A stretch of 64,000 nt of DNA from Nonlabens sp. (lineage in GTDB: Bacteria; Bacteroidota; Bacteroidia; Flavobacteriales; Flavobacteriaceae). The DNA is taken from NCBI GenBank assembly GCA_020630715.1, contig JAHDIQ010000004.1, positions 1 to 64,000 of the forward strand, in the 5' to 3' direction. Below are positions 1 through 64,000 of this stretch, piece after piece; the stretch's first letter is position 1; every line of letters begins with the position of its first letter. Both the position numbers and the translations under genes were made by a program. The notes below the pieces were generated by a model. That model worked only from the letters and a program-made list of their open reading frames with translations, made no database searches and had not been told where the DNA came from.

Positions 1-56
1 TTATTCGTTATTCGTTATTCGTTATTCGTTATTCGTTATTCGTTATTCGTTATTCA
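1..56. repeat. 7-bp tandem repeat (TTATTCG)n, truncated by window start
   Basis: Seven consecutive TTATTCG units followed by TTATTCA. Confidence 0.95.
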
Positions 57-99
57 ATGCTCTCAACTGTCGCTCGAGGTCGCATTTGTGTTGTAATTG

Positions 100-390
100 T
101 CATCCTTTCAATAATTTCTCAAGCGCCGTAATATGTTCTTTAAAAGCAACTTTGCCTAAATCTGTTGCAATGTATTTGGTGTTTGGTTTACGACCTATAA
201 AACTTTTTTCTACACGTATATATTCATCTTTTTCTAATGCTTTAGCATGACTCGCTAGATTACCGTCAGTCACATCGAGTAACTCTTTCAGTTCTTTAAA
301 ATCGGCATGATCGTTTACTACTAGAACAGACATAATGCCTAGCCTAATACGATGATCAAATGCTTTATTTAATTTATTAATGAGACTCAT
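100..390 (-). CDS. Winged-helix transcriptional regulator (HTH_34/ArsR-like)
   Basis: 96 aa ORF; FDHRIRLGIMSVL...LKELLDVTDGNLASHAKALEKDEYIRVEKSFIGRKPNTKY wHTH pattern. Confidence 0.8.
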   Translation of the reverse strand: MSLINKLNKAFDHRIRLGIMSVLVVNDHADFKELKELLDVTDGNLASHAKALEKDEYIRVEKSFIGRKPNTKYIATDLGKVAFKEHITALEKLLKG

Positions 391-435
391 GAGTCTGTTA
401 TTGTTTTTTATTGGGCGAATTCAATCCGCTAAAGG

Positions 436-499
436 TTGTTGCTTCAACCTTAATTTTCAAAATTCACTAACCATTAACCATTAACCATTAACCATTAAC
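436..499. repeat. Intergenic repeat unit, copy A, with (ATTAACC)n tail
   Basis: TTGTTGCTTCAACCTTAATTTTCAAAATTCACTAACCATTAACC..., near-identical to 588-638. Confidence 0.85.
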
Positions 500-587
500 T
501 AATCGGCAGACTGAAGTCTACCGCTACGTAGTTCATTCGTCGCCTTACGGCGTTCTGTTTTTTTTGCGGAATAAATTCCGCCAAATA

Positions 588-638
588 TTGTTGCATCAAC
601 CTTAATTTTCAAAATTCATTAACCATTAACCATTAACT
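588..638. repeat. Intergenic repeat unit, copy B, with (ATTAACC)n tail
   Basis: TTGTTGCATCAACCTTAATTTTCAAAATTCATTAACCATTAACC..., near-identical to 436-499. Confidence 0.85.
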
Positions 639-639
639 A

Positions 640-1275
640 CTACTGATCATACTTAAAATGCATTACAGCACCATAAATGATATGACAAACCCCAAAACCT
701 AAAGCCCAAAAATACAATCCGTAACCTATGAATTGGGTGTTGATCATTCCTAAAGCGATACAAGTAATTCCTAAATACTTCACGGTTCCTATGGTATATT
801 TTGAAGCATTCACACAGGATAATCCATAAAAGATAAGCATTGCTGGTGCCACTAATCCTATCAGTTTATACTGCATTAATACGAGTACAAACAATCCACC
901 AGTCGCTAGCGGAATCAAAAAGTTGAGGACTAACCTACGCGACTGGCTGGACCAGATGTTTTGGTTGTGTTTTCTCGCTTTCTTTATCGTTAAAAAATAG
1001 GCGGTGATGATCGATAGTCCAGCAACGATTAAGGCAGTTCCTATAATAATTAATCCATGATTAGAAAGGATATCGCCAGCAGTTAACTTCTCGTAACTAA
1101 AGGTGTTGAAGTAAATCTTCTGCGTATTGATAATGTAAAAACCTACCGCGCTACCTATCAGTCCGTAGATTCCTGCCATAATTCCACTCATACCAGATAA
1201 GGAAATAAATCGCGTCGATTTATCCATGATGGTACGTATTTCTTTTAAGTCGTCTAGATACTTTTCTTTCGTCAT
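640..1275 (-). CDS. Hypothetical multi-pass membrane protein
   Basis: 211 aa with several hydrophobic segments; upstream of and co-directional with the wHTH regulator. Confidence 0.7.
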   Translation of the reverse strand: MTKEKYLDDLKEIRTIMDKSTRFISLSGMSGIMAGIYGLIGSAVGFYIINTQKIYFNTFSYEKLTAGDILSNHGLIIIGTALIVAGLSIITAYFLTIKKARKHNQNIWSSQSRRLVLNFLIPLATGGLFVLVLMQYKLIGLVAPAMLIFYGLSCVNASKYTIGTVKYLGITCIALGMINTQFIGYGLYFWALGFGVCHIIYGAVMHFKYDQ

Positions 1276-1362
1276 AATAAAGTACTTTGAAATACAAAGT
1301 AAAACTATTTTAATGATATAAGCACTATATTTTGGATAAAAAAATAGGGTTGTGGTGATTCC

Positions 1363-1376
1363 GCTTTCGCGAAAGC
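1363..1376. repeat. Dispersed palindrome GCTTTCGCGAAAGC (first of 11 exact copies)
   Basis: Exact copies read at 1363, 6518, 20335, 30068, 36427, 39042, 42859, 50083, 52100, 56471, 63747. Confidence 0.97.
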
Positions 1377-1399
1377 GAGATAACCGCTACTTTTAAGAC

Positions 1400-1759
1400 A
1401 TGAATCCAGCCCTAGAATATATTGATCAAACTCCAGAGCCTTATCGCAGTATCCTATTGCACTTACAATTACTAGTAGAAGCAACCATTCCTAGTGCTCA
1501 ATTAAAGTATAAGTGGCGATTACCTTTTTATTATCTAGATGAAAAAACCATGTTTTGTTTTTTTAATTTTAGAAAATCCTTTGTTGATTTAGGTCTAGCT
1601 TATGGTGATCAATTATCTAATAAACATGGCGCATTAGTAGCTGGCGAAGGAAGAAAAATGATGCGATCATTGCGGTTTTATACTCTAGAAGATATCGATG
1701 ATAGAATTGTGATAGAGACCTTACAAGAGCTTTACACATTGAGATCTAAATCAGTTTAA
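1400..1759 (+). CDS. DUF1801 domain-containing protein
   Basis: ORF; ...YKWRLPFYYLDEKTMFCFFNFRKSFVDLGLAYG pattern of the DUF1801/YdhG family. Confidence 0.65.
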   Translation: MNPALEYIDQTPEPYRSILLHLQLLVEATIPSAQLKYKWRLPFYYLDEKTMFCFFNFRKSFVDLGLAYGDQLSNKHGALVAGEGRKMMRSLRFYTLEDIDDRIVIETLQELYTLRSKSV

Positions 1760-2533
1760 ATGGCTAGAAATAGATCTAATATTTTAGGAGCATTATTGAT
1801 TTTAATACTTACCATAGTTTGCTGTGCGTACTTTTTTAAATCTGATCTTCGACGATTTTATGGTAATTATCGCAGTGCCAGAGCTTCTACGATTTACCTA
1901 GAATCCCAAATCACAAAATACGACGTGCATGGCATTGATGTTTCTCATCATCAAGGCAATATCGACTGGTCAGACGTGAAACATCCTGATAGTACTAAAC
2001 AAATTAATTTTGCTTTTATAAGAGCAAGTGTAGGACTGGATAAGGATAAAAAATTCAACCGCAACTGGATAAAAGCACGCAAGGCTGGAATAACTACCGG
2101 TGCTTATCATTACTATTGGGCAAATGTAAATAGTGCAAAACAAGCAAGTATGTTCACCTCGCAAGTGTCACTTAAAAAAGGTGATTTGCCACCAGTGCTG
2201 GATATTGAAGATACTTCTAGCGTTCAGGATAATGCATCTTTACGTAAAGGACTTAAGAATTGGATCAAAATAGTTGAAGCCCACTATGGCGTGAAACCCA
2301 TTATCTATACTGGCCAGAGCTATTTTGAAGACTATCTTGCACCAGATGATTACTTTAAAGACTATCCGCGATTATGGATAGCAAACTACAACTTTGTAGA
2401 TGAACCTGATGTGATTGATTGGGATTTTTGGCAATACAGCGATCGCATCCCTGTTAGTGGTATTGAAACTTTAGTTGATGGAAATGTGTTTAAAGGGAAT
2501 GATGTAGCTTTTAAGAATTTACTTATCCGCTAA
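1760..2533 (+). CDS. Glycoside hydrolase family 25 (lysozyme-type) membrane-anchored protein
   Basis: GIDVSHHQGNIDW, PPVLDIED, WQYSD motifs; N-terminal hydrophobic anchor. Confidence 0.9.
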   Translation: MARNRSNILGALLILILTIVCCAYFFKSDLRRFYGNYRSARASTIYLESQITKYDVHGIDVSHHQGNIDWSDVKHPDSTKQINFAFIRASVGLDKDKKFNRNWIKARKAGITTGAYHYYWANVNSAKQASMFTSQVSLKKGDLPPVLDIEDTSSVQDNASLRKGLKNWIKIVEAHYGVKPIIYTGQSYFEDYLAPDDYFKDYPRLWIANYNFVDEPDVIDWDFWQYSDRIPVSGIETLVDGNVFKGNDVAFKNLLIR

Positions 2534-3706
2534 TTACTGGTTCTCAAAAGGATTACTCCATTTAGGATTTGTATAGATATCATCACCGGTTAAGGTTTGT
2601 AAAAAATTAATGAGCGCTTGTTTGTCACTATTACTTAATTGTAACTGTTGTCCTATAGGACCATTAGGTCCAACACTTTGAAATAATAACGGATCTAATA
2701 GTTGTTGATTAGTCATATCAATATCGTTATAATGTTCTATCATTTCCATTAGTGAAGTGAATGAGCCGTTATGCATCATAGGTCCATTAAGGTTGCCACT
2801 AGGATTTTGTAAATCTCTTAAACTTGGTGAACGAGTGTTGGCGTGATCAAAAATATTTGGATCAGCAATTGTTGCGATTACTCCATTATTGTGTATATCA
2901 TCCTTTATAGCAAATTCTGGCGGTACATGACAACTTACACATCCCGCGCCGCCATTTTGTGGAGTTGTAGTAAAAAGAAATTTGCCTCGATTTTCCGACA
3001 TACTAAAATTAGGAAATGCAGGTCCAGGATCTCCAGTAAGTATCAGTCCTTGATCATATTTTGAGTCAAAAGATTGTATACTTAAAACAAATTGAGATAG
3101 TGTTTCTTGTAGTCTTTCTTCATTTATGGAAGTGTCTCCATATACATGATTAAATAGAATTCGATAATAATCGATTTCAGATAATTTAGTAAGTAAATCG
3201 TCAAAAGTAGGTGCTCCTTGTTCACCACTAAATCCCATTTCTGTGTGATCTTTTATGGGCTGGGTAACTTGACCTTCTAGTGAATTTACACGCTCATTCC
3301 AGAAGAAATTATTTCCAGGATGGAATCCTACGTTAACTAACCTCATACTGTGCCTACCGGTCACGCCGTTAACTCCTATACTGGCAATAGAATTATCACT
3401 AAAAGCAAGTTCCTGCTGGTGACAACTGGCGCAAGAGATAGAATTATCTGTAGATAGTTGTTTATCATAAAATAATACGCGTCCCAGTAATGCTTTTTTA
3501 TCCTCAATAGCATTCCCTTTATTTGAGAATCTAATATATGATGGAATGTTTTGATTGTTATAGGTCTCTGGAGAGCTTAAGTTGATATTATTACCAAAAA
3601 CACTTTCTAGTATAGCTTCGTCTGTAGGTTGATATTCATCTTGATTATTTTGACAAGAAAATAGTAGTAGAGCAAGAGCGATGAATGAAATGAACGGATA
3701 TTTCAT
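2534..3706 (-). CDS. Di-haem cytochrome c peroxidase / MauG-type lipoprotein
   Basis: Two CxxCH motifs (CASCH, CVSCH); lipobox LLLFSC. Confidence 0.9.
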   Translation of the reverse strand: MKYPFISFIALALLLFSCQNNQDEYQPTDEAILESVFGNNINLSSPETYNNQNIPSYIRFSNKGNAIEDKKALLGRVLFYDKQLSTDNSISCASCHQQELAFSDNSIASIGVNGVTGRHSMRLVNVGFHPGNNFFWNERVNSLEGQVTQPIKDHTEMGFSGEQGAPTFDDLLTKLSEIDYYRILFNHVYGDTSINEERLQETLSQFVLSIQSFDSKYDQGLILTGDPGPAFPNFSMSENRGKFLFTTTPQNGGAGCVSCHVPPEFAIKDDIHNNGVIATIADPNIFDHANTRSPSLRDLQNPSGNLNGPMMHNGSFTSLMEMIEHYNDIDMTNQQLLDPLLFQSVGPNGPIGQQLQLSNSDKQALINFLQTLTGDDIYTNPKWSNPFENQ

Positions 3707-3816
3707 AAAGAATTTTATCTATCAGACTAATTATACAGTGGTAAGTTTAAAGTTACATATTCAATAATTTATAATCGTCTGTTTTCTATAAAATTTAAAA
3801 ACACATTGTTTGATAA

Positions 3817-4635
3817 TTAGAACGATTTTATAGTTTTTCTAATAGTCACTAGACGCGATAATAGGCCTTCTAGATATTGAAGATCTAACATATTTGCACC
3901 ATCACTTTTTGCATTTGCAGGATCAAAATGAGTTTCAATAAACAATCCATCCACATCATTTACGATTCCTGCACGTGCTATGGTTTCAATCATATCTGGT
4001 CTTCCACCTGTAACACCGCTGGATTGATTAGGCTGTTGTAAACTATGTGTTACGTCCAAAACCGTAGGTGCAAATTGCTTCATCGTAGGAATACCTCTAA
4101 AATCCACAATCATATCCTGATAACCGAACATCGTTCCACGATCTGTGATCCATGCCTTATCACTACCAGAATCTTTGACCTTTTGCACTGCGTGTTGCAT
4201 CGCTTCTGGTGACATGAATTGGCCTTTTTTAAGATTCACCACTTTACCAGTTTGAGCAGCAGCAACCACTAGATCTGTTTGTCTTACAAGAAATGCAGGT
4301 ATTTGAAGCACATCTACATATGCTGCTGCCTTTGCAGCATCACTTACCTCATGAATATCTGTTACGGTAGGAACCTTGAAAGTTTCTGATACTTTACGCA
4401 GTATTTTAAGTGCTTTTTCATCACCTATACCAGTGAAACTATCGATACGACTGCGATTAGCTTTTTTAAAACTACCTTTAAAAACATAAGGAATCTTTAG
4501 ATCATCTGTGATGCGTACTACTCGTTCTGCAATGCGTAGTGCCATTTCTTCACTTTCAATGGCGCATGGTCCTGCAAGCAGGAAAAAGTTATCAGAATTG
4601 GTATGTTTAAGTTGAGGTATTTGTGATAAATCCAT
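3817..4635 (-). CDS. kdsA: 3-deoxy-8-phosphooctulonate synthase
   Basis: LAGPCAIESEEMAL, KGSFKKANRSRIDSF, TDRGTMFGYQDMIVDFRG motifs. Confidence 0.95.
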   Translation of the reverse strand: MDLSQIPQLKHTNSDNFFLLAGPCAIESEEMALRIAERVVRITDDLKIPYVFKGSFKKANRSRIDSFTGIGDEKALKILRKVSETFKVPTVTDIHEVSDAAKAAAYVDVLQIPAFLVRQTDLVVAAAQTGKVVNLKKGQFMSPEAMQHAVQKVKDSGSDKAWITDRGTMFGYQDMIVDFRGIPTMKQFAPTVLDVTHSLQQPNQSSGVTGGRPDMIETIARAGIVNDVDGLFIETHFDPANAKSDGANMLDLQYLEGLLSRLVTIRKTIKSF

Positions 4636-4644
4636 GTAGAATTT

Positions 4645-5049
4645 CTATTCTTCTTTTAATACTATTTTACGACCACTAGCTTCCCAGCTGCTTAATCCAC
4701 CATCGAGGTCGTAGATTTTTTTAAATCCTTTTTCTTCTAGGATTTTAGCACATTCTGCGCTTTGACCACCTCGGTTGCAGTAAACCATTACAGGTTGATC
4801 ATTATCTAATGTCGCGATTAGATCTTCCAAGTTTTCACTTTCTACTGGAATATTGATTGCGTTTGCGATATGCCCAGCTTCAAATTGTTGTGCAGACCTC
4901 ACATCTACCAGAACAGCTTCCTCGGCATCTAGCAAGGTTGCCGCTTCATCCGGATTAATGATTTGGATAGATCCTGCTTTTGCTTCAAAACAGCTATTTA
5001 AGCTAAAAATGCTTACCAATAGCAAACAAAGAAATAAGATTTTTTTCAT
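4645..5049 (-). CDS. Rhodanese-like lipoprotein
   Basis: Start moved to MKKILFLCLLLVSIFSLNSC (lipobox); VDVRSAQQFEAGHI, VMVYCNRGGQSAECAKIL. Confidence 0.85.
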   Translation of the reverse strand: MKKILFLCLLLVSIFSLNSCFEAKAGSIQIINPDEAATLLDAEEAVLVDVRSAQQFEAGHIANAINIPVESENLEDLIATLDNDQPVMVYCNRGGQSAECAKILEEKGFKKIYDLDGGLSSWEASGRKIVLKEE

Positions 5050-5051
5050 GG

Positions 5052-5366
5052 TTATGGTTGTGTTGTATCGCCGTCCCATTCAGAGAATCCACCTAATAAA
5101 TTATAAGTGGTTTCAAATCCCATCTGGTTCATGATCTGGCATGCCTGACCACTGCGCCCACCAGAGCGGCAATAGATATAATAGTTTTTTGATTTGTCTA
5201 GTTGTTCTAGAGCAGCCATCATTTCTTGAGGCTTAAAAATATCGTGATGCAATGCATTAGGTATCATACCTTCTGCCACTTCATCATCTGTACGTACATC
5301 AATGATTACAGCGTTGTCGTCTTGCGCTGTAAGTGATTTCCATTCTTCTTTTGTGATATCTTTCAT
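5052..5366 (-). CDS. Rhodanese-like domain protein
   Basis: VIIDVRTDDEVAEG...YYIYCRSGGRSGQA. Confidence 0.9.
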   Translation of the reverse strand: MKDITKEEWKSLTAQDDNAVIIDVRTDDEVAEGMIPNALHHDIFKPQEMMAALEQLDKSKNYYIYCRSGGRSGQACQIMNQMGFETTYNLLGGFSEWDGDTTQP

Positions 5367-5367
5367 A

Positions 5368-6810
5368 TTATAAAGTACAAGAGGCTGTTTCTACAATTTT
5401 TTGCGAGCCTAAGTTAGTCTTTTTTATCGCACCAAAACCACCTTCTACATTGGTCATGTTAGAAATTCCATTTGCCACTGCTATACTAGCAAAAATAACA
5501 GATCGATATCCACCAGCACAATGTACATGATAAGATTGTGATGCGTCTAATTCTTTAACAATCTCATGAACATCATCCAGCGGATGCATAGGAACATCTT
5601 CTAGATGTGCTTTTTCATATTCACCAGTTTTACGAGCGTCAATAGGGTTAGTAACCATTCCGTTTTGTAAACCATCTACAAATTCTTGAGCAGTTACATT
5701 TTGAATCCTTTGTGTTTTATATCCAGCGGCTTTCCAGTTTTCCATGCCACCATCTAGATAGCCTAATGAATTATCATATCCTACACGAGCCAGTCTAGTC
5801 ACTGTTTCTTCCTCACGACCTTGTGGTGCGACAAAAATAATTTTCTGATCGATGTCTTCTATTAAAGCACCTACCCATGGAGCAAACTGTCCATCCAGAC
5901 CTATAAACCACGATCCTGGAATACTTTCTTTAGTATACTCTTGCGCACTGCGCACATCTAGTACTAGGTAGTCAGGATCATCTGCTAGTGCTTTAAAACT
6001 TTTTGCATTCATAGCAGTGTTTCCACGACGTAAAATCTCGTCTATGCTAGAATTCACACCTTTATTCATCCATACATTTTTAGGAAAATAGGCTGGTGGT
6101 GGCGCGATACCAGAAGTAATTTCTTTGATAAAATCTTCTTTACTCAAATCACTGGCGAGCGCATAATTTGTTTTTTTCTGATTTCCCAAAGTGTCATAGG
6201 TTTCTTTACTCATGTTTTTACCGCATGCACTTCCTGCGCCATGTGCTGGATATACGGTAATATCATCTGGTAAAGGCATGATCTCGTTGCGTAAAGAGTC
6301 GTATAGATGTGCGGCTAGATCTTCTTGCGACATATCTGATTTTACTGCTAGATCTGGTCTTCCTACATCGCCTATAAATAAGGTGTCTCCTGTAAAAATA
6401 GCTTTCTCGTCACCGTTTTCATCTTGCAATAAGTAGCAGGATGATTCCATAGTATGACCTGGCGTGTGCAATAGGGTAAAGGTGAGATTTCCTACCTCAA
6501 ACTGTTGTTTGTGTTTCGCTTTCGCGAAAGCGTAACTAGTCACAGCATTAGGACCTAAAACGATCGTTGCACCAGTTTTATCTGCTAGATCAACGTGTCC
6601 ACTCACAAAATCTGCATGAAAGTGAGTTAGGAAAACGTATTTAATAGTGGCATTATCTGCAGCAGCACGATCTATATATTGTTGTACCTCGCGCAAGGGA
6701 TCAATAATCACAGCCTCACCAGCCGAAGCTATATAATAAGCACCTTGCGCCAGACATTTTGTATAATGTTGTTCTAAAACCATTCCCATAAACTTTGTGC
6801 AAAAATACAA
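5368..6810 (-). CDS. MBL-fold metallohydrolase with tandem rhodanese domains (persulfide-dioxygenase-like)
   Basis: THFHADFVSGH, TPGHTMESSCY, GDTLFIGDVGRPDL; two rhodanese regions. The called N-terminus may be a few codons too long. Confidence 0.85.
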   Translation of the reverse strand: MYFCTKFMGMVLEQHYTKCLAQGAYYIASAGEAVIIDPLREVQQYIDRAAADNATIKYVFLTHFHADFVSGHVDLADKTGATIVLGPNAVTSYAFAKAKHKQQFEVGNLTFTLLHTPGHTMESSCYLLQDENGDEKAIFTGDTLFIGDVGRPDLAVKSDMSQEDLAAHLYDSLRNEIMPLPDDITVYPAHGAGSACGKNMSKETYDTLGNQKKTNYALASDLSKEDFIKEITSGIAPPPAYFPKNVWMNKGVNSSIDEILRRGNTAMNAKSFKALADDPDYLVLDVRSAQEYTKESIPGSWFIGLDGQFAPWVGALIEDIDQKIIFVAPQGREEETVTRLARVGYDNSLGYLDGGMENWKAAGYKTQRIQNVTAQEFVDGLQNGMVTNPIDARKTGEYEKAHLEDVPMHPLDDVHEIVKELDASQSYHVHCAGGYRSVIFASIAVANGISNMTNVEGGFGAIKKTNLGSQKIVETASCTL

Positions 6811-6881
6811 TTTTGCTAAGCTTTAAAACAGAAAACCCTATGCGTAAACATAGGGTTGCTATAAGAAAAATTGATAGTTGC

Positions 6882-7577
6882 TTAAGCTTTGATAGAACAG
6901 CCTATGGCTACCGTTTTGGTTTGTTTGATAGGTTCATTTGCAATAAGCGCATTTACGGCATCACGTAAATAGTCATTCTTAATTGCGTTAGCATCCTTAT
7001 GATTATCGTCTATGGCGCCTATGTATTTCACTACATTATTACCTTCTTCTTTTTTTAACAAATAGACATGAGGTGTTTTTGTAGCTCCGTATTGTGGATA
7101 TATTTTTTGACCAGCGTCAAATAAATACGGGAATGTAAAACCTTTCTCGCCAGCACGTTTTTTCATGTTTTCAAAACTATCCTCTGCATACGATTCAGGA
7201 TTGTTAGGATTGATAGCGATAACTGGATATCCTTGTGTTTTAAATTCTTTATCCAGTGCGATGATGCGGTCTTCATAGGCTACAGAATAAGGACAGTGGT
7301 TGCAGGTGAAGATCACGATATATCCATCTGCATCTGGGAAATCTCTTAAAGAAACCATAGAATCATCAATGTTCTTTAATCTAAAGTCTGTTGCAATGTC
7401 ACCTATGTCGTAACCTTTTGATTTAACAGGTGGTTTTATGGCTGTTGTGTTCGTGCTAGATTCTTGATCACTAAAGCTTTCACTTTCAGTGTTTTCTACA
7501 TTAGTGTAAGCCATAACGCCTATTACGACTGCTAGACCAAATATGGCTACTGTGGTTAATATTTTAAGAGTTTTCAT
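6882..7577 (-). CDS. Thioredoxin/peroxiredoxin-like family protein
   Basis: GDIATDFRLKNIDD...VIFTCNHCPYSVAYEDRI. Confidence 0.85.
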   Translation of the reverse strand: MKTLKILTTVAIFGLAVVIGVMAYTNVENTESESFSDQESSTNTTAIKPPVKSKGYDIGDIATDFRLKNIDDSMVSLRDFPDADGYIVIFTCNHCPYSVAYEDRIIALDKEFKTQGYPVIAINPNNPESYAEDSFENMKKRAGEKGFTFPYLFDAGQKIYPQYGATKTPHVYLLKKEEGNNVVKYIGAIDDNHKDANAIKNDYLRDAVNALIANEPIKQTKTVAIGCSIKA

Positions 7578-7587
7578 AATATGTTAT

Positions 7588-8073
7588 TTACAAAAAAGGT
7601 TCTATGGCATCTTCTAACTCGTCATAAGTAAATGACTGATTATAAAATCGTTTATCTGTTTTATTCTTAATTAAGGTTACTGGAATCGCTCCATCCCAGT
7701 GCGCATCTACCAGCGGAATCCATTCTGCTGCATAAGGATGCGTCATTAATTTTACCTGTGATTGAATCTCATTAGTAGCTAGAAAAGGATTTACTAGTTG
7801 TTCTAGATTTTCCTCATCATCTAGTGAGATTAAAATCACCTCTACATCATCACCATATTGCGCCTGTAATTTCTCAAAGGCAGGCAATTCTTCCACGCAA
7901 GGTTTACACCAAGTCGCCCAGAAGTTGATTACCTGTACTTTATCGCCACTGTTACTAGTGGTAATTTTAGTAAATTCTTCTAGGTCAATTAGCTGCGCTG
8001 TTTGTGGAACAGGCTTTTCACAAGCTGTAACTACAAACAATAACGATATCAAGATAATCAGACGTTTCATCAT
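7588..8073 (-). CDS. TlpA-family thioredoxin-like lipoprotein
   Basis: FWATWCKPCVEELPAF; lipobox LLFVVTAC. Confidence 0.9.
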   Translation of the reverse strand: MMKRLIILISLLFVVTACEKPVPQTAQLIDLEEFTKITTSNSGDKVQVINFWATWCKPCVEELPAFEKLQAQYGDDVEVILISLDDEENLEQLVNPFLATNEIQSQVKLMTHPYAAEWIPLVDAHWDGAIPVTLIKNKTDKRFYNQSFTYDELEDAIEPFL

Positions 8074-8190
8074 TGCAAAAATATTGAAGCCACTAAGGAA
8101 TCAATATTTTTTAACGACAATTAGTAGTGTGTTGTTAAAATGTCTTAAGTAATCGTTTAATTGTGAGCTAATTTCCTTAAAAATTAACAG

Positions 8191-8685
8191 TTACATAGGG
8201 ATGTTGCGTTTCATTTTTTCAACGATCTTAAAGGCTGCCGGACAGATCGCCGTGTTTTTTACGGTAAGAGTTCCTATTTGCTGAATCTTACGACGGTCTG
8301 TATGTGGATATTCTCTACAAGCTTTAGGACGCACGTCATATATAGAACAATAGTTGTCTGCTCCTAGAAAATGACAAGGCGTTTGTTGCAGTACGTAATC
8401 GTTATCTTCATCGATGCGCAAGTATTCATCAATAAAATCGCTAGGCTTCATTTTAAAATGCCTAGCGATTCTATCAATATCTTTATGTGTAAATAGTGGA
8501 CCTGTAGTTTTACAACAGTTTGCACAAGTAAGGCAATCTACTTCTTCAAAAGTTTCCTCATGTAAAGCGAGAACCTTACGATCTAGGTCTTTAGGTGCTT
8601 TTTTTTTGAGCTTTTTAAAGTATTGCTGGTTTTCTTTTTTCTTTTGGGCAGCCAGCGCTGGTAAAGATTGCAGGAATTCTTCCAT
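8191..8685 (-). CDS. YkgJ-family cysteine cluster protein
   Basis: CLTCANCCKTTGP...CHFLGADNYCSIYDVRPKACREYPHT. Confidence 0.9.
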   Translation of the reverse strand: MEEFLQSLPALAAQKKKENQQYFKKLKKKAPKDLDRKVLALHEETFEEVDCLTCANCCKTTGPLFTHKDIDRIARHFKMKPSDFIDEYLRIDEDNDYVLQQTPCHFLGADNYCSIYDVRPKACREYPHTDRRKIQQIGTLTVKNTAICPAAFKIVEKMKRNIPM

Positions 8686-9248
8686 TAACCACAGTTACCC
8701 ATAGGCATAGAGCTAGAGTAACCCATTTCTTTAAGCTGTGCGGTTACTTCACAAAATAATTCACGTGACCAGTACATACTAGCACTTTCTTTTGCTTTAT
8801 TAATGCGATCAATACGGCCGTAAAGCTTAGTACCGGTATTAGATTTTCTAAAGCTGTCAAACGCCATTTTATCTTGCTCGCTCATAGCGTTTGGATTTTC
8901 CTTTAATTGTTTTCCAGCGTTGCTCGTGTAAAATTCAATAAGGTTGCTTAGATCTTGTTTATCGTCAAAAATACTGCGGTATTCACTAGCGAGTATTCCT
9001 TTTAATTTTGCTACAGAGCCACCTTTATTTGCAGCTAATTTTTCCCACACCGTTGCTGGTACTTCTTGCGTTTGATAAGCATCTTTTATCATTTTAAGCA
9101 TTCCGTCGTAGGCGGCTTCATATTCTGTATCAATTCCAGATACTTTAAAGTATTCCATCATTAAGGATTGATAAGATTGTTGTGATTGCGCTTTTGCAAA
9201 AGCAGAACCTAACACGGCTACAGCAATAATAAGTACTAATTTTTTCAT
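8685..9248 (-). CDS. DUF2059 domain-containing secreted protein
   Basis: Start moved to MKKLVLIIAVAVLGSAFAKAQ (signal peptide); body matches the DUF2059 style. Confidence 0.75.
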   Translation of the reverse strand: MKKLVLIIAVAVLGSAFAKAQSQQSYQSLMMEYFKVSGIDTEYEAAYDGMLKMIKDAYQTQEVPATVWEKLAANKGGSVAKLKGILASEYRSIFDDKQDLSNLIEFYTSNAGKQLKENPNAMSEQDKMAFDSFRKSNTGTKLYGRIDRINKAKESASMYWSRELFCEVTAQLKEMGYSSSMPMGNCG

Positions 9249-9328
9249 GGGTTGTTTATTTACAAGATGCCTTTTCAAGGATCGTTCCAAAAATACGATA
9301 CTTGGTTTTAAAGTGAAATTTTAAATTT

Positions 9329-10216
9329 TTAGCGGTTTGCGATACGGTGTCTTTCTCTAGCCAGTAGAGTATTCTTAAGCAACATTGCAATGGTCATAGG
9401 ACCTACACCACCAGGAACTGGCGTGATGTAGCTTGCTTTTTTAGAAACGTTTTCAAAATCTACATCACCTGTTATATAATATCCACGTTCTCGAGAATCA
9501 TCTGGTACGCGCGTGATTCCTACGTCTATAACAACGGCATCGTCTTTAACCATTTCTGCTTTTAGGAATCCTGGAACACCTAATGCAGTGATGATGATGT
9601 CTGCCTGTGAGGTGATTTGGGTAATATTTTTAGTATGACTGTGTGTAAGTGTTACTGTAGAATTCCCTGGAAATCCTTTACGTCCCATTAGTATGCTCAT
9701 AGGTCTTCCTACGATATGAGAACGTCCTATCACTACGGTATGTTTTCCTTTTGTTTCCACACCATAACGATCCATAAGTTCCAGGATGCCATAAGGTGTT
9801 GCTGGAATAAAAGTACTCATGTCTAATGCCATACGTCCAAAATTAGTAGGATGAAATCCATCCACATCCTTATCTGGATCTACCGCCATGAGGACTTTTT
9901 GAGTATCGATTTGTTTAGGAAGTGGTAACTGCACGATAAATCCATCTATTTCTGGATTATCGTTTAATTCGTGTATTTCTCTTAGCAATTCTGTCTCGCT
10001 AGTAGTGTTAGGTAAACGTACCATGGTGCTTTCAAAACCTACACGTTCACAAGCACGCACTTTACTACCTACATAGGTTAAGCTAGCACCGTCATTTCCT
10101 ACGATGACTGCGGCAAGATGTGGTACTTTCTCACCGTTATCTTTCATTTCTTGGACTACCTCAGTAATTTCATTTTTAATGTCATTACTGGTTTTTTTTC
10201 CGTCTAGGATTACCAT
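9329..10216 (-). CDS. folD: Bifunctional methylenetetrahydrofolate dehydrogenase/cyclohydrolase
   Basis: YVGSKVRACERVGF, GFIVQLPLPKQID, VVIGRSHIVGRPM, TPVPGGVGPMT. Confidence 0.97.
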   Translation of the reverse strand: MVILDGKKTSNDIKNEITEVVQEMKDNGEKVPHLAAVIVGNDGASLTYVGSKVRACERVGFESTMVRLPNTTSETELLREIHELNDNPEIDGFIVQLPLPKQIDTQKVLMAVDPDKDVDGFHPTNFGRMALDMSTFIPATPYGILELMDRYGVETKGKHTVVIGRSHIVGRPMSILMGRKGFPGNSTVTLTHSHTKNITQITSQADIIITALGVPGFLKAEMVKDDAVVIDVGITRVPDDSRERGYYITGDVDFENVSKKASYITPVPGGVGPMTIAMLLKNTLLARERHRIANR

Positions 10217-10361
10217 CTTTTATATTTTAATTGCTTATTAAGCTCGCTACGCTTGCTTTATTGCTAATTACCGATTTATTTACTAATAATATCTTATGCT
10301 GTATTTAAATCAAAAATATACTGCTCAACTCTCTGAAAAGAGACACATTTACGATTTATAA

Positions 10362-10751
10362 TTAATCGTATTTATTCCCTTTGCGATCGCTATTTTTTAA
10401 ATATTTCATGAAACCAGAAATTTGACGTTTACAATCATCTATTTTGAAGATAATACCATTAAATTGTTCATGATCAATATATTTCCTGTCTAAACATCTG
10501 TATAGTTGAGACTTGGTTTCACCACAACTAGCTTTTGCAATACTCAAAAATTGTATGAACTCTTTATTTCCGTCACGATCAAAACCTTCTGCAATATTGT
10601 CCATTACTGATCCTGAACTTCTATTTATTTGATTCCATAATCCGTAATCTTTTTGAAGATCACTAGTTAGATACATATCAAAAATATCTTTTGAAATTTC
10701 TCTAGAACGTTTCCAGATTTCTAAATCCTCAAATGATTTATAATGAGCCAT
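10362..10751 (-). CDS. Four-helix-bundle protein (23S rRNA IVS/S23-like family)
   Basis: YKSFEDLEIWKRSREISKDIF...NRSSGSVMDNIAEGFDRDGNKEFIQFLSIAKASCGETKSQL signature. Confidence 0.9.
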   Translation of the reverse strand: MAHYKSFEDLEIWKRSREISKDIFDMYLTSDLQKDYGLWNQINRSSGSVMDNIAEGFDRDGNKEFIQFLSIAKASCGETKSQLYRCLDRKYIDHEQFNGIIFKIDDCKRQISGFMKYLKNSDRKGNKYD

Positions 10752-10815
10752 GTTGTTTAATTAATTAGCAATCATAAATTAAATTGCGATAGCAATTTGG
10801 AATAACTAATTTTTG

Positions 10816-12144
10816 TCACCTCATTTTCCCCATCGCGTTCATCATGGCTTTTCCTTTTCCACCTTGCATCATTTTCATCATTTTACTCATCTGGTCAAAT
10901 TGTTTGAGCAATTGATTCACTTCAGTAACCGTTGTACCACTACCTTTTGCGATACGTTTTTTACGCGAACCGTTAATGACTTGTGGTTTTGTGCGCTCTT
11001 CTTTTGTCATGGAATGAATTATAGCTTCTATTCCTTTAAAAGCATCATCATCGATGTCCACATCTTTCAACATTTTACCAGCACCAGGAATCATTCCCAT
11101 CAGGTCTTTCATGTTACCCATCTTTTTAATTTGCTGGATTTGTGAAAGAAAATCATCAAAACCGAATTGGTTTTTGGCAATTTTTTTACTCAGTTTGCGG
11201 GCTTGCTCTTCGTCAAATTGTTCTTGAGCACGCTCTACTAATGACACCACATCTCCCATTCCTAGAATACGATCTGCCATACGTTCTGGATAGAAAATGT
11301 CAATCGCTTCCATTTTCTCACCAGTACCTATAAATTTAATAGGTTTATTTACTACCGTTTTAATGGATAATGCCGCACCACCGCGCGTATCACCATCTAA
11401 TTTAGTAAGCACTACACCATCAAAATTCAAACGCTCATTAAAAGCCTTGGCCGTATTCACCGCATCCTGACCTGTCATAGCATCTACAACAAACAGTGTT
11501 TCTTGTGGTTGTACTGCTGCATGAACCTGAGCAATCTCTGTCATCATTTGTTCATCCACAGCCAGACGACCAGCAGTATCAATAATTACTGCATTAAAAC
11601 CATTTTGTTTTGCATGTGCGATAGCCGCTTCACTTATCTTAACGGGATCTTTCTCGTCACGATTAGAAAATACTTCTACACCTATAGATTCTCCTACTAC
11701 GTGTAATTGATCTATCGCTGCAGGACGGTAAATATCACAAGCTACTAAAAGAGGCTTTTTACTTTTCTTTGTCTTTAAAAAATTTGCCAGTTTTCCAGAA
11801 AAAGTAGTCTTACCAGAACCTTGAAGACCAGACATTAAAATCACTGATGGATTACCAGAAAGATTCATTCCAGCAGCATCGCCGCCCATAAGATCTGTCA
11901 GCTCATCTTTAACGATCTTAGTAAGTAACTGTCCTGGTTTTAAATTAGTCAGTACGCCTTGTCCTAGAGCTTTCTCTTTGGCACGAGCGGTAAATTCTTT
12001 AGCAATTTTATAATTGACATCTGCATCTACAAGAGCGCGACGTATTTCTTTAAGTGTATCTGCTACGTTAACTTCTGTGATGCTACCATGTCCTTTAAGG
12101 ACGTGCATCGCTTTATCCAGCTTATCTGTTAAATTATCAAACAT
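10816..12144 (-). CDS. ffh: Signal recognition particle protein Ffh
   Basis: GLQGSGKTTFSGKLA, DTAGRLAVDEQMM, Met-rich M domain. Confidence 0.97.
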   Translation of the reverse strand: MFDNLTDKLDKAMHVLKGHGSITEVNVADTLKEIRRALVDADVNYKIAKEFTARAKEKALGQGVLTNLKPGQLLTKIVKDELTDLMGGDAAGMNLSGNPSVILMSGLQGSGKTTFSGKLANFLKTKKSKKPLLVACDIYRPAAIDQLHVVGESIGVEVFSNRDEKDPVKISEAAIAHAKQNGFNAVIIDTAGRLAVDEQMMTEIAQVHAAVQPQETLFVVDAMTGQDAVNTAKAFNERLNFDGVVLTKLDGDTRGGAALSIKTVVNKPIKFIGTGEKMEAIDIFYPERMADRILGMGDVVSLVERAQEQFDEEQARKLSKKIAKNQFGFDDFLSQIQQIKKMGNMKDLMGMIPGAGKMLKDVDIDDDAFKGIEAIIHSMTKEERTKPQVINGSRKKRIAKGSGTTVTEVNQLLKQFDQMSKMMKMMQGGKGKAMMNAMGKMR

Positions 12145-12249
12145 ATACTTAGCTTATTTTTTAAGAGTTGCAAAGATAGAATTTCATTAGATGAGGTTCA
12201 AGGGATTAGCACAATTTATAAAGAGGTTCTTTCATCTAGTCAAAGCATA

Positions 12250-12279
12250 AAAAAAGTCAGCATGTATTCCTGCTGACTT
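12250..12279 (-). terminator. Rho-independent terminator
   Basis: AAGTCAGCA/TGCTGACTT stem with T-run on the minus strand, downstream of the SDR gene. Confidence 0.85.
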
Positions 12280-12303
12280 CATGATTTAAAATCTACTTTT
12301 TCT

Positions 12304-12939
12304 TTAGTGTTCTTGAATCGTTTCTAGAGCTTGGGTGATCATTTTTTCACCTTTAATAATCTCAAAAGTAGCGTTGTTTGCCACATCATCATGTAAGGAT
12401 CTTACTAATACCTGTGCTACATCTGCGCGCGGAATTTCACCTAGTGAATCGATACTGTGATCTAGTTTGATCTTATCTGTGGCATGGTCATTAGTTAATG
12501 AACCAGGACGCACGATACTATAACGTAAAGAACTGTTTTTTAAATGCTCATCTGCTTGTTGTTTTGCTTTTAGGTAGTCTTGTAATTCATCCTTTTGATC
12601 AGGTTGATCTGCTCCCATAGAGCTTAACATGACAAACTTTTTAATGTTGTTTTTTTGTGCATCATTGATAAGTTTTACCGCTCCATCACGATCTACACGT
12701 TCTACGTTTTTTCCTCCGGATCCTGCGGCAAAGATGACCTTGTCTATATTTTTAGTAATATCAGATAGGTCTTCCATTAAATCGCCCATCACGGTTTTGA
12801 TTCCACGAGAACTAAATGATTTTTTTTGCCCTTCTTTACGCACCATAGCGACTGGTGTAAAGTATTGATTGTTTTCTAATAAGTTAATAATTTGTTTTCC
12901 TGTTGTGCCTGTTGCACCTGCTACTAATATATTTTCCAT
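12304..12939 (-). CDS. NAD(P)H-binding SDR-family protein
   Basis: ILVAGATGTTGKQI Rossmann motif; YSIVRPGSLTND. Confidence 0.85.
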   Translation of the reverse strand: MENILVAGATGTTGKQIINLLENNQYFTPVAMVRKEGQKKSFSSRGIKTVMGDLMEDLSDITKNIDKVIFAAGSGGKNVERVDRDGAVKLINDAQKNNIKKFVMLSSMGADQPDQKDELQDYLKAKQQADEHLKNSSLRYSIVRPGSLTNDHATDKIKLDHSIDSLGEIPRADVAQVLVRSLHDDVANNATFEIIKGEKMITQALETIQEH

Positions 12940-13145
12940 ACTTCCATAATACTTGATGAACCTCTAGATTCCAAAAATCTAATCGCTTTTAACGGTAATT
13001 TAGGTCGGATTTAAGGAGCTATTAAGTTTTATGAGATGCTGTTAGAGTATTGATAGGTAGTAAGATTTTTAATTCCGCTTTCACGAAAGCGGAATCCTTA
13101 ACAAATACAGAATTATATGTATTTTAGGACCTAACTCCAGCCATC

Positions 13146-13850
13146 ATGTCACAAATGAACCAACCATTACAACGATCTGATTACCGCATACGATTGCTCA
13201 TAGGATTCCTAGGAATCGCATTGCCAGCCGCTTTAATCATTGCAAAAGGTCGTGTGCTCGCATCCATAAGTCATTACTACTATGACGACGTTGCATCGTT
13301 GATTTTTATTGTCATTTTATCGGCTTTTGGGTTGTTTTTAATCTCTTATAAAGGTTATAAAATCGATCCAGAGACAGAAATGTTAAGTGACGATTTCCTG
13401 ACAAATATTGGCGGACTGGCCGCATTGCTAGTTGTCATTATTCCTACCGCTTGTGACGGTAGTGGCAGCACCCTAATTGATGGATTTTGTGGTAGCGGTA
13501 GAGAACCATTATTAGGTCATGTAAATAGCACAAAAAGCGTCATTCATCTAGTGGCTGCTGGAATTTTTATCCTGACCATGGGATGGATGTCTAGCTATAA
13601 ATTTACTCGAGGTGATGATGATGGTTTTCATGGTGTGTACCGCTGGTGTGGTTATCTGGTCTTTATTTCTGTAGGCTTAATACTTATAGGTAAACTGCTG
13701 GTCACGCTAGAAGTTCCTTTTTTTATAGAAGATTATTACGTCTTTATCTTTGAAACTACGGCGATTATTCCCTTTGGCATCTCGTGGTTGATCAAAGGAA
13801 AAATGGTGGAAGAAATGCAGGCGATGCGTGTCAAAATGTTTGGGGAATAG
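13146..13850 (+). CDS. Hypothetical multi-pass membrane protein (DUF998-like)
   Basis: 234 aa with about 6 hydrophobic segments. Confidence 0.65.
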   Translation: MSQMNQPLQRSDYRIRLLIGFLGIALPAALIIAKGRVLASISHYYYDDVASLIFIVILSAFGLFLISYKGYKIDPETEMLSDDFLTNIGGLAALLVVIIPTACDGSGSTLIDGFCGSGREPLLGHVNSTKSVIHLVAAGIFILTMGWMSSYKFTRGDDDGFHGVYRWCGYLVFISVGLILIGKLLVTLEVPFFIEDYYVFIFETTAIIPFGISWLIKGKMVEEMQAMRVKMFGE

Positions 13851-14013
13851 CAGTAGTCACTTATCGATATTCTTCCTGATTTGAATCCCTTTTTCTCGCA
13901 TAATCCATCACGATCGCTTATATTCACATTCCCCTAAATCTTTCCTTTTTCCTACACGATAGGTAAGGAATGGTTTGGGGTGTTTTTAATTAATCTCTAT
14001 ATTAATCATTATT

Positions 14014-14433
14014 ATGAAAAAAGTTTATTTAACCTCTTTATTACTAGTGTTATGTGCAACGGTATATGCTCAAAAAGATTACAAAAAAGAATTGTCTGAA
14101 CCCATGGTAGAAATGATCGATGGTGAGCATGTTATTGAGGAATTTATGATCATAAAATCAAAAGGAAAGTCAAAACAACTTCATTTAAGATCACAGATGC
14201 CATCAGATTGTATCGTTCACAAGGATAATTTAATAGCAATTACTACGATGTTTATGACTAAACTGAGTGATGAAATAGGTGGCGAAGTAGAAGATATAGA
14301 TAGTCTTATAGGTGAAGCAGATATGATTATAAAAATATATGTAACTAACGACGGAATGCAGATTGCTATGAGCGCTGAAGGAGAGACTAAAAGAGAAACG
14401 CTTAGCTGGAAACAATTTTATGAAGAAATGTAA
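14014..14433 (+). CDS. Hypothetical secreted protein
   Basis: Signal peptide MKKVYLTSLLLVLCATVYAQ; no recognised domain. Confidence 0.6.
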   Translation: MKKVYLTSLLLVLCATVYAQKDYKKELSEPMVEMIDGEHVIEEFMIIKSKGKSKQLHLRSQMPSDCIVHKDNLIAITTMFMTKLSDEIGGEVEDIDSLIGEADMIIKIYVTNDGMQIAMSAEGETKRETLSWKQFYEEM

Positions 14434-14455
14434 TAGTGAAGCTAAATAAAAAAAT

Positions 14456-17400
14456 ATGAGCGCTTTTAAATTCCTAGAGTCTGATTATCCACAGTTGTAT
14501 GTTATTGCAGAGCTTTCTGAACAACTGATTCATGTGGATCCTAGCTCGTCGTTGTCTAAGACTCGTTTGCTGGCTGAAAAGATGTCTCAATTGATTTGGG
14601 ATTTTGAGCAAATGGGTGATTTTAATGGCACTCAATTGGATAGGCTCAATAGATTGGCTTATTCAAATGTTTTACCAGAGGTTATTGAAGGTATTTTTCA
14701 TACCATTAGAAAATCTGGAAATCAGGCAAGTCATTCTGGAACTGGATCTTTTGAACAAGCTAAGTTTATTCTTAAAAAAGCCTTCAAACTATCGAAATGG
14801 TTTTATGAAACCTATGAAAACGATTTTCTTGAACTAGCAGCATATGAATTACCAGTAGTGGTTGATGAACGTGCTCATGAATTGCAAGGTCAATTAGATT
14901 TTTTAGAACAACAACTTCAAGATTATAAAGCTAAAATTGAAGAACTTAATCGTTCTAAAGAAGTTCAGGAGACTCGTAAATCACGTGCCAATAAAAGCGC
15001 GCGAAATATTGATCTTAACGAGCACGATACTAGAATACTTTTAATTGATCCAGCACTTAAAAAAGCAGGTTGGGAAGTAGATACAGATTTACTGAATTAT
15101 AAAACCCATAAAACACTTCCAGAAAAAGGCCGCAACATGGCAATTGCCGAATGGTACTGCGATGGGAAATGGACAGATTATGCTTTGTTTATTGGAACTA
15201 CTCTTTATGGCATCGTAGAAGCAAAAAGATACCGCAGTGATATTTCAACCGATTTAAGACAGTCTAAAATTTATGCAGAACGTGTTACAGATGCTCAAGA
15301 TATTGAGTTGTTAGGCAATTGGAATACTTACAAAGCACCATTTCTATTTAGTACAAACGGAAGAGCGTTTTTAAAACAACTGAAAACTAAAAGTGGTATT
15401 TGGTATCTAGATATCAGAAAAAAAGACAATCACGCTACTGCCTTAAAAGGATGGTTTTCACCTCAAGGTCTTGTAGAATTATACGAGCGCGATATAGATG
15501 AATCTAACAATCGATTAGAGAAAAGCGATTATGATTACCTAGCAGATAAAACAGGACTTTCACTACGTGATTACCAAATCGACGCCATTAAAAAGGTCGA
15601 GAAAAAAATTATAGAACGACCAGAAGAACAACGTTCTTTATTAGTCATGGCAACTGGAACCGGTAAAACCAGAACGGTAATTGGCCTTTCTTACCGACTC
15701 ATAAAATCAGATCGATTTAAACGCATTTTGTTTTTGACAGATAGAAGAATGCTCGCTACACAAGCGATAGGGAACTATCAAGATAACAAGATTGAAAACC
15801 TCAATACGTTTGCAGATGTTTACCAGCTAGAAGAATTAAAAGACACCACACCAGATGGTGAGACGCGATTGCATTTTGCTACCGTACAAAGTATGGTAAA
15901 ACGATTATTTTATAATGAAGATCCTTTACCTATAGATAGTTATGACTGTATCATCATTGATGAAGCACACAGAGGCTATAATCTAGATAAAGAAATTGAT
16001 GAAGACGACTTAAGTTTTAAAGATCAAGATGATTATGTGAGTCAGTACAAAAAAGTGATTGAGTACTTTAATGCTTACATCATAGGTTTAACAGCAACAC
16101 CAGCTTTACATACCACTCAAATTTTTGGAGAACCTGTGTTTAGTTATTCTTACAGACAGGCCGTTCTTGATGGTCACTTGATTGATTATGAGCCACCATA
16201 TAACATTAAAACCAAACTCAATTCAGAAGGAATAGTTTGGAAAAAAGGAGAACGTCCTAAAGCCTATAATCCAGAAACTGGTAAAATTGAAGAACTAGCC
16301 GCACTAGAAGATGAGTTAAAGTTTGAAATAGATCAATTCAATAAATTAGTGATTACAGAGCCGTTTAATCGCGCGGTGATCCAACAACTGGTACAGATTA
16401 TTGATCCTGAAAGTGAAGAGAAAACACTCATTTTTGCCGCTAGGGATTCTCATGCAGATTTAATCGTGAAAATATTCAAGGAAGAATTTAACGAGATAGG
16501 ATTAGCAGTAGAGCAAGGCACTATTGAAAAAATAACTGGAAATGTATATGATCCTCAAGAGTTAACGACGCGTTTCAAGAACGAAAAATTTCCAACTATT
16601 GCGGTAACAGTAGATCTATTAACTACAGGAATAGACGTACCTAAAATTACCAACCTTGTTTTTTTAAGACGTGTGCGTTCTCGTATTCTTTATGAGCAAA
16701 TGGTAGGTCGCGCGACTAGAAAATGTGACGAGATTAATAAAGAGGTTTTTAGAATCTATGATGCCGTGCGATTGTATGAAGCGCTAGAAGATTTTATACA
16801 AATACGTCCTGTGTCTGATCCACGTATATCGTTCCAGCAACTAGCTGAGGAAATGGAGCATATCGATAATGATGATCGTGCACAACGCCAGATGCAAAAA
16901 ATCATTGCAAAATTTCAGGTAAAGAAACGCCAGATCGATAAAGTAGATCGCAATGAAGAACTGCAATACAATGCTCAAGGTAAAACGGCAGATGAGCTAC
17001 TCAATGTTTTTAAGAAGGCACAAGGCAGTGAAGTAGCAGCTATTATAAAAGAGTATGGCAGTTTATGGAAATTTCTAGATCAAAAGTTTACTAGACCTGG
17101 CATGCAAATGGTGGCAGAACAAGAGGACGAGTTCATAGCCATGGAACAAAAATTTGGTGAGGCGCAAAAGCCTGGCGACTATATAGAAAGTTTCAATCAT
17201 TACATCGCGACACATCGCAATAAGGTGCTGGCTATTAAAACCATATTAACCAGTCCTAGTGCTCTAAACCGCGCATCGCTTAAGGAATTAAAGTTCATGC
17301 TGGATCAAGATGGCTTTAACGAGCGTTATTTAAATGCCGCATGGCGACAGTCTAAAAATGAAGATATCGCAGCAGATATTGTAAGTTACATTAGAACCGC

Positions 17401-17668
17401 TGCACTGGGAGAAGCGCTGGTTTCTCATGAAGACCGTATTAAGTCTGCTTTTGCGAAAGTGAAACAAACCAAAAACTTTAATGCCTTACAACTAAAATGG
17501 CTCAAACGTTTTGAAGCACAAATGCTAGCCGAAACCGTATTAACTAAAGAAGATCTGGACAAAGAACCTTTTAAAAGTGATGGTGGCTTTAATAGAATTA
17601 ACAAACAGTTTCAAGAAGAGGTAGAGCAAGTCATAGACGCTATTAATAATCAATTATATACTGCATAG
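14456..17668 (+). CDS. hsdR: Type I restriction endonuclease R subunit (DUF4145-like N-term, HSDR_N nuclease, DEAD helicase)
   Basis: WTDYALFIGTTLYGIVEAKRYRSD (nuclease), MATGTGKTRTVIGLSYRL, IIIDEAHRGY, VGRATR. Confidence 0.95.
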   Translation: MSAFKFLESDYPQLYVIAELSEQLIHVDPSSSLSKTRLLAEKMSQLIWDFEQMGDFNGTQLDRLNRLAYSNVLPEVIEGIFHTIRKSGNQASHSGTGSFEQAKFILKKAFKLSKWFYETYENDFLELAAYELPVVVDERAHELQGQLDFLEQQLQDYKAKIEELNRSKEVQETRKSRANKSARNIDLNEHDTRILLIDPALKKAGWEVDTDLLNYKTHKTLPEKGRNMAIAEWYCDGKWTDYALFIGTTLYGIVEAKRYRSDISTDLRQSKIYAERVTDAQDIELLGNWNTYKAPFLFSTNGRAFLKQLKTKSGIWYLDIRKKDNHATALKGWFSPQGLVELYERDIDESNNRLEKSDYDYLADKTGLSLRDYQIDAIKKVEKKIIERPEEQRSLLVMATGTGKTRTVIGLSYRLIKSDRFKRILFLTDRRMLATQAIGNYQDNKIENLNTFADVYQLEELKDTTPDGETRLHFATVQSMVKRLFYNEDPLPIDSYDCIIIDEAHRGYNLDKEIDEDDLSFKDQDDYVSQYKKVIEYFNAYIIGLTATPALHTTQIFGEPVFSYSYRQAVLDGHLIDYEPPYNIKTKLNSEGIVWKKGERPKAYNPETGKIEELAALEDELKFEIDQFNKLVITEPFNRAVIQQLVQIIDPESEEKTLIFAARDSHADLIVKIFKEEFNEIGLAVEQGTIEKITGNVYDPQELTTRFKNEKFPTIAVTVDLLTTGIDVPKITNLVFLRRVRSRILYEQMVGRATRKCDEINKEVFRIYDAVRLYEALEDFIQIRPVSDPRISFQQLAEEMEHIDNDDRAQRQMQKIIAKFQVKKRQIDKVDRNEELQYNAQGKTADELLNVFKKAQGSEVAAIIKEYGSLWKFLDQKFTRPGMQMVAEQEDEFIAMEQKFGEAQKPGDYIESFNHYIATHRNKVLAIKTILTSPSALNRASLKELKFMLDQDGFNERYLNAAWRQSKNEDIAADIVSYIRTAALGEALVSHEDRIKSAFAKVKQTKNFNALQLKWLKRFEAQMLAETVLTKEDLDKEPFKSDGGFNRINKQFQEEVEQVIDAINNQLYTA

Positions 17669-17672
17669 TCCA

Positions 17673-18959
17673 TTGAATAGAATAGTATTAATAGGTAACG
17701 GCTTTGATCTCGCGCATGGGATGAAAACCTCATATAATGATTTTATAGAGTATTTGTGGGAAGATATTCTTAATGAGGTTAAATCTAGTGGTAAACTAAC
17801 TGTGGATAATGATTTATTTAAGGTTGCTGGACACCAAGGGAAGCAAGGGGAATTAGATAAAGACTTTCCAGCGAAACTTAAAATAGAAAGGTTGTTTAAA
17901 ACTAGATCTTTTAATAACGACTTTTTCAAAAAAATAGTAGAATGTCAATACATACAAGGTTGGGTAGATATTGAAAAAGAATTTTACATAAGATTGACAG
18001 AATGTTATAAAATAGATCAACAGCAAAAAACTGATGCTAGTAGAAATCAAATCGATAAATTGAATGCTGAATTTAAGGTTATTAAGAATAAATTAAATCA
18101 ATATTTAATTTCTATCGAAGAAAAGTTTAAAGAAAAGTATACGGGTGAAAAACCTGAATCTTGGAAACATAGAAAATCTATAGGTTCTAAAATATATAAA
18201 CGAGCAAGGCTAAAAGACTTTTCTGAAAACTACATCAATCAACGTGCGGTAGAAAAATTTAATCGATTTAAAGTAACTTTTGAAAGTTTAAAATCAGAGA
18301 AAATTGAAATTTCAGATTTAGAAGAAACTGATCAAATTTTTGTCGCTAATTTGAAAGGTGATTTTTCAATAAATGGAATTCGTAATTATCTTCTTACTGA
18401 AGATATGAATGGTGTCAAATATGTTCCAGTAAAACAATCATTATTACTCAGTTTCAATTATACTGCTACCACTAATTTTTACCAGCATTCGGATGTTTAT
18501 GTAAGTTTTCCAAAAGAAAAACCAGCATATATTAAACCTATTCACATCCACGGTTCTATTCATAAAGAAGACGACAATCCTATCATCTTCGGCTACGGTG
18601 ATGAGTTGGATGATGATTATTTAGAAATCGAAAAACTAGATGACAACCGCTACTTAGAAAATATTAAGTCTGTCAAATATCTAGATCGTGATAATTATAA
18701 AAGGCTTCTTGAATTTGTGAATAGTGATCAATATCAAGTAGTGATTATGGGGCATTCTTGTGGTAATTCAGATAGGACCTTACTTAACACTTTATTTGAA
18801 CATGATAACTGTGTTTCTATCAAACCTTATTATCATCAAAAAGAAGATGGAAGTGATAATTACAGCGATATTATACGCAATATTACTAGAAACTTTAATG
18901 ATAAACAGAAACTGAGAGATCGTGTAGTGAATAAACAATATTGTGAACCACTACTTTAA
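17673..18959 (+). CDS. AbiH-family abortive-infection protein
   Basis: IVLIGNGFDLAHGMKTSYNDFIEYLW; FNYTATT; VVIMGHSCGNSDRTLL. Confidence 0.9.
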   Translation: MNRIVLIGNGFDLAHGMKTSYNDFIEYLWEDILNEVKSSGKLTVDNDLFKVAGHQGKQGELDKDFPAKLKIERLFKTRSFNNDFFKKIVECQYIQGWVDIEKEFYIRLTECYKIDQQQKTDASRNQIDKLNAEFKVIKNKLNQYLISIEEKFKEKYTGEKPESWKHRKSIGSKIYKRARLKDFSENYINQRAVEKFNRFKVTFESLKSEKIEISDLEETDQIFVANLKGDFSINGIRNYLLTEDMNGVKYVPVKQSLLLSFNYTATTNFYQHSDVYVSFPKEKPAYIKPIHIHGSIHKEDDNPIIFGYGDELDDDYLEIEKLDDNRYLENIKSVKYLDRDNYKRLLEFVNSDQYQVVIMGHSCGNSDRTLLNTLFEHDNCVSIKPYYHQKEDGSDNYSDIIRNITRNFNDKQKLRDRVVNKQYCEPLL

Positions 18960-18968
18960 TTTAATTAC

Positions 18969-18982
18969 GCTTTCGCAAAAGC
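18969..18982. repeat. Near copy of dispersed palindrome (GCTTTCGCAAAAGC)
   Basis: One mismatch to GCTTTCGCGAAAGC; flanked by TTAC...GAAAACA. Confidence 0.9.
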
Positions 18983-19022
18983 GAAAACAAAATAAAATAG
19001 CACCTATTAAATATGATATCAA

Positions 19023-19099
19023 ATATCGCGATATGCAATATTTAGATGACTATGTGACAATATAAAGAGAAAATTAGATTATATTGCATATCGCAATAC
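19023..19099. promoter_or_regulatory. Inverted repeats (ATATCGCGATATGCAATAT ... ATATTGCATATCGCAATAC), candidate autoregulatory operator
   Basis: 19-nt arms at 19023-19041 and 19081-19099, ending 7 bp before the HTH gene start codon. Confidence 0.65.
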
Positions 19100-19106
19100 G
19101 CAATAA

Positions 19107-19640
19107 ATGAAGAATAAAACAATATTGAAACCGCAGGATATAGTGATTTTGTTAAAGATAGCGCTGCTAGGTGAGCAGTCATGGTTGCAGCAATCACTCG
19201 CTCAAGATTTACATATAAGCCAGTCAGAGATATCTGAGTGTATCTCTAGGTCTAAGTATGCAGGATTGCTCAACGCAAGTGGTAAGAAAGTAAATATGCT
19301 TAATTTCTTAGAGTTACTAGTGCATGGAGTAAAGTACATATTCCCGCAACGTCCTGGAGCGATCGTTAGAGGTATGCCTACGGCACATGCGGCTGCACCG
19401 CTTAATAGTAAAATAGTGAGTGAAGAGATTTATGTATGGCCTTATGCTCGCGGTACCCTACAAGGACAGTCTATAGAACCTCTTTATAAAACAGTGCCTC
19501 AAGCAGCGCTACAAGATGATAAACTTTATCAAGCACTGGCATTAATAGATGCTATACGTGTAGGTAAAGTAAGAGAACAACAACTGGCTATAGAATTATT
19601 AAAAAAACAACTCGCTCATGGCACAGGACTCGCAGCTTAA
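19107..19640 (+). CDS. HTH DNA-binding protein, putative antitoxin partner of the downstream nucleotidyltransferase
   Basis: LAQDLHISQSEISECISRSKYAGLLNAS helix-turn-helix; overlaps the NTase CDS by 23 bp. Confidence 0.7.
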   Translation: MKNKTILKPQDIVILLKIALLGEQSWLQQSLAQDLHISQSEISECISRSKYAGLLNASGKKVNMLNFLELLVHGVKYIFPQRPGAIVRGMPTAHAAAPLNSKIVSEEIYVWPYARGTLQGQSIEPLYKTVPQAALQDDKLYQALALIDAIRVGKVREQQLAIELLKKQLAHGTGLAA

Positions 19641-20307
19641 TCTTGAAGTGGTAGCGCAAGTAGCTGCAGCACTGGGTGATCTTAATGATCAGGTCGTTTA
19701 CATAGGTGGCGCGGTCATAAGTATTTATGCCACAGAACCAGGAGCAAACTTGCCTCGTGTGACTGATGACATAGACGTTTGTGTACAGGTTTCTACATTT
19801 GCTCAAATGGAATCATTGCGAGAACAACTGGCTGGTAAAAAGATCTATCCAGATCCTCAAGGAGTTCATTTGTATCGTTACCGCTATCAAGGAATTGCGA
19901 TTGATTTTATTCCTTTTGAAGAAACCGCTTTTGGACCTACTAACTCGTGGTTAAAAGCAGGATTTGATAAAGCTTTTAAAACCACTATTGGTGATGTGGA
20001 AATCGCTGTGTTGCCCGTTTCGCTATTTCTAGCTACTAAGTGGGAAGCCTTTAATAGTAGAGGTTCTGATCCTAGATATAGTCACGATTTTGAAGATATC
20101 ATATACGTCTTAGATAATAATAAGGAAGTAGTAATAGATACAACTGATGCAACTGCACCGTTAAAAGATACCTTGAAAAAAATGAGTGCTTTTATATTGG
20201 AACATCCTAATAGTGAAGAGATTATAGAATGTCATATTAATCAAACCACGGCTTTGGAACGTGGCGCATTTATTACAGCAACACTTCAGGAAATTTTAGA
20301 GCTTTAA
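19618..20307 (+). CDS. Nucleotidyltransferase-fold protein (AbiEii/MNT-like), putative toxin
   Basis: YIGGAVISIYA...RVTDDIDVCVQV (GG and DxD motifs); KWEAFNSRGSDPRYSHDFEDI. Confidence 0.75.
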   Translation: MAQDSQLNLEVVAQVAAALGDLNDQVVYIGGAVISIYATEPGANLPRVTDDIDVCVQVSTFAQMESLREQLAGKKIYPDPQGVHLYRYRYQGIAIDFIPFEETAFGPTNSWLKAGFDKAFKTTIGDVEIAVLPVSLFLATKWEAFNSRGSDPRYSHDFEDIIYVLDNNKEVVIDTTDATAPLKDTLKKMSAFILEHPNSEEIIECHINQTTALERGAFITATLQEILEL

Positions 20308-20334
20308 AATAAATAAGAGGATTATAATGATTAC

Positions 20335-20348
20335 GCTTTCGCGAAAGC
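20335..20348. repeat. Dispersed palindrome GCTTTCGCGAAAGC
   Basis: Exact copy. Confidence 0.95.
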
Positions 20349-20407
20349 GAGAACACAACAAACCACAGTTAACTATTAACTGATAACCATAAAACAGAGA
20401 ACCGAAT

Positions 20408-21904
20408 ATGAGCGCAGATGAAATTGCAAATAAATTATGGAACTTATGTAACGTCTTAAGAGATGATGGTGTGACTTATCACCAGTATCTCAATGAGTTG
20501 ACTTACATTTTGTTCTTAAAACTGACTGAGGTTAAGGATTTTGAAGAACATATACCAGAGGAATATCGCTGGCGTGGTTTTGTAGAAGAGCACGATAATA
20601 ATGAGGCGTTTGAACGTTACAAGAAATTTCTGGTTAGTATATCTGGTGTAACGACCAGTCCTAGTATTAAAGAGATTTATAATAATGCGAGTACGAGTTT
20701 ACGCAAACCGGTCAACTTTAATACGCTGGTACAGTCCATAGAGAAACTGGACTGGTATGAAGAGAGTGATCGCGATGTGATGGGCGATATTTATGAGAGC
20801 TTGCTCGAGAAAAATGCAGGCGAGAAAAAGAGTGGTGCCGGACAGTATTTTACACCACGACCATTGATTAATGTCATGGTAGAATTACTAGCGCCAAAAC
20901 TGGGCGAGCGATGGAACGATCCTGCGGCTGGAACTTTTGGCTTTATGATCGCGGCAAATGATTATTTGCGCAGCAAGTACAACGACTATTATGCACTTCA
21001 AGATAAAGATCGTAAATTCCAGAAAGAACAAGCTTTTAGCGGTGTAGAATTGGTAGGTGATGCACATAGACTAGCCTTAATGAATGCGCGATTGCACGGT
21101 ATGGAAAGTGAGATCATACTAGGCGATACGTTAACAGAGATGGGTAAAAACCTAAACGGTTATGACGGCGTGCTAGCAAATCCACCATTTGGCACAAAGA
21201 AAGGCGGCGAGAAACCTACCAGAGACGATTTTACCTTTCCTACCAGTAACAAGCAGCTTAACTTTTTACAGCATATCTATAGAAGTTTAAAGAAAGATGG
21301 CAAGTCACGTGCCGCAGTCGTGTTGCCCGATAATGTACTCTTTGAAGATGGCGATGGACAGAAGATACGTCGCGACCTCATGGATAAATGTAACCTACAT
21401 ACCATATTAAGATTACCTACAGGAATCTTTTATGCCGCTGGTGTAAAGACTAATGTGCTCTTTTTTACCAGAGGTAAAACAGAGAAAAACAATACTAAAG
21501 GTATCTGGTTCTATGACATGAGAACTAATGTTCCTAATTATGGAAAACGCACACCATTTACCAGAACTGCTTTCGCAGATTTTGTAAAAGCCTACACAGG
21601 CGGCAAAACCCTAGACGACCTAGAGAAAAACTATGATGGAACGGTAGATCATAAAAAACGAAAGGCTTTTCTAGAGCACAAATTATCTTCCTCTCCGCTG
21701 GAGAGGACCGAGGAGAGGTTGAATTACATCACCAGAGAACTCATCGCCTCAAAAAACGACAGCTTAGATCTAGGCCTGATCGCAGACGACAGCGTGAGCA
21801 AAGCCGAAGACCTGGGCGAACCAGTAGAAATTGCAACCGAAGCCCTAAACGAACTCAACGCCATTCAAAAACAACTGAAGGCGATGATAAAAGAATTAGG
21901 CTAA
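20408..21904 (+). CDS. hsdM: Type I restriction-modification DNA methyltransferase M subunit
   Basis: AGQYFTPRPLI, DPAAGTFGF, GVLANPPFGTKKG. Confidence 0.97.
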   Translation: MSADEIANKLWNLCNVLRDDGVTYHQYLNELTYILFLKLTEVKDFEEHIPEEYRWRGFVEEHDNNEAFERYKKFLVSISGVTTSPSIKEIYNNASTSLRKPVNFNTLVQSIEKLDWYEESDRDVMGDIYESLLEKNAGEKKSGAGQYFTPRPLINVMVELLAPKLGERWNDPAAGTFGFMIAANDYLRSKYNDYYALQDKDRKFQKEQAFSGVELVGDAHRLALMNARLHGMESEIILGDTLTEMGKNLNGYDGVLANPPFGTKKGGEKPTRDDFTFPTSNKQLNFLQHIYRSLKKDGKSRAAVVLPDNVLFEDGDGQKIRRDLMDKCNLHTILRLPTGIFYAAGVKTNVLFFTRGKTEKNNTKGIWFYDMRTNVPNYGKRTPFTRTAFADFVKAYTGGKTLDDLEKNYDGTVDHKKRKAFLEHKLSSSPLERTEERLNYITRELIASKNDSLDLGLIADDSVSKAEDLGEPVEIATEALNELNAIQKQLKAMIKELG

Positions 21905-23244
21905 TGGCAAAGCAATTACCAAAAGGTTGGGTGGAGACTCTATTAGGAAATGTTACTACTATTATAACGGGAAATACTCCTTCTAAGAAAATTCCCGAAT
22001 ATTATGGAAACAAATATCCTTGGGTAAAACCAGCTGATGCTAATCGAGAAGAAGTACTTGATTCATCAGAGGAATACTTATCTGAGCTTGGTTCAACTAA
22101 AGCTCGAATGTTACCAGTTGGTGCTGTAATGGTTACTTGTATCGGTAATTTAGGAAACGTAGCTATTGCAGGTGTAACATGTGCTACCAATCAACAAATA
22201 AATAGCATTGTAGATTACACGGAAAAGCTCAATTCTAAGTTCTTGTTTTATTATGCAAAACGACTGAAACCATGGTTGATTGATAATTCAACATCTACAA
22301 CAATATCGATGGTTAATAAATCAGTTTTTTCAACCGTACCTTTTTCATTTCCACCACGAGCAGAGCAAGACCGAATTGTGGCAAAAGTAGATGCGTTAAT
22401 GGCGCAACACGCTGCGATACAGCAATCTATGGAGCGTATTCCACAACTCTTAAAAGAGTTTAGGCAGCAAGTGCTCACTCAAGCGGTGACTGGAAAGCTG
22501 ACTGAGGAATGGCGTGTTGGGAAAGAGTTGGAAGGATGGGAAGAAACCAAAGAGAGAAAAAAGTATCGAGAATGGATTTTGAAGCTACCTTTAAAATGGA
22601 AAATGTTACCGTTTTATTCAGTGGCTAACATTGATGCAAACCTAGTAGATCCAAATAAATATTTGGATTATGTCTTAGTGGCTCCAAATCATATTGAAAA
22701 GTTAACAGGTCAACTTATAGAAAAAGTATTGACTAGAGACATTAAGCCTAAAAGTGATAAGCATCTTTTTAAAGCAGGCTCAATTGTTTATTCAAAAATA
22801 CGGCCTTATTTATCAAAATTGATTTTAACTGATTTTGACGGATTATGTAGTGCAGATATGTATCCTATTTCTTCTGAAATTAATATTCATTATTTATTTC
22901 TCTTTATGAAATCAGCTGAGTTTTTAAATTTTGCCACAACAGCTGGAGAAAGAAGTGTTTTACCAAAAATAAATCAAAAAGGATTAAATCAAATTCCAGT
23001 TCCAGTACCACCACTTCAAGAACAACAAGAAATCGTTCGTCGTGTAGAAAGCTTGTTTGAAAAAGCTACGGCTATTGAGCAGCGTTATGAGCAGTTAAAA
23101 TCACAAATAGACAGCTTACCACAAGCCATTCTACACAAAGCCTTTAAAGGTGAATTGGTACAACAACTAGATAGTGATGGTAGTGCGAGTGAGTTGTTGA
23201 AGGAGATTGAGGAGATGAGGATGGATAGTAAAAAGAGAAAATAA
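21904..23244 (+). CDS. hsdS: Type I restriction-modification specificity S subunit
   Basis: Two TRD-type halves (LPKGWVETLLGNV..., LPLKWKMLPFYSVANI...), conserved coiled-coil spacer and ILHKAFKGELV. Confidence 0.95.
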   Translation: MAKQLPKGWVETLLGNVTTIITGNTPSKKIPEYYGNKYPWVKPADANREEVLDSSEEYLSELGSTKARMLPVGAVMVTCIGNLGNVAIAGVTCATNQQINSIVDYTEKLNSKFLFYYAKRLKPWLIDNSTSTTISMVNKSVFSTVPFSFPPRAEQDRIVAKVDALMAQHAAIQQSMERIPQLLKEFRQQVLTQAVTGKLTEEWRVGKELEGWEETKERKKYREWILKLPLKWKMLPFYSVANIDANLVDPNKYLDYVLVAPNHIEKLTGQLIEKVLTRDIKPKSDKHLFKAGSIVYSKIRPYLSKLILTDFDGLCSADMYPISSEINIHYLFLFMKSAEFLNFATTAGERSVLPKINQKGLNQIPVPVPPLQEQQEIVRRVESLFEKATAIEQRYEQLKSQIDSLPQAILHKAFKGELVQQLDSDGSASELLKEIEEMRMDSKKRK

Positions 23245-23245
23245 A

Positions 23246-25201
23246 ATGAAAAGTCTAGACAATTTTTATAAACTGAGAAAGGATTTTATGATTATCGGTC
23301 TTACAGGAAAGATAAGATCTGGCGCAGATTTATTTGTGGATATTCTAACTCAACCTAAATTGAAAGATGAACAACTAAAGTTTATAAAAGAATTTCAAAA
23401 AATCTATCCAAATATTAGCGATAGTGAATCTAGAAAATTGAGACGTATAACTGATTTTTTTAATGCAGAAAATAATTGGGTTCAATTTGAAGTGATGGAC
23501 TATAGAAGTGTTGTTTTACTATTCATCTTGAATTATTGCTACGATGAAGATATAACCACTTATTTAGATAACCTTAGTGAGTGGATTATAGAATTGGGTA
23601 GTTATAAAGATTTTGAATATCCAAGATTTGGATCAGATAAACTCCATGAAATTTCAAAAGGAAGTAAAGAGTATTTAAGAAATGAATTCAAAGAAGAAAT
23701 TAAAACAGCCTTAGAAAGTCTGGATGTTAATTTTACTGAATCATCATTAAGTTCTTTTTTGAAAAAGGATTCCACTAATTTCTTTTTTACTGAGGCCTTT
23801 AAAAACTTAAACGATACAATCTTTAAAAGTTTAGATAGTTTTAGTCCATATTTAAGATATAAATTAATACACGTAACTGCATATATACTTCGAAGATTTG
23901 GAACTATTAATTTAAATAAAATTAAGAAAGACAATCCTATATCAAGCAACTTAAATTATATCTATACTATCGCCGATGTAATAAATAGACTGATAAAGAA
24001 TAATAGAAAACATAACGGAAGTGCGCATATCATCATAGATAGATTGAAAAATTCCTACGAGTTGATGTATTTTAAGGAGAAATATGGTGGCTTTTATATG
24101 GTAGGAACAAATTCAAAAAACAATGTTTCCTATGAAAGAATAGAAGAGAAATATATGTCCTATGAGTGCAGGACTGATTTAGAATTGAACAAAAAATTTA
24201 TCAAGGAATTAGACGATGTAGAGTATAAAGTAGATGAGTTTAAAGCAGGGTTATTTGAAGGTTTTGACGTAGAAAACTGTATGCAAAAAGTAGATTATCA
24301 TACATATCTGTCTAAATCATATAACTTAGATATTAGCATAGATACCTATAAAAATGCTGCCGATTTAATTAAGAATGATCATATTCCTAGAACTAATGAA
24401 TTTTATGTATACACGCCATTTCTAATTCAAATTCTGAAATTAATTGCTTTAATTCAGCAACCAGGTTTAATTGTTCCTACTTACATAGAGCGTATAATGC
24501 AAACAGCGCATATTGCTAAACTAAATTCAGGTTGTATTTCGAGACAAGTTGGAGCAGTCGTAACAGATTCTCATTTTTCGGTTAAGGGGATTGGTTGGAA
24601 TGAAGTGCCATTAGGGCAAATACCTTGTTCTTTAAGAGATATTAGGGATTTAGAAGACTCTAATGTTTCAGGCTTTTCAAACTTTGAAAAAGGAAACACG
24701 AAACATGTTTATGATGACGGAGAGAGTTTTAAAACTAAAATTTCAAGAAATTATGATCGAGTTTCAGCAAATTTAGATGAAAAGCTATCTGGAAGACCAT
24801 GTTCTATTTGTTTTAAAACGTTTCACAATGAGTATGAAGGTGTTAAAAATCAGGTTCACACTAGATCTTTACATGCAGAAGAAAATGCCATGCTTCAAAT
24901 CACAAAATATGGAGGGCAAGGATTAGAGAATGGAAACCTATTTACTACAGCTTCACCTTGTGAATTATGTTCAAAAAAAGCGTTTCAACTTGGTATAAAA
25001 AACATTTTTTACATAGATGAATATCCAGGAATATCTAGAGATCATATTCTTCATGGTGGCAAAGACTTGAAGAAAAACCCAAATCTTTTTCAGTATCAAG
25101 GAGCAATAGGTAGAGGATATCAGAGACTATACAAACCATTCATGTCTATCAAAGATGAAACTGTTCTCAGATCTGGTATTAAACCAAATAAGAAGGATTA
25201 G
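23246..25201 (+). CDS. AvcD/DCD-like defense protein: N-terminal NTPase-like domain and C-terminal (deoxy)cytidylate deaminase domain
   Basis: N-term IIGLTGKIRSGADLF (degenerate P-loop-like); C-term SLHAEENAML and TTASPCELCSKKAF zinc-deaminase motifs. Confidence 0.8.
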   Translation: MKSLDNFYKLRKDFMIIGLTGKIRSGADLFVDILTQPKLKDEQLKFIKEFQKIYPNISDSESRKLRRITDFFNAENNWVQFEVMDYRSVVLLFILNYCYDEDITTYLDNLSEWIIELGSYKDFEYPRFGSDKLHEISKGSKEYLRNEFKEEIKTALESLDVNFTESSLSSFLKKDSTNFFFTEAFKNLNDTIFKSLDSFSPYLRYKLIHVTAYILRRFGTINLNKIKKDNPISSNLNYIYTIADVINRLIKNNRKHNGSAHIIIDRLKNSYELMYFKEKYGGFYMVGTNSKNNVSYERIEEKYMSYECRTDLELNKKFIKELDDVEYKVDEFKAGLFEGFDVENCMQKVDYHTYLSKSYNLDISIDTYKNAADLIKNDHIPRTNEFYVYTPFLIQILKLIALIQQPGLIVPTYIERIMQTAHIAKLNSGCISRQVGAVVTDSHFSVKGIGWNEVPLGQIPCSLRDIRDLEDSNVSGFSNFEKGNTKHVYDDGESFKTKISRNYDRVSANLDEKLSGRPCSICFKTFHNEYEGVKNQVHTRSLHAEENAMLQITKYGGQGLENGNLFTTASPCELCSKKAFQLGIKNIFYIDEYPGISRDHILHGGKDLKKNPNLFQYQGAIGRGYQRLYKPFMSIKDETVLRSGIKPNKKD

Positions 25202-25203
25202 TA

Positions 25204-27054
25204 ATGATAGAATTTGAAGATTTTGAAGATCTTATAAAAAAAATCGAAAATAATTTAGGTAATGATTTTAATAACAGATTTCGATTTATAAGAAAAGAAT
25301 TAAATAAAAGTAAAAAATTACCAAATCGGCAGATTTTGACTCAGTTTGATCAAAATAAATCGGAATGGGTCTATAACTATGGTGGGAAAAAGGAAATACA
25401 ATATCATTTATTTCTTAGAGATAACGTCCTAGGTTACGGTCTTGGAATTAATAGTCAACGTGGATCTTTCAATAATGATGATCCAGCCGCGACCGCAAAT
25501 TTAATTGGTGCTAGTTTTAAACAAAATTTCAAGTTGATATGTAAAATTTTACCTAATTATCATTTTGAAATTGGTTCATATGATCAATTGGGATCTATGA
25601 AAGAAGGAGAATTTATTCTTTTTGGAAATACAGTTAAAGTATCTGAAACTAACACCATAAAGAAGGCGGATTTCAATACAATTATTTATGATTTGACCGA
25701 ACAATTAAAAGCATACAGGCTAATCTTTAAAAAAAATGTCGAAATGAAATTGAATCAAAAAAATCTAACTAACCATATGGGTAGGATTATGGAGTTTGAA
25801 AAATTACTTTTAAATAAAAAACAAATCATTCTACAAGGTCCGCCAGGAACTGGTAAGACACGACTTGCTAAGGAGATAGCACACCAACTTATTTTTAATA
25901 AGCAAGCAGCATCTGATAAGGAGCAAAAAGTGGCTTTGTCAAGTTCTGAGCAATTTAAAATTGTTCAATTTCATGCGTCATATGGTTACGAAGATTTTGT
26001 TAGAGGTATTTCAATTGAGAATATCGACGGTAATATTATTTATGAAACTAAGAATAGAATACTAGGAGAGATCGCTTCAAAAGCAAATAGAAACTTTCTT
26101 CAAAGCAATGAAGATTTAGAAACATCTTATCAAGAACTTTTTTTAGACCAAGCATTTGATGAATTTGTAGCAGAAATAGCTGAAGAAACTGAAGGTGACA
26201 ATAAATATGAATTAACTGATAATATTTCGATTGTTAGTATAGACGAGGATGCCTTTAGATACAAAGGAGGAAAAGGCTGGTCAGAAAATGGAAACAGAAT
26301 GAAGTTTGCTGATATAAAGCAGGCTTTTAAAGACGGTAATATAAATAGACAAGACGTCAAAAAAAATAGAAATCTTGCACGGCTGGCTAACTGGCACTCT
26401 AGCTATTACGTAAGAGTGTTAAATGACTTTCAGAAATATTGGGATAATAATCTGGTGGAGAACGAAAAAGAGGACGAACAATCCAAAGTAGATGTCAAAA
26501 ATTATGTACTCATCATTGACGAGATTAATCGTGCCAATTTATCTTCTGTTCTAGGAGAATTGATTTATGCATTAGAATATCGAGGTGAACCTGTAGAAAG
26601 TCTTTATGATTTAAAAGGTAAAGGAAGGGAAATTGTATTGCCAGATAACCTATTCATCATAGGAACCATGAATACCGCAGATCGCAGTGTAGGACATATT
26701 GATTATGCGATACGCAGGCGTTTTGCTTTTGAGTCGGTACTTCCTCAGGATTTAAGTGGTCAGTTGGAAAGTGGTTACGCTTTTGCAAAAGATGAATTTG
26801 AAGAAGTGAAAGCTCTATTTGTAAACGATATCACCTTAGGATGGGATAATTCAGAACTTAAAAAATCTATACATTTATCAGACGAGTTTGATCCTAAGGA
26901 CGTTTGTATAGGTCATAGTTATTTTATTCATAAAGATGATGAAGATATCTCTCAACGTATGACGTATGAAATCAAACCTATACTAGAGGAATACATTAAG
27001 GATGGAGTTTTAAAAGAAAGCGATGCATTACGAACAGCATTAAAAGAATTGTAA
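25204..27054 (+). CDS. McrB-like AAA family NTPase
   Basis: LQGPPGTGKTRLAKEIAHQL, IIDEINRANLSSVLGELIYALE, IIGTMNTADRSVGHIDYAIRRRFAF. Confidence 0.92.
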   Translation: MIEFEDFEDLIKKIENNLGNDFNNRFRFIRKELNKSKKLPNRQILTQFDQNKSEWVYNYGGKKEIQYHLFLRDNVLGYGLGINSQRGSFNNDDPAATANLIGASFKQNFKLICKILPNYHFEIGSYDQLGSMKEGEFILFGNTVKVSETNTIKKADFNTIIYDLTEQLKAYRLIFKKNVEMKLNQKNLTNHMGRIMEFEKLLLNKKQIILQGPPGTGKTRLAKEIAHQLIFNKQAASDKEQKVALSSSEQFKIVQFHASYGYEDFVRGISIENIDGNIIYETKNRILGEIASKANRNFLQSNEDLETSYQELFLDQAFDEFVAEIAEETEGDNKYELTDNISIVSIDEDAFRYKGGKGWSENGNRMKFADIKQAFKDGNINRQDVKKNRNLARLANWHSSYYVRVLNDFQKYWDNNLVENEKEDEQSKVDVKNYVLIIDEINRANLSSVLGELIYALEYRGEPVESLYDLKGKGREIVLPDNLFIIGTMNTADRSVGHIDYAIRRRFAFESVLPQDLSGQLESGYAFAKDEFEEVKALFVNDITLGWDNSELKKSIHLSDEFDPKDVCIGHSYFIHKDDEDISQRMTYEIKPILEEYIKDGVLKESDALRTALKEL

Positions 27055-27057
27055 TTA

Positions 27058-28329
27058 ATGCTGACTTTACCAGAACAATATAATTATGGTGATGGAGAAG
27101 ATATTCTTTTATCTGAAGAAGTGCTTTCGATTAAAAAGGAGGACTTTGACGAAGATGTGAAACATATTTTTTTAGCTAGTAAAAACTTGTGTTTTAGTCT
27201 CAATAAAACAGAACAAGGTTACCGAGCTGAGACTTCTTATTACATAGGAATCGATCACATAGGGAATACAGGTGAAGTGATTCATGTACAACCTAAACTA
27301 GATAATGAACATCGAAAGATTGATTACTACAGCGTTTTAGAACAAGCCCTTTCTGGTGAATTAAAACCTGGAGAAACTAAAGGCTTGTTTGAGATAAAAT
27401 TTAATCAGCCGTTTATAGAAATAGATCAAAAACAGGATTACCTATCTCCATTGCTATTTACTCAGTTTTTACATCTATTAAAGAGCATTGTAAATAAAGG
27501 GTTGCGTAAATCTTATTACCGTGTAGAACGCAATATGACGGCAAAGGTAAAAGGAAAGATTCTAGTAGGAGCAACTATAAGAAGCAACCATGTTCATGGC
27601 CGTATAGATCGCACGATTTGTTCTTTTGAAGAATATGGATTGGATCATTTTGAGAATCGGTTACTTAAAAAGGCATTACAATTTGTGTCGGCAAATTTAC
27701 ATTCCCATAAAGCATTCAAATCACTTAGAAAGACGATAGCTTACTGTCGCCCTTCTTTTAGTAAAGTAAGTGAAACGGTAAATGAAAATCAAGTAAACAA
27801 CTTTAAAGTGAATCCGTTTTTCAAGGAATATGCAGCCGCTTTAAAATTAGCCAAGTTGATATTAAAACGTTATGGTTTTAAAATGGAAAATGCCACCAGT
27901 CAAAAAGTTTCTATACCACCATTCTGGATTGATATGTCTAAGATCTTTGAGTTGTATGTGTATCAACAGCTTAAATTAATTGATGATGGAAAGGCTAAGG
28001 TTTGGTATGAGCCAGTAGTTGACAGGTTAATACCTGATTTTTTAATTCAATCAGAGCATTTCACAGGTGTAATTGACGCTAAGTATAAACCTAGATATAA
28101 GACTAATAAAGTTGACGTTTCTGACTTTAGACAGGTGTTAGGTTATGCTAGAATGACTAAGGTTTATGATAAGCTTGAAATTGATCAAGAATCTCTGATA
28201 GATTGTCTCATTATATATTCAGATCAAGCTAATGATAGTGAGAACATTATTTTAAATGATAAGGTAGCAGAAACTAGCTATGTTCGGTTTTGGAAGTTGG
28301 GAATTAAGTTGCCAGAAAGTGATAATTAA
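27058..28329 (+). CDS. McrC-family 5-methylcytosine restriction subunit
   Basis: Follows McrB; PDFLIQSEHFTGVIDAKYK PD-(D/E)xK nuclease motif. Confidence 0.9.
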   Translation: MLTLPEQYNYGDGEDILLSEEVLSIKKEDFDEDVKHIFLASKNLCFSLNKTEQGYRAETSYYIGIDHIGNTGEVIHVQPKLDNEHRKIDYYSVLEQALSGELKPGETKGLFEIKFNQPFIEIDQKQDYLSPLLFTQFLHLLKSIVNKGLRKSYYRVERNMTAKVKGKILVGATIRSNHVHGRIDRTICSFEEYGLDHFENRLLKKALQFVSANLHSHKAFKSLRKTIAYCRPSFSKVSETVNENQVNNFKVNPFFKEYAAALKLAKLILKRYGFKMENATSQKVSIPPFWIDMSKIFELYVYQQLKLIDDGKAKVWYEPVVDRLIPDFLIQSEHFTGVIDAKYKPRYKTNKVDVSDFRQVLGYARMTKVYDKLEIDQESLIDCLIIYSDQANDSENIILNDKVAETSYVRFWKLGIKLPESDN

Positions 28330-28444
28330 GATGTAGTGAGTCAGTATTTACGGGTAAATAAATAAATTCCCACAACCTTAACAAAACTTAAAACCACTCA
28401 CGTCTTTTCCTCGTATATATTTGAAACCAAAAAATTTCAAAGCG

Positions 28445-29503
28445 ATGCGTAAGCCTTTATTCTTATTACTTCTTGCAGTGGTATTCCTGTGCAATCATGA
28501 TTTGTATCTTAAAATGGATACCTATTTCTTACAACCAGATCAACAGGCTACTTTAAACCTCTACAACGGGACTTTTGAAAACAGCGAAAACTTGATCACC
28601 AGAGATCGTATGCTAGATGCTTCTGTCGTAGCACATGGTAAACGTACGCCAATAGATCCAGCACAATGGAGCGATCAGGACAGTACGATCACACAGCTTA
28701 ATTTCACTACAGGAAAAGCAGGAACGTATGTCGCAGGTGTTTCTACTAAGGCTCGTAATATCGAACTTACCGCAACCAAGTTTAATAATTACCTAGAACA
28801 TGATGGGATTTTAGATATGCTACAACAACGTAAAGACGATGATCTATTAGATCAACCTGCCGTAGAAAACTATGCAAAACATGTGAAGGCTATTTACCAA
28901 GTAGGTGATGAGCGTACTAGTGACTGGAATACCGTATTAGGTTATCCTATAGAATTTGTACCACAAGAGAATCCGTATGCTAAGTATTCTGGAGATGAAC
29001 TAACCTTTCAGCTATTGTTAGATGGAAAACCACTAGCAAATCAGTTGGTTTATGCAGATTATAAAACGACGGCTCATAGTCATTCTCACACTTCGACTGC
29101 GCTCAATGCAAGTGATAATGCAAACGAACATTATCATGGTGATGAATCTCACAGCCATTCTCACTATGAAGCGACTACAGATGAAAATGAGAACAGCCAT
29201 TCCCATACTGGCGGACAACAATTACGCACAGATGCTAATGGAATGGTTACTGCAAAATTGCCAAAAGACGGTTTATATTACATACGTACCATTTACATGG
29301 AAACCACCACAGATGAAGGATTAACACATAAATCTTATTGGTCAACACTTACCTGGGAAGTCACTCATAAACACGATGCCAGCACGCATACACACAATCA
29401 TGATCATGAGCACGAGGATGAAATTCCATCATGGGTGTTTTGGTTAGGTAGTATTGCGATTATCGTGGTATTGTTTTTCATATTCCGCAAGAAAACTGCT
29501 TAG
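28445..29503 (+). CDS. Secreted/membrane-anchored histidine-rich protein (DUF4198/NikM-like)
   Basis: Start moved to MRKPLFLLLLAVV; HSHSHTS...HYHGDESHSHSHY...HTHNHDHEHE; C-terminal TM helix. Confidence 0.65.
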   Translation: MRKPLFLLLLAVVFLCNHDLYLKMDTYFLQPDQQATLNLYNGTFENSENLITRDRMLDASVVAHGKRTPIDPAQWSDQDSTITQLNFTTGKAGTYVAGVSTKARNIELTATKFNNYLEHDGILDMLQQRKDDDLLDQPAVENYAKHVKAIYQVGDERTSDWNTVLGYPIEFVPQENPYAKYSGDELTFQLLLDGKPLANQLVYADYKTTAHSHSHTSTALNASDNANEHYHGDESHSHSHYEATTDENENSHSHTGGQQLRTDANGMVTAKLPKDGLYYIRTIYMETTTDEGLTHKSYWSTLTWEVTHKHDASTHTHNHDHEHEDEIPSWVFWLGSIAIIVVLFFIFRKKTA

Positions 29504-29504
29504 T

Positions 29505-30188
29505 ATGAGGTTCAATCGTCTCACATTTATGTTAGTTCCTATGGCGATGCTGTTTCCCATTCTCTCAATGGCTCATGACGTCACCGCCGCAGATCAGGAA
29601 ATACTCAATAATGGTGGTTTGCTATCCTATATTCAGGTAGGTGCCACGCACATGTTAACAGGATATGACCATTTATTATTTCTAGCTGGTGTGGTTTTTT
29701 ACCTCAATAGCTTTAAGGATATTCTTAAATTTATCACCGTGTTTACCATAGGTCATTGCGTCACGTTGATAGGAGCAACCTATGCCGGAATCACCGCAAA
29801 TGAACATCTGGTGGATGCCGTTATTGCTTTAAGCGTACTGTATAAAGGTTTTGAAAATCTAGGTGGTTTTAAAAAGCTTCAGGTAACATCTCCTAATTTA
29901 TTAGGAATGGTATTTCTGTTTGGATTGATCCACGGTTTTGGTCTATCTACAAGACTACAATCCTTTGACATAGGTGCAGATTCATTCCTTGCAAAAATTC
30001 TTTGTTTTAATGTAGGTGTAGAATTAGGTCAGGTACTGGCTTTGATTCCTATAGTTTTTGTGATTACGCTTTCGCGAAAGCGTAAACAATTTCCAGCTTT
30101 TTACCAGGCCTTAAACTGGTATCTAGTACTAGCTGGTATAGGTTTGTTTGTCTATCAGATCTATGGATATTTTAACGGTCAACACTAA
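29505..30188 (+). CDS. HupE/UreJ-family membrane protein
   Basis: GATHMLTGYDHLLFLAGVVF, FTIGHCVTLIGA, GLIHGFGLSTRL. Confidence 0.85.
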   Translation: MRFNRLTFMLVPMAMLFPILSMAHDVTAADQEILNNGGLLSYIQVGATHMLTGYDHLLFLAGVVFYLNSFKDILKFITVFTIGHCVTLIGATYAGITANEHLVDAVIALSVLYKGFENLGGFKKLQVTSPNLLGMVFLFGLIHGFGLSTRLQSFDIGADSFLAKILCFNVGVELGQVLALIPIVFVITLSRKRKQFPAFYQALNWYLVLAGIGLFVYQIYGYFNGQH

Positions 30189-30237
30189 CAGATCATAAAT
30201 ACATGATTATTCTTATCAATGTTATTGAGGTTGGCTA

Positions 30238-31440
30238 TTAATCGTTTTTCTTTACGGTAAACGTAAATGTGCTGCCTTTTCCATAAATTGAGGAGACTTG
30301 AATTTCTCCTCCTAGACGTGATACTATATTTTTAACCGTCGCTAGTCCTATGCCGTTTCCTTGATTTCCATATCGATCAACCTCACCAAGTTTTTCATAG
30401 AGACCGAATATTCTATCGGTCAATTCGGCCTTGATACCTATACCATTATCTGCAATCTGGAACTTGTAAAAGTGTTGATCTTCATCTACTCTAATATGGA
30501 TGAGAATTTCTTCTTTATCGTTATACTTTATCGCATTTACCAGTAGGTTGTTCATTATTTGTAATAATGCTGGTTGATTAGCTTCTATAAAAGTTGTGTT
30601 GTTTTCTAGGGTTATAGATGCCTCAGAATGTACGTTACTTAATGATTGTATCTCATCAACGAGCCCTTTTGCTGTAAATCGGGAGGTTGTTACTGGAATA
30701 AATTCATCACTTTTATAGTATTCTAGAGTACCATTAATGTAGTCTTTCAATGCGTTTGAAGATTGCTGTAACATTTTAATATACCCTAAAGATTCACTTG
30801 ATAAATCAGGATTTTCTTGTTTTAGGAAATCGGTTAAAAGTAGGATGTTATTCACTGGTGATTTAAGGTCATGGGATACTAGTTCTGTGAATTTTTCTAA
30901 GTTTCTATTTTTTCTTTTAAGCTGTTCCTTGAGTAACTCTAATTCTTGATTTTTAAGAATTTGTTCTAGCAGTATTATGACTTGGTTTGCTAGGATTTTA
31001 AGGCTGCTTTTTTGGGATTCGTTAAGCTTTCTGGGTTTGGTATCGTAGACACAAATGGTACCTAATTTATATCCGTCTGGATTAATGAGAAGTGCACCGG
31101 CGTAGAATACGGCTCCTTGATCAGTAATTAGTGGATTATCGTGAAATCTAGGATCCTTACGGGCATCTTCAACGATCATTAAAGGTTCATCCTGGTTAAT
31201 TGCATGACCACAAAATGAGAGTTCACGTGGTGATTCATTAAACGGTATACCATGATGAGATTTTAGAAAATTACGATTCTTATCCAGTAGCGTGATTAAA
31301 GCAATAGGTGTTTCACAAATTTCTGAAATTATAGCGGTAAGCCCGTCAAAACGATCTTCTGGTAAGGTATCTAGTAGGCCGTAACTTTCTACGGCTTGTT
31401 GACGCTTATGTTCATTATCAGGAAATTCTGGTGAAATCAT
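30238..31440 (-). CDS. GAF-domain sensor histidine kinase
   Basis: FTELVSHDLKSPVNNILLL H-box, NNLLVNAIKYND, DNGIGI, GNGIGLATVKNIV. Confidence 0.93.
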   Translation of the reverse strand: MISPEFPDNEHKRQQAVESYGLLDTLPEDRFDGLTAIISEICETPIALITLLDKNRNFLKSHHGIPFNESPRELSFCGHAINQDEPLMIVEDARKDPRFHDNPLITDQGAVFYAGALLINPDGYKLGTICVYDTKPRKLNESQKSSLKILANQVIILLEQILKNQELELLKEQLKRKNRNLEKFTELVSHDLKSPVNNILLLTDFLKQENPDLSSESLGYIKMLQQSSNALKDYINGTLEYYKSDEFIPVTTSRFTAKGLVDEIQSLSNVHSEASITLENNTTFIEANQPALLQIMNNLLVNAIKYNDKEEILIHIRVDEDQHFYKFQIADNGIGIKAELTDRIFGLYEKLGEVDRYGNQGNGIGLATVKNIVSRLGGEIQVSSIYGKGSTFTFTVKKND

Positions 31441-31786
31441 TTATAGGGAATAATTGTTTACTATTAATATAGCCTAAATGTCGGAATTTTTTAACTTATG
31501 TTATGTTATGTTAATCTAAAGATTAAAAAAAAACTTATTGATCACTATTGATTCTTAAATCATGTAAAAATGGGTTAGTTAATTGATATTTCGTATTTGT
31601 TAGAATAATTCTTTATTTGGATAAGACGTATGGATGGGTAACAGTTCATGGATGATGTTTTTGACTAAATTAAAAGGCGAGATAGTAAGCAAGTAATCTG
31701 AATTATTTAAGTTTAAGTTCAAGTTGATTTTCGTTTTATTATTCATCTTGATTATACCTTTACTTTTTTTATCATTAAAAGCTTTC

Positions 31787-32374
31787 ATGAGCAAACTAGA
31801 AATCCCTATTACCGAGGTTGAAAATTTTATTTATTGTCTTGAGGTCGTTCCTGATGCAACGGTGGATCAAACGACAGAGATCGTGATCATTCTAGAAGAC
31901 ATGGTAGCACAACAAAACATTACCAGTATTTACAAAGCCTGCGATACGGTAGAAGGACTAGAAGATAGTATCAATCATTTGCTTTATGATGATCATAATT
32001 TTAAGGATTACGAGATTATTTATCTGGTGTTACCTGGAGAAGCAAATACTATTTTAATCAATGGTTATTACTACAGCATCCAGGAAATCGCCGAACTTTT
32101 TGAAGGGAAAATGGATGGAAAAGTGATCCATTTTGCTAATAAAAAAGTCCTAGATCTTACCGACGAGGAATCGCAATACTTCCTAGACGTTACTGGCGCT
32201 CGTGCTATTTCTGGTTATGGTGTGCCATCGCCACAATCTACTAGTACATACACGATAGATCGTGTGTTTTTCAGTCTGTTTTATGAGAATGATGATTTAA
32301 AAGAAGTCGTAGAGCGACTATTTTATAAGCAGTATCAATTGTGTAAGTTGATGGATTTTAGGTTGTATTATTAG
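31787..32374 (+). CDS. Hypothetical protein (possibly DUF6642-like)
   Basis: ORF reported from 31724; internal start MSKLEIPITEVENFIYCLEV looks more likely; family guess is weak. Confidence 0.5.
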   Translation: MSKLEIPITEVENFIYCLEVVPDATVDQTTEIVIILEDMVAQQNITSIYKACDTVEGLEDSINHLLYDDHNFKDYEIIYLVLPGEANTILINGYYYSIQEIAELFEGKMDGKVIHFANKKVLDLTDEESQYFLDVTGARAISGYGVPSPQSTSTYTIDRVFFSLFYENDDLKEVVERLFYKQYQLCKLMDFRLYY

Positions 32375-32437
32375 TGGATCGGCATCCACTGCAGTACTCT
32401 ATTTTAATTAGCTGCCAAATTAAATAGATCTAGGAAT

Positions 32438-32465
32438 AAAAAAAGCGCTCCGTCGCGGGAGGCTT
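32438..32465 (-). terminator. Putative terminator of the hipT-like gene
   Basis: Minus strand AAGCCTCC CGCGAC GGAGCGCTTTTTTT. Confidence 0.6.
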
Positions 32466-32550
32466 TGGAGAGCATAAGTGGAGTAGGAGCGAAAGAGTTC
32501 GAACTTTTTGAATGAGGATATTGAGGTGATTGTTTCACAATCAAATAGTT

Positions 32551-33498
32551 TTAAACATCAGCATTCAGTCTTTTATACCTTTCTTGTAAAATGTTGATGT
32601 AGTTAGTCTTCATTTCAGAGGATAAAAATGACGCCTGAATTAATTTGAAAGCTTTAGGACTATTTTTATTGAATCTTGAGAAAACGCCTTCAATTTGCTT
32701 TTTATTAAGTCCCAATTGGATACCAAATTCTTCGAAATTAGATTTAGTAATTTTTTTCTTTTTACCTAATAGACTTAACGCTAATTCCTCAGGATCCTCT
32801 GGATTTACTATAGTGACGTTAAGTAAATCATAAGCAGGAGATAATGCCCACCCATAATTCATTTTAATCATTGCGAAATTTTTAAGGTGCATATCATTAT
32901 TTCCAGTAATGAAGGAGAATACGGTAAGTTCAAAAAGGTATAACTTATCTAAAAGTGTGTTGCTGGTATATTTTCCTAGCGCTGTGCCAACACGTTCCAT
33001 CGAACTTTTGTATTTATCAAAAGCCTCAGTAATTTGAAACATATCAAGCATGTGTATTTTAGAACCATCGGGATTTCTATCGATACGTTTTGTTATGTAC
33101 GATAGTTCTCCTGATTTTAAACGTATTAAAGATGATGGAACAACATTAATTCCGTATGCTTGTGCTATTCGCATTGTTAGATGTTCGTTTTCTGGCATTT
33201 CAGCAAAGGCACTATTAGGTGGTTTAAATATATAATTTCCACCTAAAGCTCCTACCACAGTAAGTCTATGTTTTCTATCTTCTTGTTTATCATTAAATAG
33301 ACTCATAGATAACTTAGGTTGTACTCCTGGCACGGATATGCTTCTTAATACGACGTCCTTTGCGAGTTTATGCATTTCATCTAAAGAGTAGTTAAGTTCG
33401 GGAACTTCTTCAGTACCAAAAAAATCTAAAGCACAGAGCTTATGAAAATCGTTTCCTTGACCTATTTCCTTATAGCAATAGAGACAGTTATTCATCAT
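32551..33498 (-). CDS. HipA/HipT-like Ser/Thr kinase with N-terminal CxxC...HxxC motif
   Basis: VGALGGNYIFKPPN, ITGNNDMHLKNFAMI, LSPAYDLLNV; N-term CLYCYKEIGQGNDFHKLC. Confidence 0.9.
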   Translation of the reverse strand: MMNNCLYCYKEIGQGNDFHKLCALDFFGTEEVPELNYSLDEMHKLAKDVVLRSISVPGVQPKLSMSLFNDKQEDRKHRLTVVGALGGNYIFKPPNSAFAEMPENEHLTMRIAQAYGINVVPSSLIRLKSGELSYITKRIDRNPDGSKIHMLDMFQITEAFDKYKSSMERVGTALGKYTSNTLLDKLYLFELTVFSFITGNNDMHLKNFAMIKMNYGWALSPAYDLLNVTIVNPEDPEELALSLLGKKKKITKSNFEEFGIQLGLNKKQIEGVFSRFNKNSPKAFKLIQASFLSSEMKTNYINILQERYKRLNADV

Positions 33499-33823
33499 CT
33501 TGATTCATTATAGATTCTACGCTCACGGCTCCAATACAGTTTTTACAACAAGCTAATAATAAACCCATTCTGTCATTAGGATTAATTTTCCAATTTTTAG
33601 TTGCTATATCTAGTAACCAACCTTCTGGGATAAGACCTTCAAAAAATGGGAATAGCCTATTTTCTTTATACAATGTATCATTAACAGGCATACTAAATGT
33701 TATAAAGGATTCAGGATAATTGGCTATATAGTCTTCGTTATATTGATAGGTATAATATCCATCATCTGTTTCTGTTAGTATTCCTGCAAGAATAGTGTTA
33801 TAAAAAATTTTAGCCTGTCTCAT
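33488..33823 (-). CDS. HipS/HipA N-terminal-subdomain protein
   Basis: AGILTETDDGYYTYQYNEDYIANYP...FPFFEGLIPEGWLLDIATKNW. Confidence 0.9.
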   Translation of the reverse strand: MRQAKIFYNTILAGILTETDDGYYTYQYNEDYIANYPESFITFSMPVNDTLYKENRLFPFFEGLIPEGWLLDIATKNWKINPNDRMGLLLACCKNCIGAVSVESIMNQDDE

Positions 33824-33829
33824 TTATTA

Positions 33830-34030
33830 TCATTTGTTTATAATGGGAGCTGCAATAAGTTGATGTCCAAACATTTTTAAAACTAGGTTTACTTTCTCCA
33901 TATTTAGATTGGTTTTTCCTTGTTCAATTTTTCTAACTACTGTTAATGCGACACCAGTGCGTTCAGCAAATTCTTCCTGCGTTAAGCCTACGGCTTTCCT
34001 TTTAGTTTTGACTAATTGTGCTAAATTCAT
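33830..34030 (-). CDS. HipB-like XRE-family HTH regulator
   Basis: MNLAQLVKTKRKAVGLTQEEFAERTGVALTVVRKIEQGKTNLNMEKVNLVL; start moved from 34081. Confidence 0.9.
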   Translation of the reverse strand: MNLAQLVKTKRKAVGLTQEEFAERTGVALTVVRKIEQGKTNLNMEKVNLVLKMFGHQLIAAPIINK

Positions 34031-34133
34031 TTTATATGTATTTAGATATAAATATCTTACAAAGATAGCAATTATATGCAATTAAATATAATATAAAGTT
34101 ATTTTCACTTTTTATATGTTTAAAGATATAAAT
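34031..34133. promoter_or_regulatory. Duplicated palindromic operator-like sites upstream of hipB-like gene
   Basis: TTTATATgtatttagATATAAAT at 34031-34053 and TTTATATgtttaaagATATAAAT at 34111-34133 (20/23 identical). Confidence 0.65.
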
Positions 34134-34151
34134 TGTATTTAGAGCAAAAAT

Positions 34152-34186
34152 AAAACCCTTATAATCTATTGATTAAAAGGGTTTTT
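34152..34186 (-). terminator. Terminator of ssrA
   Basis: AAAACCCTT/AAGGGTTTT stem directly after the tmRNA 3' CCA. Confidence 0.85.
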
Positions 34187-34187
34187 G

Positions 34188-34583
34188 TGGAGTCGGAGAG
34201 ATTCGAACTCTCGTCCAAACGAGCGACTCAATCGCTTTCTACATGTTTAGTTTCTAATTAATTTCAGTCGTTGCACCGGTCAGAAACTACCAAAACAACG
34301 CTTGTCTTTACTTAAATTTCTCCTCAACATCAAAGCCCTATTGAGGATAGATTTACTTTTACGAAATCTCATAATCAGTCGCCGTAAATCAAGGCTTCTG
34401 AGAGATTTCCTGCTTGTCTACCTAGTAGACCGAGGCATTATCCTACTGTAATTCAGATTATGCAGCTAGGGCGTAGTTATTCTCGCCGTTTAAAAAAGTT
34501 GAAAAATGAGATTTAAGAGCTGTTTCCCAGCGCTCTACATGCTTACTATTAACTCGGTCTCGCTGTCAATACCAGTCGACCCC
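34188..34583 (-). ncRNA. ssrA: tmRNA (tag reading frame GENNYALAA)
   Basis: Minus-strand 5' GGGGTCGACTGGTATTGACAGCG; tag GGCGAGAATAACTACGCCCTAGCTGCATAA at about 34458-34487; 3' GAGAGTTCGAATCTCTCCGACTCCA. Confidence 0.95.
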
Positions 34584-34667
34584 AATTGTTGCGCTATCGC
34601 GCAAGTCCTAAATAAGTTGATTTAAATTCCAAATTCCAAACTTTAAACCTTAAACTTATCCAGACTG

Positions 34668-34675
34668 CAAATATA
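34668..34675 (-). promoter_or_regulatory. Bacteroidota -7 element (TAnnTTTG), candidate ssrA promoter
   Basis: TATATTTG on the minus strand about 85 nt upstream of the mature tmRNA 5' end; no clear -33 box. Confidence 0.4.
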
Positions 34676-34742
34676 ACAATCTTAATAACCGTAAATCCTA
34701 AAAGAATTGTCAAAAGATCATGCGCAACAAACATGCCAGCTC

Positions 34743-35645
34743 TTAATCATCTTCTCTAATCTGTGCCAGTAAATCTGGAGAAAGATTCCTGTTTTTATTT
34801 CGGCTTAAATAGTGTTTTAAAACACCGCCACGTACTTTATTTACATCAAATTCTATAATGAACGCATTTTCATCTATCGCGTCAATTAACTTTAAGGTTT
34901 TATTGATGTCTATACGGTTAATAATCACTTGAATGATTTGTAGATTTTCTGCTTTACCGCTACCGCCATATCCATGCGCATTATTAATAACCGTAATTCC
35001 AGCACCTATTTCTAGTTTGATCGCACGCTGTAAGGCTTCAGATTTTTTTGAGGTGATGTTCAATCCTATAAAGTTTTCAAAACCTTGGATAAAAATATCA
35101 ATCACTTTTGCAGTAACTAGATAGGCTAGTATAGAGTAGAGCGCAATTTCTATACTTAATAGATAAGCCGTAACGGCAAATAACAACACATTAAATGCCA
35201 TAATCGTTTTACCGATACTTATTCCGTATTTATTCATTAAGAATAATCCTAGTAACTCACTTCCGTCTAGCACTGCACCGTTGCGTATGGTGATCCCAAT
35301 TCCAGATCCTAAAAACATACCGCCAAAAATCGAAATCAGCAATTTATCCTCAGTAATCGTAGGAAAACTTTCCAGACTTATGGATAGTGCCAGTAGTGAT
35401 ATCGCTAGAATAGATTTAATCACGATACGGCGTGATACCGTATATACACCTAACACTAAAAATGGGACACTAATTAGGATAAGCAATATAGAAATATCTA
35501 AATCGATCTGCTGACTTGCTAAAATAGCAATACCAGTAACACCACCATCTAGAAATTGATTAGGTAATAAAAACGCTTTAAGACCTATACTGGCCAGTAA
35601 AATACCCAAAGCAATCTGTCCATATTCCTTAATTAGAGACCTCAT
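34743..35645 (-). CDS. YitT-family (DUF161/DUF2179) membrane protein
   Basis: LPNQFLDGGVTGIAIL...GAVLDGSELLGLFL; C-term DUF2179-like; start moved to MRSLIKEYGQ. Confidence 0.88.
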   Translation of the reverse strand: MRSLIKEYGQIALGILLASIGLKAFLLPNQFLDGGVTGIAILASQQIDLDISILLILISVPFLVLGVYTVSRRIVIKSILAISLLALSISLESFPTITEDKLLISIFGGMFLGSGIGITIRNGAVLDGSELLGLFLMNKYGISIGKTIMAFNVLLFAVTAYLLSIEIALYSILAYLVTAKVIDIFIQGFENFIGLNITSKKSEALQRAIKLEIGAGITVINNAHGYGGSGKAENLQIIQVIINRIDINKTLKLIDAIDENAFIIEFDVNKVRGGVLKHYLSRNKNRNLSPDLLAQIREDD

Positions 35646-35710
35646 GTATTTTTTCTTTAAAGTTAAATCAAATATGAAGACACAAAACAAAAACAGAATA
35701 ATACTTCACA

Positions 35711-35745
35711 AAAAAAGCCGAAACGCAATACAGCGATTCGGCTTT
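35711..35745 (-). terminator. Rho-independent terminator
   Basis: AAAGCCGAA/TTCGGCTTT stem with T-run on the minus strand. Confidence 0.85.
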
Positions 35746-35766
35746 AAGAAATTGAGATGAATCTAC

Positions 35767-36174
35767 TTACTTTACAATCAGTAGATTGTCTGTAGCGGTA
35801 GGATTCATAGGGCAAAAGTATACATACTCACCGGCGGTAAGTGTGGTAGCTTTAGACTTTTCTGTAGTTCCAGTTGTAACAACTTTAGTCACATAGGCTG
35901 TTTTGATATGGTTTTCTGGCTTAGAAATGTCTTGACCTTTTTTTACAAGTACAAAACCTACATCGTGACCTACGTTATTATTTGCGACGGCAAACTCATA
36001 AGTTCCTGCATCTACGGTTATTTGTTTTTGTACAAATTCACCTTTTACTTGTTCTAATGAGATGGTTTTTACGGTGCTGTCCATAATCTTGTCTTTTTTC
36101 ATCATGCTGTCTTGAGCCTGAACGCTAAAGGTGAATAAAATGGCTGCGGTTAAAAATGCGATTACGTTTTTCAT
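35767..36174 (-). CDS. Secreted cupredoxin-like protein
   Basis: Signal peptide ...FTFSVQAQ; VGHDVGFVLVKKG...TAGEYVYFCPMNP (His/Cys/Met copper-type motif). Confidence 0.75.
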   Translation of the reverse strand: MKNVIAFLTAAILFTFSVQAQDSMMKKDKIMDSTVKTISLEQVKGEFVQKQITVDAGTYEFAVANNNVGHDVGFVLVKKGQDISKPENHIKTAYVTKVVTTGTTEKSKATTLTAGEYVYFCPMNPTATDNLLIVK

Positions 36175-36467
36175 GTTTTGTTTTTTAGTGCCTATTTAAA
36201 AGGCGTTGTTATTAATTACATGGCAAATATGCGACGCTATCATACCTTCAATTTATGGGTTCTTTCCCGATGAATGTTATTTAATTCCTGATCTTAATAA
36301 AACACTGTTTCTCTTGCTTTAGGTACTTAGGCAGGTTACATGAAGTTTAGTAAAATAAAACAGCACAAGAAGCTTCATGAGATATATGTAGAACTCTATT
36401 TAAAACCAATGATTTTTTTGAATTTAGCTTTCGCGAAAGCGAGATAATACAAAAATAATAGTGAAAA

Positions 36468-38738
36468 TTACCTTTTTAGAGTAAAATGGCCATTGTGCAC
36501 CTCGCCATTAGAACGAATTACTTTAAACCAGTAATCAGATGATGGTACAGGAATTCCATTTAGAGTTCCATCCCAACCTACATCATCATGTGCAAGCTGT
36601 TTTAGTAATCTACCATACCTGTCATAGATGTAGATTTTGATATCTTGCTCTCTTTTAGAATTAAAAATTTGCCAGAAATCATTAAAACCATCACCGTTAG
36701 GAGTAAAAAAATTATTGTAGTACAATAAAAATAATGGATCACTAGTAACCTCTTGTAAACAATCTACGTCTCTTACATAAACTGTATAATCTCCTAAAGG
36801 TAAATCATTGAAAGTGGAAGAGTTTTGATAAATGACTTGATCTAGTGAATATTCATAATTACCGTCACCTTCTGTAATAATTTCAATAGAGTTGAGGTCT
36901 CTAGTCCAGTCATTTACAATGATTTCTTTTATAATGGGTGGATCTGGTATGGTTACCTCGATAACCGTTTGTGCTTCACAGGTAAAATTACCAAAGTCTT
37001 TTACCACAAATAGGGTGTAGTTACCTGGAGAACTTACCGTAATACTTTGGGTATTCTCGCCAGTAGACCACTCATAACTCAAAAATCCATCAGGTGCATT
37101 AATTGTTAGGTTTTCATTATTACATATACTTTGTTCCGTGTCAATATCAATGTCAATGAACTCTGGAGTTATTATTTCAAATTTTTGAATATCATAGCAG
37201 GTTAGGTTTTTCGAATTTTCCACTCTGACCCAAACTTCCTGAGATCCTATTACTGGAATGTACTCAATAACTTCATTGTCCTTCTTTAATGCATCGTCTT
37301 CTGTAAAATAGTAAGAGACACTAAATATTGAAGGATCTAATCCCGCTAGTATCTCGTCATTTTTATTTACAAAGAATAATGGTGTATCTGCGTTACAATT
37401 GTATATGTTTTCTGGTGCTGGAATCACCGGTGTATCATATATGATTAACTCTTTAGAGTCTGTAAAGGTGAGAACATTATTCATGTCATAAGCTTCCACG
37501 GTTACTTGATATGTTCCAGGAAGTGCATAATTGTGCAACACGTTTTCACCATTTGCGGTATTTCCATCACCTAAATCCCATTGATAGGTAGCACCTATTA
37601 AAGAAGTGTTATAGTTTAACTCTGTAGCTTCTCCTTCACAAATGTTAATAAATGATATACCTTCTGGATATTTAGATAATAAAAAAGTGGGTAAATCTAA
37701 AAGCATGTTAGTGCTTAGATTTATAAATGCAGGGTTATAATTACAACCAGCACCTAATATATTAGGGTTCTCGATTGCAGGCATTGAAGTTTCTCCTCTA
37801 CGCGAAACAAATATTTTACCATCAGGTCCACGTTTTAGGTATGCGTAGTTTGAAGAACCAGTAACAATTGTATTTCTAGCTGGAATATTTTGTGGATCAG
37901 ATATGTCGTATTGTTGAATACCATCACCATTATAGGTGGTGTATAAAATATTATTGTTTGAAGAGAATTCAACAGCAGTAAAGGGTCCTAGACCGTCGGT
38001 TTGGTCTGTTTCTTCCTCTTCATATAATAATTCTAACTTACCCGTTAAATCGTCAAATTCTAGTAGGAATAACTTCCTAAATGTAGGAAATCCTGCTGCA
38101 ATTAATTTGTTATTAGGAGAAATCTCCATTACTCCAAAATTTATGCTGTTAACATCAAAGAAATTCACGCCAGCTGTTGATGAAACTGGAGTAGTAGAGA
38201 TGCCATTAGGAGTTATAAGGTATGATAGCCATTGTCCTTCTCTTAAACATATAAGCCATGAATCCCTGCCATTTGCATGTCTTGCAACAACCATATGTTG
38301 AGTAACATTGTTATTTAGTAACGTATGAATATTATCAGGATCTAATCCACCCAAACCATTATCCATGGTCATGTCTACTATGTTATAACTTAATCTTTTT
38401 CTTAAACCGTCTTGTATGCTTACAAATACATAAAAGCGGTTTTCATTTCCTGGATCTCTGGCGATTGCTGCCTGTGATTCCCAAAATGCATACTCTTGAG
38501 TGGCTGCATTTTCTAAATTTTGATGATTCCTGTTTTTAAAAATTCTTCCGTCAGAATAGAACATTAAATTTCCATCATCGTCATTTGCACAAATGATATT
38601 ATCAGGACCTTCGATTTGACCAAAGAATATAACACGTTCGATAGTGTTATTACCTATTTCGACATAATTAGTACCATCATATTCCATTCCAGCCTTCTGG
38701 CCAAAATACCAAATATTCCGTTCTTTCTGGGCCGTCAA
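36468..38738 (-). CDS. PKD-containing protein with gliding-motility-associated C-terminal domain (T9SS type B)
   Basis: YQWDLGDGNTANGENVLHNYALPGTYQVTVEA (PKD); FFTPNGDGFNDFWQI...IYDRYGRLLKQL (CTD). Called start TTG is probably too short. Confidence 0.9.
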   Translation of the reverse strand: MTAQKERNIWYFGQKAGMEYDGTNYVEIGNNTIERVIFFGQIEGPDNIICANDDDGNLMFYSDGRIFKNRNHQNLENAATQEYAFWESQAAIARDPGNENRFYVFVSIQDGLRKRLSYNIVDMTMDNGLGGLDPDNIHTLLNNNVTQHMVVARHANGRDSWLICLREGQWLSYLITPNGISTTPVSSTAGVNFFDVNSINFGVMEISPNNKLIAAGFPTFRKLFLLEFDDLTGKLELLYEEEETDQTDGLGPFTAVEFSSNNNILYTTYNGDGIQQYDISDPQNIPARNTIVTGSSNYAYLKRGPDGKIFVSRRGETSMPAIENPNILGAGCNYNPAFINLSTNMLLDLPTFLLSKYPEGISFINICEGEATELNYNTSLIGATYQWDLGDGNTANGENVLHNYALPGTYQVTVEAYDMNNVLTFTDSKELIIYDTPVIPAPENIYNCNADTPLFFVNKNDEILAGLDPSIFSVSYYFTEDDALKKDNEVIEYIPVIGSQEVWVRVENSKNLTCYDIQKFEIITPEFIDIDIDTEQSICNNENLTINAPDGFLSYEWSTGENTQSITVSSPGNYTLFVVKDFGNFTCEAQTVIEVTIPDPPIIKEIIVNDWTRDLNSIEIITEGDGNYEYSLDQVIYQNSSTFNDLPLGDYTVYVRDVDCLQEVTSDPLFLLYYNNFFTPNGDGFNDFWQIFNSKREQDIKIYIYDRYGRLLKQLAHDDVGWDGTLNGIPVPSSDYWFKVIRSNGEVHNGHFTLKR

Positions 38739-38954
38739 TAAGAGGCAGAAAAAGAGGAATGGTAAAATCAGCCTGGTATGTGAAAACTTTAGTTTAATAA
38801 TGTCACCTATTTACGATATGAACAAATATAGGTGTCAAATCATAAAAAACGTTTAAAACGTTCTTAATGTAATTCCTTTGGGTATGCCATATCTATTGGG
38901 ATTACAACAGTATAGAATTTACTTTTCCTTATCTTGCTCGCTTAAATAAGGAAT

Positions 38955-40178
38955 ATGAAATTTGGTATCATTAAAGAGCGCAAGAATCCGCCAGATAGAC
39001 GTGTAGTGTTCTCTCCAGAGCAGTTAGCTCATTTGAATCACGCTTTCGCGAAAGCGGAATTCATAGTAGAATCGTCACCTATAAGAATCTTTACAGATCA
39101 ACAATACACTGCTCATGGAATAGAAGTGCGCAACGATGTAAGTGATGCAGATGTAATGCTAGGCGTGAAAGAAGTTCCTGTGGACGCATTGATACCTCAT
39201 AAAAGATACTTTTTTTTCTCGCATACCATAAAGAAACAACCTTATAATAAGGAGTTATTACAAGCCATACTAGCCAAAAACATCGAGCTATACGATCATG
39301 AAACCATCGTAAAAGCAAGCGGAGCTAGATTGATCGGTTTTGGTAGATATGCAGGAATAGTAGGAGCCTACAATGGTTTTAGAGCCTTAGGATTGCGCGA
39401 TGGATTATTTGAACTACCTAAAGTAGAGTCACTACCGGATTATCAAGCGCTTAAAGCAGAATTGAGACGTGTGAAATGCGATATTCCTCCTATAAACATT
39501 GCCATTACAGGTACCGGAAAAGTTACTGGTGGTATCGTAGAGATTTTAGATGAATTAGGAATTCATGGATTAAAACCTAAAGAATATCTACAATTATCAC
39601 AATTTAAAAATCTGCAAACGGTGTATACCAGACTAGATGTAACTGATTATTACACTAGAAAGGATGGCTATAGACCTACAAAAACAGAATGCTATAACAA
39701 TCCAGAATTACTCAAAAGCGATTTCATGAAATACGCAAAGGTGACTGATATGTTAATCACAGGTCATTTTTATGGGAATAACGCGCCGTACTTTTTTACC
39801 AGAGAAGATATGAGATCACCAGATTTTAATATCAACCTCGTGGCAGATGTAAGTTGTGATATCGATGGACCTATTGCTTGTACCATCAGACCTAGCACCA
39901 TCGCAAATCCTATTTATGCCTATGATCCAGCTACAGAAAAAGAAGTGCCTTTTAAAACTGATAGTGCGATTACCGTTATGGCGGTAGATAATCTACCATG
40001 TGAATTGCCTAAGGATGCAAGTGAAGGATTTGGCGAGATGTTTAGTAAGCATGTGATTCCAGCATTCTATAATGGTGATAAAGATGGAGTTCTCGCTAGA
40101 GCGCAAATGACCACTAGTAATGGAAAACTGACAGATCGTTTCAGTTATTTACAGGATTATGTAGATGGTAATGAGTAA
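38955..40178 (+). CDS. Lysine/saccharopine dehydrogenase-like NAD(P)-dependent oxidoreductase (alanine dehydrogenase superfamily)
   Basis: FGIIKERKNPPDRRVVFSPEQL, ITGTGKVTGGIVEIL, VADVSCDIDGPIACTIRPSTI. Confidence 0.8.
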   Translation: MKFGIIKERKNPPDRRVVFSPEQLAHLNHAFAKAEFIVESSPIRIFTDQQYTAHGIEVRNDVSDADVMLGVKEVPVDALIPHKRYFFFSHTIKKQPYNKELLQAILAKNIELYDHETIVKASGARLIGFGRYAGIVGAYNGFRALGLRDGLFELPKVESLPDYQALKAELRRVKCDIPPINIAITGTGKVTGGIVEILDELGIHGLKPKEYLQLSQFKNLQTVYTRLDVTDYYTRKDGYRPTKTECYNNPELLKSDFMKYAKVTDMLITGHFYGNNAPYFFTREDMRSPDFNINLVADVSCDIDGPIACTIRPSTIANPIYAYDPATEKEVPFKTDSAITVMAVDNLPCELPKDASEGFGEMFSKHVIPAFYNGDKDGVLARAQMTTSNGKLTDRFSYLQDYVDGNE

Positions 40179-40227
40179 TCCACAAGGTTGAAAAGCTTCT
40201 GGATAACTAAATATTAGGATTTCCTAA

Positions 40228-41757
<1,530 letters not shown>

Positions 41758-41758
41758 T

Positions 41759-42373
41759 ATGAAGATTATATGTATAGGTCGTAATTATGCACAGCATATT
41801 GCCGAGTTAGAAAACGAGCGACCATCAGAACCAGTGGTGTTTTTAAAACCAGATACCGCAATATTATTAAGTAAACAACCGTTCTTTATACCAGAGTTTA
41901 CAAATGATGTACATCATGAAGTTGAGGTAATTGTAAAAATCAACCGATTAGGAAAACACATCGATCAAAAGTTTGCTCATAAATATTATGATGAGATAGG
42001 TCTAGGAATTGACTTTACAGCTCGCGATGTACAGCAACAATGCAAGGAAAAAGGCTTACCGTGGGAAAAAGCAAAATCATTTGATGGCGCTGCTGTAGTA
42101 TCGCAACAGTTTATAAAGAAAGAGGAGCTAGGCGATTTAAATAATTTAAAATTTGAATTATTTAAAAACGATACCTTGCAACAAGAAGGAGATACCAGTC
42201 ATATGTTATGGGATATTGATGCTATTATAGCGCACGTGTCTCAGTATTTCACCCTTAAAATAGGTGATCTTATTTTTACAGGAACACCAGCAGGTGTGTC
42301 ACAAGTCGTTCCTGGCGACACACTAAAAGGAATACTAGCAAATCGCGAAATGTTCCACATCAAGGTTAAATGA
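41759..42373 (+). CDS. Fumarylacetoacetate hydrolase family protein
   Basis: CIGRNYAQHIAEL, PVVFLKPDTAIL, HHEVEVIVKI, IFTGTPAGVSQV. Confidence 0.9.
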   Translation: MKIICIGRNYAQHIAELENERPSEPVVFLKPDTAILLSKQPFFIPEFTNDVHHEVEVIVKINRLGKHIDQKFAHKYYDEIGLGIDFTARDVQQQCKEKGLPWEKAKSFDGAAVVSQQFIKKEELGDLNNLKFELFKNDTLQQEGDTSHMLWDIDAIIAHVSQYFTLKIGDLIFTGTPAGVSQVVPGDTLKGILANREMFHIKVK

Positions 42374-42705
42374 AAAAAAGAAATTACAATTTAGATAAAC
42401 TTAAAGAGTTAGCAGAAAATAACCAGGAGTTTATAGACGATATGGTAGCGGTTTTCCTGAAAGAAATCCCATCAGATCTTACCCAATTATCAGGCGCTGT
42501 AAGTTCTGGAAATAGAATGGTTGTGAGTGAATACGCAAGTAAGATCAAACCTACTATTGAATTATTTAGTTTAGAATGCCTTTCAGACCTTAGCGTCTTG
42601 CTGGAATGGAGTAATTCTAATGATCCTATGGTAATTACACCTTACTTTAACCGTGTCGATCAAGAAATAAGAACGGTTATTTCCCAACTTAAAGAAGATT
42701 TTTAA
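42370..42705 (+). CDS. Hpt-like small protein
   Basis: NQEFIDDMVAVFLKEIPSDLTQL Hpt-like N-terminus. Confidence 0.5.
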   Translation: MKKRNYNLDKLKELAENNQEFIDDMVAVFLKEIPSDLTQLSGAVSSGNRMVVSEYASKIKPTIELFSLECLSDLSVLLEWSNSNDPMVITPYFNRVDQEIRTVISQLKEDF

Positions 42706-43956
42706 ATGCAGGCTACCATTATTACTATAGGAGATGAAATCCTAATAGGTCAAATCGTGGATACAAATTCGGCATGGATGGCACAGGAGCTCAATAAAAT
42801 AGGAGTTCATGTTCATGAAATTATGTCTATAAGTGATGACAGTGATCATATTAAATCCGCTTTCGCGAAAGCGGAATCAGAATCAGACCTAGTACTTATC
42901 ACAGGCGGTTTAGGTCCTACAAAAGATGATGTCACTAAAAAGACCATTTGCGAGTATTTTCAAGATGAGTTGGTTTTAAATGAGCAGGTTTTAGACCACG
43001 TTACCGCGATTTTTGAGAAATATGTCAAAGCTCCTATCGTTCAAATGAACAAAGATCAGGCACTAGTACCATCAAAAGCACAAATCATAACAAATGAATA
43101 CGGCACTGCGCCAGGAATGTGGTTAGAATCTAATGATACCATATTTGTATCTATGCCTGGTGTACCGTTTGAGATGAAAAATCTCATGACTAACGGCGTA
43201 TTACCTAAGGTAAAAAGCCTAGGAAAATTACCTTTTATATATCACCGTACGATTTTAACCGCTGGACAAGGTGAAAGTACCATAGCCACGCGCATTGAGG
43301 ATTGGGAGAATTCTTTACCGGCACAAGTAAAACTAGCATATTTACCTAGTTTAGGAACCGTGAGACTACGTTTGTCATCTAGTGGTATGGATAAATCACA
43401 AGTGATGAAAGATGTAGATCATGTCGTAGATCAATTATATACGATTATCGATGATATTATCGTAGGAGAAGATACAGGCGATAGTATGGTGCAAACGGTA
43501 ACTCAATTGCTTAAGGAAAAAGAAAAAACACTTGCTATTGCCGAGAGTTGTACCGGTGGAAAGATCGCTAGCCTAATTACAGAAATCCCTGGTGCATCTC
43601 AAATTTTTAAAGGAAGTACTGTGACTTATGCTACGATGTCTAAGGTTGATGTGTTACAAGTGAATCAAGGACTTATAGAACGCGATACGGTAGTAAGTGA
43701 ATCTGTTGCAACGGCGATGGCTTTAGGTGTGCAACAACAATTCAAATCAGATTATGCGCTAGCAACTACTGGGAATGCAGGACCATCTAAAGGCGATAGT
43801 GACGCTTCTATAGGAACTGTTTATATAGGTGTTGCCACACCGTCAAAAAGCTATGCGTTAAAATTCATGATGGGTAATCATAGAGAACGTGTTGTACAAA
43901 AAAGTGTGAACAAGGCACTAGAGCTATTACATAAAGAATTATTAGCCATAAATTAA
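42706..43956 (+). CDS. cinA: CinA-family nicotinamide-nucleotide amidohydrolase
   Basis: TIGDEILIGQIVDTNSAWMA, TGGLGPTKDDVTK, AESCTGGKIASLIT. Confidence 0.96.
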   Translation: MQATIITIGDEILIGQIVDTNSAWMAQELNKIGVHVHEIMSISDDSDHIKSAFAKAESESDLVLITGGLGPTKDDVTKKTICEYFQDELVLNEQVLDHVTAIFEKYVKAPIVQMNKDQALVPSKAQIITNEYGTAPGMWLESNDTIFVSMPGVPFEMKNLMTNGVLPKVKSLGKLPFIYHRTILTAGQGESTIATRIEDWENSLPAQVKLAYLPSLGTVRLRLSSSGMDKSQVMKDVDHVVDQLYTIIDDIIVGEDTGDSMVQTVTQLLKEKEKTLAIAESCTGGKIASLITEIPGASQIFKGSTVTYATMSKVDVLQVNQGLIERDTVVSESVATAMALGVQQQFKSDYALATTGNAGPSKGDSDASIGTVYIGVATPSKSYALKFMMGNHRERVVQKSVNKALELLHKELLAIN

Positions 43957-44119
43957 TGAATTCAGTATTAGGTTAATGAGTTTAAAACCAATTGATTAAT
44001 ACTCCATCAGGCTGTTTTTAATCACTAATTTAATTTTTTTAAAAAAAGGCGTCGAATTACACTTGTAGGAATGAATAAATATTCGTTATTTTGCATTCCG
44101 ATTTTAAACACAGATAATC

Positions 44120-44359
44120 ATGTCACGAGTTTGTGAAATTACTGGTAAAAGAGCGATGAGCGGTAACAACGTTTCTCACGCTATGAACAAAACTAAACGT
44201 AGATTTAACGTAAATCTATTTACTAAGCGTTTCTACCTACCAGAAGAGGATAAGTGGATTTCTCTAAAAGTATCTGCAAAAGCAATTAAAAACATCAATA
44301 AAAAAGGTATTACTGCTGTATTAAAAGAATCCCGTGCAAAGGGAATCTATACAAAGTAA
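44120..44359 (+). CDS. rpmB: 50S ribosomal protein L28
   Basis: [29 protein letters not shown]. Confidence 0.97.
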
Positions 44360-44380
44360 TCTTTTACAAAGATCATATAG

Positions 44381-44563
44381 ATGGCAAAGAAAGGTAATAG
44401 AATTCAGGTAATCCTAGAATGTACTGAGCACAAGGCAACTGGTGAATCAGGTACATCACGTTACATTACTACAAAGAATAAAAAAAATACGCCAGATCGT
44501 CTTGAATTGAAAAAATTCAACCCGATTTTAAAGCGTATGACAGTTCATAAAGAAATTAAATAA
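44381..44563 (+). CDS. rpmG: 50S ribosomal protein L33
   Basis: [36 protein letters not shown]. Confidence 0.97.
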
Positions 44564-44570
44564 GTAAGAC

Positions 44571-44723
44571 ATGGCAAAGAAATCAGTAGCAACCCTACAA
44601 ACTGGGTCAAAGAGATTAACAAAAGCCATCAAGATGGTGAAGTCTCCTAAAACTGGAGCTTATACTTTTGTAAGTGCTATCATGGCACCTGAATTAGTAG
44701 ACGACTTCTTGAATAAGAAATAA
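44571..44723 (+). CDS. DUF4295 small protein (50 aa; not in ORF track)
   Basis: MAKKSVATLQTGSKRLTKAIKMVKSPKTGAYTFVSAIMAPELVDDFLNKK; adjacent to rpmB-rpmG. Confidence 0.9.
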   Translation: MAKKSVATLQTGSKRLTKAIKMVKSPKTGAYTFVSAIMAPELVDDFLNKK

Positions 44724-44747
44724 GTTGATTAGGTTAAAACGAGTAGA

Positions 44748-44779
44748 AACCGTTCTGTGAAAAACAGAACGGTTTTTTT
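44748..44779 (+). terminator. Rho-independent terminator
   Basis: AACCGTTCTG TGAAAAA CAGAACGGTT TTTTT. Confidence 0.93.
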
Positions 44780-44900
44780 ATGTTGACCATTTTTGGCAGT
44801 AATCTCATTGTGGTCTGTAATTTGACTTTATTGTTTTGTAGGTATCTATTAGAAGTTAAATAGGTATTATCAGTAACTTTGCCTAACCCAACCCTATAGT

Positions 44901-45854
44901 ATGAGTTTTTTCAAGAAAATATTTTCAAAAGACAAAAAAGAAACCCTAGATAAAGGATTAGAGAAATCTAAAGCCTCATTTTTTGACAAACTAGGAAAAG
45001 CCGTAGCAGGAAAAGCTACCGTAGATGCAGTTGTTCTGGATGATCTAGAAGATGTTTTAATTTCTAGTGATGTAGGTGTGGCAACTACCATTAAAATTAT
45101 AGATCGTATAGAAGAACGAGTAGCTAGAGATAAATATCTAGGAACTAGTGAGCTTAATGCGATTTTAAGAGATGAAATCGCAAACCTCATGAGTGAGGTG
45201 AATGCTGGTGATGCTACAGAATTCTCGATTCCAGAAACAGATGGGCCTTATGTCATTATGGTCGTAGGTGTTAATGGTGTAGGTAAAACTACCACTATAG
45301 GTAAACTGGCACACCAGTTTAATAAAGCAGGAAAGAAAGTTGTTTTAGGAGCTGGCGATACCTTTAGAGCCGCTGCAGTGGATCAATTACAAATTTGGGC
45401 AGATCGCGTGAATGTAGAAATTGTAAAGCAAGCTATGGGAAGTGATCCTGCTAGTGTTGCTTTCGATACCTTACAAAGTGCCGTAGCTCAAAATGCAGAC
45501 GTCGTTTTACTAGACACCGCAGGAAGATTGCACAATAAAGTAAACCTGATGAATGAGCTTACTAAGGTAAAGCGCGTGATGCAAAAAATCATCCCTAATG
45601 CACCACATGATGTGATGTTAGTTTTAGATGGTTCTACAGGACAAAATGCCTTTGAACAGGCAAAACAATTTACCGCAGCTACAGAGGTGTCATCACTAGC
45701 AGTTACTAAATTAGACGGAACTGCAAAAGGTGGCGTAGTGATAGGTATTTCAGATCAATTCCAGATTCCTGTGCGATACATAGGTGTAGGTGAAGGAATG
45801 GATGATCTTCAAGTATTTAATAAAGTCGAGTTTGTAGATAGTTTCTTTAATTAG
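44901..45854 (+). CDS. ftsY: Signal recognition particle receptor FtsY
   Basis: GVNGVGKTTTIGKLAHQF, GDTFRAAAVDQLQIW, DTAGRLHNKVNLM. Confidence 0.97.
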   Translation: MSFFKKIFSKDKKETLDKGLEKSKASFFDKLGKAVAGKATVDAVVLDDLEDVLISSDVGVATTIKIIDRIEERVARDKYLGTSELNAILRDEIANLMSEVNAGDATEFSIPETDGPYVIMVVGVNGVGKTTTIGKLAHQFNKAGKKVVLGAGDTFRAAAVDQLQIWADRVNVEIVKQAMGSDPASVAFDTLQSAVAQNADVVLLDTAGRLHNKVNLMNELTKVKRVMQKIIPNAPHDVMLVLDGSTGQNAFEQAKQFTAATEVSSLAVTKLDGTAKGGVVIGISDQFQIPVRYIGVGEGMDDLQVFNKVEFVDSFFN

Positions 45855-45877
45855 AATTCAAACTCACATAGATATAT

Positions 45878-45920
45878 TCTCTTAGTTCTAGTAATAGCGC
45901 TAAGAGATTTTTTATTTTAG
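45878..45920 (+). terminator. Terminator of ftsY
   Basis: TCTCTTAG...CTAAGAGA followed by TTTTTTATTTT. Confidence 0.75.
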
Positions 45921-45934
45921 CAAAAAATTGATTC

Positions 45935-47551
45935 ATGCGTATTTTTTATTCTTTGGTAGTGATTTGTTTAGTCTTCTATAGCTGTAAGACTCAGGAAAAA
46001 GCAACTCAAACTACCACAACAAAAGCTAAGTCTTCTGATTTTAGAGAATTTAAAGTTTTAGACTCTAAATACATTACTAGAGAAAGTGTCTTTAAGGCGT
46101 ATACGGCAGAGATTCCAGAATTTGAAAAGATGGATCAATACAACGATTTGATTGTTGAAAAATCTATTCCAGAATTACAACAGGCTGTTTATGATGGTAT
46201 CTTATCCTATAAAACGATCACATTGTTCTATTTAAGTAGAATCTATAAATATGACCGGAATAATAAAAAATCATTGAATACAGTGATTTCTTTAAATCCT
46301 AAAGCTTTAGAAGATGCTCATTCTTTTGATTTAAGAATGGAAGAATTAAAAAGAGAAAACAGCTCTTTTAGCCCTTATACATTGATGGGTATGCCTATCT
46401 TACTAAAAGATAATATCAATACTTCTGGAATGCCTACTACAGCAGGTGCGGCAGCATTAATAAAAAATCAAACTGGTGATGCTAATTTAGTACGTAACCT
46501 GATTGAAAATGACGCTATCATATTAGGAAAGGCAAATCTAAGTGAATGGGCGTATTACTTTTGTGGTGATTGTCCTAGTGGATATAGCGCGGTAGGCGGA
46601 CAAACTTTAAATCCTTATGGTCGTAGGACTATGGATACAGGTGGATCCAGTAGCGGTAGTGGTGCATCTGTAGCGGCAAATTTTGCGGTAGCGGCAGTAG
46701 GATCAGAAACGGCTGGTAGTATTTTATCGCCATCCTCACAACATAGTTTAGTAGGCTATAAACCTACAGTAGGAAGTATCAGTGGTAGTGGTGTGGTTCC
46801 TATTTCTAGCTATCTAGACACCGCAGGACCTATGGCAAAATCTGTTATAGATAATGCCATTTTAATGCAAGCCATGCAAACCATGGATGTGGTGAATCAG
46901 GAAATGATTAAAAAGCTAGAAACCGCATCGCTTAAAGGTAAACGATTTGGGGTTTTTCCAGCTTTTAAGTCTAATCCGTTATATGTAAATGCTATTCAAA
47001 AAATGGAAGAATTAGGAGCTACTATGATTGAATTAGAAGAAAAACAATTGTCTTTAGATGGTTTTATCAAACTTTTGAATGCAGATATGAAAAGAGATTT
47101 ACCGTCATACTTTCTAGGACAGGCAGCATCACCATACCGCAACTGGGATGTCAAAAAAGTAATGGAATGGAATAGAACTAATGATTCATTAAAAACCATG
47201 CCTTATGGACAGCGATTGTTTCAAGGAATTATAGAGGAACCAGCTATAGATGATGGTGAATTCTACACTTTTAAAACAGATATGACCACTAGAGCACAAG
47301 ATTACTACTACTATTATACCCAAACCCATAATCTAGACGGTTTTGTATCTATTAACAATTATAGTGCAGCAGGTGCGGCGATAGCAATGTTTCCTGCTAT
47401 GACAGTTCCTATGGGATATGATGAAAAAGGGCAGCCTTATGGTCTTACTTTTATCGCTCCTAGTGAGGAAGATTCACTATTGTATTATTGGGCAGCAGCT
47501 TATGAGAATGCCACTAGACATCGCAATATCCCAGAAAACTACAACGATTAA
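45935..47551 (+). CDS. Amidase-family lipoprotein
   Basis: GMPILLKDNINTSGMPTTAGA, TGGSSSGSGASVAANFAVAAVGSETAGSI amidase signature. Confidence 0.95.
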   Translation: MRIFYSLVVICLVFYSCKTQEKATQTTTTKAKSSDFREFKVLDSKYITRESVFKAYTAEIPEFEKMDQYNDLIVEKSIPELQQAVYDGILSYKTITLFYLSRIYKYDRNNKKSLNTVISLNPKALEDAHSFDLRMEELKRENSSFSPYTLMGMPILLKDNINTSGMPTTAGAAALIKNQTGDANLVRNLIENDAIILGKANLSEWAYYFCGDCPSGYSAVGGQTLNPYGRRTMDTGGSSSGSGASVAANFAVAAVGSETAGSILSPSSQHSLVGYKPTVGSISGSGVVPISSYLDTAGPMAKSVIDNAILMQAMQTMDVVNQEMIKKLETASLKGKRFGVFPAFKSNPLYVNAIQKMEELGATMIELEEKQLSLDGFIKLLNADMKRDLPSYFLGQAASPYRNWDVKKVMEWNRTNDSLKTMPYGQRLFQGIIEEPAIDDGEFYTFKTDMTTRAQDYYYYYTQTHNLDGFVSINNYSAAGAAIAMFPAMTVPMGYDEKGQPYGLTFIAPSEEDSLLYYWAAAYENATRHRNIPENYND

Positions 47552-47880
47552 TGAGCGATAAAAACACTCCACCTATTCTTACCGCACGCAGTTTAGAATT
47601 AACCACAAAAGTGGTAGCAATTTATTGTGCATTTTATTTAGTAACAGTACTATTTAAATCCTATGCAGATTATGTTTCAGAGGATGCTTCTATGTCGCAA
47701 GAATATATCGTTCCTATGTTTATTATCGCTGGTTTGCATCTCGTGATTATGTTAATCACCATATTTTCTATTATTAAAAAACAATTCTCGTGGTTAGTTA
47801 CGATACTCATGATTTGCATTGTCTTGGCCAGTAGAATATGGTTTGAAGAGTTTGCTGTTTGGATTAATTCTACGTTTTAA
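47551..47880 (+). CDS. Hypothetical membrane protein
   Basis: 109 aa, three hydrophobic segments; overlaps the amidase stop. Confidence 0.6.
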   Translation: MSDKNTPPILTARSLELTTKVVAIYCAFYLVTVLFKSYADYVSEDASMSQEYIVPMFIIAGLHLVIMLITIFSIIKKQFSWLVTILMICIVLASRIWFEEFAVWINSTF

Positions 47881-47882
47881 TA

Positions 47883-49235
47883 TTATAAAAATCTATATCC
47901 TACGCTTACTGAAAGTCTACTATAGGAATGATTTGTTGTAAAAACTGGATATCCGTTAGGTTTGAATATCTCACCACCTGCGCTCCATAAGTTCTTAGGT
48001 TGATAAACAATATTGATATTGTATTTTTTGAATAATTCAATTCCTGAACCTAGCGTGAAACCAATATCATTTTTTAAATCTCCACCTATTAGTTCTTGTT
48101 CTGAAATCATTTTTAATTCTAGGAGTAAGTCTACATTTAATCTCAAAGAATTAGTTAAATAGAAATATTTTCTTGGGCCTAAGGAAACACCTAGGTACTT
48201 GATTTGGATTTCTTGAGGATATTCTACGCCTTGGTCAATTGCTCTAATTGCTTCAAAATTGTAAGGTTGATAGTAACTTAAGGATGTTAATAAAGACCAT
48301 TTATTTGAAATTAGATCCAATCGATATTCTAACGTTGCATTTACGAAAAGGCCGATTTCGTTTCCATAATCATAATTGTTTGAACCAGAACTATTGCCAA
48401 GAAATGTATCAAACCTTCTAAGTTTACCAGTAGTGGTGTGGGATGCTAAACCTATATTCCCTATTAGAGAAATAGGCTTATGTTTGTTTTTTCGAGAATA
48501 CTTAACTGCGCTAACATTTCTACAATTATTTTCTTGAATAATATATTGTGTAAGAGATTCTTTTTGATATTCAACTTTAGCTAGTTGATCAAATTTAATT
48601 TCATCACATTTAGAAATGTCATATAATTGTTTTAAATATTTCTTTGTGTTTGATCTGGTAGTGTTATTTTGAAAGCGTTTATAGGTTAATAAGGTAATAG
48701 TTTCGTGATTTACTTGATAATAAAATCGAGTATTCAAGTTAGTGCTGTAGGAGAATAGACTAACATCACCTTCAACTAATTGTCTTAAAAAAACGGTTTC
48801 AGTTTTTGTTTTTGATTCTTTGGTAGGACTTAAATTATTTGATTTCTCACTTGATAAATCTACTAGAACATCGGCTTTAACAAACTTTAAGCTACCATCG
48901 TATAAACCAAATTCCTTTATATCGTTTAAACTATATTTTTTGAATTCTTCACCATCTTTGACCCTTACGCCAACTGGGTTAATATTATAATTAACAATTG
49001 GTATTAAAACATCATATTTGATATTGTCGTTAGTAATAAAGTATCCCGGTTCAAGATTTGATTGCGAATAAAGAATTGTGAAATTCAGAATTATAAGAAA
49101 TGAAATAAAAATTTTCAAAAAAGTAAATTTTAAATAGTTTACGAAACTAAGATTTTTAAATAATATCTCCACATTTGTGCACTGTAAAATAATTGTTAGA
49201 TTAACGCATCTAGTTGTTAAGTCGTATTTTTGCAA
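47883..49235 (-). CDS. Hypothetical secreted outer-membrane beta-barrel-like protein
   Basis: Internal signal-peptide-like segment FISFLIILNFTILYSQ; aromatic C-terminal strand ending YRFL; N-terminus probably overcalled. Confidence 0.55.
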   Translation of the reverse strand: MQKYDLTTRCVNLTIILQCTNVEILFKNLSFVNYLKFTFLKIFISFLIILNFTILYSQSNLEPGYFITNDNIKYDVLIPIVNYNINPVGVRVKDGEEFKKYSLNDIKEFGLYDGSLKFVKADVLVDLSSEKSNNLSPTKESKTKTETVFLRQLVEGDVSLFSYSTNLNTRFYYQVNHETITLLTYKRFQNNTTRSNTKKYLKQLYDISKCDEIKFDQLAKVEYQKESLTQYIIQENNCRNVSAVKYSRKNKHKPISLIGNIGLASHTTTGKLRRFDTFLGNSSGSNNYDYGNEIGLFVNATLEYRLDLISNKWSLLTSLSYYQPYNFEAIRAIDQGVEYPQEIQIKYLGVSLGPRKYFYLTNSLRLNVDLLLELKMISEQELIGGDLKNDIGFTLGSGIELFKKYNINIVYQPKNLWSAGGEIFKPNGYPVFTTNHSYSRLSVSVGYRFL

Positions 49236-49241
49236 CCGCTT

Positions 49242-50543
49242 ATGAGAACTAAATCAAGGAAAAAGAATAGGATCAACGTTATCACTTTAGGATGTTCTAA
49301 GAACGTCTATGATAGTGAGGTGCTAATGGGCCAGTTAAAGGCTAGTGGTAAAGACGTTGTGCATGAAGAGGAAGGAAACGTAGTCGTGATTAATACCTGT
49401 GGATTCATTGATAATGCAAAGGAGGAATCTGTGAATACCATCCTAGATTTTGTGGAGCGTAAAAATAGAGGTGAGGTAGATCAAGTATTTGTATCTGGAT
49501 GTTTATCAGAACGGTACAAGCCCGATTTACAAAAAGAAATTCCTGATGTGGATCAATATTTTGGAACCACGGAATTACCATCATTATTAAAAGCACTAGG
49601 AGCAGACTATAAGCATGAATTGATAGGTGAACGCGTAACGACGACTCCTAAAAATTATGCCTACTTTAAAATTGCCGAAGGTTGTGACCGTCCTTGTTCC
49701 TTTTGTGCTATTCCATTAATGCGAGGTAAGCATAAAAGTACGCCCATAGAACACCTCGTTATAGAGGCAGAGAAACTAGCTGCAAATGGCGTGAAAGAAT
49801 TGATCTTAATTGCACAGGATCTAACCTACTACGGTCTAGATCTTTATAAAAAACGTCGCCTAGCAGATTTATTAAGAGCACTTGTAAAAATAGATGGCAT
49901 TGAATGGATACGTATGCATTATGCATTTCCCACAGGTTTTCCTGTGGACGTACTAGAGGTTATGAATATAGAACCTAAAGTGTGTAACTATCTAGATATC
50001 CCATTACAACATATTTCTACACCAGTTTTAAAGTCCATGCGTCGTGGGACGACTTTTGAGAAGACAAATGATTTGTTATTACGCTTTCGCGAAAGCGTAC
50101 CTCAAATGGCCATACGTACTACCTTAATCGTAGGATATCCTGGAGAGACTGAGGAAGATTATCAGATTTTAAAACAATGGGTAAAAGACCAGCGATTTGA
50201 CCGTATGGGTTGTTTTACCTACTCGCATGAAGAAAATACACATGCCTATCATCTAGAAGATGATGTTCCAGAAGAGGTGAAGCAAGAACGTGCTAATGAA
50301 ATCATGGAAATTCAGTCCCAGATCTCCTGGGAATTGAACCAGCAAAAAATTGGAAACATCTATCGAGTAATGATAGACCGCAAACGTGGTAATTATTTTG
50401 TGGGACGTACAGAATTTGATAGTCCAGATGTGGATAATGAAGTGTTAATAGATGCCACACAGCATTACGTATCTGTAGGAGAATTTGCCATGGTTAAAAT
50501 CACCGCTGCCGAGGATTTTGACCTTTATGGTGAGCCGGTTTAA
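49242..50543 (+). CDS. rimO: Ribosomal protein S12 methylthiotransferase RimO
   Basis: VITLGCSKNVYDSEVLMGQL, AEGCDRPCSFCAIPLMRGKHKS; TRAM-like C-term. Confidence 0.96.
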   Translation: MRTKSRKKNRINVITLGCSKNVYDSEVLMGQLKASGKDVVHEEEGNVVVINTCGFIDNAKEESVNTILDFVERKNRGEVDQVFVSGCLSERYKPDLQKEIPDVDQYFGTTELPSLLKALGADYKHELIGERVTTTPKNYAYFKIAEGCDRPCSFCAIPLMRGKHKSTPIEHLVIEAEKLAANGVKELILIAQDLTYYGLDLYKKRRLADLLRALVKIDGIEWIRMHYAFPTGFPVDVLEVMNIEPKVCNYLDIPLQHISTPVLKSMRRGTTFEKTNDLLLRFRESVPQMAIRTTLIVGYPGETEEDYQILKQWVKDQRFDRMGCFTYSHEENTHAYHLEDDVPEEVKQERANEIMEIQSQISWELNQQKIGNIYRVMIDRKRGNYFVGRTEFDSPDVDNEVLIDATQHYVSVGEFAMVKITAAEDFDLYGEPV

Positions 50544-50576
50544 TTTAAAGGTTTATCAAAATTCGAATCAACACAA

Positions 50577-50607
50577 AACCTGTAACTATCGTTGCGGGTT
50601 TTTTTGT
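50577..50607 (+). terminator. Terminator of rimO
   Basis: AACCTGTAAC TATC GTTGCGGGTT (10-bp stem with G-U pairs) then T-run. Confidence 0.75.
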
Positions 50608-50745
50608 AGATAATAAGGGATTAATTTCATTGATCCCTACATCACACGCTCGTGACAATAAAGCCCGATATTGCTATCGCAATATCTGATCTTTTTGTTT
50701 GTATTCATTTAAAAACGTTATAACGTTTCACATTCATAAAAACAA

Positions 50746-50777
50746 AAAGCTCGATTTTCAATTGAAAATCGAGCTTT
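50746..50777 (-). terminator. Perfect 32-bp palindrome, terminator of tRNA-Ser
   Basis: AAAGCTCGATTTTCAATTGAAAATCGAGCTTT, starting 8 bp beyond the tRNA 3' end. Confidence 0.85.
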
Positions 50778-50785
50778 GCTCTAAG

Positions 50786-50870
50786 CGGAGAAGAAGGGAT
50801 TCGAACCCCTGGAAGTGTTACCTTCGCTGGTTTTCAAGACCAGTGCATTCGACCACTCTGCCACTTCTCC
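50786..50870 (-). tRNA. tRNA-Ser (anticodon TGA)
   Basis: GGAGAAGTGGCAGAGTGGTCGAATGCACTGGTCTTGAAAACCAGCGAAGGTAACACTTCCAGGGGTTCGAATCCCTTCTTCTCCG; loop CTTGAAA. Confidence 0.96.
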
Positions 50871-50975
50871 TGAATGCATAAAAGATTTCTCTCTTTTGCG
50901 GTTGCAAATATAGTGGATTCATACTCTTATTTACAAGACATTTTTAAATAAAACAGATGTTTTTTTAAATGTCCT

Positions 50976-51632
50976 TTAAATGTCATGGCTTAAACTACTA
51001 TCTCCTGTAATAGGAATCTTAGGACCGTCATAGGTAGGCTTTTTATCGATATGCAATTCGATCCATGCTTTTATATTAGCCAGCCATTCTCTTCGTTTAA
51101 AATGAGGATTCCCTGAATATTCACGACGATCTGCGATAAAACCGGTGACTTTTAAATCCATGTGCTGTCCTACATAAATAGCACGTGGTAAATGAAATTC
51201 TTGAGTAATCACAATTAATTCTGATGCTTCAAAAACGCTACGTGCTCTATACATACTGTCATAGGTGTCAAAACCTGCGTGGTCTAAAAAAATATCAGCA
51301 TCGGGAACACCTTTGTCGTTTAAGTAGTTTTTCATGGCGTTGACTTCGTCATAATCTTCCTGTCCATGATCACCACTTAATAAAAACTTTTTGATCTTTC
51401 CATTTGTGTATAGTTCATAAGCGCTGTCTACACGATCTTGTAGAATAGGAGATAAGGATTTATCAGGTCGCACACTCGCGCCCAGTACTAGTCCTACATA
51501 ACTAGCTTCTATCTGGTCTATGTCCTTATAAATATGCGGTTTTGAAACTCTATTCACGTGAAATTGAAGCAGTAAAACAGCTAGTACGGTTGCTACTAAA
51601 GCAAAAACCAAAAAATTAATAAATTTTCTCAT
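50976..51632 (-). CDS. SanA/YdcF-family (DUF218) membrane protein
   Basis: VGLVLGASVRPDKSLSPILQDRVDSAYELY...LLSGDHG...VITQEFHLPRAIYVG. Confidence 0.9.
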   Translation of the reverse strand: MRKFINFLVFALVATVLAVLLLQFHVNRVSKPHIYKDIDQIEASYVGLVLGASVRPDKSLSPILQDRVDSAYELYTNGKIKKFLLSGDHGQEDYDEVNAMKNYLNDKGVPDADIFLDHAGFDTYDSMYRARSVFEASELIVITQEFHLPRAIYVGQHMDLKVTGFIADRREYSGNPHFKRREWLANIKAWIELHIDKKPTYDGPKIPITGDSSLSHDI

Positions 51633-52018
51633 TACAGGATAGCCGTAGGTTTTTTATCATCATTAACGGCTACAAATGTGAAGGTCCCAGAAACCACCTG
51701 TTCACGTTTATAGCTATACATATCTTCCATAAACATTGTGGTGCTTACCACGCAACTGGTGTTTCCTACCTTTTCTATGCGTCCTATGAGTTCTACGATA
51801 CTACCTTCTGGAATAGGTTTTTTAAAATCAATTTTATCTGTACTTATGGTCACAACTTTTTTTCTAGAAAATCTCGTCGCACAAATAAAAGCTACTTCAT
51901 CCATCATGTGCAGTGCTGTACCGCCAAATAAGGTGTCATAATGATTTGTCGTATTAGGAAAAACTGCTTTAAAAATTCTGGTTTCAGAATTAGCGATACG
52001 TTCTTCAATGGTGTGCAT
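51632..52018 (-). CDS. Acyl-CoA thioesterase (hotdog fold)
   Basis: FPNTTNHYDTLFGGTALHMMDEVAFICATRFSRK. Confidence 0.92.
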   Translation of the reverse strand: MHTIEERIANSETRIFKAVFPNTTNHYDTLFGGTALHMMDEVAFICATRFSRKKVVTISTDKIDFKKPIPEGSIVELIGRIEKVGNTSCVVSTTMFMEDMYSYKREQVVSGTFTFVAVNDDKKPTAIL

Positions 52019-52159
52019 AGAATTCCTTTATTGAATTATTAACGTAAGTGTGTGAACCTCGCTTTACTTTTGTGATTGATAAAAGTGGTTAAGAATTACG
52101 CTTTCGCGAAAGCAAAATAACAACAACTCAACTGCCCACAAATATAACGTAAAGCACGA

Positions 52160-52786
52160 ATGAAAAGTATTGAAAATTTAAAATGGCGCTATGCTACCAA
52201 AAAATTTGACTCACAAAAAAAACTGTCTAAAGACCAACTGGATGTTTTAATTGAAGCCTTTAATTTAACAGCAACTTCTTACGGCTTGCAACCACTACAT
52301 CTAGTGGTCGTAAATGATCAGAAAATGAAAGATGCTATGATAGAAGCATCATACGGCCAGCGACAAGTTGCAGATGCTAGTGCGGTATTAGTTTTATGTA
52401 CTAAAGATGTGGATAGCGCTTTCATTGAAAATTATTTTAAACTGGTAAAGGACATAAGATCCACACCAGATGAAATTTTAGCACCGTTTAAAAATCAGCT
52501 TACTTCTAGTTTTGATAAAAAAACAAAGGATGAGGTTTTTCAATGGGCAAAAAATCAGGCTTACATCGCTTTAGGTAATTTAATGAATGTATGTGCTGTA
52601 GAACGCATCGATTCCTGTCCTATGGAAGGATTTGTACCACAACGTATCGACGAACTACTAGGTTTAGAGGAGAAAAATTTAAAATCTGTATTACTACTAC
52701 CAGTAGGATACAGGCATGATGATGATCTATTTGCTACGATGAAAAAAGTGCGCCGTTCACAACAAGAAATGGTAACGCACGTTTAG
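52160..52786 (+). CDS. Nitroreductase-family NAD(P)H-dependent oxidoreductase
   Basis: WRYATKKFD...LTATSYGLQPLHLVVV...DSCPMEGF. Confidence 0.9.
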   Translation: MKSIENLKWRYATKKFDSQKKLSKDQLDVLIEAFNLTATSYGLQPLHLVVVNDQKMKDAMIEASYGQRQVADASAVLVLCTKDVDSAFIENYFKLVKDIRSTPDEILAPFKNQLTSSFDKKTKDEVFQWAKNQAYIALGNLMNVCAVERIDSCPMEGFVPQRIDELLGLEEKNLKSVLLLPVGYRHDDDLFATMKKVRRSQQEMVTHV

Positions 52787-52852
52787 TTTTATGGCAAGGT
52801 AATTGACCTAGTCTAGAAAACTTCCTATTTTTGGTAAACTAAAAAACGAATC

Positions 52853-53344
52853 ATGCGTGTTTTTTCAATCTTAATATTACTATGTTTTTCCCTGTCTATA
52901 ACTGCACAGGAGTCTTTTAATGAGCAAGTTATAGATGCTCAGGTTACTTCTGTAGAGCCTGAATGGATTACTAATCTGGATGAGGCAAAACAAATTGCAA
53001 AAAAAGAAAAGAAACCTATGCTGGTTTATTTTACAGGTAGTGACTGGTGCACACCTTGTAAAAAATTAAAAAATGATTTTTTTAATACTCAAGAATTTGT
53101 GGACGCTTCTAGTGAGTATGTTGTGGTGATGTTAGATCTTCCTTATAGAGATGATATCATTTCTATGGATGCTAAAAAAGCAAATAAAGAAGCTCAAAAG
53201 AAACTTAAGGTAAGTGCATTCCCTGCATTATTAGCATTAGATTATAGAGGAAAAGAGCGCAATCGCATAGAGCGTTACAGTTACCCAGATCCTCATTATT
53301 ACTGGGAATTCATGAAAAAAAATGCTAGACTTTTCAGTCTGTAA
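52853..53344 (+). CDS. Secreted thioredoxin-family protein
   Basis: YFTGSDWCTPCKKLKNDFF; signal peptide. Confidence 0.9.
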   Translation: MRVFSILILLCFSLSITAQESFNEQVIDAQVTSVEPEWITNLDEAKQIAKKEKKPMLVYFTGSDWCTPCKKLKNDFFNTQEFVDASSEYVVVMLDLPYRDDIISMDAKKANKEAQKKLKVSAFPALLALDYRGKERNRIERYSYPDPHYYWEFMKKNARLFSL

Positions 53345-53347
53345 TTC

Positions 53348-54157
53348 TTATTGCTCTACAACAGTATAAGAAATCTCAAATACCTGTGTCACGTTAAAGT
53401 AACCAAATGCAAAATTAGTTGCATCTGTGGTGTTTACAATGTTTCCTCTTACAGTAGCAGGTTGCGTGTCAAAAGGACCACCGCCACCATCTGCAGTTTG
53501 CTGGATCAACGTTTCATAAAATTGAAATCCTCTAGAATCTAAACCTCTTACGGTTAATTCAATATCTGTTCCTGGTTCTAACTCGTCGTTAAAAAACACG
53601 GTGATAGATTCATTACCATCAGAGAAGTCATCATTTCCAGTATCGATTTCAAATTCATCAGGATCTTCATAGCTAAAAAGATAGAAGTTAGGTTCACCTG
53701 CTGGATCGTTAAAAAAGCCTGTGATTCGTATCACATCATCGCCAAAACCGCTTACCGTTTCCTGTTCTACTCTTGTGAAAGGAACCGTAGGAACAAATTC
53801 TTGTGTAGCTCTATAACTGTTACTTCCATCAATGATATTTAAAACATAGGTTTCACCTGGTGAGGCAATAATGGTATTATTAGTATAAAAACCATTACTG
53901 TCTAAAGTGAAGTTGTGAACCACACCAGCACCATCTGTCATGGTGATGGTAGCATTATTCACCACATCGATGATCTCTTGATAAAAAGCAGCAGATCTGG
54001 TAAGTAACACTGTTGCCGTTGTGCTTCCATCGCTATTTAATTCTAGTCTAGCGTCTATGACTAGTTTAGGATCTGCATTATTTAGATCTAACTGGATCAC
54101 ATCCTGACATGATGTAATCGTTAGTATGGTTATAAAAAGGAATATGATCTTCTTCAT
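53348..54157 (-). CDS. DUF4249 lipoprotein
   Basis: LTITSCQDVIQLDLNNADPKLVIDARL; partner of upstream TonB receptor. Confidence 0.9.
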   Translation of the reverse strand: MKKIIFLFITILTITSCQDVIQLDLNNADPKLVIDARLELNSDGSTTATVLLTRSAAFYQEIIDVVNNATITMTDGAGVVHNFTLDSNGFYTNNTIIASPGETYVLNIIDGSNSYRATQEFVPTVPFTRVEQETVSGFGDDVIRITGFFNDPAGEPNFYLFSYEDPDEFEIDTGNDDFSDGNESITVFFNDELEPGTDIELTVRGLDSRGFQFYETLIQQTADGGGGPFDTQPATVRGNIVNTTDATNFAFGYFNVTQVFEISYTVVEQ

Positions 54158-54159
54158 GA

Positions 54160-56523
54160 TTAAAACTTAAAGTTATAAGTAACTGCTGGCACGGCACCAA
54201 AAATGGCGAGCCTAGTTGCTTCATTACGACCGGTATCTTGATTTTGGGCAAAGCTTACAGACGCTGCATTCATTCTATTATAGGCATTGTATAAACTAAA
54301 TACCCAGCTGCCTTGCCATCCTTTAGTCTTTTCTGGTTTAGGAACATAAGTAGCAGATAAATCTAACCTGTGAATTAGTGGTAATCTACTACTGTTTCTA
54401 GCTTCATAAGTAGGAATAAATAAGCCGTTAAATTCATACTGGCCATTAGGGAATGTTACGGGCAATCCAGTCTGAAGCGTGAAATTAGCGCCAAAACTCC
54501 ATTTTTTATTCAGTTCATAGTTTCCTGTAATGGTAAGATCATGTGTCTTATCCCATGGTGAGCTATACCAGTCGCCATTATTAATTCCTGTTTCTTGAGC
54601 AGTACGTCCTGGTGTACGTTGTTCACTGCGTGATAAGGTATAGGCAATCCAGCCTTGTAATCTACCTCTGTTTTTACGCAGTAGTAATTCCAGACCATAA
54701 GCTCTAGCTTCTCCAGAAAGTAGGATGCGCTCTACAGCATCGTTTGCAATAAGATCTGCACCATCGATGTAATCTAGTCTATTATCTACAAGTTTGTAAA
54801 ATGATTCTACTTCTAGTGAGTAGTCTCCTATGTTTTTAAAGTACCCTACCGCAACTTGATTACCTATTTGTGGATCAATAAACGGTCCACTAGGCGCATA
54901 TAAATCAAATGGAGTAGGAGCGTTAGTATTACTTATTAAGTGAATGTATTGTGCAATGCGCTGGTAACTTGCTTTAAAACTAGTATCATCATCCAGTGAG
55001 TAAGAAACCGCAAGTCGTGGCTCTAAATTTGCAAACGTGCTTAAGGATTCGCCGCGACTGCTACTTACCGTTCCAGTAGGTGTTGCGCTTTCATAAATTT
55101 GTAATTCTTCATTAAATAGTAATGGACCGTTCTCATCATAGGTATTTAATTCATCCTGTCCTAAACGGTTAAACGTACTTAATCGTAATCCAGCATTTAT
55201 GTTTAGTTTTTCTGATATTTTGAATTCGCCATCGATGTAAAGACCGTTTTCAAAAGCATATTTTTTAGTAAGTTCATCTGCCGTAATCGGGCTGTCATCT
55301 GTAGTAGGAGAGATCTGTCCTGGATCAAACTGATAATAAATCGAATTCAAACCATATTTTAATTTCACTTTATCATTAACATAATGAGTCAGATCATACT
55401 TAGCATTTAGGTTAGTGATACCACTGTCAAAAACAAATTCTACAAATTCCAGCTCTAAACCATAATTGTAATCAGAGTAAATTACAGAAGCGTTAGAAAA
55501 CAACTTGCTATTAAAAATATGATTCCATCTCACGTTTACAAATGAATTTCCAAAGGTGTTTCCAAACAATCCATTCACGTCAAAAACATCTCTACCAAAA
55601 TAGGATGACATATACAATCTATTCTTATCGTTTAAAGTGAAACTAAGTTTTGCATTTAGATCATAGAAATAGGCCTGATTTTCAATATCAAATAAAGGCA
55701 AAAATAAATGAGCATAACTACTACGACCACCTATTAAGAACGATGATTTTTCTTTTTCAATAGGACCTTCTAGCAATAATCTACTAGAAACGATTCCTAT
55801 CCCACCAGTAGCACTTAAGTTTTGTCTGTTTCCATCACGCTGGTAAATATCCAGCACACTAGAAACGCGACCACCGTAGCGTGCAGGAATTCCACCTTTA
55901 TAGAGTTTTAAGTCCTTAATAGCATCTGGATTAAATACAGAAAAGAAGCCAAATAGGTGATCACTTTGATATAGTGTTGCTTCATCTAGTAATACCAGAT
56001 TTTGATCTGCAGCGCCACCACGCACGTTAAATCCAGCAGCACCTTCACCAGGATTTGTAACACCAGGTAATAGGGTTAGCGCTTTAATTAAATCTGTTTC
56101 ACCTAGTACAACAGGAACCTTTTTAATGGTTTCAATATCTAGCGAGTTCACACTCATTTGCGGTGATCTGGTGTCTAGTTTTTCCACATCTGCTTTAATG
56201 ACGATAGCGTCTAACTCTTCACTAGCTTCGGCTAATGCGATATCTAGTTTTGTGTCCTGCGTTAAATTTACTTTCTTAACAATATTCTTAAAACCTATAA
56301 AGGAGTAGGTGATTTCGTATTGTCCTGCGGGCAATGAGATGGAATAAAATCCATATTCGTTTGAGGTTGTTCCGGTTTCTAATGCTGCGATTAGCACATT
56401 GACACCTATCATGGTCTCGCCGTTGCTTTCTTCAATGATGGTTCCAGATAGGGTGTATTTTTGTGAGTACGCTTTCGCGAAAGCGAAACAGCATAACAAT
56501 ACTACTACTAATTTCTTATTCAA
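54160..56523 (-). CDS. TonB-dependent receptor with carboxypeptidase-like N-terminal domain
   Basis: LSGTIIEESNGETMIGVNVLI...TLLPGVTNPGEGAAGFNVRGGAADQNLVLLDEA. Confidence 0.95.
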   Translation of the reverse strand: MNKKLVVVLLCCFAFAKAYSQKYTLSGTIIEESNGETMIGVNVLIAALETGTTSNEYGFYSISLPAGQYEITYSFIGFKNIVKKVNLTQDTKLDIALAEASEELDAIVIKADVEKLDTRSPQMSVNSLDIETIKKVPVVLGETDLIKALTLLPGVTNPGEGAAGFNVRGGAADQNLVLLDEATLYQSDHLFGFFSVFNPDAIKDLKLYKGGIPARYGGRVSSVLDIYQRDGNRQNLSATGGIGIVSSRLLLEGPIEKEKSSFLIGGRSSYAHLFLPLFDIENQAYFYDLNAKLSFTLNDKNRLYMSSYFGRDVFDVNGLFGNTFGNSFVNVRWNHIFNSKLFSNASVIYSDYNYGLELEFVEFVFDSGITNLNAKYDLTHYVNDKVKLKYGLNSIYYQFDPGQISPTTDDSPITADELTKKYAFENGLYIDGEFKISEKLNINAGLRLSTFNRLGQDELNTYDENGPLLFNEELQIYESATPTGTVSSSRGESLSTFANLEPRLAVSYSLDDDTSFKASYQRIAQYIHLISNTNAPTPFDLYAPSGPFIDPQIGNQVAVGYFKNIGDYSLEVESFYKLVDNRLDYIDGADLIANDAVERILLSGEARAYGLELLLRKNRGRLQGWIAYTLSRSEQRTPGRTAQETGINNGDWYSSPWDKTHDLTITGNYELNKKWSFGANFTLQTGLPVTFPNGQYEFNGLFIPTYEARNSSRLPLIHRLDLSATYVPKPEKTKGWQGSWVFSLYNAYNRMNAASVSFAQNQDTGRNEATRLAIFGAVPAVTYNFKF

Positions 56524-56689
56524 TTTGATGGACTTTTACTGCTAGAATACAGTGAATTACTACACAAAGTTAGACCGATTGTAGGGCTATTCATATACCT
56601 TAACTAGAGATTAACTTTAATAATTCCTTGTTATGCACTGCATAAGGTTATTAACGAGGTTTAAGTACATTTGTTACAAATATATATTT

Positions 56690-57658
56690 ATGGCTTCTTC
56701 ACAATTTATCAATGAACTTAGTTTACCTGTGGTGGCAGCACCTATGTTTTTAATTTCTGGTCCAGAACTAGTAATTGCTTGTTGTAAAGCAGGAATTGTA
56801 GGAACTTTTCCAGCATTAAACCAGCGTAGTACAGTAGGTTTTGAAGAATGGGTGATCCAGATAAAAGCAGAGTTGAAGCAATGGGAAGAAGAAACTGGAA
56901 AAAAGGCAGCACCTTTTGGAGTAAATCTGATCGTTCATCATAGTAATCCACGTGTGCAGGCAGACCTTGAAATCTGTATGAAACATCAGGTGCCATTGAT
57001 TATAACTTCGCTAGGAGCGGTAAAAGAACTAGTACAAGCCGTGCATTCTTATGGTGGTTTAGTATATCATGATGTAATTAAAAAACGCCATGCAGAGAAA
57101 GCTGCAGAGGCTGGAGTGGACGGTTTAATCCTAGTTTGCGCAGGTGCTGGTGGACATGCAGGCACGTTAAACCCTATGCCATTTGTACAAGAAGTAAAAT
57201 CCTTTTTTAAAGGAACTGTTTTATTATCTGGAAGTATGAGTAATGGTCGTGATGTAGCCAGCGCGATGCAAATGGGCGCAGATCTAGCGTACCTAGGAAC
57301 GCGTTTTATCAATACTACAGAATCTAAGGCTACACCAGAATATCGCGATATGATTATCAATGCAGGATCATCTGATATTATTTATACCGCAGCGATTTCT
57401 GGAGTAAGTGCTAACTTTTTAGGTGCTAGTTTAAATGCGGCTGGAATTACAGAAGAGCAGTTGAAAGCAACAGGTAAGATCGATTTTGGTAAAGAAATGG
57501 ATACTGAGGCAAAAGCATGGAAAACCATCTGGAGTGCTGGTCAAGGTAGTGCCACTATTAAAGATTCAAAACCAGTAGCAGATCTGGTCGCAACTATGAA
57601 AGAAGAATTTATCGCTGCTATTAAAGAACAACAGCAGACGCTGGAGCGTTACTCTTAG
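56690..57658 (+). CDS. Nitronate monooxygenase-family protein
   Basis: LPVVAAPMFLISGPELVIACCKAGIVGTFPALNQR...GAGGHAGTLN; start MASSQFINE. Confidence 0.92.
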   Translation: MASSQFINELSLPVVAAPMFLISGPELVIACCKAGIVGTFPALNQRSTVGFEEWVIQIKAELKQWEEETGKKAAPFGVNLIVHHSNPRVQADLEICMKHQVPLIITSLGAVKELVQAVHSYGGLVYHDVIKKRHAEKAAEAGVDGLILVCAGAGGHAGTLNPMPFVQEVKSFFKGTVLLSGSMSNGRDVASAMQMGADLAYLGTRFINTTESKATPEYRDMIINAGSSDIIYTAAISGVSANFLGASLNAAGITEEQLKATGKIDFGKEMDTEAKAWKTIWSAGQGSATIKDSKPVADLVATMKEEFIAAIKEQQQTLERYS

Positions 57659-58082
57659 TAGGCGTGTAATCCATTAACTGGTTTACATCCAGAACATTTT
57701 TAATTCCGTCCAGTTTACATAAAACGGTGATGGCCTCGCACAACCCTTCAAATTGAGTATCCATACTTTGTGGATTGTTAGGCTTGATACCATTGTGCCT
57801 TAATGGGATGCCATAACCGCAACCGCGTAAAAAGGCGTTTTCTATTTGGAGTAATTCTGCTGGAGTGTAACCGTTAAATCGCTTTCCAAATTTCTGATTC
57901 ACCACACCTACATAGTTAAGTTGAAGCGATCCATGATCATCACTTAGATTTTTCCAAAAGTCCTTACGATCTAGAATATTCCCTACCGCACAATTACAAG
58001 AACATTCTGGATGCAACGTACCACTATGAAAAGCTTCATAGAGTTTGTTAATTGCATTTTCTAAACGGTTATTTAGGTTCAT
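57621..58082 (-). CDS. Conserved flavobacterial hypothetical protein (often misannotated as a Na+-NQR subunit F)
   Basis: 153 aa; LENAINKLYEAFHSGTLHPECSCNCAVGNIL; 3' end overlaps the nitronate monooxygenase 3' end. Confidence 0.7.
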   Translation of the reverse strand: MNLNNRLENAINKLYEAFHSGTLHPECSCNCAVGNILDRKDFWKNLSDDHGSLQLNYVGVVNQKFGKRFNGYTPAELLQIENAFLRGCGYGIPLRHNGIKPNNPQSMDTQFEGLCEAITVLCKLDGIKNVLDVNQLMDYTPTKSNAPASAVVL

Positions 58083-58241
58083 AATTACAATGCTTCGTTA
58101 GTTACGTAGATAAATTTAAGTAATCCTTACTAATTTTCTCCATTCATTATACGCTATAAAATATCATTTTCTAGGAAATAGAAGAAAAAAAGTCGCCTCA
58201 AAAATTTGAAACGACTTTGAATTATTAAAATAAATGGAGTG

Positions 58242-58382
58242 TTAGTCTACAGCATCTTCCACATCATCTGCGGCACTTTCAACTGCGTCCTCTACCTTTT
58301 CACCTGTTGATTCTTCACGACAACTAGAAATGCTAATTGTAAAAATTGCAACCAGTGCTATTGAAATTATCTTCTTGATCAT
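58242..58382 (-). CDS. Small lipoprotein, 46 aa (not in ORF track)
   Basis: MIKKIISIALVAIFTISISSCREESTGEKVEDAVESAADDVEDAVD; lipobox SISSC. Confidence 0.75.
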   Translation of the reverse strand: MIKKIISIALVAIFTISISSCREESTGEKVEDAVESAADDVEDAVD

Positions 58383-58409
58383 AGTTTTGAATTTTATTTG
58401 AATTAATTT

Positions 58410-58589
<180 letters not shown>

Positions 58590-58683
58590 TTATGGTTAAA
58601 TTCTTAAAATATTAAATTCGATTACATAATTACTTAATATTAATTTAATTAATGTTTATTTATGTTAAAAATTTAGAAAATCA

Positions 58684-59345
58684 CTAATTAATTATAATTA
58701 TAGGAGCCGAGCTTCTAGCATTCTCGTAGTAATTGGACCTAGAGTATTCATCATTTAAAGAAAGAAAATGAATCGCAATTATGACTTGTATGTCAGGATC
58801 ATTTACATCGATGTCAAGCTCATTATAATTGATCTGATTAATCGTTAATTCTAACGAACTAAATGCACCAGATTCTTTTAAGTTGTTGAGATATTCTGCT
58901 ATGTAAGGATATTTAGCACTTACAGTTTTAAGATATTTTTGATATTCACTTTCAGGTTGTGGACAAAGATCGTCAGTAAAAGTTTTGCCTCTATCGCTAG
59001 TTGATCTACAATAAGTCCATATTTTGTCAAAAGTACTTTTTGAAATATTATCGTAAAGTTGTTTTTGTTTTTCAATATCAATTTGTTCGAGGAAGGATAT
59101 TCCCTTAACTCCATCTGGATCTATTTGTTCAAAACAAGACCGTAAATCAGCATTAGAGTCAATACAAAGTTGTTCTTTAAAAAATCTACTAATTTTTTTA
59201 GGTCCTGTATTTCCTGTTCTGTGAAGTGAATAGCTTGTTTTGATCTATCAATAGTTGTTTTACATGACAGTACAGTAGTTAGGGTTACTGCACACATCAC
59301 TAAGGCAATAGGCTTAATTAATGCATTTAGAATCTTATAGCTCAA
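58684..59345 (-). pseudogene. Lipoprotein gene with apparent frameshift
   Basis: N-term MSYKILNALIKPIALVMCAVTLTTVLSC...; the open frame continues, shifted near 59185-59200, as ...FFKEQLCIDSNADLRSCFEQIDPDGVKGISFLEQ...APIIIIN*. Confidence 0.7.
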
Positions 59346-59362
59346 AATCTAAAGATAATAAT

Positions 59363-60928
59363 CTAAAACCGTTCTGGATGATCAATCACCTGTTGCGCTC
59401 TAGATTTATGACGATCTAATTTTTCTGGATCCATTTTCTTTAACAAATTAAGCATCATTCCCATGCGCTGGTTGTTTTGAAAATGCTCTTTTTTCTCGTC
59501 TAGAAAATTCCAGTATAGGGAATTAAATGGACAGGCATCATCCTCTGCATTTTTCTTTGAGACTTTATAGTTACAGCTTTTACAGTAGTTACTCATTTTA
59601 TTGATATAACTTCCGCTAGAAACATAAGGCTTTGTAGCAACGATGCCACCATCTGCCCATTGAGACATTCCACGCGTATTTGTAATTTCTACCCATTCTA
59701 TGGCATCAATGTAAATTCCCAAATACCATTCATCTACGTAACTAGGTTCTGTCATGTTTAATAATGCATAATTCCCAGTTACCATTAAACGCTGGATATG
59801 ATGTGCATAAGCGTTATCTAGTGAATTGTTAATCGCATGACTTAAACAGTTCATTTTAGTCTCGCCAGTCCAGTAGAAATCAGGTAGTTTGTTTTGGTTT
59901 TCTAGTTTGTTTTTGGTTTGATAATCAGGCATTTCTTTCCAGTAAATTCCACGCATGAATTCACGCCAGCCTAGTATCTGTCTTATAAATCCTTCTACTT
60001 GGGCAATATCGATGGTAGGTTTTTTGCTGGAGTTTATGCTGAGCTCAGTCGAAGTGCGAAAGCGTACTAAAACGGCATCTATTACTTCTCGTGGGCTGAG
60101 TAGTTTGCTATTCATCGCAAAGCTTAATCTGGAATGATAGAGGAAAACTTCGTCTGTATGCATCGCATCCTGATAGGTGCCAAATTCCACTAACAAATGC
60201 TCACAGAAGTAATTCAGAACGTCTAATCCGTCTTGTCTAGTCGTAGGCCAGTTGAAGTTGCTAGGATCGATACGACCTATGGTTTTTACGCCTTCTTTCT
60301 CTAATAAATCAACAATATCGCTCACATCTTTTCTAAAACCGCGCTCATGTGGTATCTCTGTCTCGCCTTTCCACTGGTTGCGATTACTGTGATCATAATT
60401 CCACTTGCCACCTTCGGGATCCTTATTCTCATCGATCATGATGTTGTGTTTCTTACGCATATCGCGGTAGAAGTATTCCATGGTGAGGCGTTTTTTACCT
60501 TCAAAGAATTGCGCTACATCCTTACGTTTTGTAAAAAAATGCTCTGTATCATAACCTTGCCATTCTATATCCAGATCGTTACAAAATTGCTTCAACTGTT
60601 CGTCCAGTCGCCATTCATCCGGTGCTAGGTATTCAAACTTTTCAATGTTGTGCTTTTTGATGAGTTGGTTCAAGTTTTTTACCAGATCCTGCTGGTTATC
60701 CTTATGATCTAGTTCATAGTAAACACTGTTCCATCCACGTTCTTGAATCCATTCATTAAAACCTCGCATCGCCATAAAAAATGCCACCACTTTCTGGATA
60801 TGATGGGTGACGTAATCTGTTTCTTGTCGCATCTCTGCCATGAAGTAAATCACATGATCCTGATCACCATTAAACCATGAATGCTTGTGATTCAATTGAT
60901 CACCTAAAATAAGTCGTAGTGTTTTCAT
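59363..60928 (-). CDS. Cryptochrome/photolyase-related protein (FeS-BCP/PhrB-like)
   Basis: LRLILGDQLNHKHSWF...QRLMVTGNYALLNMTEPSYVDEWYLGIYIDA; C-term cysteines YCKSCNYK...CPFNSLYWNF. Confidence 0.93.
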   Translation of the reverse strand: MKTLRLILGDQLNHKHSWFNGDQDHVIYFMAEMRQETDYVTHHIQKVVAFFMAMRGFNEWIQERGWNSVYYELDHKDNQQDLVKNLNQLIKKHNIEKFEYLAPDEWRLDEQLKQFCNDLDIEWQGYDTEHFFTKRKDVAQFFEGKKRLTMEYFYRDMRKKHNIMIDENKDPEGGKWNYDHSNRNQWKGETEIPHERGFRKDVSDIVDLLEKEGVKTIGRIDPSNFNWPTTRQDGLDVLNYFCEHLLVEFGTYQDAMHTDEVFLYHSRLSFAMNSKLLSPREVIDAVLVRFRTSTELSINSSKKPTIDIAQVEGFIRQILGWREFMRGIYWKEMPDYQTKNKLENQNKLPDFYWTGETKMNCLSHAINNSLDNAYAHHIQRLMVTGNYALLNMTEPSYVDEWYLGIYIDAIEWVEITNTRGMSQWADGGIVATKPYVSSGSYINKMSNYCKSCNYKVSKKNAEDDACPFNSLYWNFLDEKKEHFQNNQRMGMMLNLLKKMDPEKLDRHKSRAQQVIDHPERF

Positions 60929-60969
60929 ATGTTAAATTTTCATGCCGTTGCAGGACAGATTTTTTTAAA

Positions 60970-61125
60970 TCTAAACTTAAACTTAAATCAAAATCAAAAT
61001 CAAAATCAAAATCAAGTTCCAAGTTTCAAGCTCCAAAGTCCAAGTTCCAAAGTCCAAGTTCCAAAGTCCAAGTTCCAAATTCCAAATTCCAAATTCCAAG
61101 TTCCAAACTTCAAAAGTTGGAATTA
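60970..61125. repeat. Degenerate short tandem repeats (AAATCA)n and (CAAGTTCCAAAGTC)n / (CAAATTC)n
   Basis: CTTAAACTTAAATCAAAATCAAAATCAAAATC... then CCAAGTTCCAAAGTCCAAGTTCCAAAGTCC...AAATTCCAAATTCC. Confidence 0.95.
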
Positions 61126-61146
61126 GGCATTATTTGATGTTTTTTT

Positions 61147-61410
61147 TCAAACCCGTGCGGAATAAATTCCGCACTAACTTTCTTTGTTTTCGACTTCACT
61201 ATCCACAATAAGTCGTTTGTCTGTAGTCAACTGATCGTACTTCTTAAGACAGCGAGCCATCTTTTGTCTATTTTCTTTTCAAACCCGTGCGGAATAAATT
61301 CCGCACTAATTGTCTTTTCTTTCGATTTTACTATTCGTAATAAGTCGTTCGTCTGTTGTCAACTAGTCTGTCGTCTTAAGTCAGCGAGCGCAGCGCGCCA
61401 TCTTTTGTCA
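61147..61410. repeat. About 132-bp tandem direct repeat (two diverged copies)
   Basis: TCAAACCCGTGCGGAATAAATTCCGCACTAA...CAATAAGTCGTTTGTCTG...CAGCGAG...CCATCTTTTGTC at 61147 and again at 61279. Confidence 0.9.
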
Positions 61411-61423
61411 TTTGTATATTTTC

Positions 61424-62749
61424 TCAAAACAGTCCTTCCTGCAACCAGAGTCTTTGAAATTTGCCGTCACCATCATAACGACTTGCTTGTAGTTGTATGT
61501 TAAAGGTTCGATTTCTAGGATCATTTCCTACGCCACTGTTGTACATCCAGTTTCCATAATTGCTATGCACGTCATAATCTATAAGGATGTGTTCAAAATA
61601 TGCGGCGCCTATGCGCCAGTCTTGTTCGCGATGCATGGACCAGTAACTCGCCACATTCTGTCTACCACGATTGCTCATCCATCCTGTAGTGGCGATTTCT
61701 TTCATGTTTGCGTTTACAAATGGCTCATGCGTTTCACCATTGATCCATTTTTCTAGTTCGCGTTCACTGGTTTTCCACTCATAATCATGATGTAAAATAC
61801 CACCTAACTGAAAAATATTAGAACGATGTTTTAAAGAAACGTATTTAAAGAAATCACGCCAGATCAATTCAAAAATGAGCCAGTAGGTATCTTGATTTTT
61901 TTTCACTTCTTTTTCAAAGTGTTGTACTTCCCAGTAAATTTCTCTAGCACTAATACATCCTATGGCCAGCCATGCACTTAACTTACTACTGTAATCAATT
62001 CCTACTAAACCATTTCGTGTTTTTTTATAGTACTGCAACTTTTTTGTTTCCCAGAAATAGTGGTCTACACGATCCCATGCGCTACTAGCGCCACCTTTCC
62101 ATGGGAATGCACTGCGTGAATCACGTTCAAATGGTTCTAAACCTAAATCAACTAGAGTAGGAGTAGTGGTTTCGTTAACCTTAGGCATTTCTTGTTTATA
62201 ATCATCAATGTTAACTAGATCACGCACGTCGCTTTGTTTTTCACACGCCTTACGAAATTGTGTAAACACTTTAGGAATCTCATGAAACTCACGATACGGA
62301 ATATCGTCTGGATGAAATAAAAATTGATCATAGACTCTATGACCTTTTGGTTTGTGTTCTAATTGATCTAATGCTTCACCTAGAAGTTGTTCTTGTGCTA
62401 CTTCATCTCTAGTCCATTCCTTTTGTAAATAAATGTCTGTGATTTGAAATTCTTCCACTAGTTGTGGAATCACTTTTGACGGACAGCTATTATAAATCAA
62501 CAACGGAATTCCATGTTTGCCTAGTTCATTCTTTAAATCTTCAACAGCTTCTAGAATGAATTGTGCTCTATATTTACCCGTTTTCCCGAATGGTAAATCG
62601 ATTCCTATATCTAATCCAAAATCACTTTCTTGATAATACCTTGGATCAAAACAATACAACGCGATGACATCACCATCATTTTCACAAGCACTTTTTAGGC
62701 TATGGTTATCTGTTGTTCTTAAGTCGTTTCTATACCAGATTAAATTCAT
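61424..62749 (-). CDS. DASH-family cryptochrome
   Basis: MNLIWYRNDLRTTDNHSLKSAC...GCISAREIYWEV...WMSNRGRQNVASYW; start corrected. Confidence 0.95.
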   Translation of the reverse strand: MNLIWYRNDLRTTDNHSLKSACENDGDVIALYCFDPRYYQESDFGLDIGIDLPFGKTGKYRAQFILEAVEDLKNELGKHGIPLLIYNSCPSKVIPQLVEEFQITDIYLQKEWTRDEVAQEQLLGEALDQLEHKPKGHRVYDQFLFHPDDIPYREFHEIPKVFTQFRKACEKQSDVRDLVNIDDYKQEMPKVNETTTPTLVDLGLEPFERDSRSAFPWKGGASSAWDRVDHYFWETKKLQYYKKTRNGLVGIDYSSKLSAWLAIGCISAREIYWEVQHFEKEVKKNQDTYWLIFELIWRDFFKYVSLKHRSNIFQLGGILHHDYEWKTSERELEKWINGETHEPFVNANMKEIATTGWMSNRGRQNVASYWSMHREQDWRIGAAYFEHILIDYDVHSNYGNWMYNSGVGNDPRNRTFNIQLQASRYDGDGKFQRLWLQEGLF

Positions 62750-62813
62750 TTGTAGGTTTGTTAGTCTGTTAGTTTTTAGCACTTAGCAATTTGCTATTGT
62801 TTATCACTAATCT

Positions 62814-62960
62814 CTATTTAACACTCTTACATTTTTTACTACAGTATACCACATGATCCCAATCTTTTTCCCATTTTTTACGCCATGTGAATTCGCGATT
62901 ACAGCTGGGACACATTTTTGTAGGTAAGTTATGTGGATTGCGTGCTTTATGCGTTGCCAT
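62814..62960 (-). CDS. DUF2256 zinc-ribbon-like small protein, 48 aa (not in ORF track)
   Basis: MATHKARNPHNLPTKMCPSCNREFTWRKKWEKDWDHVVYCSKKCKSVK. Confidence 0.92.
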   Translation of the reverse strand: MATHKARNPHNLPTKMCPSCNREFTWRKKWEKDWDHVVYCSKKCKSVK

Positions 62961-63628
62961 TATTTTGTAGTAGGTAGTGATTGAAGTTCTTTTTCCGCAG
63001 TTGCATAAGACCAGCGTTCTTGAATTGTTGCAGTTCCATAACCATCTAGACCATTAATGACAGCACTTCCAGCTTCACTTAGATTAACAAACCCATCTTC
63101 TAGTAAATGATCTTCATTAAGAAATACATCTGTGATTTTACAAATGACTAGCCTGCAGTTATTTTCTTGTATCAAATAATCATTAACATAAGACGCGACA
63201 ACTTGGATTCTTGCTTCCTTTACAAATGGAGCATGAAAACCATCGCGCTCTTGTTTTTCAATAGCTAATAGCTCAAACTCTGACTGATCAGGAGCATATT
63301 TTGCACTGGACTGATGTGCTTTTTTAATCAAATTACTGTTGATGTGATTCAAGGTAATCTGTCCTGTAGATTTTAGATTTTCGTAGGTGTGTCCTGCACC
63401 ATACCCTAATGGTCGCTGGATAAAACTAAACATCGCAGGATTACTTCCTAAATGAGTAACACTACTAAAAACAGCAACATTATCTACACCATATTTAGAT
63501 CGTGTGGCTAAAAGGCTGGCACTTTTAAAACCTGTTATACTATTGATGAGATTACCACGGTAAAAACGATCCATTTCTTGGATAGCAGTAGAGGATAAGT
63601 GTTTCATTTGTTTAAGTAATTTACTCAA
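62960..63628 (-). CDS. Flavin reductase-like domain protein
   Basis: FYRGNLINSITGFKSASLLATRSKYGVDNVAVFSSVTHLGSNPAMFSF; stop overlaps the DUF2256 start by 1 bp. Confidence 0.85.
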   Translation of the reverse strand: MSKLLKQMKHLSSTAIQEMDRFYRGNLINSITGFKSASLLATRSKYGVDNVAVFSSVTHLGSNPAMFSFIQRPLGYGAGHTYENLKSTGQITLNHINSNLIKKAHQSSAKYAPDQSEFELLAIEKQERDGFHAPFVKEARIQVVASYVNDYLIQENNCRLVICKITDVFLNEDHLLEDGFVNLSEAGSAVINGLDGYGTATIQERWSYATAEKELQSLPTTK

Positions 63629-63768
63629 AAGTAAAACAAAATGAATGTAGCAAAAAACTTGAACTGTTTAAACTTTGCCAAAGTATCTTTTCTACTCGTG
63701 TTTAACTCCTATAGCTTAAGGAAATGTACGATTGTTACGTAATTACGCTTTCGCGAAAGCGAAACAAA

Positions 63769-63802
63769 AAAGCCTGAATACATCTATATGCATTCAGGCT
63801 TT
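63769..63802 (-). terminator. Rho-independent terminator
   Basis: AAAGCCTGAAT...ATTCAGGCTTT, T-run on the minus strand. Confidence 0.88.
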
Positions 63803-63831
63803 AAAGAACTACGATACCGTTTTATTCTTTT

Positions 63832-64000
63832 ATAAAGCGCCTTGTGATCGTTTGATCTGCAGTGCTTAGCTCTAGAATATAAACTCCTGTTGCTAGTTGG
63901 TCCAGATTTGTGAGCGTGATTAAATTACTACCAGTCACTGATTCTTTACGTACTTGCTGTCCTAAACTATTGTAAATCGTAATCGTTGCATCATTAATAG
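63832..64000 (-). CDS. T9SS type A sorting-domain protein (partial, runs off window)
   Basis: ...INDATITIYNSLGQQVRKESVTGSNLITLTNLDQLATGVYILELSTADQTITRRFIKE*. Confidence 0.88.

Follow-up and report, generated by a model that had tools for sequence, protein, structure and literature searches.

Among the closest described relatives of the locus reported here is the immigration control region (ICR) of Escherichia coli K-12, which holds mrr, hsdRMS, symE/symR, and mcrBC, and whose accessory content and toxin-antitoxin (TA) genes are reported to vary across the Enterobacteriaceae (PMC12707154). We analyzed a window of 64,000 nucleotides from a Nonlabens sp. contig (JAHDIQ010000004.1), in which nine intact genes on the + strand occupy positions 14456 to 28329, with intactness judged by the catalytic motifs checked (Table 1). 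The preliminary description of this DNA had listed nine co-directional genes of named families as a defense island founded on a type I restriction-modification (R-M) locus; all of the open reading frames lie where it placed them, the families were matched by profile search, and the gene identities and motifs support the island as such. We read the locus, with a probability of about 0.78, as a flavobacterial ICR-like operon in which a backbone of type I and McrBC genes carries two cassette slots with rapid turnover, the modules acting as largely independent layers. This makes it the flavobacterial equivalent of E. coli's classic restriction island, not a new fixed system.

Table 1. Features of the locus, with positions in the window.
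Feature	Positions	Strand	Basis or remark
hsdR, type I restriction subunit, 1070 aa	14456..17668	+	DUF4145 N-terminus, DEAH helicase, EcoEI_R_C
abiH, 428 aa, 29% GC	17673..18959	+	TTG start, 4 bp past hsdR
33-nt repeat ATTACGCTTTCGCAAAAGCG..., left border of HTH-NTase	18964..18996	+	direct repeat
Two palindromic operator-like sites (ATATCGCGATATGCAATAT ... ATATTGCATATCGCAATACGCAAT) before HTH gene	19018..19103	+	cross-species motif count
HTH protein, PDC-M21A, 177 aa	19107..19640	+	PADLOC 9e-51; alignment of homologs
Nucleotidyltransferase (NTase), PDC-M21B, 229 aa, AbiEii/MenT-like fold	19618..20307	+	PADLOC 2e-37
33-nt repeat ATTACGCTTTCGCGAAAGCG..., right border of HTH-NTase	20330..20362	+	direct repeat
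hsdM, N6-adenine methylase, 498 aa	20408..21904	+	NPPF motif; Pfam N6_Mtase 1.4e-68
hsdS, specificity subunit, 446 aa, two target-recognition domains	21904..23244	+	Pfam Methylase_S 8e-41, two stretches
AvcD-like long (d)CMP/dCTP deaminase, 651 aa	23246..25201	+	PADLOC dCTPase 1e-103
mcrB, AAA+ GTPase subunit, type IV restriction, 616 aa	25204..27054	+	PRK11331 7e-33; PDB McrB 5e-30
mcrC, PD-(D/E)XK nuclease subunit, 423 aa	27058..28329	+	Pfam McrBC 9e-35

HsdR matches the profiles PRK11448 (E = 0) and EcoEI_R_C (7e-37) and carries DEAH and GTGKT motifs; with its helicase, the N6-methyltransferase, and the two target-recognition domains of HsdS, the type I set is complete. The orthologous loci of the same-genus genomes BBFL7 and G311 are 87% to 95% identical in the first two subunits (HsdR, 95% and 87%; HsdM, 92% and 88%, respectively), whereas HsdS shows only 37-38% identity to its counterparts, so its specificity probably differs from theirs. 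The type IV enzyme at the 3′ end combines an AAA+ McrB with the motifs GPPGTGKT, DEINRA, and NTADRS and a PD-(D/E)XK McrC with a D-x13-DAK-type motif (DFLIQSEHFTGVIDAK). For the N-terminal ~200 amino acids of McrB, there was no Pfam match (residues 1-200) and no homolog among the neighbor ORFs.

Between hsdS and mcrB (slot C) lies the gene of a two-domain protein with deaminase catalytic motifs. Its HAE and PCxxC motifs (PCELC in the window) are invariant in 9/9 aligned sequences, deaminase fold matches were obtained from a model of pLDDT 65, and similarity to annotated anti-phage dCTP deaminases is full-length at 32-35%. The protein scored 270 bits against the NCBIfam equivalog NF041025, under the 400-bit cut-off, and is therefore filed as AvcD-like only; its P-loop is degenerate (GLTGKIRSGAD), as it also is in locus L047. 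It is predicted to deplete dC nucleotides. An AvcID type III TA with an avcI gene upstream was considered and rejected: only 1 bp separates the deaminase from hsdS, so that a separate avcI-like RNA gene cannot fit, no conserved non-coding element lies upstream across 9 loci except hsdS coding homology, and an Rfam search of the upstream region for an avcI-like RNA gave no match.

The same junction would suit a guard model, in which the type I complex holds the deaminase (and perhaps AbiH or the NTase) and frees the effector when a phage inhibits or degrades the complex; PrrC held by EcoPrrI is the precedent (PMC12707154). The missing space for an RNA gene and the missing upstream element both speak for it, as does the finding that 4 of the 11 independently found long deaminases sit inside other type I loci (background 0.8%). 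The remaining 7/11 lie outside a recognizable type I locus, so the deaminase can probably act without one, and an avcI-like RNA may be encoded within the end of hsdS. Weighing both sides, we regard a guard arrangement as unlikely; its narrower form, in which the co-translated type I complex restrains the deaminase in place of avcI RNA, is unlikely too, if anything slightly more so. If true, a phage that inhibits HsdRMS would thereby unleash nucleotide depletion, which would be the principle of PrrC with a deaminase in the effector role.

The separation of hsdR from hsdM by 2.7 kb, as first described, is correct, and the two extra modules seen there stand as two cassettes, now refined as AbiH and HTH-NTase because the HTH and NTase genes overlap as one two-gene unit. 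AbiH has a Pfam match of 1.1e-26 (95 bits against a cut-off of 30.9); BBFL7 carries abiH in the same place, 83% identical and with the same TTG start, and the G311 locus is without it. The HTH-NTase pair corresponds to the PADLOC candidate PDC-M21 (M21A then M21B), on which a literature search found no paper. Although the NTase matches Pfam AbiEii at 6.5e-4, under the cut-off, 13/13 members of its family match at E ≤ 0.05 (best 3e-10), the GG...DxD...D residues are invariant in the family alignment, and the predicted structure (pLDDT 92) has Foldseek matches to JHP933 and MenT3/TglT. These results point to an AbiEii-type fold with the residues of AbiE and MenT type IV TA systems. As to an AbiEi-type antitoxin partner, the HTH protein in the window is without a Pfam match and no AbiEi match is listed for 14 members; other members of the HTH family give weak winged-helix matches, such as MarR_2. 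The HTH protein is likely an autorepressor.

Since a single-locus palindrome test gives a weak signal in AT-rich HTH promoters, we used cross-species motif counting for the region before the HTH gene. The two operator-like sites were found in 11/15 homologous upstream regions compared to 8/1500 random 190-bp windows, which suggests that HTH-NTase is autoregulated through two conserved palindromes. The sites also occur with HTH-NTase in loci that lack type I genes, and their first role would therefore be autoregulation. Control of the downstream block by the HTH protein is possible but doubtful: insertion of HTH-NTase would have placed hsdMS, the deaminase, and mcrBC behind a promoter that the HTH protein represses, by analogy with RptR (PMC12255303) or C proteins. 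The position of the double sites directly upstream of the HTH gene fits such control, as does a simple consensus scan that called no terminator-like site on the + strand from the NTase gene to hsdM. This has to be set against the occurrence of the sites away from type I genes and against the palindrome at 20330, which could serve as a terminator. Control of this sort is compatible with the ICR-like operon.

Successive gaps from hsdR to mcrC measure 4, 147, -23, 100, -1, 1, 2, and 3 bp, and gene GC ranges from 29% to 42%. The TAATG overlap of hsdM and hsdS at 21904 is correct, and the spacing from hsdM through hsdS, the deaminase, mcrB, and mcrC fits the single transcript first suggested for these genes. 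This does not extend to all nine, since the conserved operator pair speaks for one or more internal promoters, and the nine genes therefore probably form more than one transcript. A sigma-70 scan of the locus gave promoter-like sites below the shuffled expectation, and terminator-like sites were near it in the simple consensus scan, so that neither scan is informative.

HTH-NTase lies exactly between two 33-nt repeats that are 88% identical, and BBFL7 has a single copy between abiH and hsdM. The palindromic core occurs genome-wide (465 matches on one strand), and a repeat in each gap could be due to chance because dispersed repeats are so common; perhaps the cassette was gained or lost via recombination at such a repeat. 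In an anchor-gene check among 23 genus genomes, the left flanking gene was present in 2/23 and the right in 11/23, and in G304, the sole other genome having both, they are not adjacent, which leaves no clean empty chromosomal site.

The survey of relatives did not bear out the proposal that this fixed arrangement acts as one layered system (restrict unmodified DNA, restrict modified DNA, deplete nucleotides, abort). The full nine-gene set was absent from every other surveyed locus, and the closest two hold different subsets (hsdR-abiH-hsdM-hsdS in BBFL7 and hsdR-HTH-NTase-hsdM-hsdS in G311), with both cassettes together in the window. Among 43 Bacteroidota orthologs, McrBC was found in 21, Septu-like PtuA pairs in 24, and any gene in the hsdR/hsdM gap (slot A) in 21, compared to 1 each among 24 non-Bacteroidota orthologs (Fisher p = 1e-4 for McrBC and 1e-5 for PtuA). 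On the HsdM tree, changes numbered 14 for McrBC, 13 for PtuA, and 14 for slot A, indistinguishable from shuffled labels (14.6, 14.4, and 14.5; sd 1.7-1.8), an approximate estimate because this quick tree of 43 rows has 11 weak forks. The close packing of the genes from hsdM to mcrC and the best downstream match, hsdS-AvcD-264aa-mcrB-mcrC in Aequorivita L063, would favor joint action, for which adjacency is the sole evidence; we hold a fixed nine-gene system to be very unlikely.

Rapid turnover, together with the general clustering of defense genes, could also mean that genes piled up by chance in a generic island where position follows no rule. The order hsdR-[slot A]-hsdM-hsdS-[slot C]-mcrB-mcrC is nevertheless conserved, with the slot-C gene, either Septu-like or an AvcD-like deaminase, flanked by hsdS and mcrB in 16/16 loci having both; in 14/25 informative Flavobacteriaceae loci McrBC lies on the same strand downstream of hsdM-hsdS (background 0.8%, p ~ 1e-23), and E. 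coli has the same order. The strong form of a pile-up is already contradicted by this positional conservation, and we give the idea hardly any weight. That operons of type I genes with mcrBC behind them recur is borne out by the surveys and by E. coli K-12, and was not known to the preliminary description. Elsewhere, slot A contains Fic-RhuM, GIY-YIG, PD-(D/E)XK, OGG-like genes, or a GmrSD pair.

In the ICR-like operon, HsdRMS would methylate self DNA and cut unmodified incoming DNA, McrBC would cut DNA with foreign modification, and the two slots would take independent defense cassettes, here AbiH with a probably autoregulated HTH-NTase in slot A and the AvcD-like deaminase in slot C. Cassettes turn over fast, one of them perhaps through recombination at the dispersed palindromic repeat, and the modules would most likely be largely independent, complementary layers with additive effects, sharing a genomic address and, in part, transcription. 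As a counterpoint, the 1-3-bp spacing from hsdM to mcrC and the stable slot order could mean functional coupling. The E. coli order of type I R-M, toxin-like gene, and McrBC is found again in Bacteroidota, where cassettes occupy two defined slots, and slot position is therefore usable for finding new candidate defense genes. Two features lend themselves to direct tests: the operator-like sequence, and the setting of a deaminase with no separate RNA gene for an antitoxin.

Compared to known systems, the order matches that of E. coli K-12, where hsdR-hsdM-hsdS-[toxin-like gene]-mcrB-mcrC lie on the same strand with symE in slot C. The window belongs to another phylum and has a deaminase where E. 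coli has symE; it further differs from the ICR in a slot A filled by AbiH and HTH-NTase, in tighter spacing, and in an unmatched McrB N-terminus. TgvAB of Vibrio cholerae VPI-2 likewise brings a type IV enzyme into a type I cluster, so that unmodified and modified DNA are targeted in a complementary way, but is of GmrSD type and embedded within the cluster, whereas McrBC follows hsdS here (PMC11411939). The EPEC RptR-DarTG2 island resembles the window in placing a TA-like module among type I genes, together with a small autoregulator that has palindromic sites. RptR is of another size and has another operator (TAGCTA), and DarTG2 stands where the window has the AbiEii-like NTase (PMC12255303). 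The deaminase has the HAE and PCxxC motifs of AvcID (PMC10511110) and departs from it in its 651 aa, sub-cut-off NCBIfam score, degenerate P-loop, and lack of room for a separate avcI gene. In PrrC-EcoPrrI, too, the gene of an effector lies within a type I locus (PMC12707154). That effector is an anticodon nuclease, whereas the one here is a deaminase, for which guard behavior is a proposal. HTH-NTase shows no protein-level difference from PADLOC PDC-M21, and the operator pair before it is an addition of the present analysis.

Family searches backed every gene name that the preliminary description had proposed for the nine co-directional genes, and their coordinates were also borne out. All catalytic motifs checked are intact in HsdR, HsdM, McrB, McrC and the deaminase, and the intergenic spacing along the nine genes is 4, 147, −23, 100, −1, 1, 2 and 3 bp. 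Since the overlapping HTH and NTase reading frames (23 bp) match, as a pair, the PADLOC candidate pair PDC-M21, the gap between hsdR and hsdM (slot A) holds two cassettes, abiH and HTH-NTase. The N-terminal 200 aa of McrB had no match in Pfam or among the neighbour proteins, and this region is possibly an undescribed modified-base reader. A signal-peptide-like ORF of 139 aa stops 22 bp upstream of hsdR on the same strand, and the two may have a common transcript.

Coordinates of features in the window and in related loci (L-numbers), with the same-genus orthologs of the R-M core
Feature	Position	Strand	Remark
139-aa ORF	14014-14433	+	
Nine-gene locus	14456-28329	+	
HTH-NTase	19107-20307	+	
AvcD-like deaminase, 651 aa	23246-25201	+	slot C, the hsdS/mcrB position
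McrB N-terminal region	25204-25803	+	
Palindromic repeat ACGCTTTCGCGAAAGCG	18964, 20330, 30063		
HipA-like gene and two small partners	32551-34081	-	
Ortholog in BBFL7 (G308, L030/L053)			hsdR-abiH-hsdM-hsdS, then Septu-like pair; HsdR 95%, HsdM 92% vs window
Ortholog in G311 (L031)			hsdR-HTH-NTase-hsdM-hsdS, then deaminase-HATPase fusion; HsdR 87%, HsdM 88% vs window
Fusion in G311	L031:11920-13398		
AvcD-like/Argonaute array	L051:6060-8171, L051:8930-10972		

To follow this arrangement across genomes, we used 80 orthologous loci found through HsdM and added those of G311 and the window; in this combined set, 43 loci from Bacteroidota could be read past hsdS. McrBC was present in 21 of these 43 loci, a slot-A gene also in 21, an AvcD-like gene in 3, and a Septu-like gene, a class assigned by family identification as PtuA/PDC-M62A, in 24. 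Among 24 non-Bacteroidota loci, McrBC, a PtuA-like gene and a slot-A gene were each seen once. State changes on the HsdM tree numbered 14 for McrBC, 13 for PtuA and 14 for slot A, compared with shuffled means of 14.6, 14.4 and 14.5, and module turnover is thus too fast to leave a signal on this tree. Position behaved otherwise: wherever a slot-C module and McrBC occurred together (16/16 loci), the module lay between hsdS and mcrB. A second survey that began with McrC, which was present in 27 of 201 Flavobacteriaceae genomes and gave 25 informative loci, placed 14 of the 25 downstream of hsdM-hsdS on the same strand, as counted on the locus map (about 0.8% expected). These results demonstrate that the conserved trait is position, not gene content.

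The two close orthologs of the window R-M core in the genus, BBFL7 and G311, differ from each other in slot A and downstream of hsdS, and their slot-A cassettes, abiH in the former and HTH-NTase in the latter, are joined in the window. The fusion of a deaminase (Inv-AAD/dCMP) to HATPase_c_4 immediately 3′ of hsdS in G311 is a further case of a deaminase in slot C. The proposal of a fixed arrangement acting as one layered system was therefore not supported, given orthologs carrying subsets of the genes and turnover close to that of shuffled labels; the survey of other Bacteroidota that had been suggested revealed no second locus with the full gene set, and the slots were kept. In the window, HTH-NTase is flanked by two ATTACGCTTTCGCGAAAGCG-like copies (33 nt, 88% identical), and BBFL7 has a single copy of ATTACGCTTTCGCGAAAGCG between abiH and hsdM. 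The palindromic repeat also occurs genome-wide, with 26 matches in the window counting both strands (0 expected). Cassette exchange could plausibly have proceeded through recombination at the repeats, chance remaining an alternative because the core palindrome is dispersed over the genome (465 matches on one strand).

All 13 members of the NTase family match AbiEii at E ≤ 0.05, and the family retains GG, D-x-D and the third Asp; the confident predicted model (pLDDT 92) resembles JHP933 and MenT3. An AbiEi match was sought for the HTH partner and none was found. Of the 15 homologous regions lying 5′ of HTH, 11 carry two TATCGCRATA-type sites, compared with 8 of 1500 random windows, a contrast whose p-value overstates independence as the 15 regions share descent. 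These sites likely serve autoregulation of HTH-NTase, and HTH could possibly control the downstream gene block. The HipA-like gene and its partners adjoin the tmRNA, and in G036 and G139 (L034, L035) homologs (66-72%) directly adjoin an HTH-NTase pair 72-74% identical.

Nine long AvcD-like proteins have HAE and PCxxC in common. The window deaminase scores below the NCBIfam cut-off, its P-loop is degenerate, as is that of the L047 deaminase, and AlphaFold predicts its structure with moderate confidence (pLDDT 65); the PDB folds that best match this model are those of dCMP deaminases. In V. cholerae, avcI is a separate upstream gene (PMC10511110); this organization does not match that of the window, since only 1 bp separates hsdS from the deaminase and no conserved non-coding element lies 5′ of the deaminase across the nine loci. 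Independently found long deaminase homologs were located in other type I loci in 4 of 11 cases (p about 1e-6) and elsewhere in 7, being enriched in type I loci but not exclusive to them. We hypothesize that the deaminase may act as an R-M guard. Elsewhere, in L051, a long AvcD-like gene is arrayed with a prokaryotic Argonaute (PADLOC pAgo, 8e-287).

Together, these results are best accounted for by a modular operon resembling the immigration control region, its activities being predicted ones and any cooperation among them hypothetical. In E. coli K-12 MG1655, hsdR-hsdM-hsdS-symE-mcrB-mcrC lie on one strand, and both there and in the window the type I genes are followed by one intervening gene and mcrB-mcrC, that gene being symE in E. 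coli whereas it is the deaminase here. The enteric immigration control region combines genes of type I and type IV systems with toxin-antitoxin genes in varying mixes (PMC12707154), a type IV pair within a type I cluster provides protection in V. cholerae (PMC11411939), and the type I locus of EPEC houses DarTG2 under control of the repressor RptR (PMC12255303). The shared order in E. coli K-12 and these precedents argue that the window locus is a flavobacterial form of an already known architecture.
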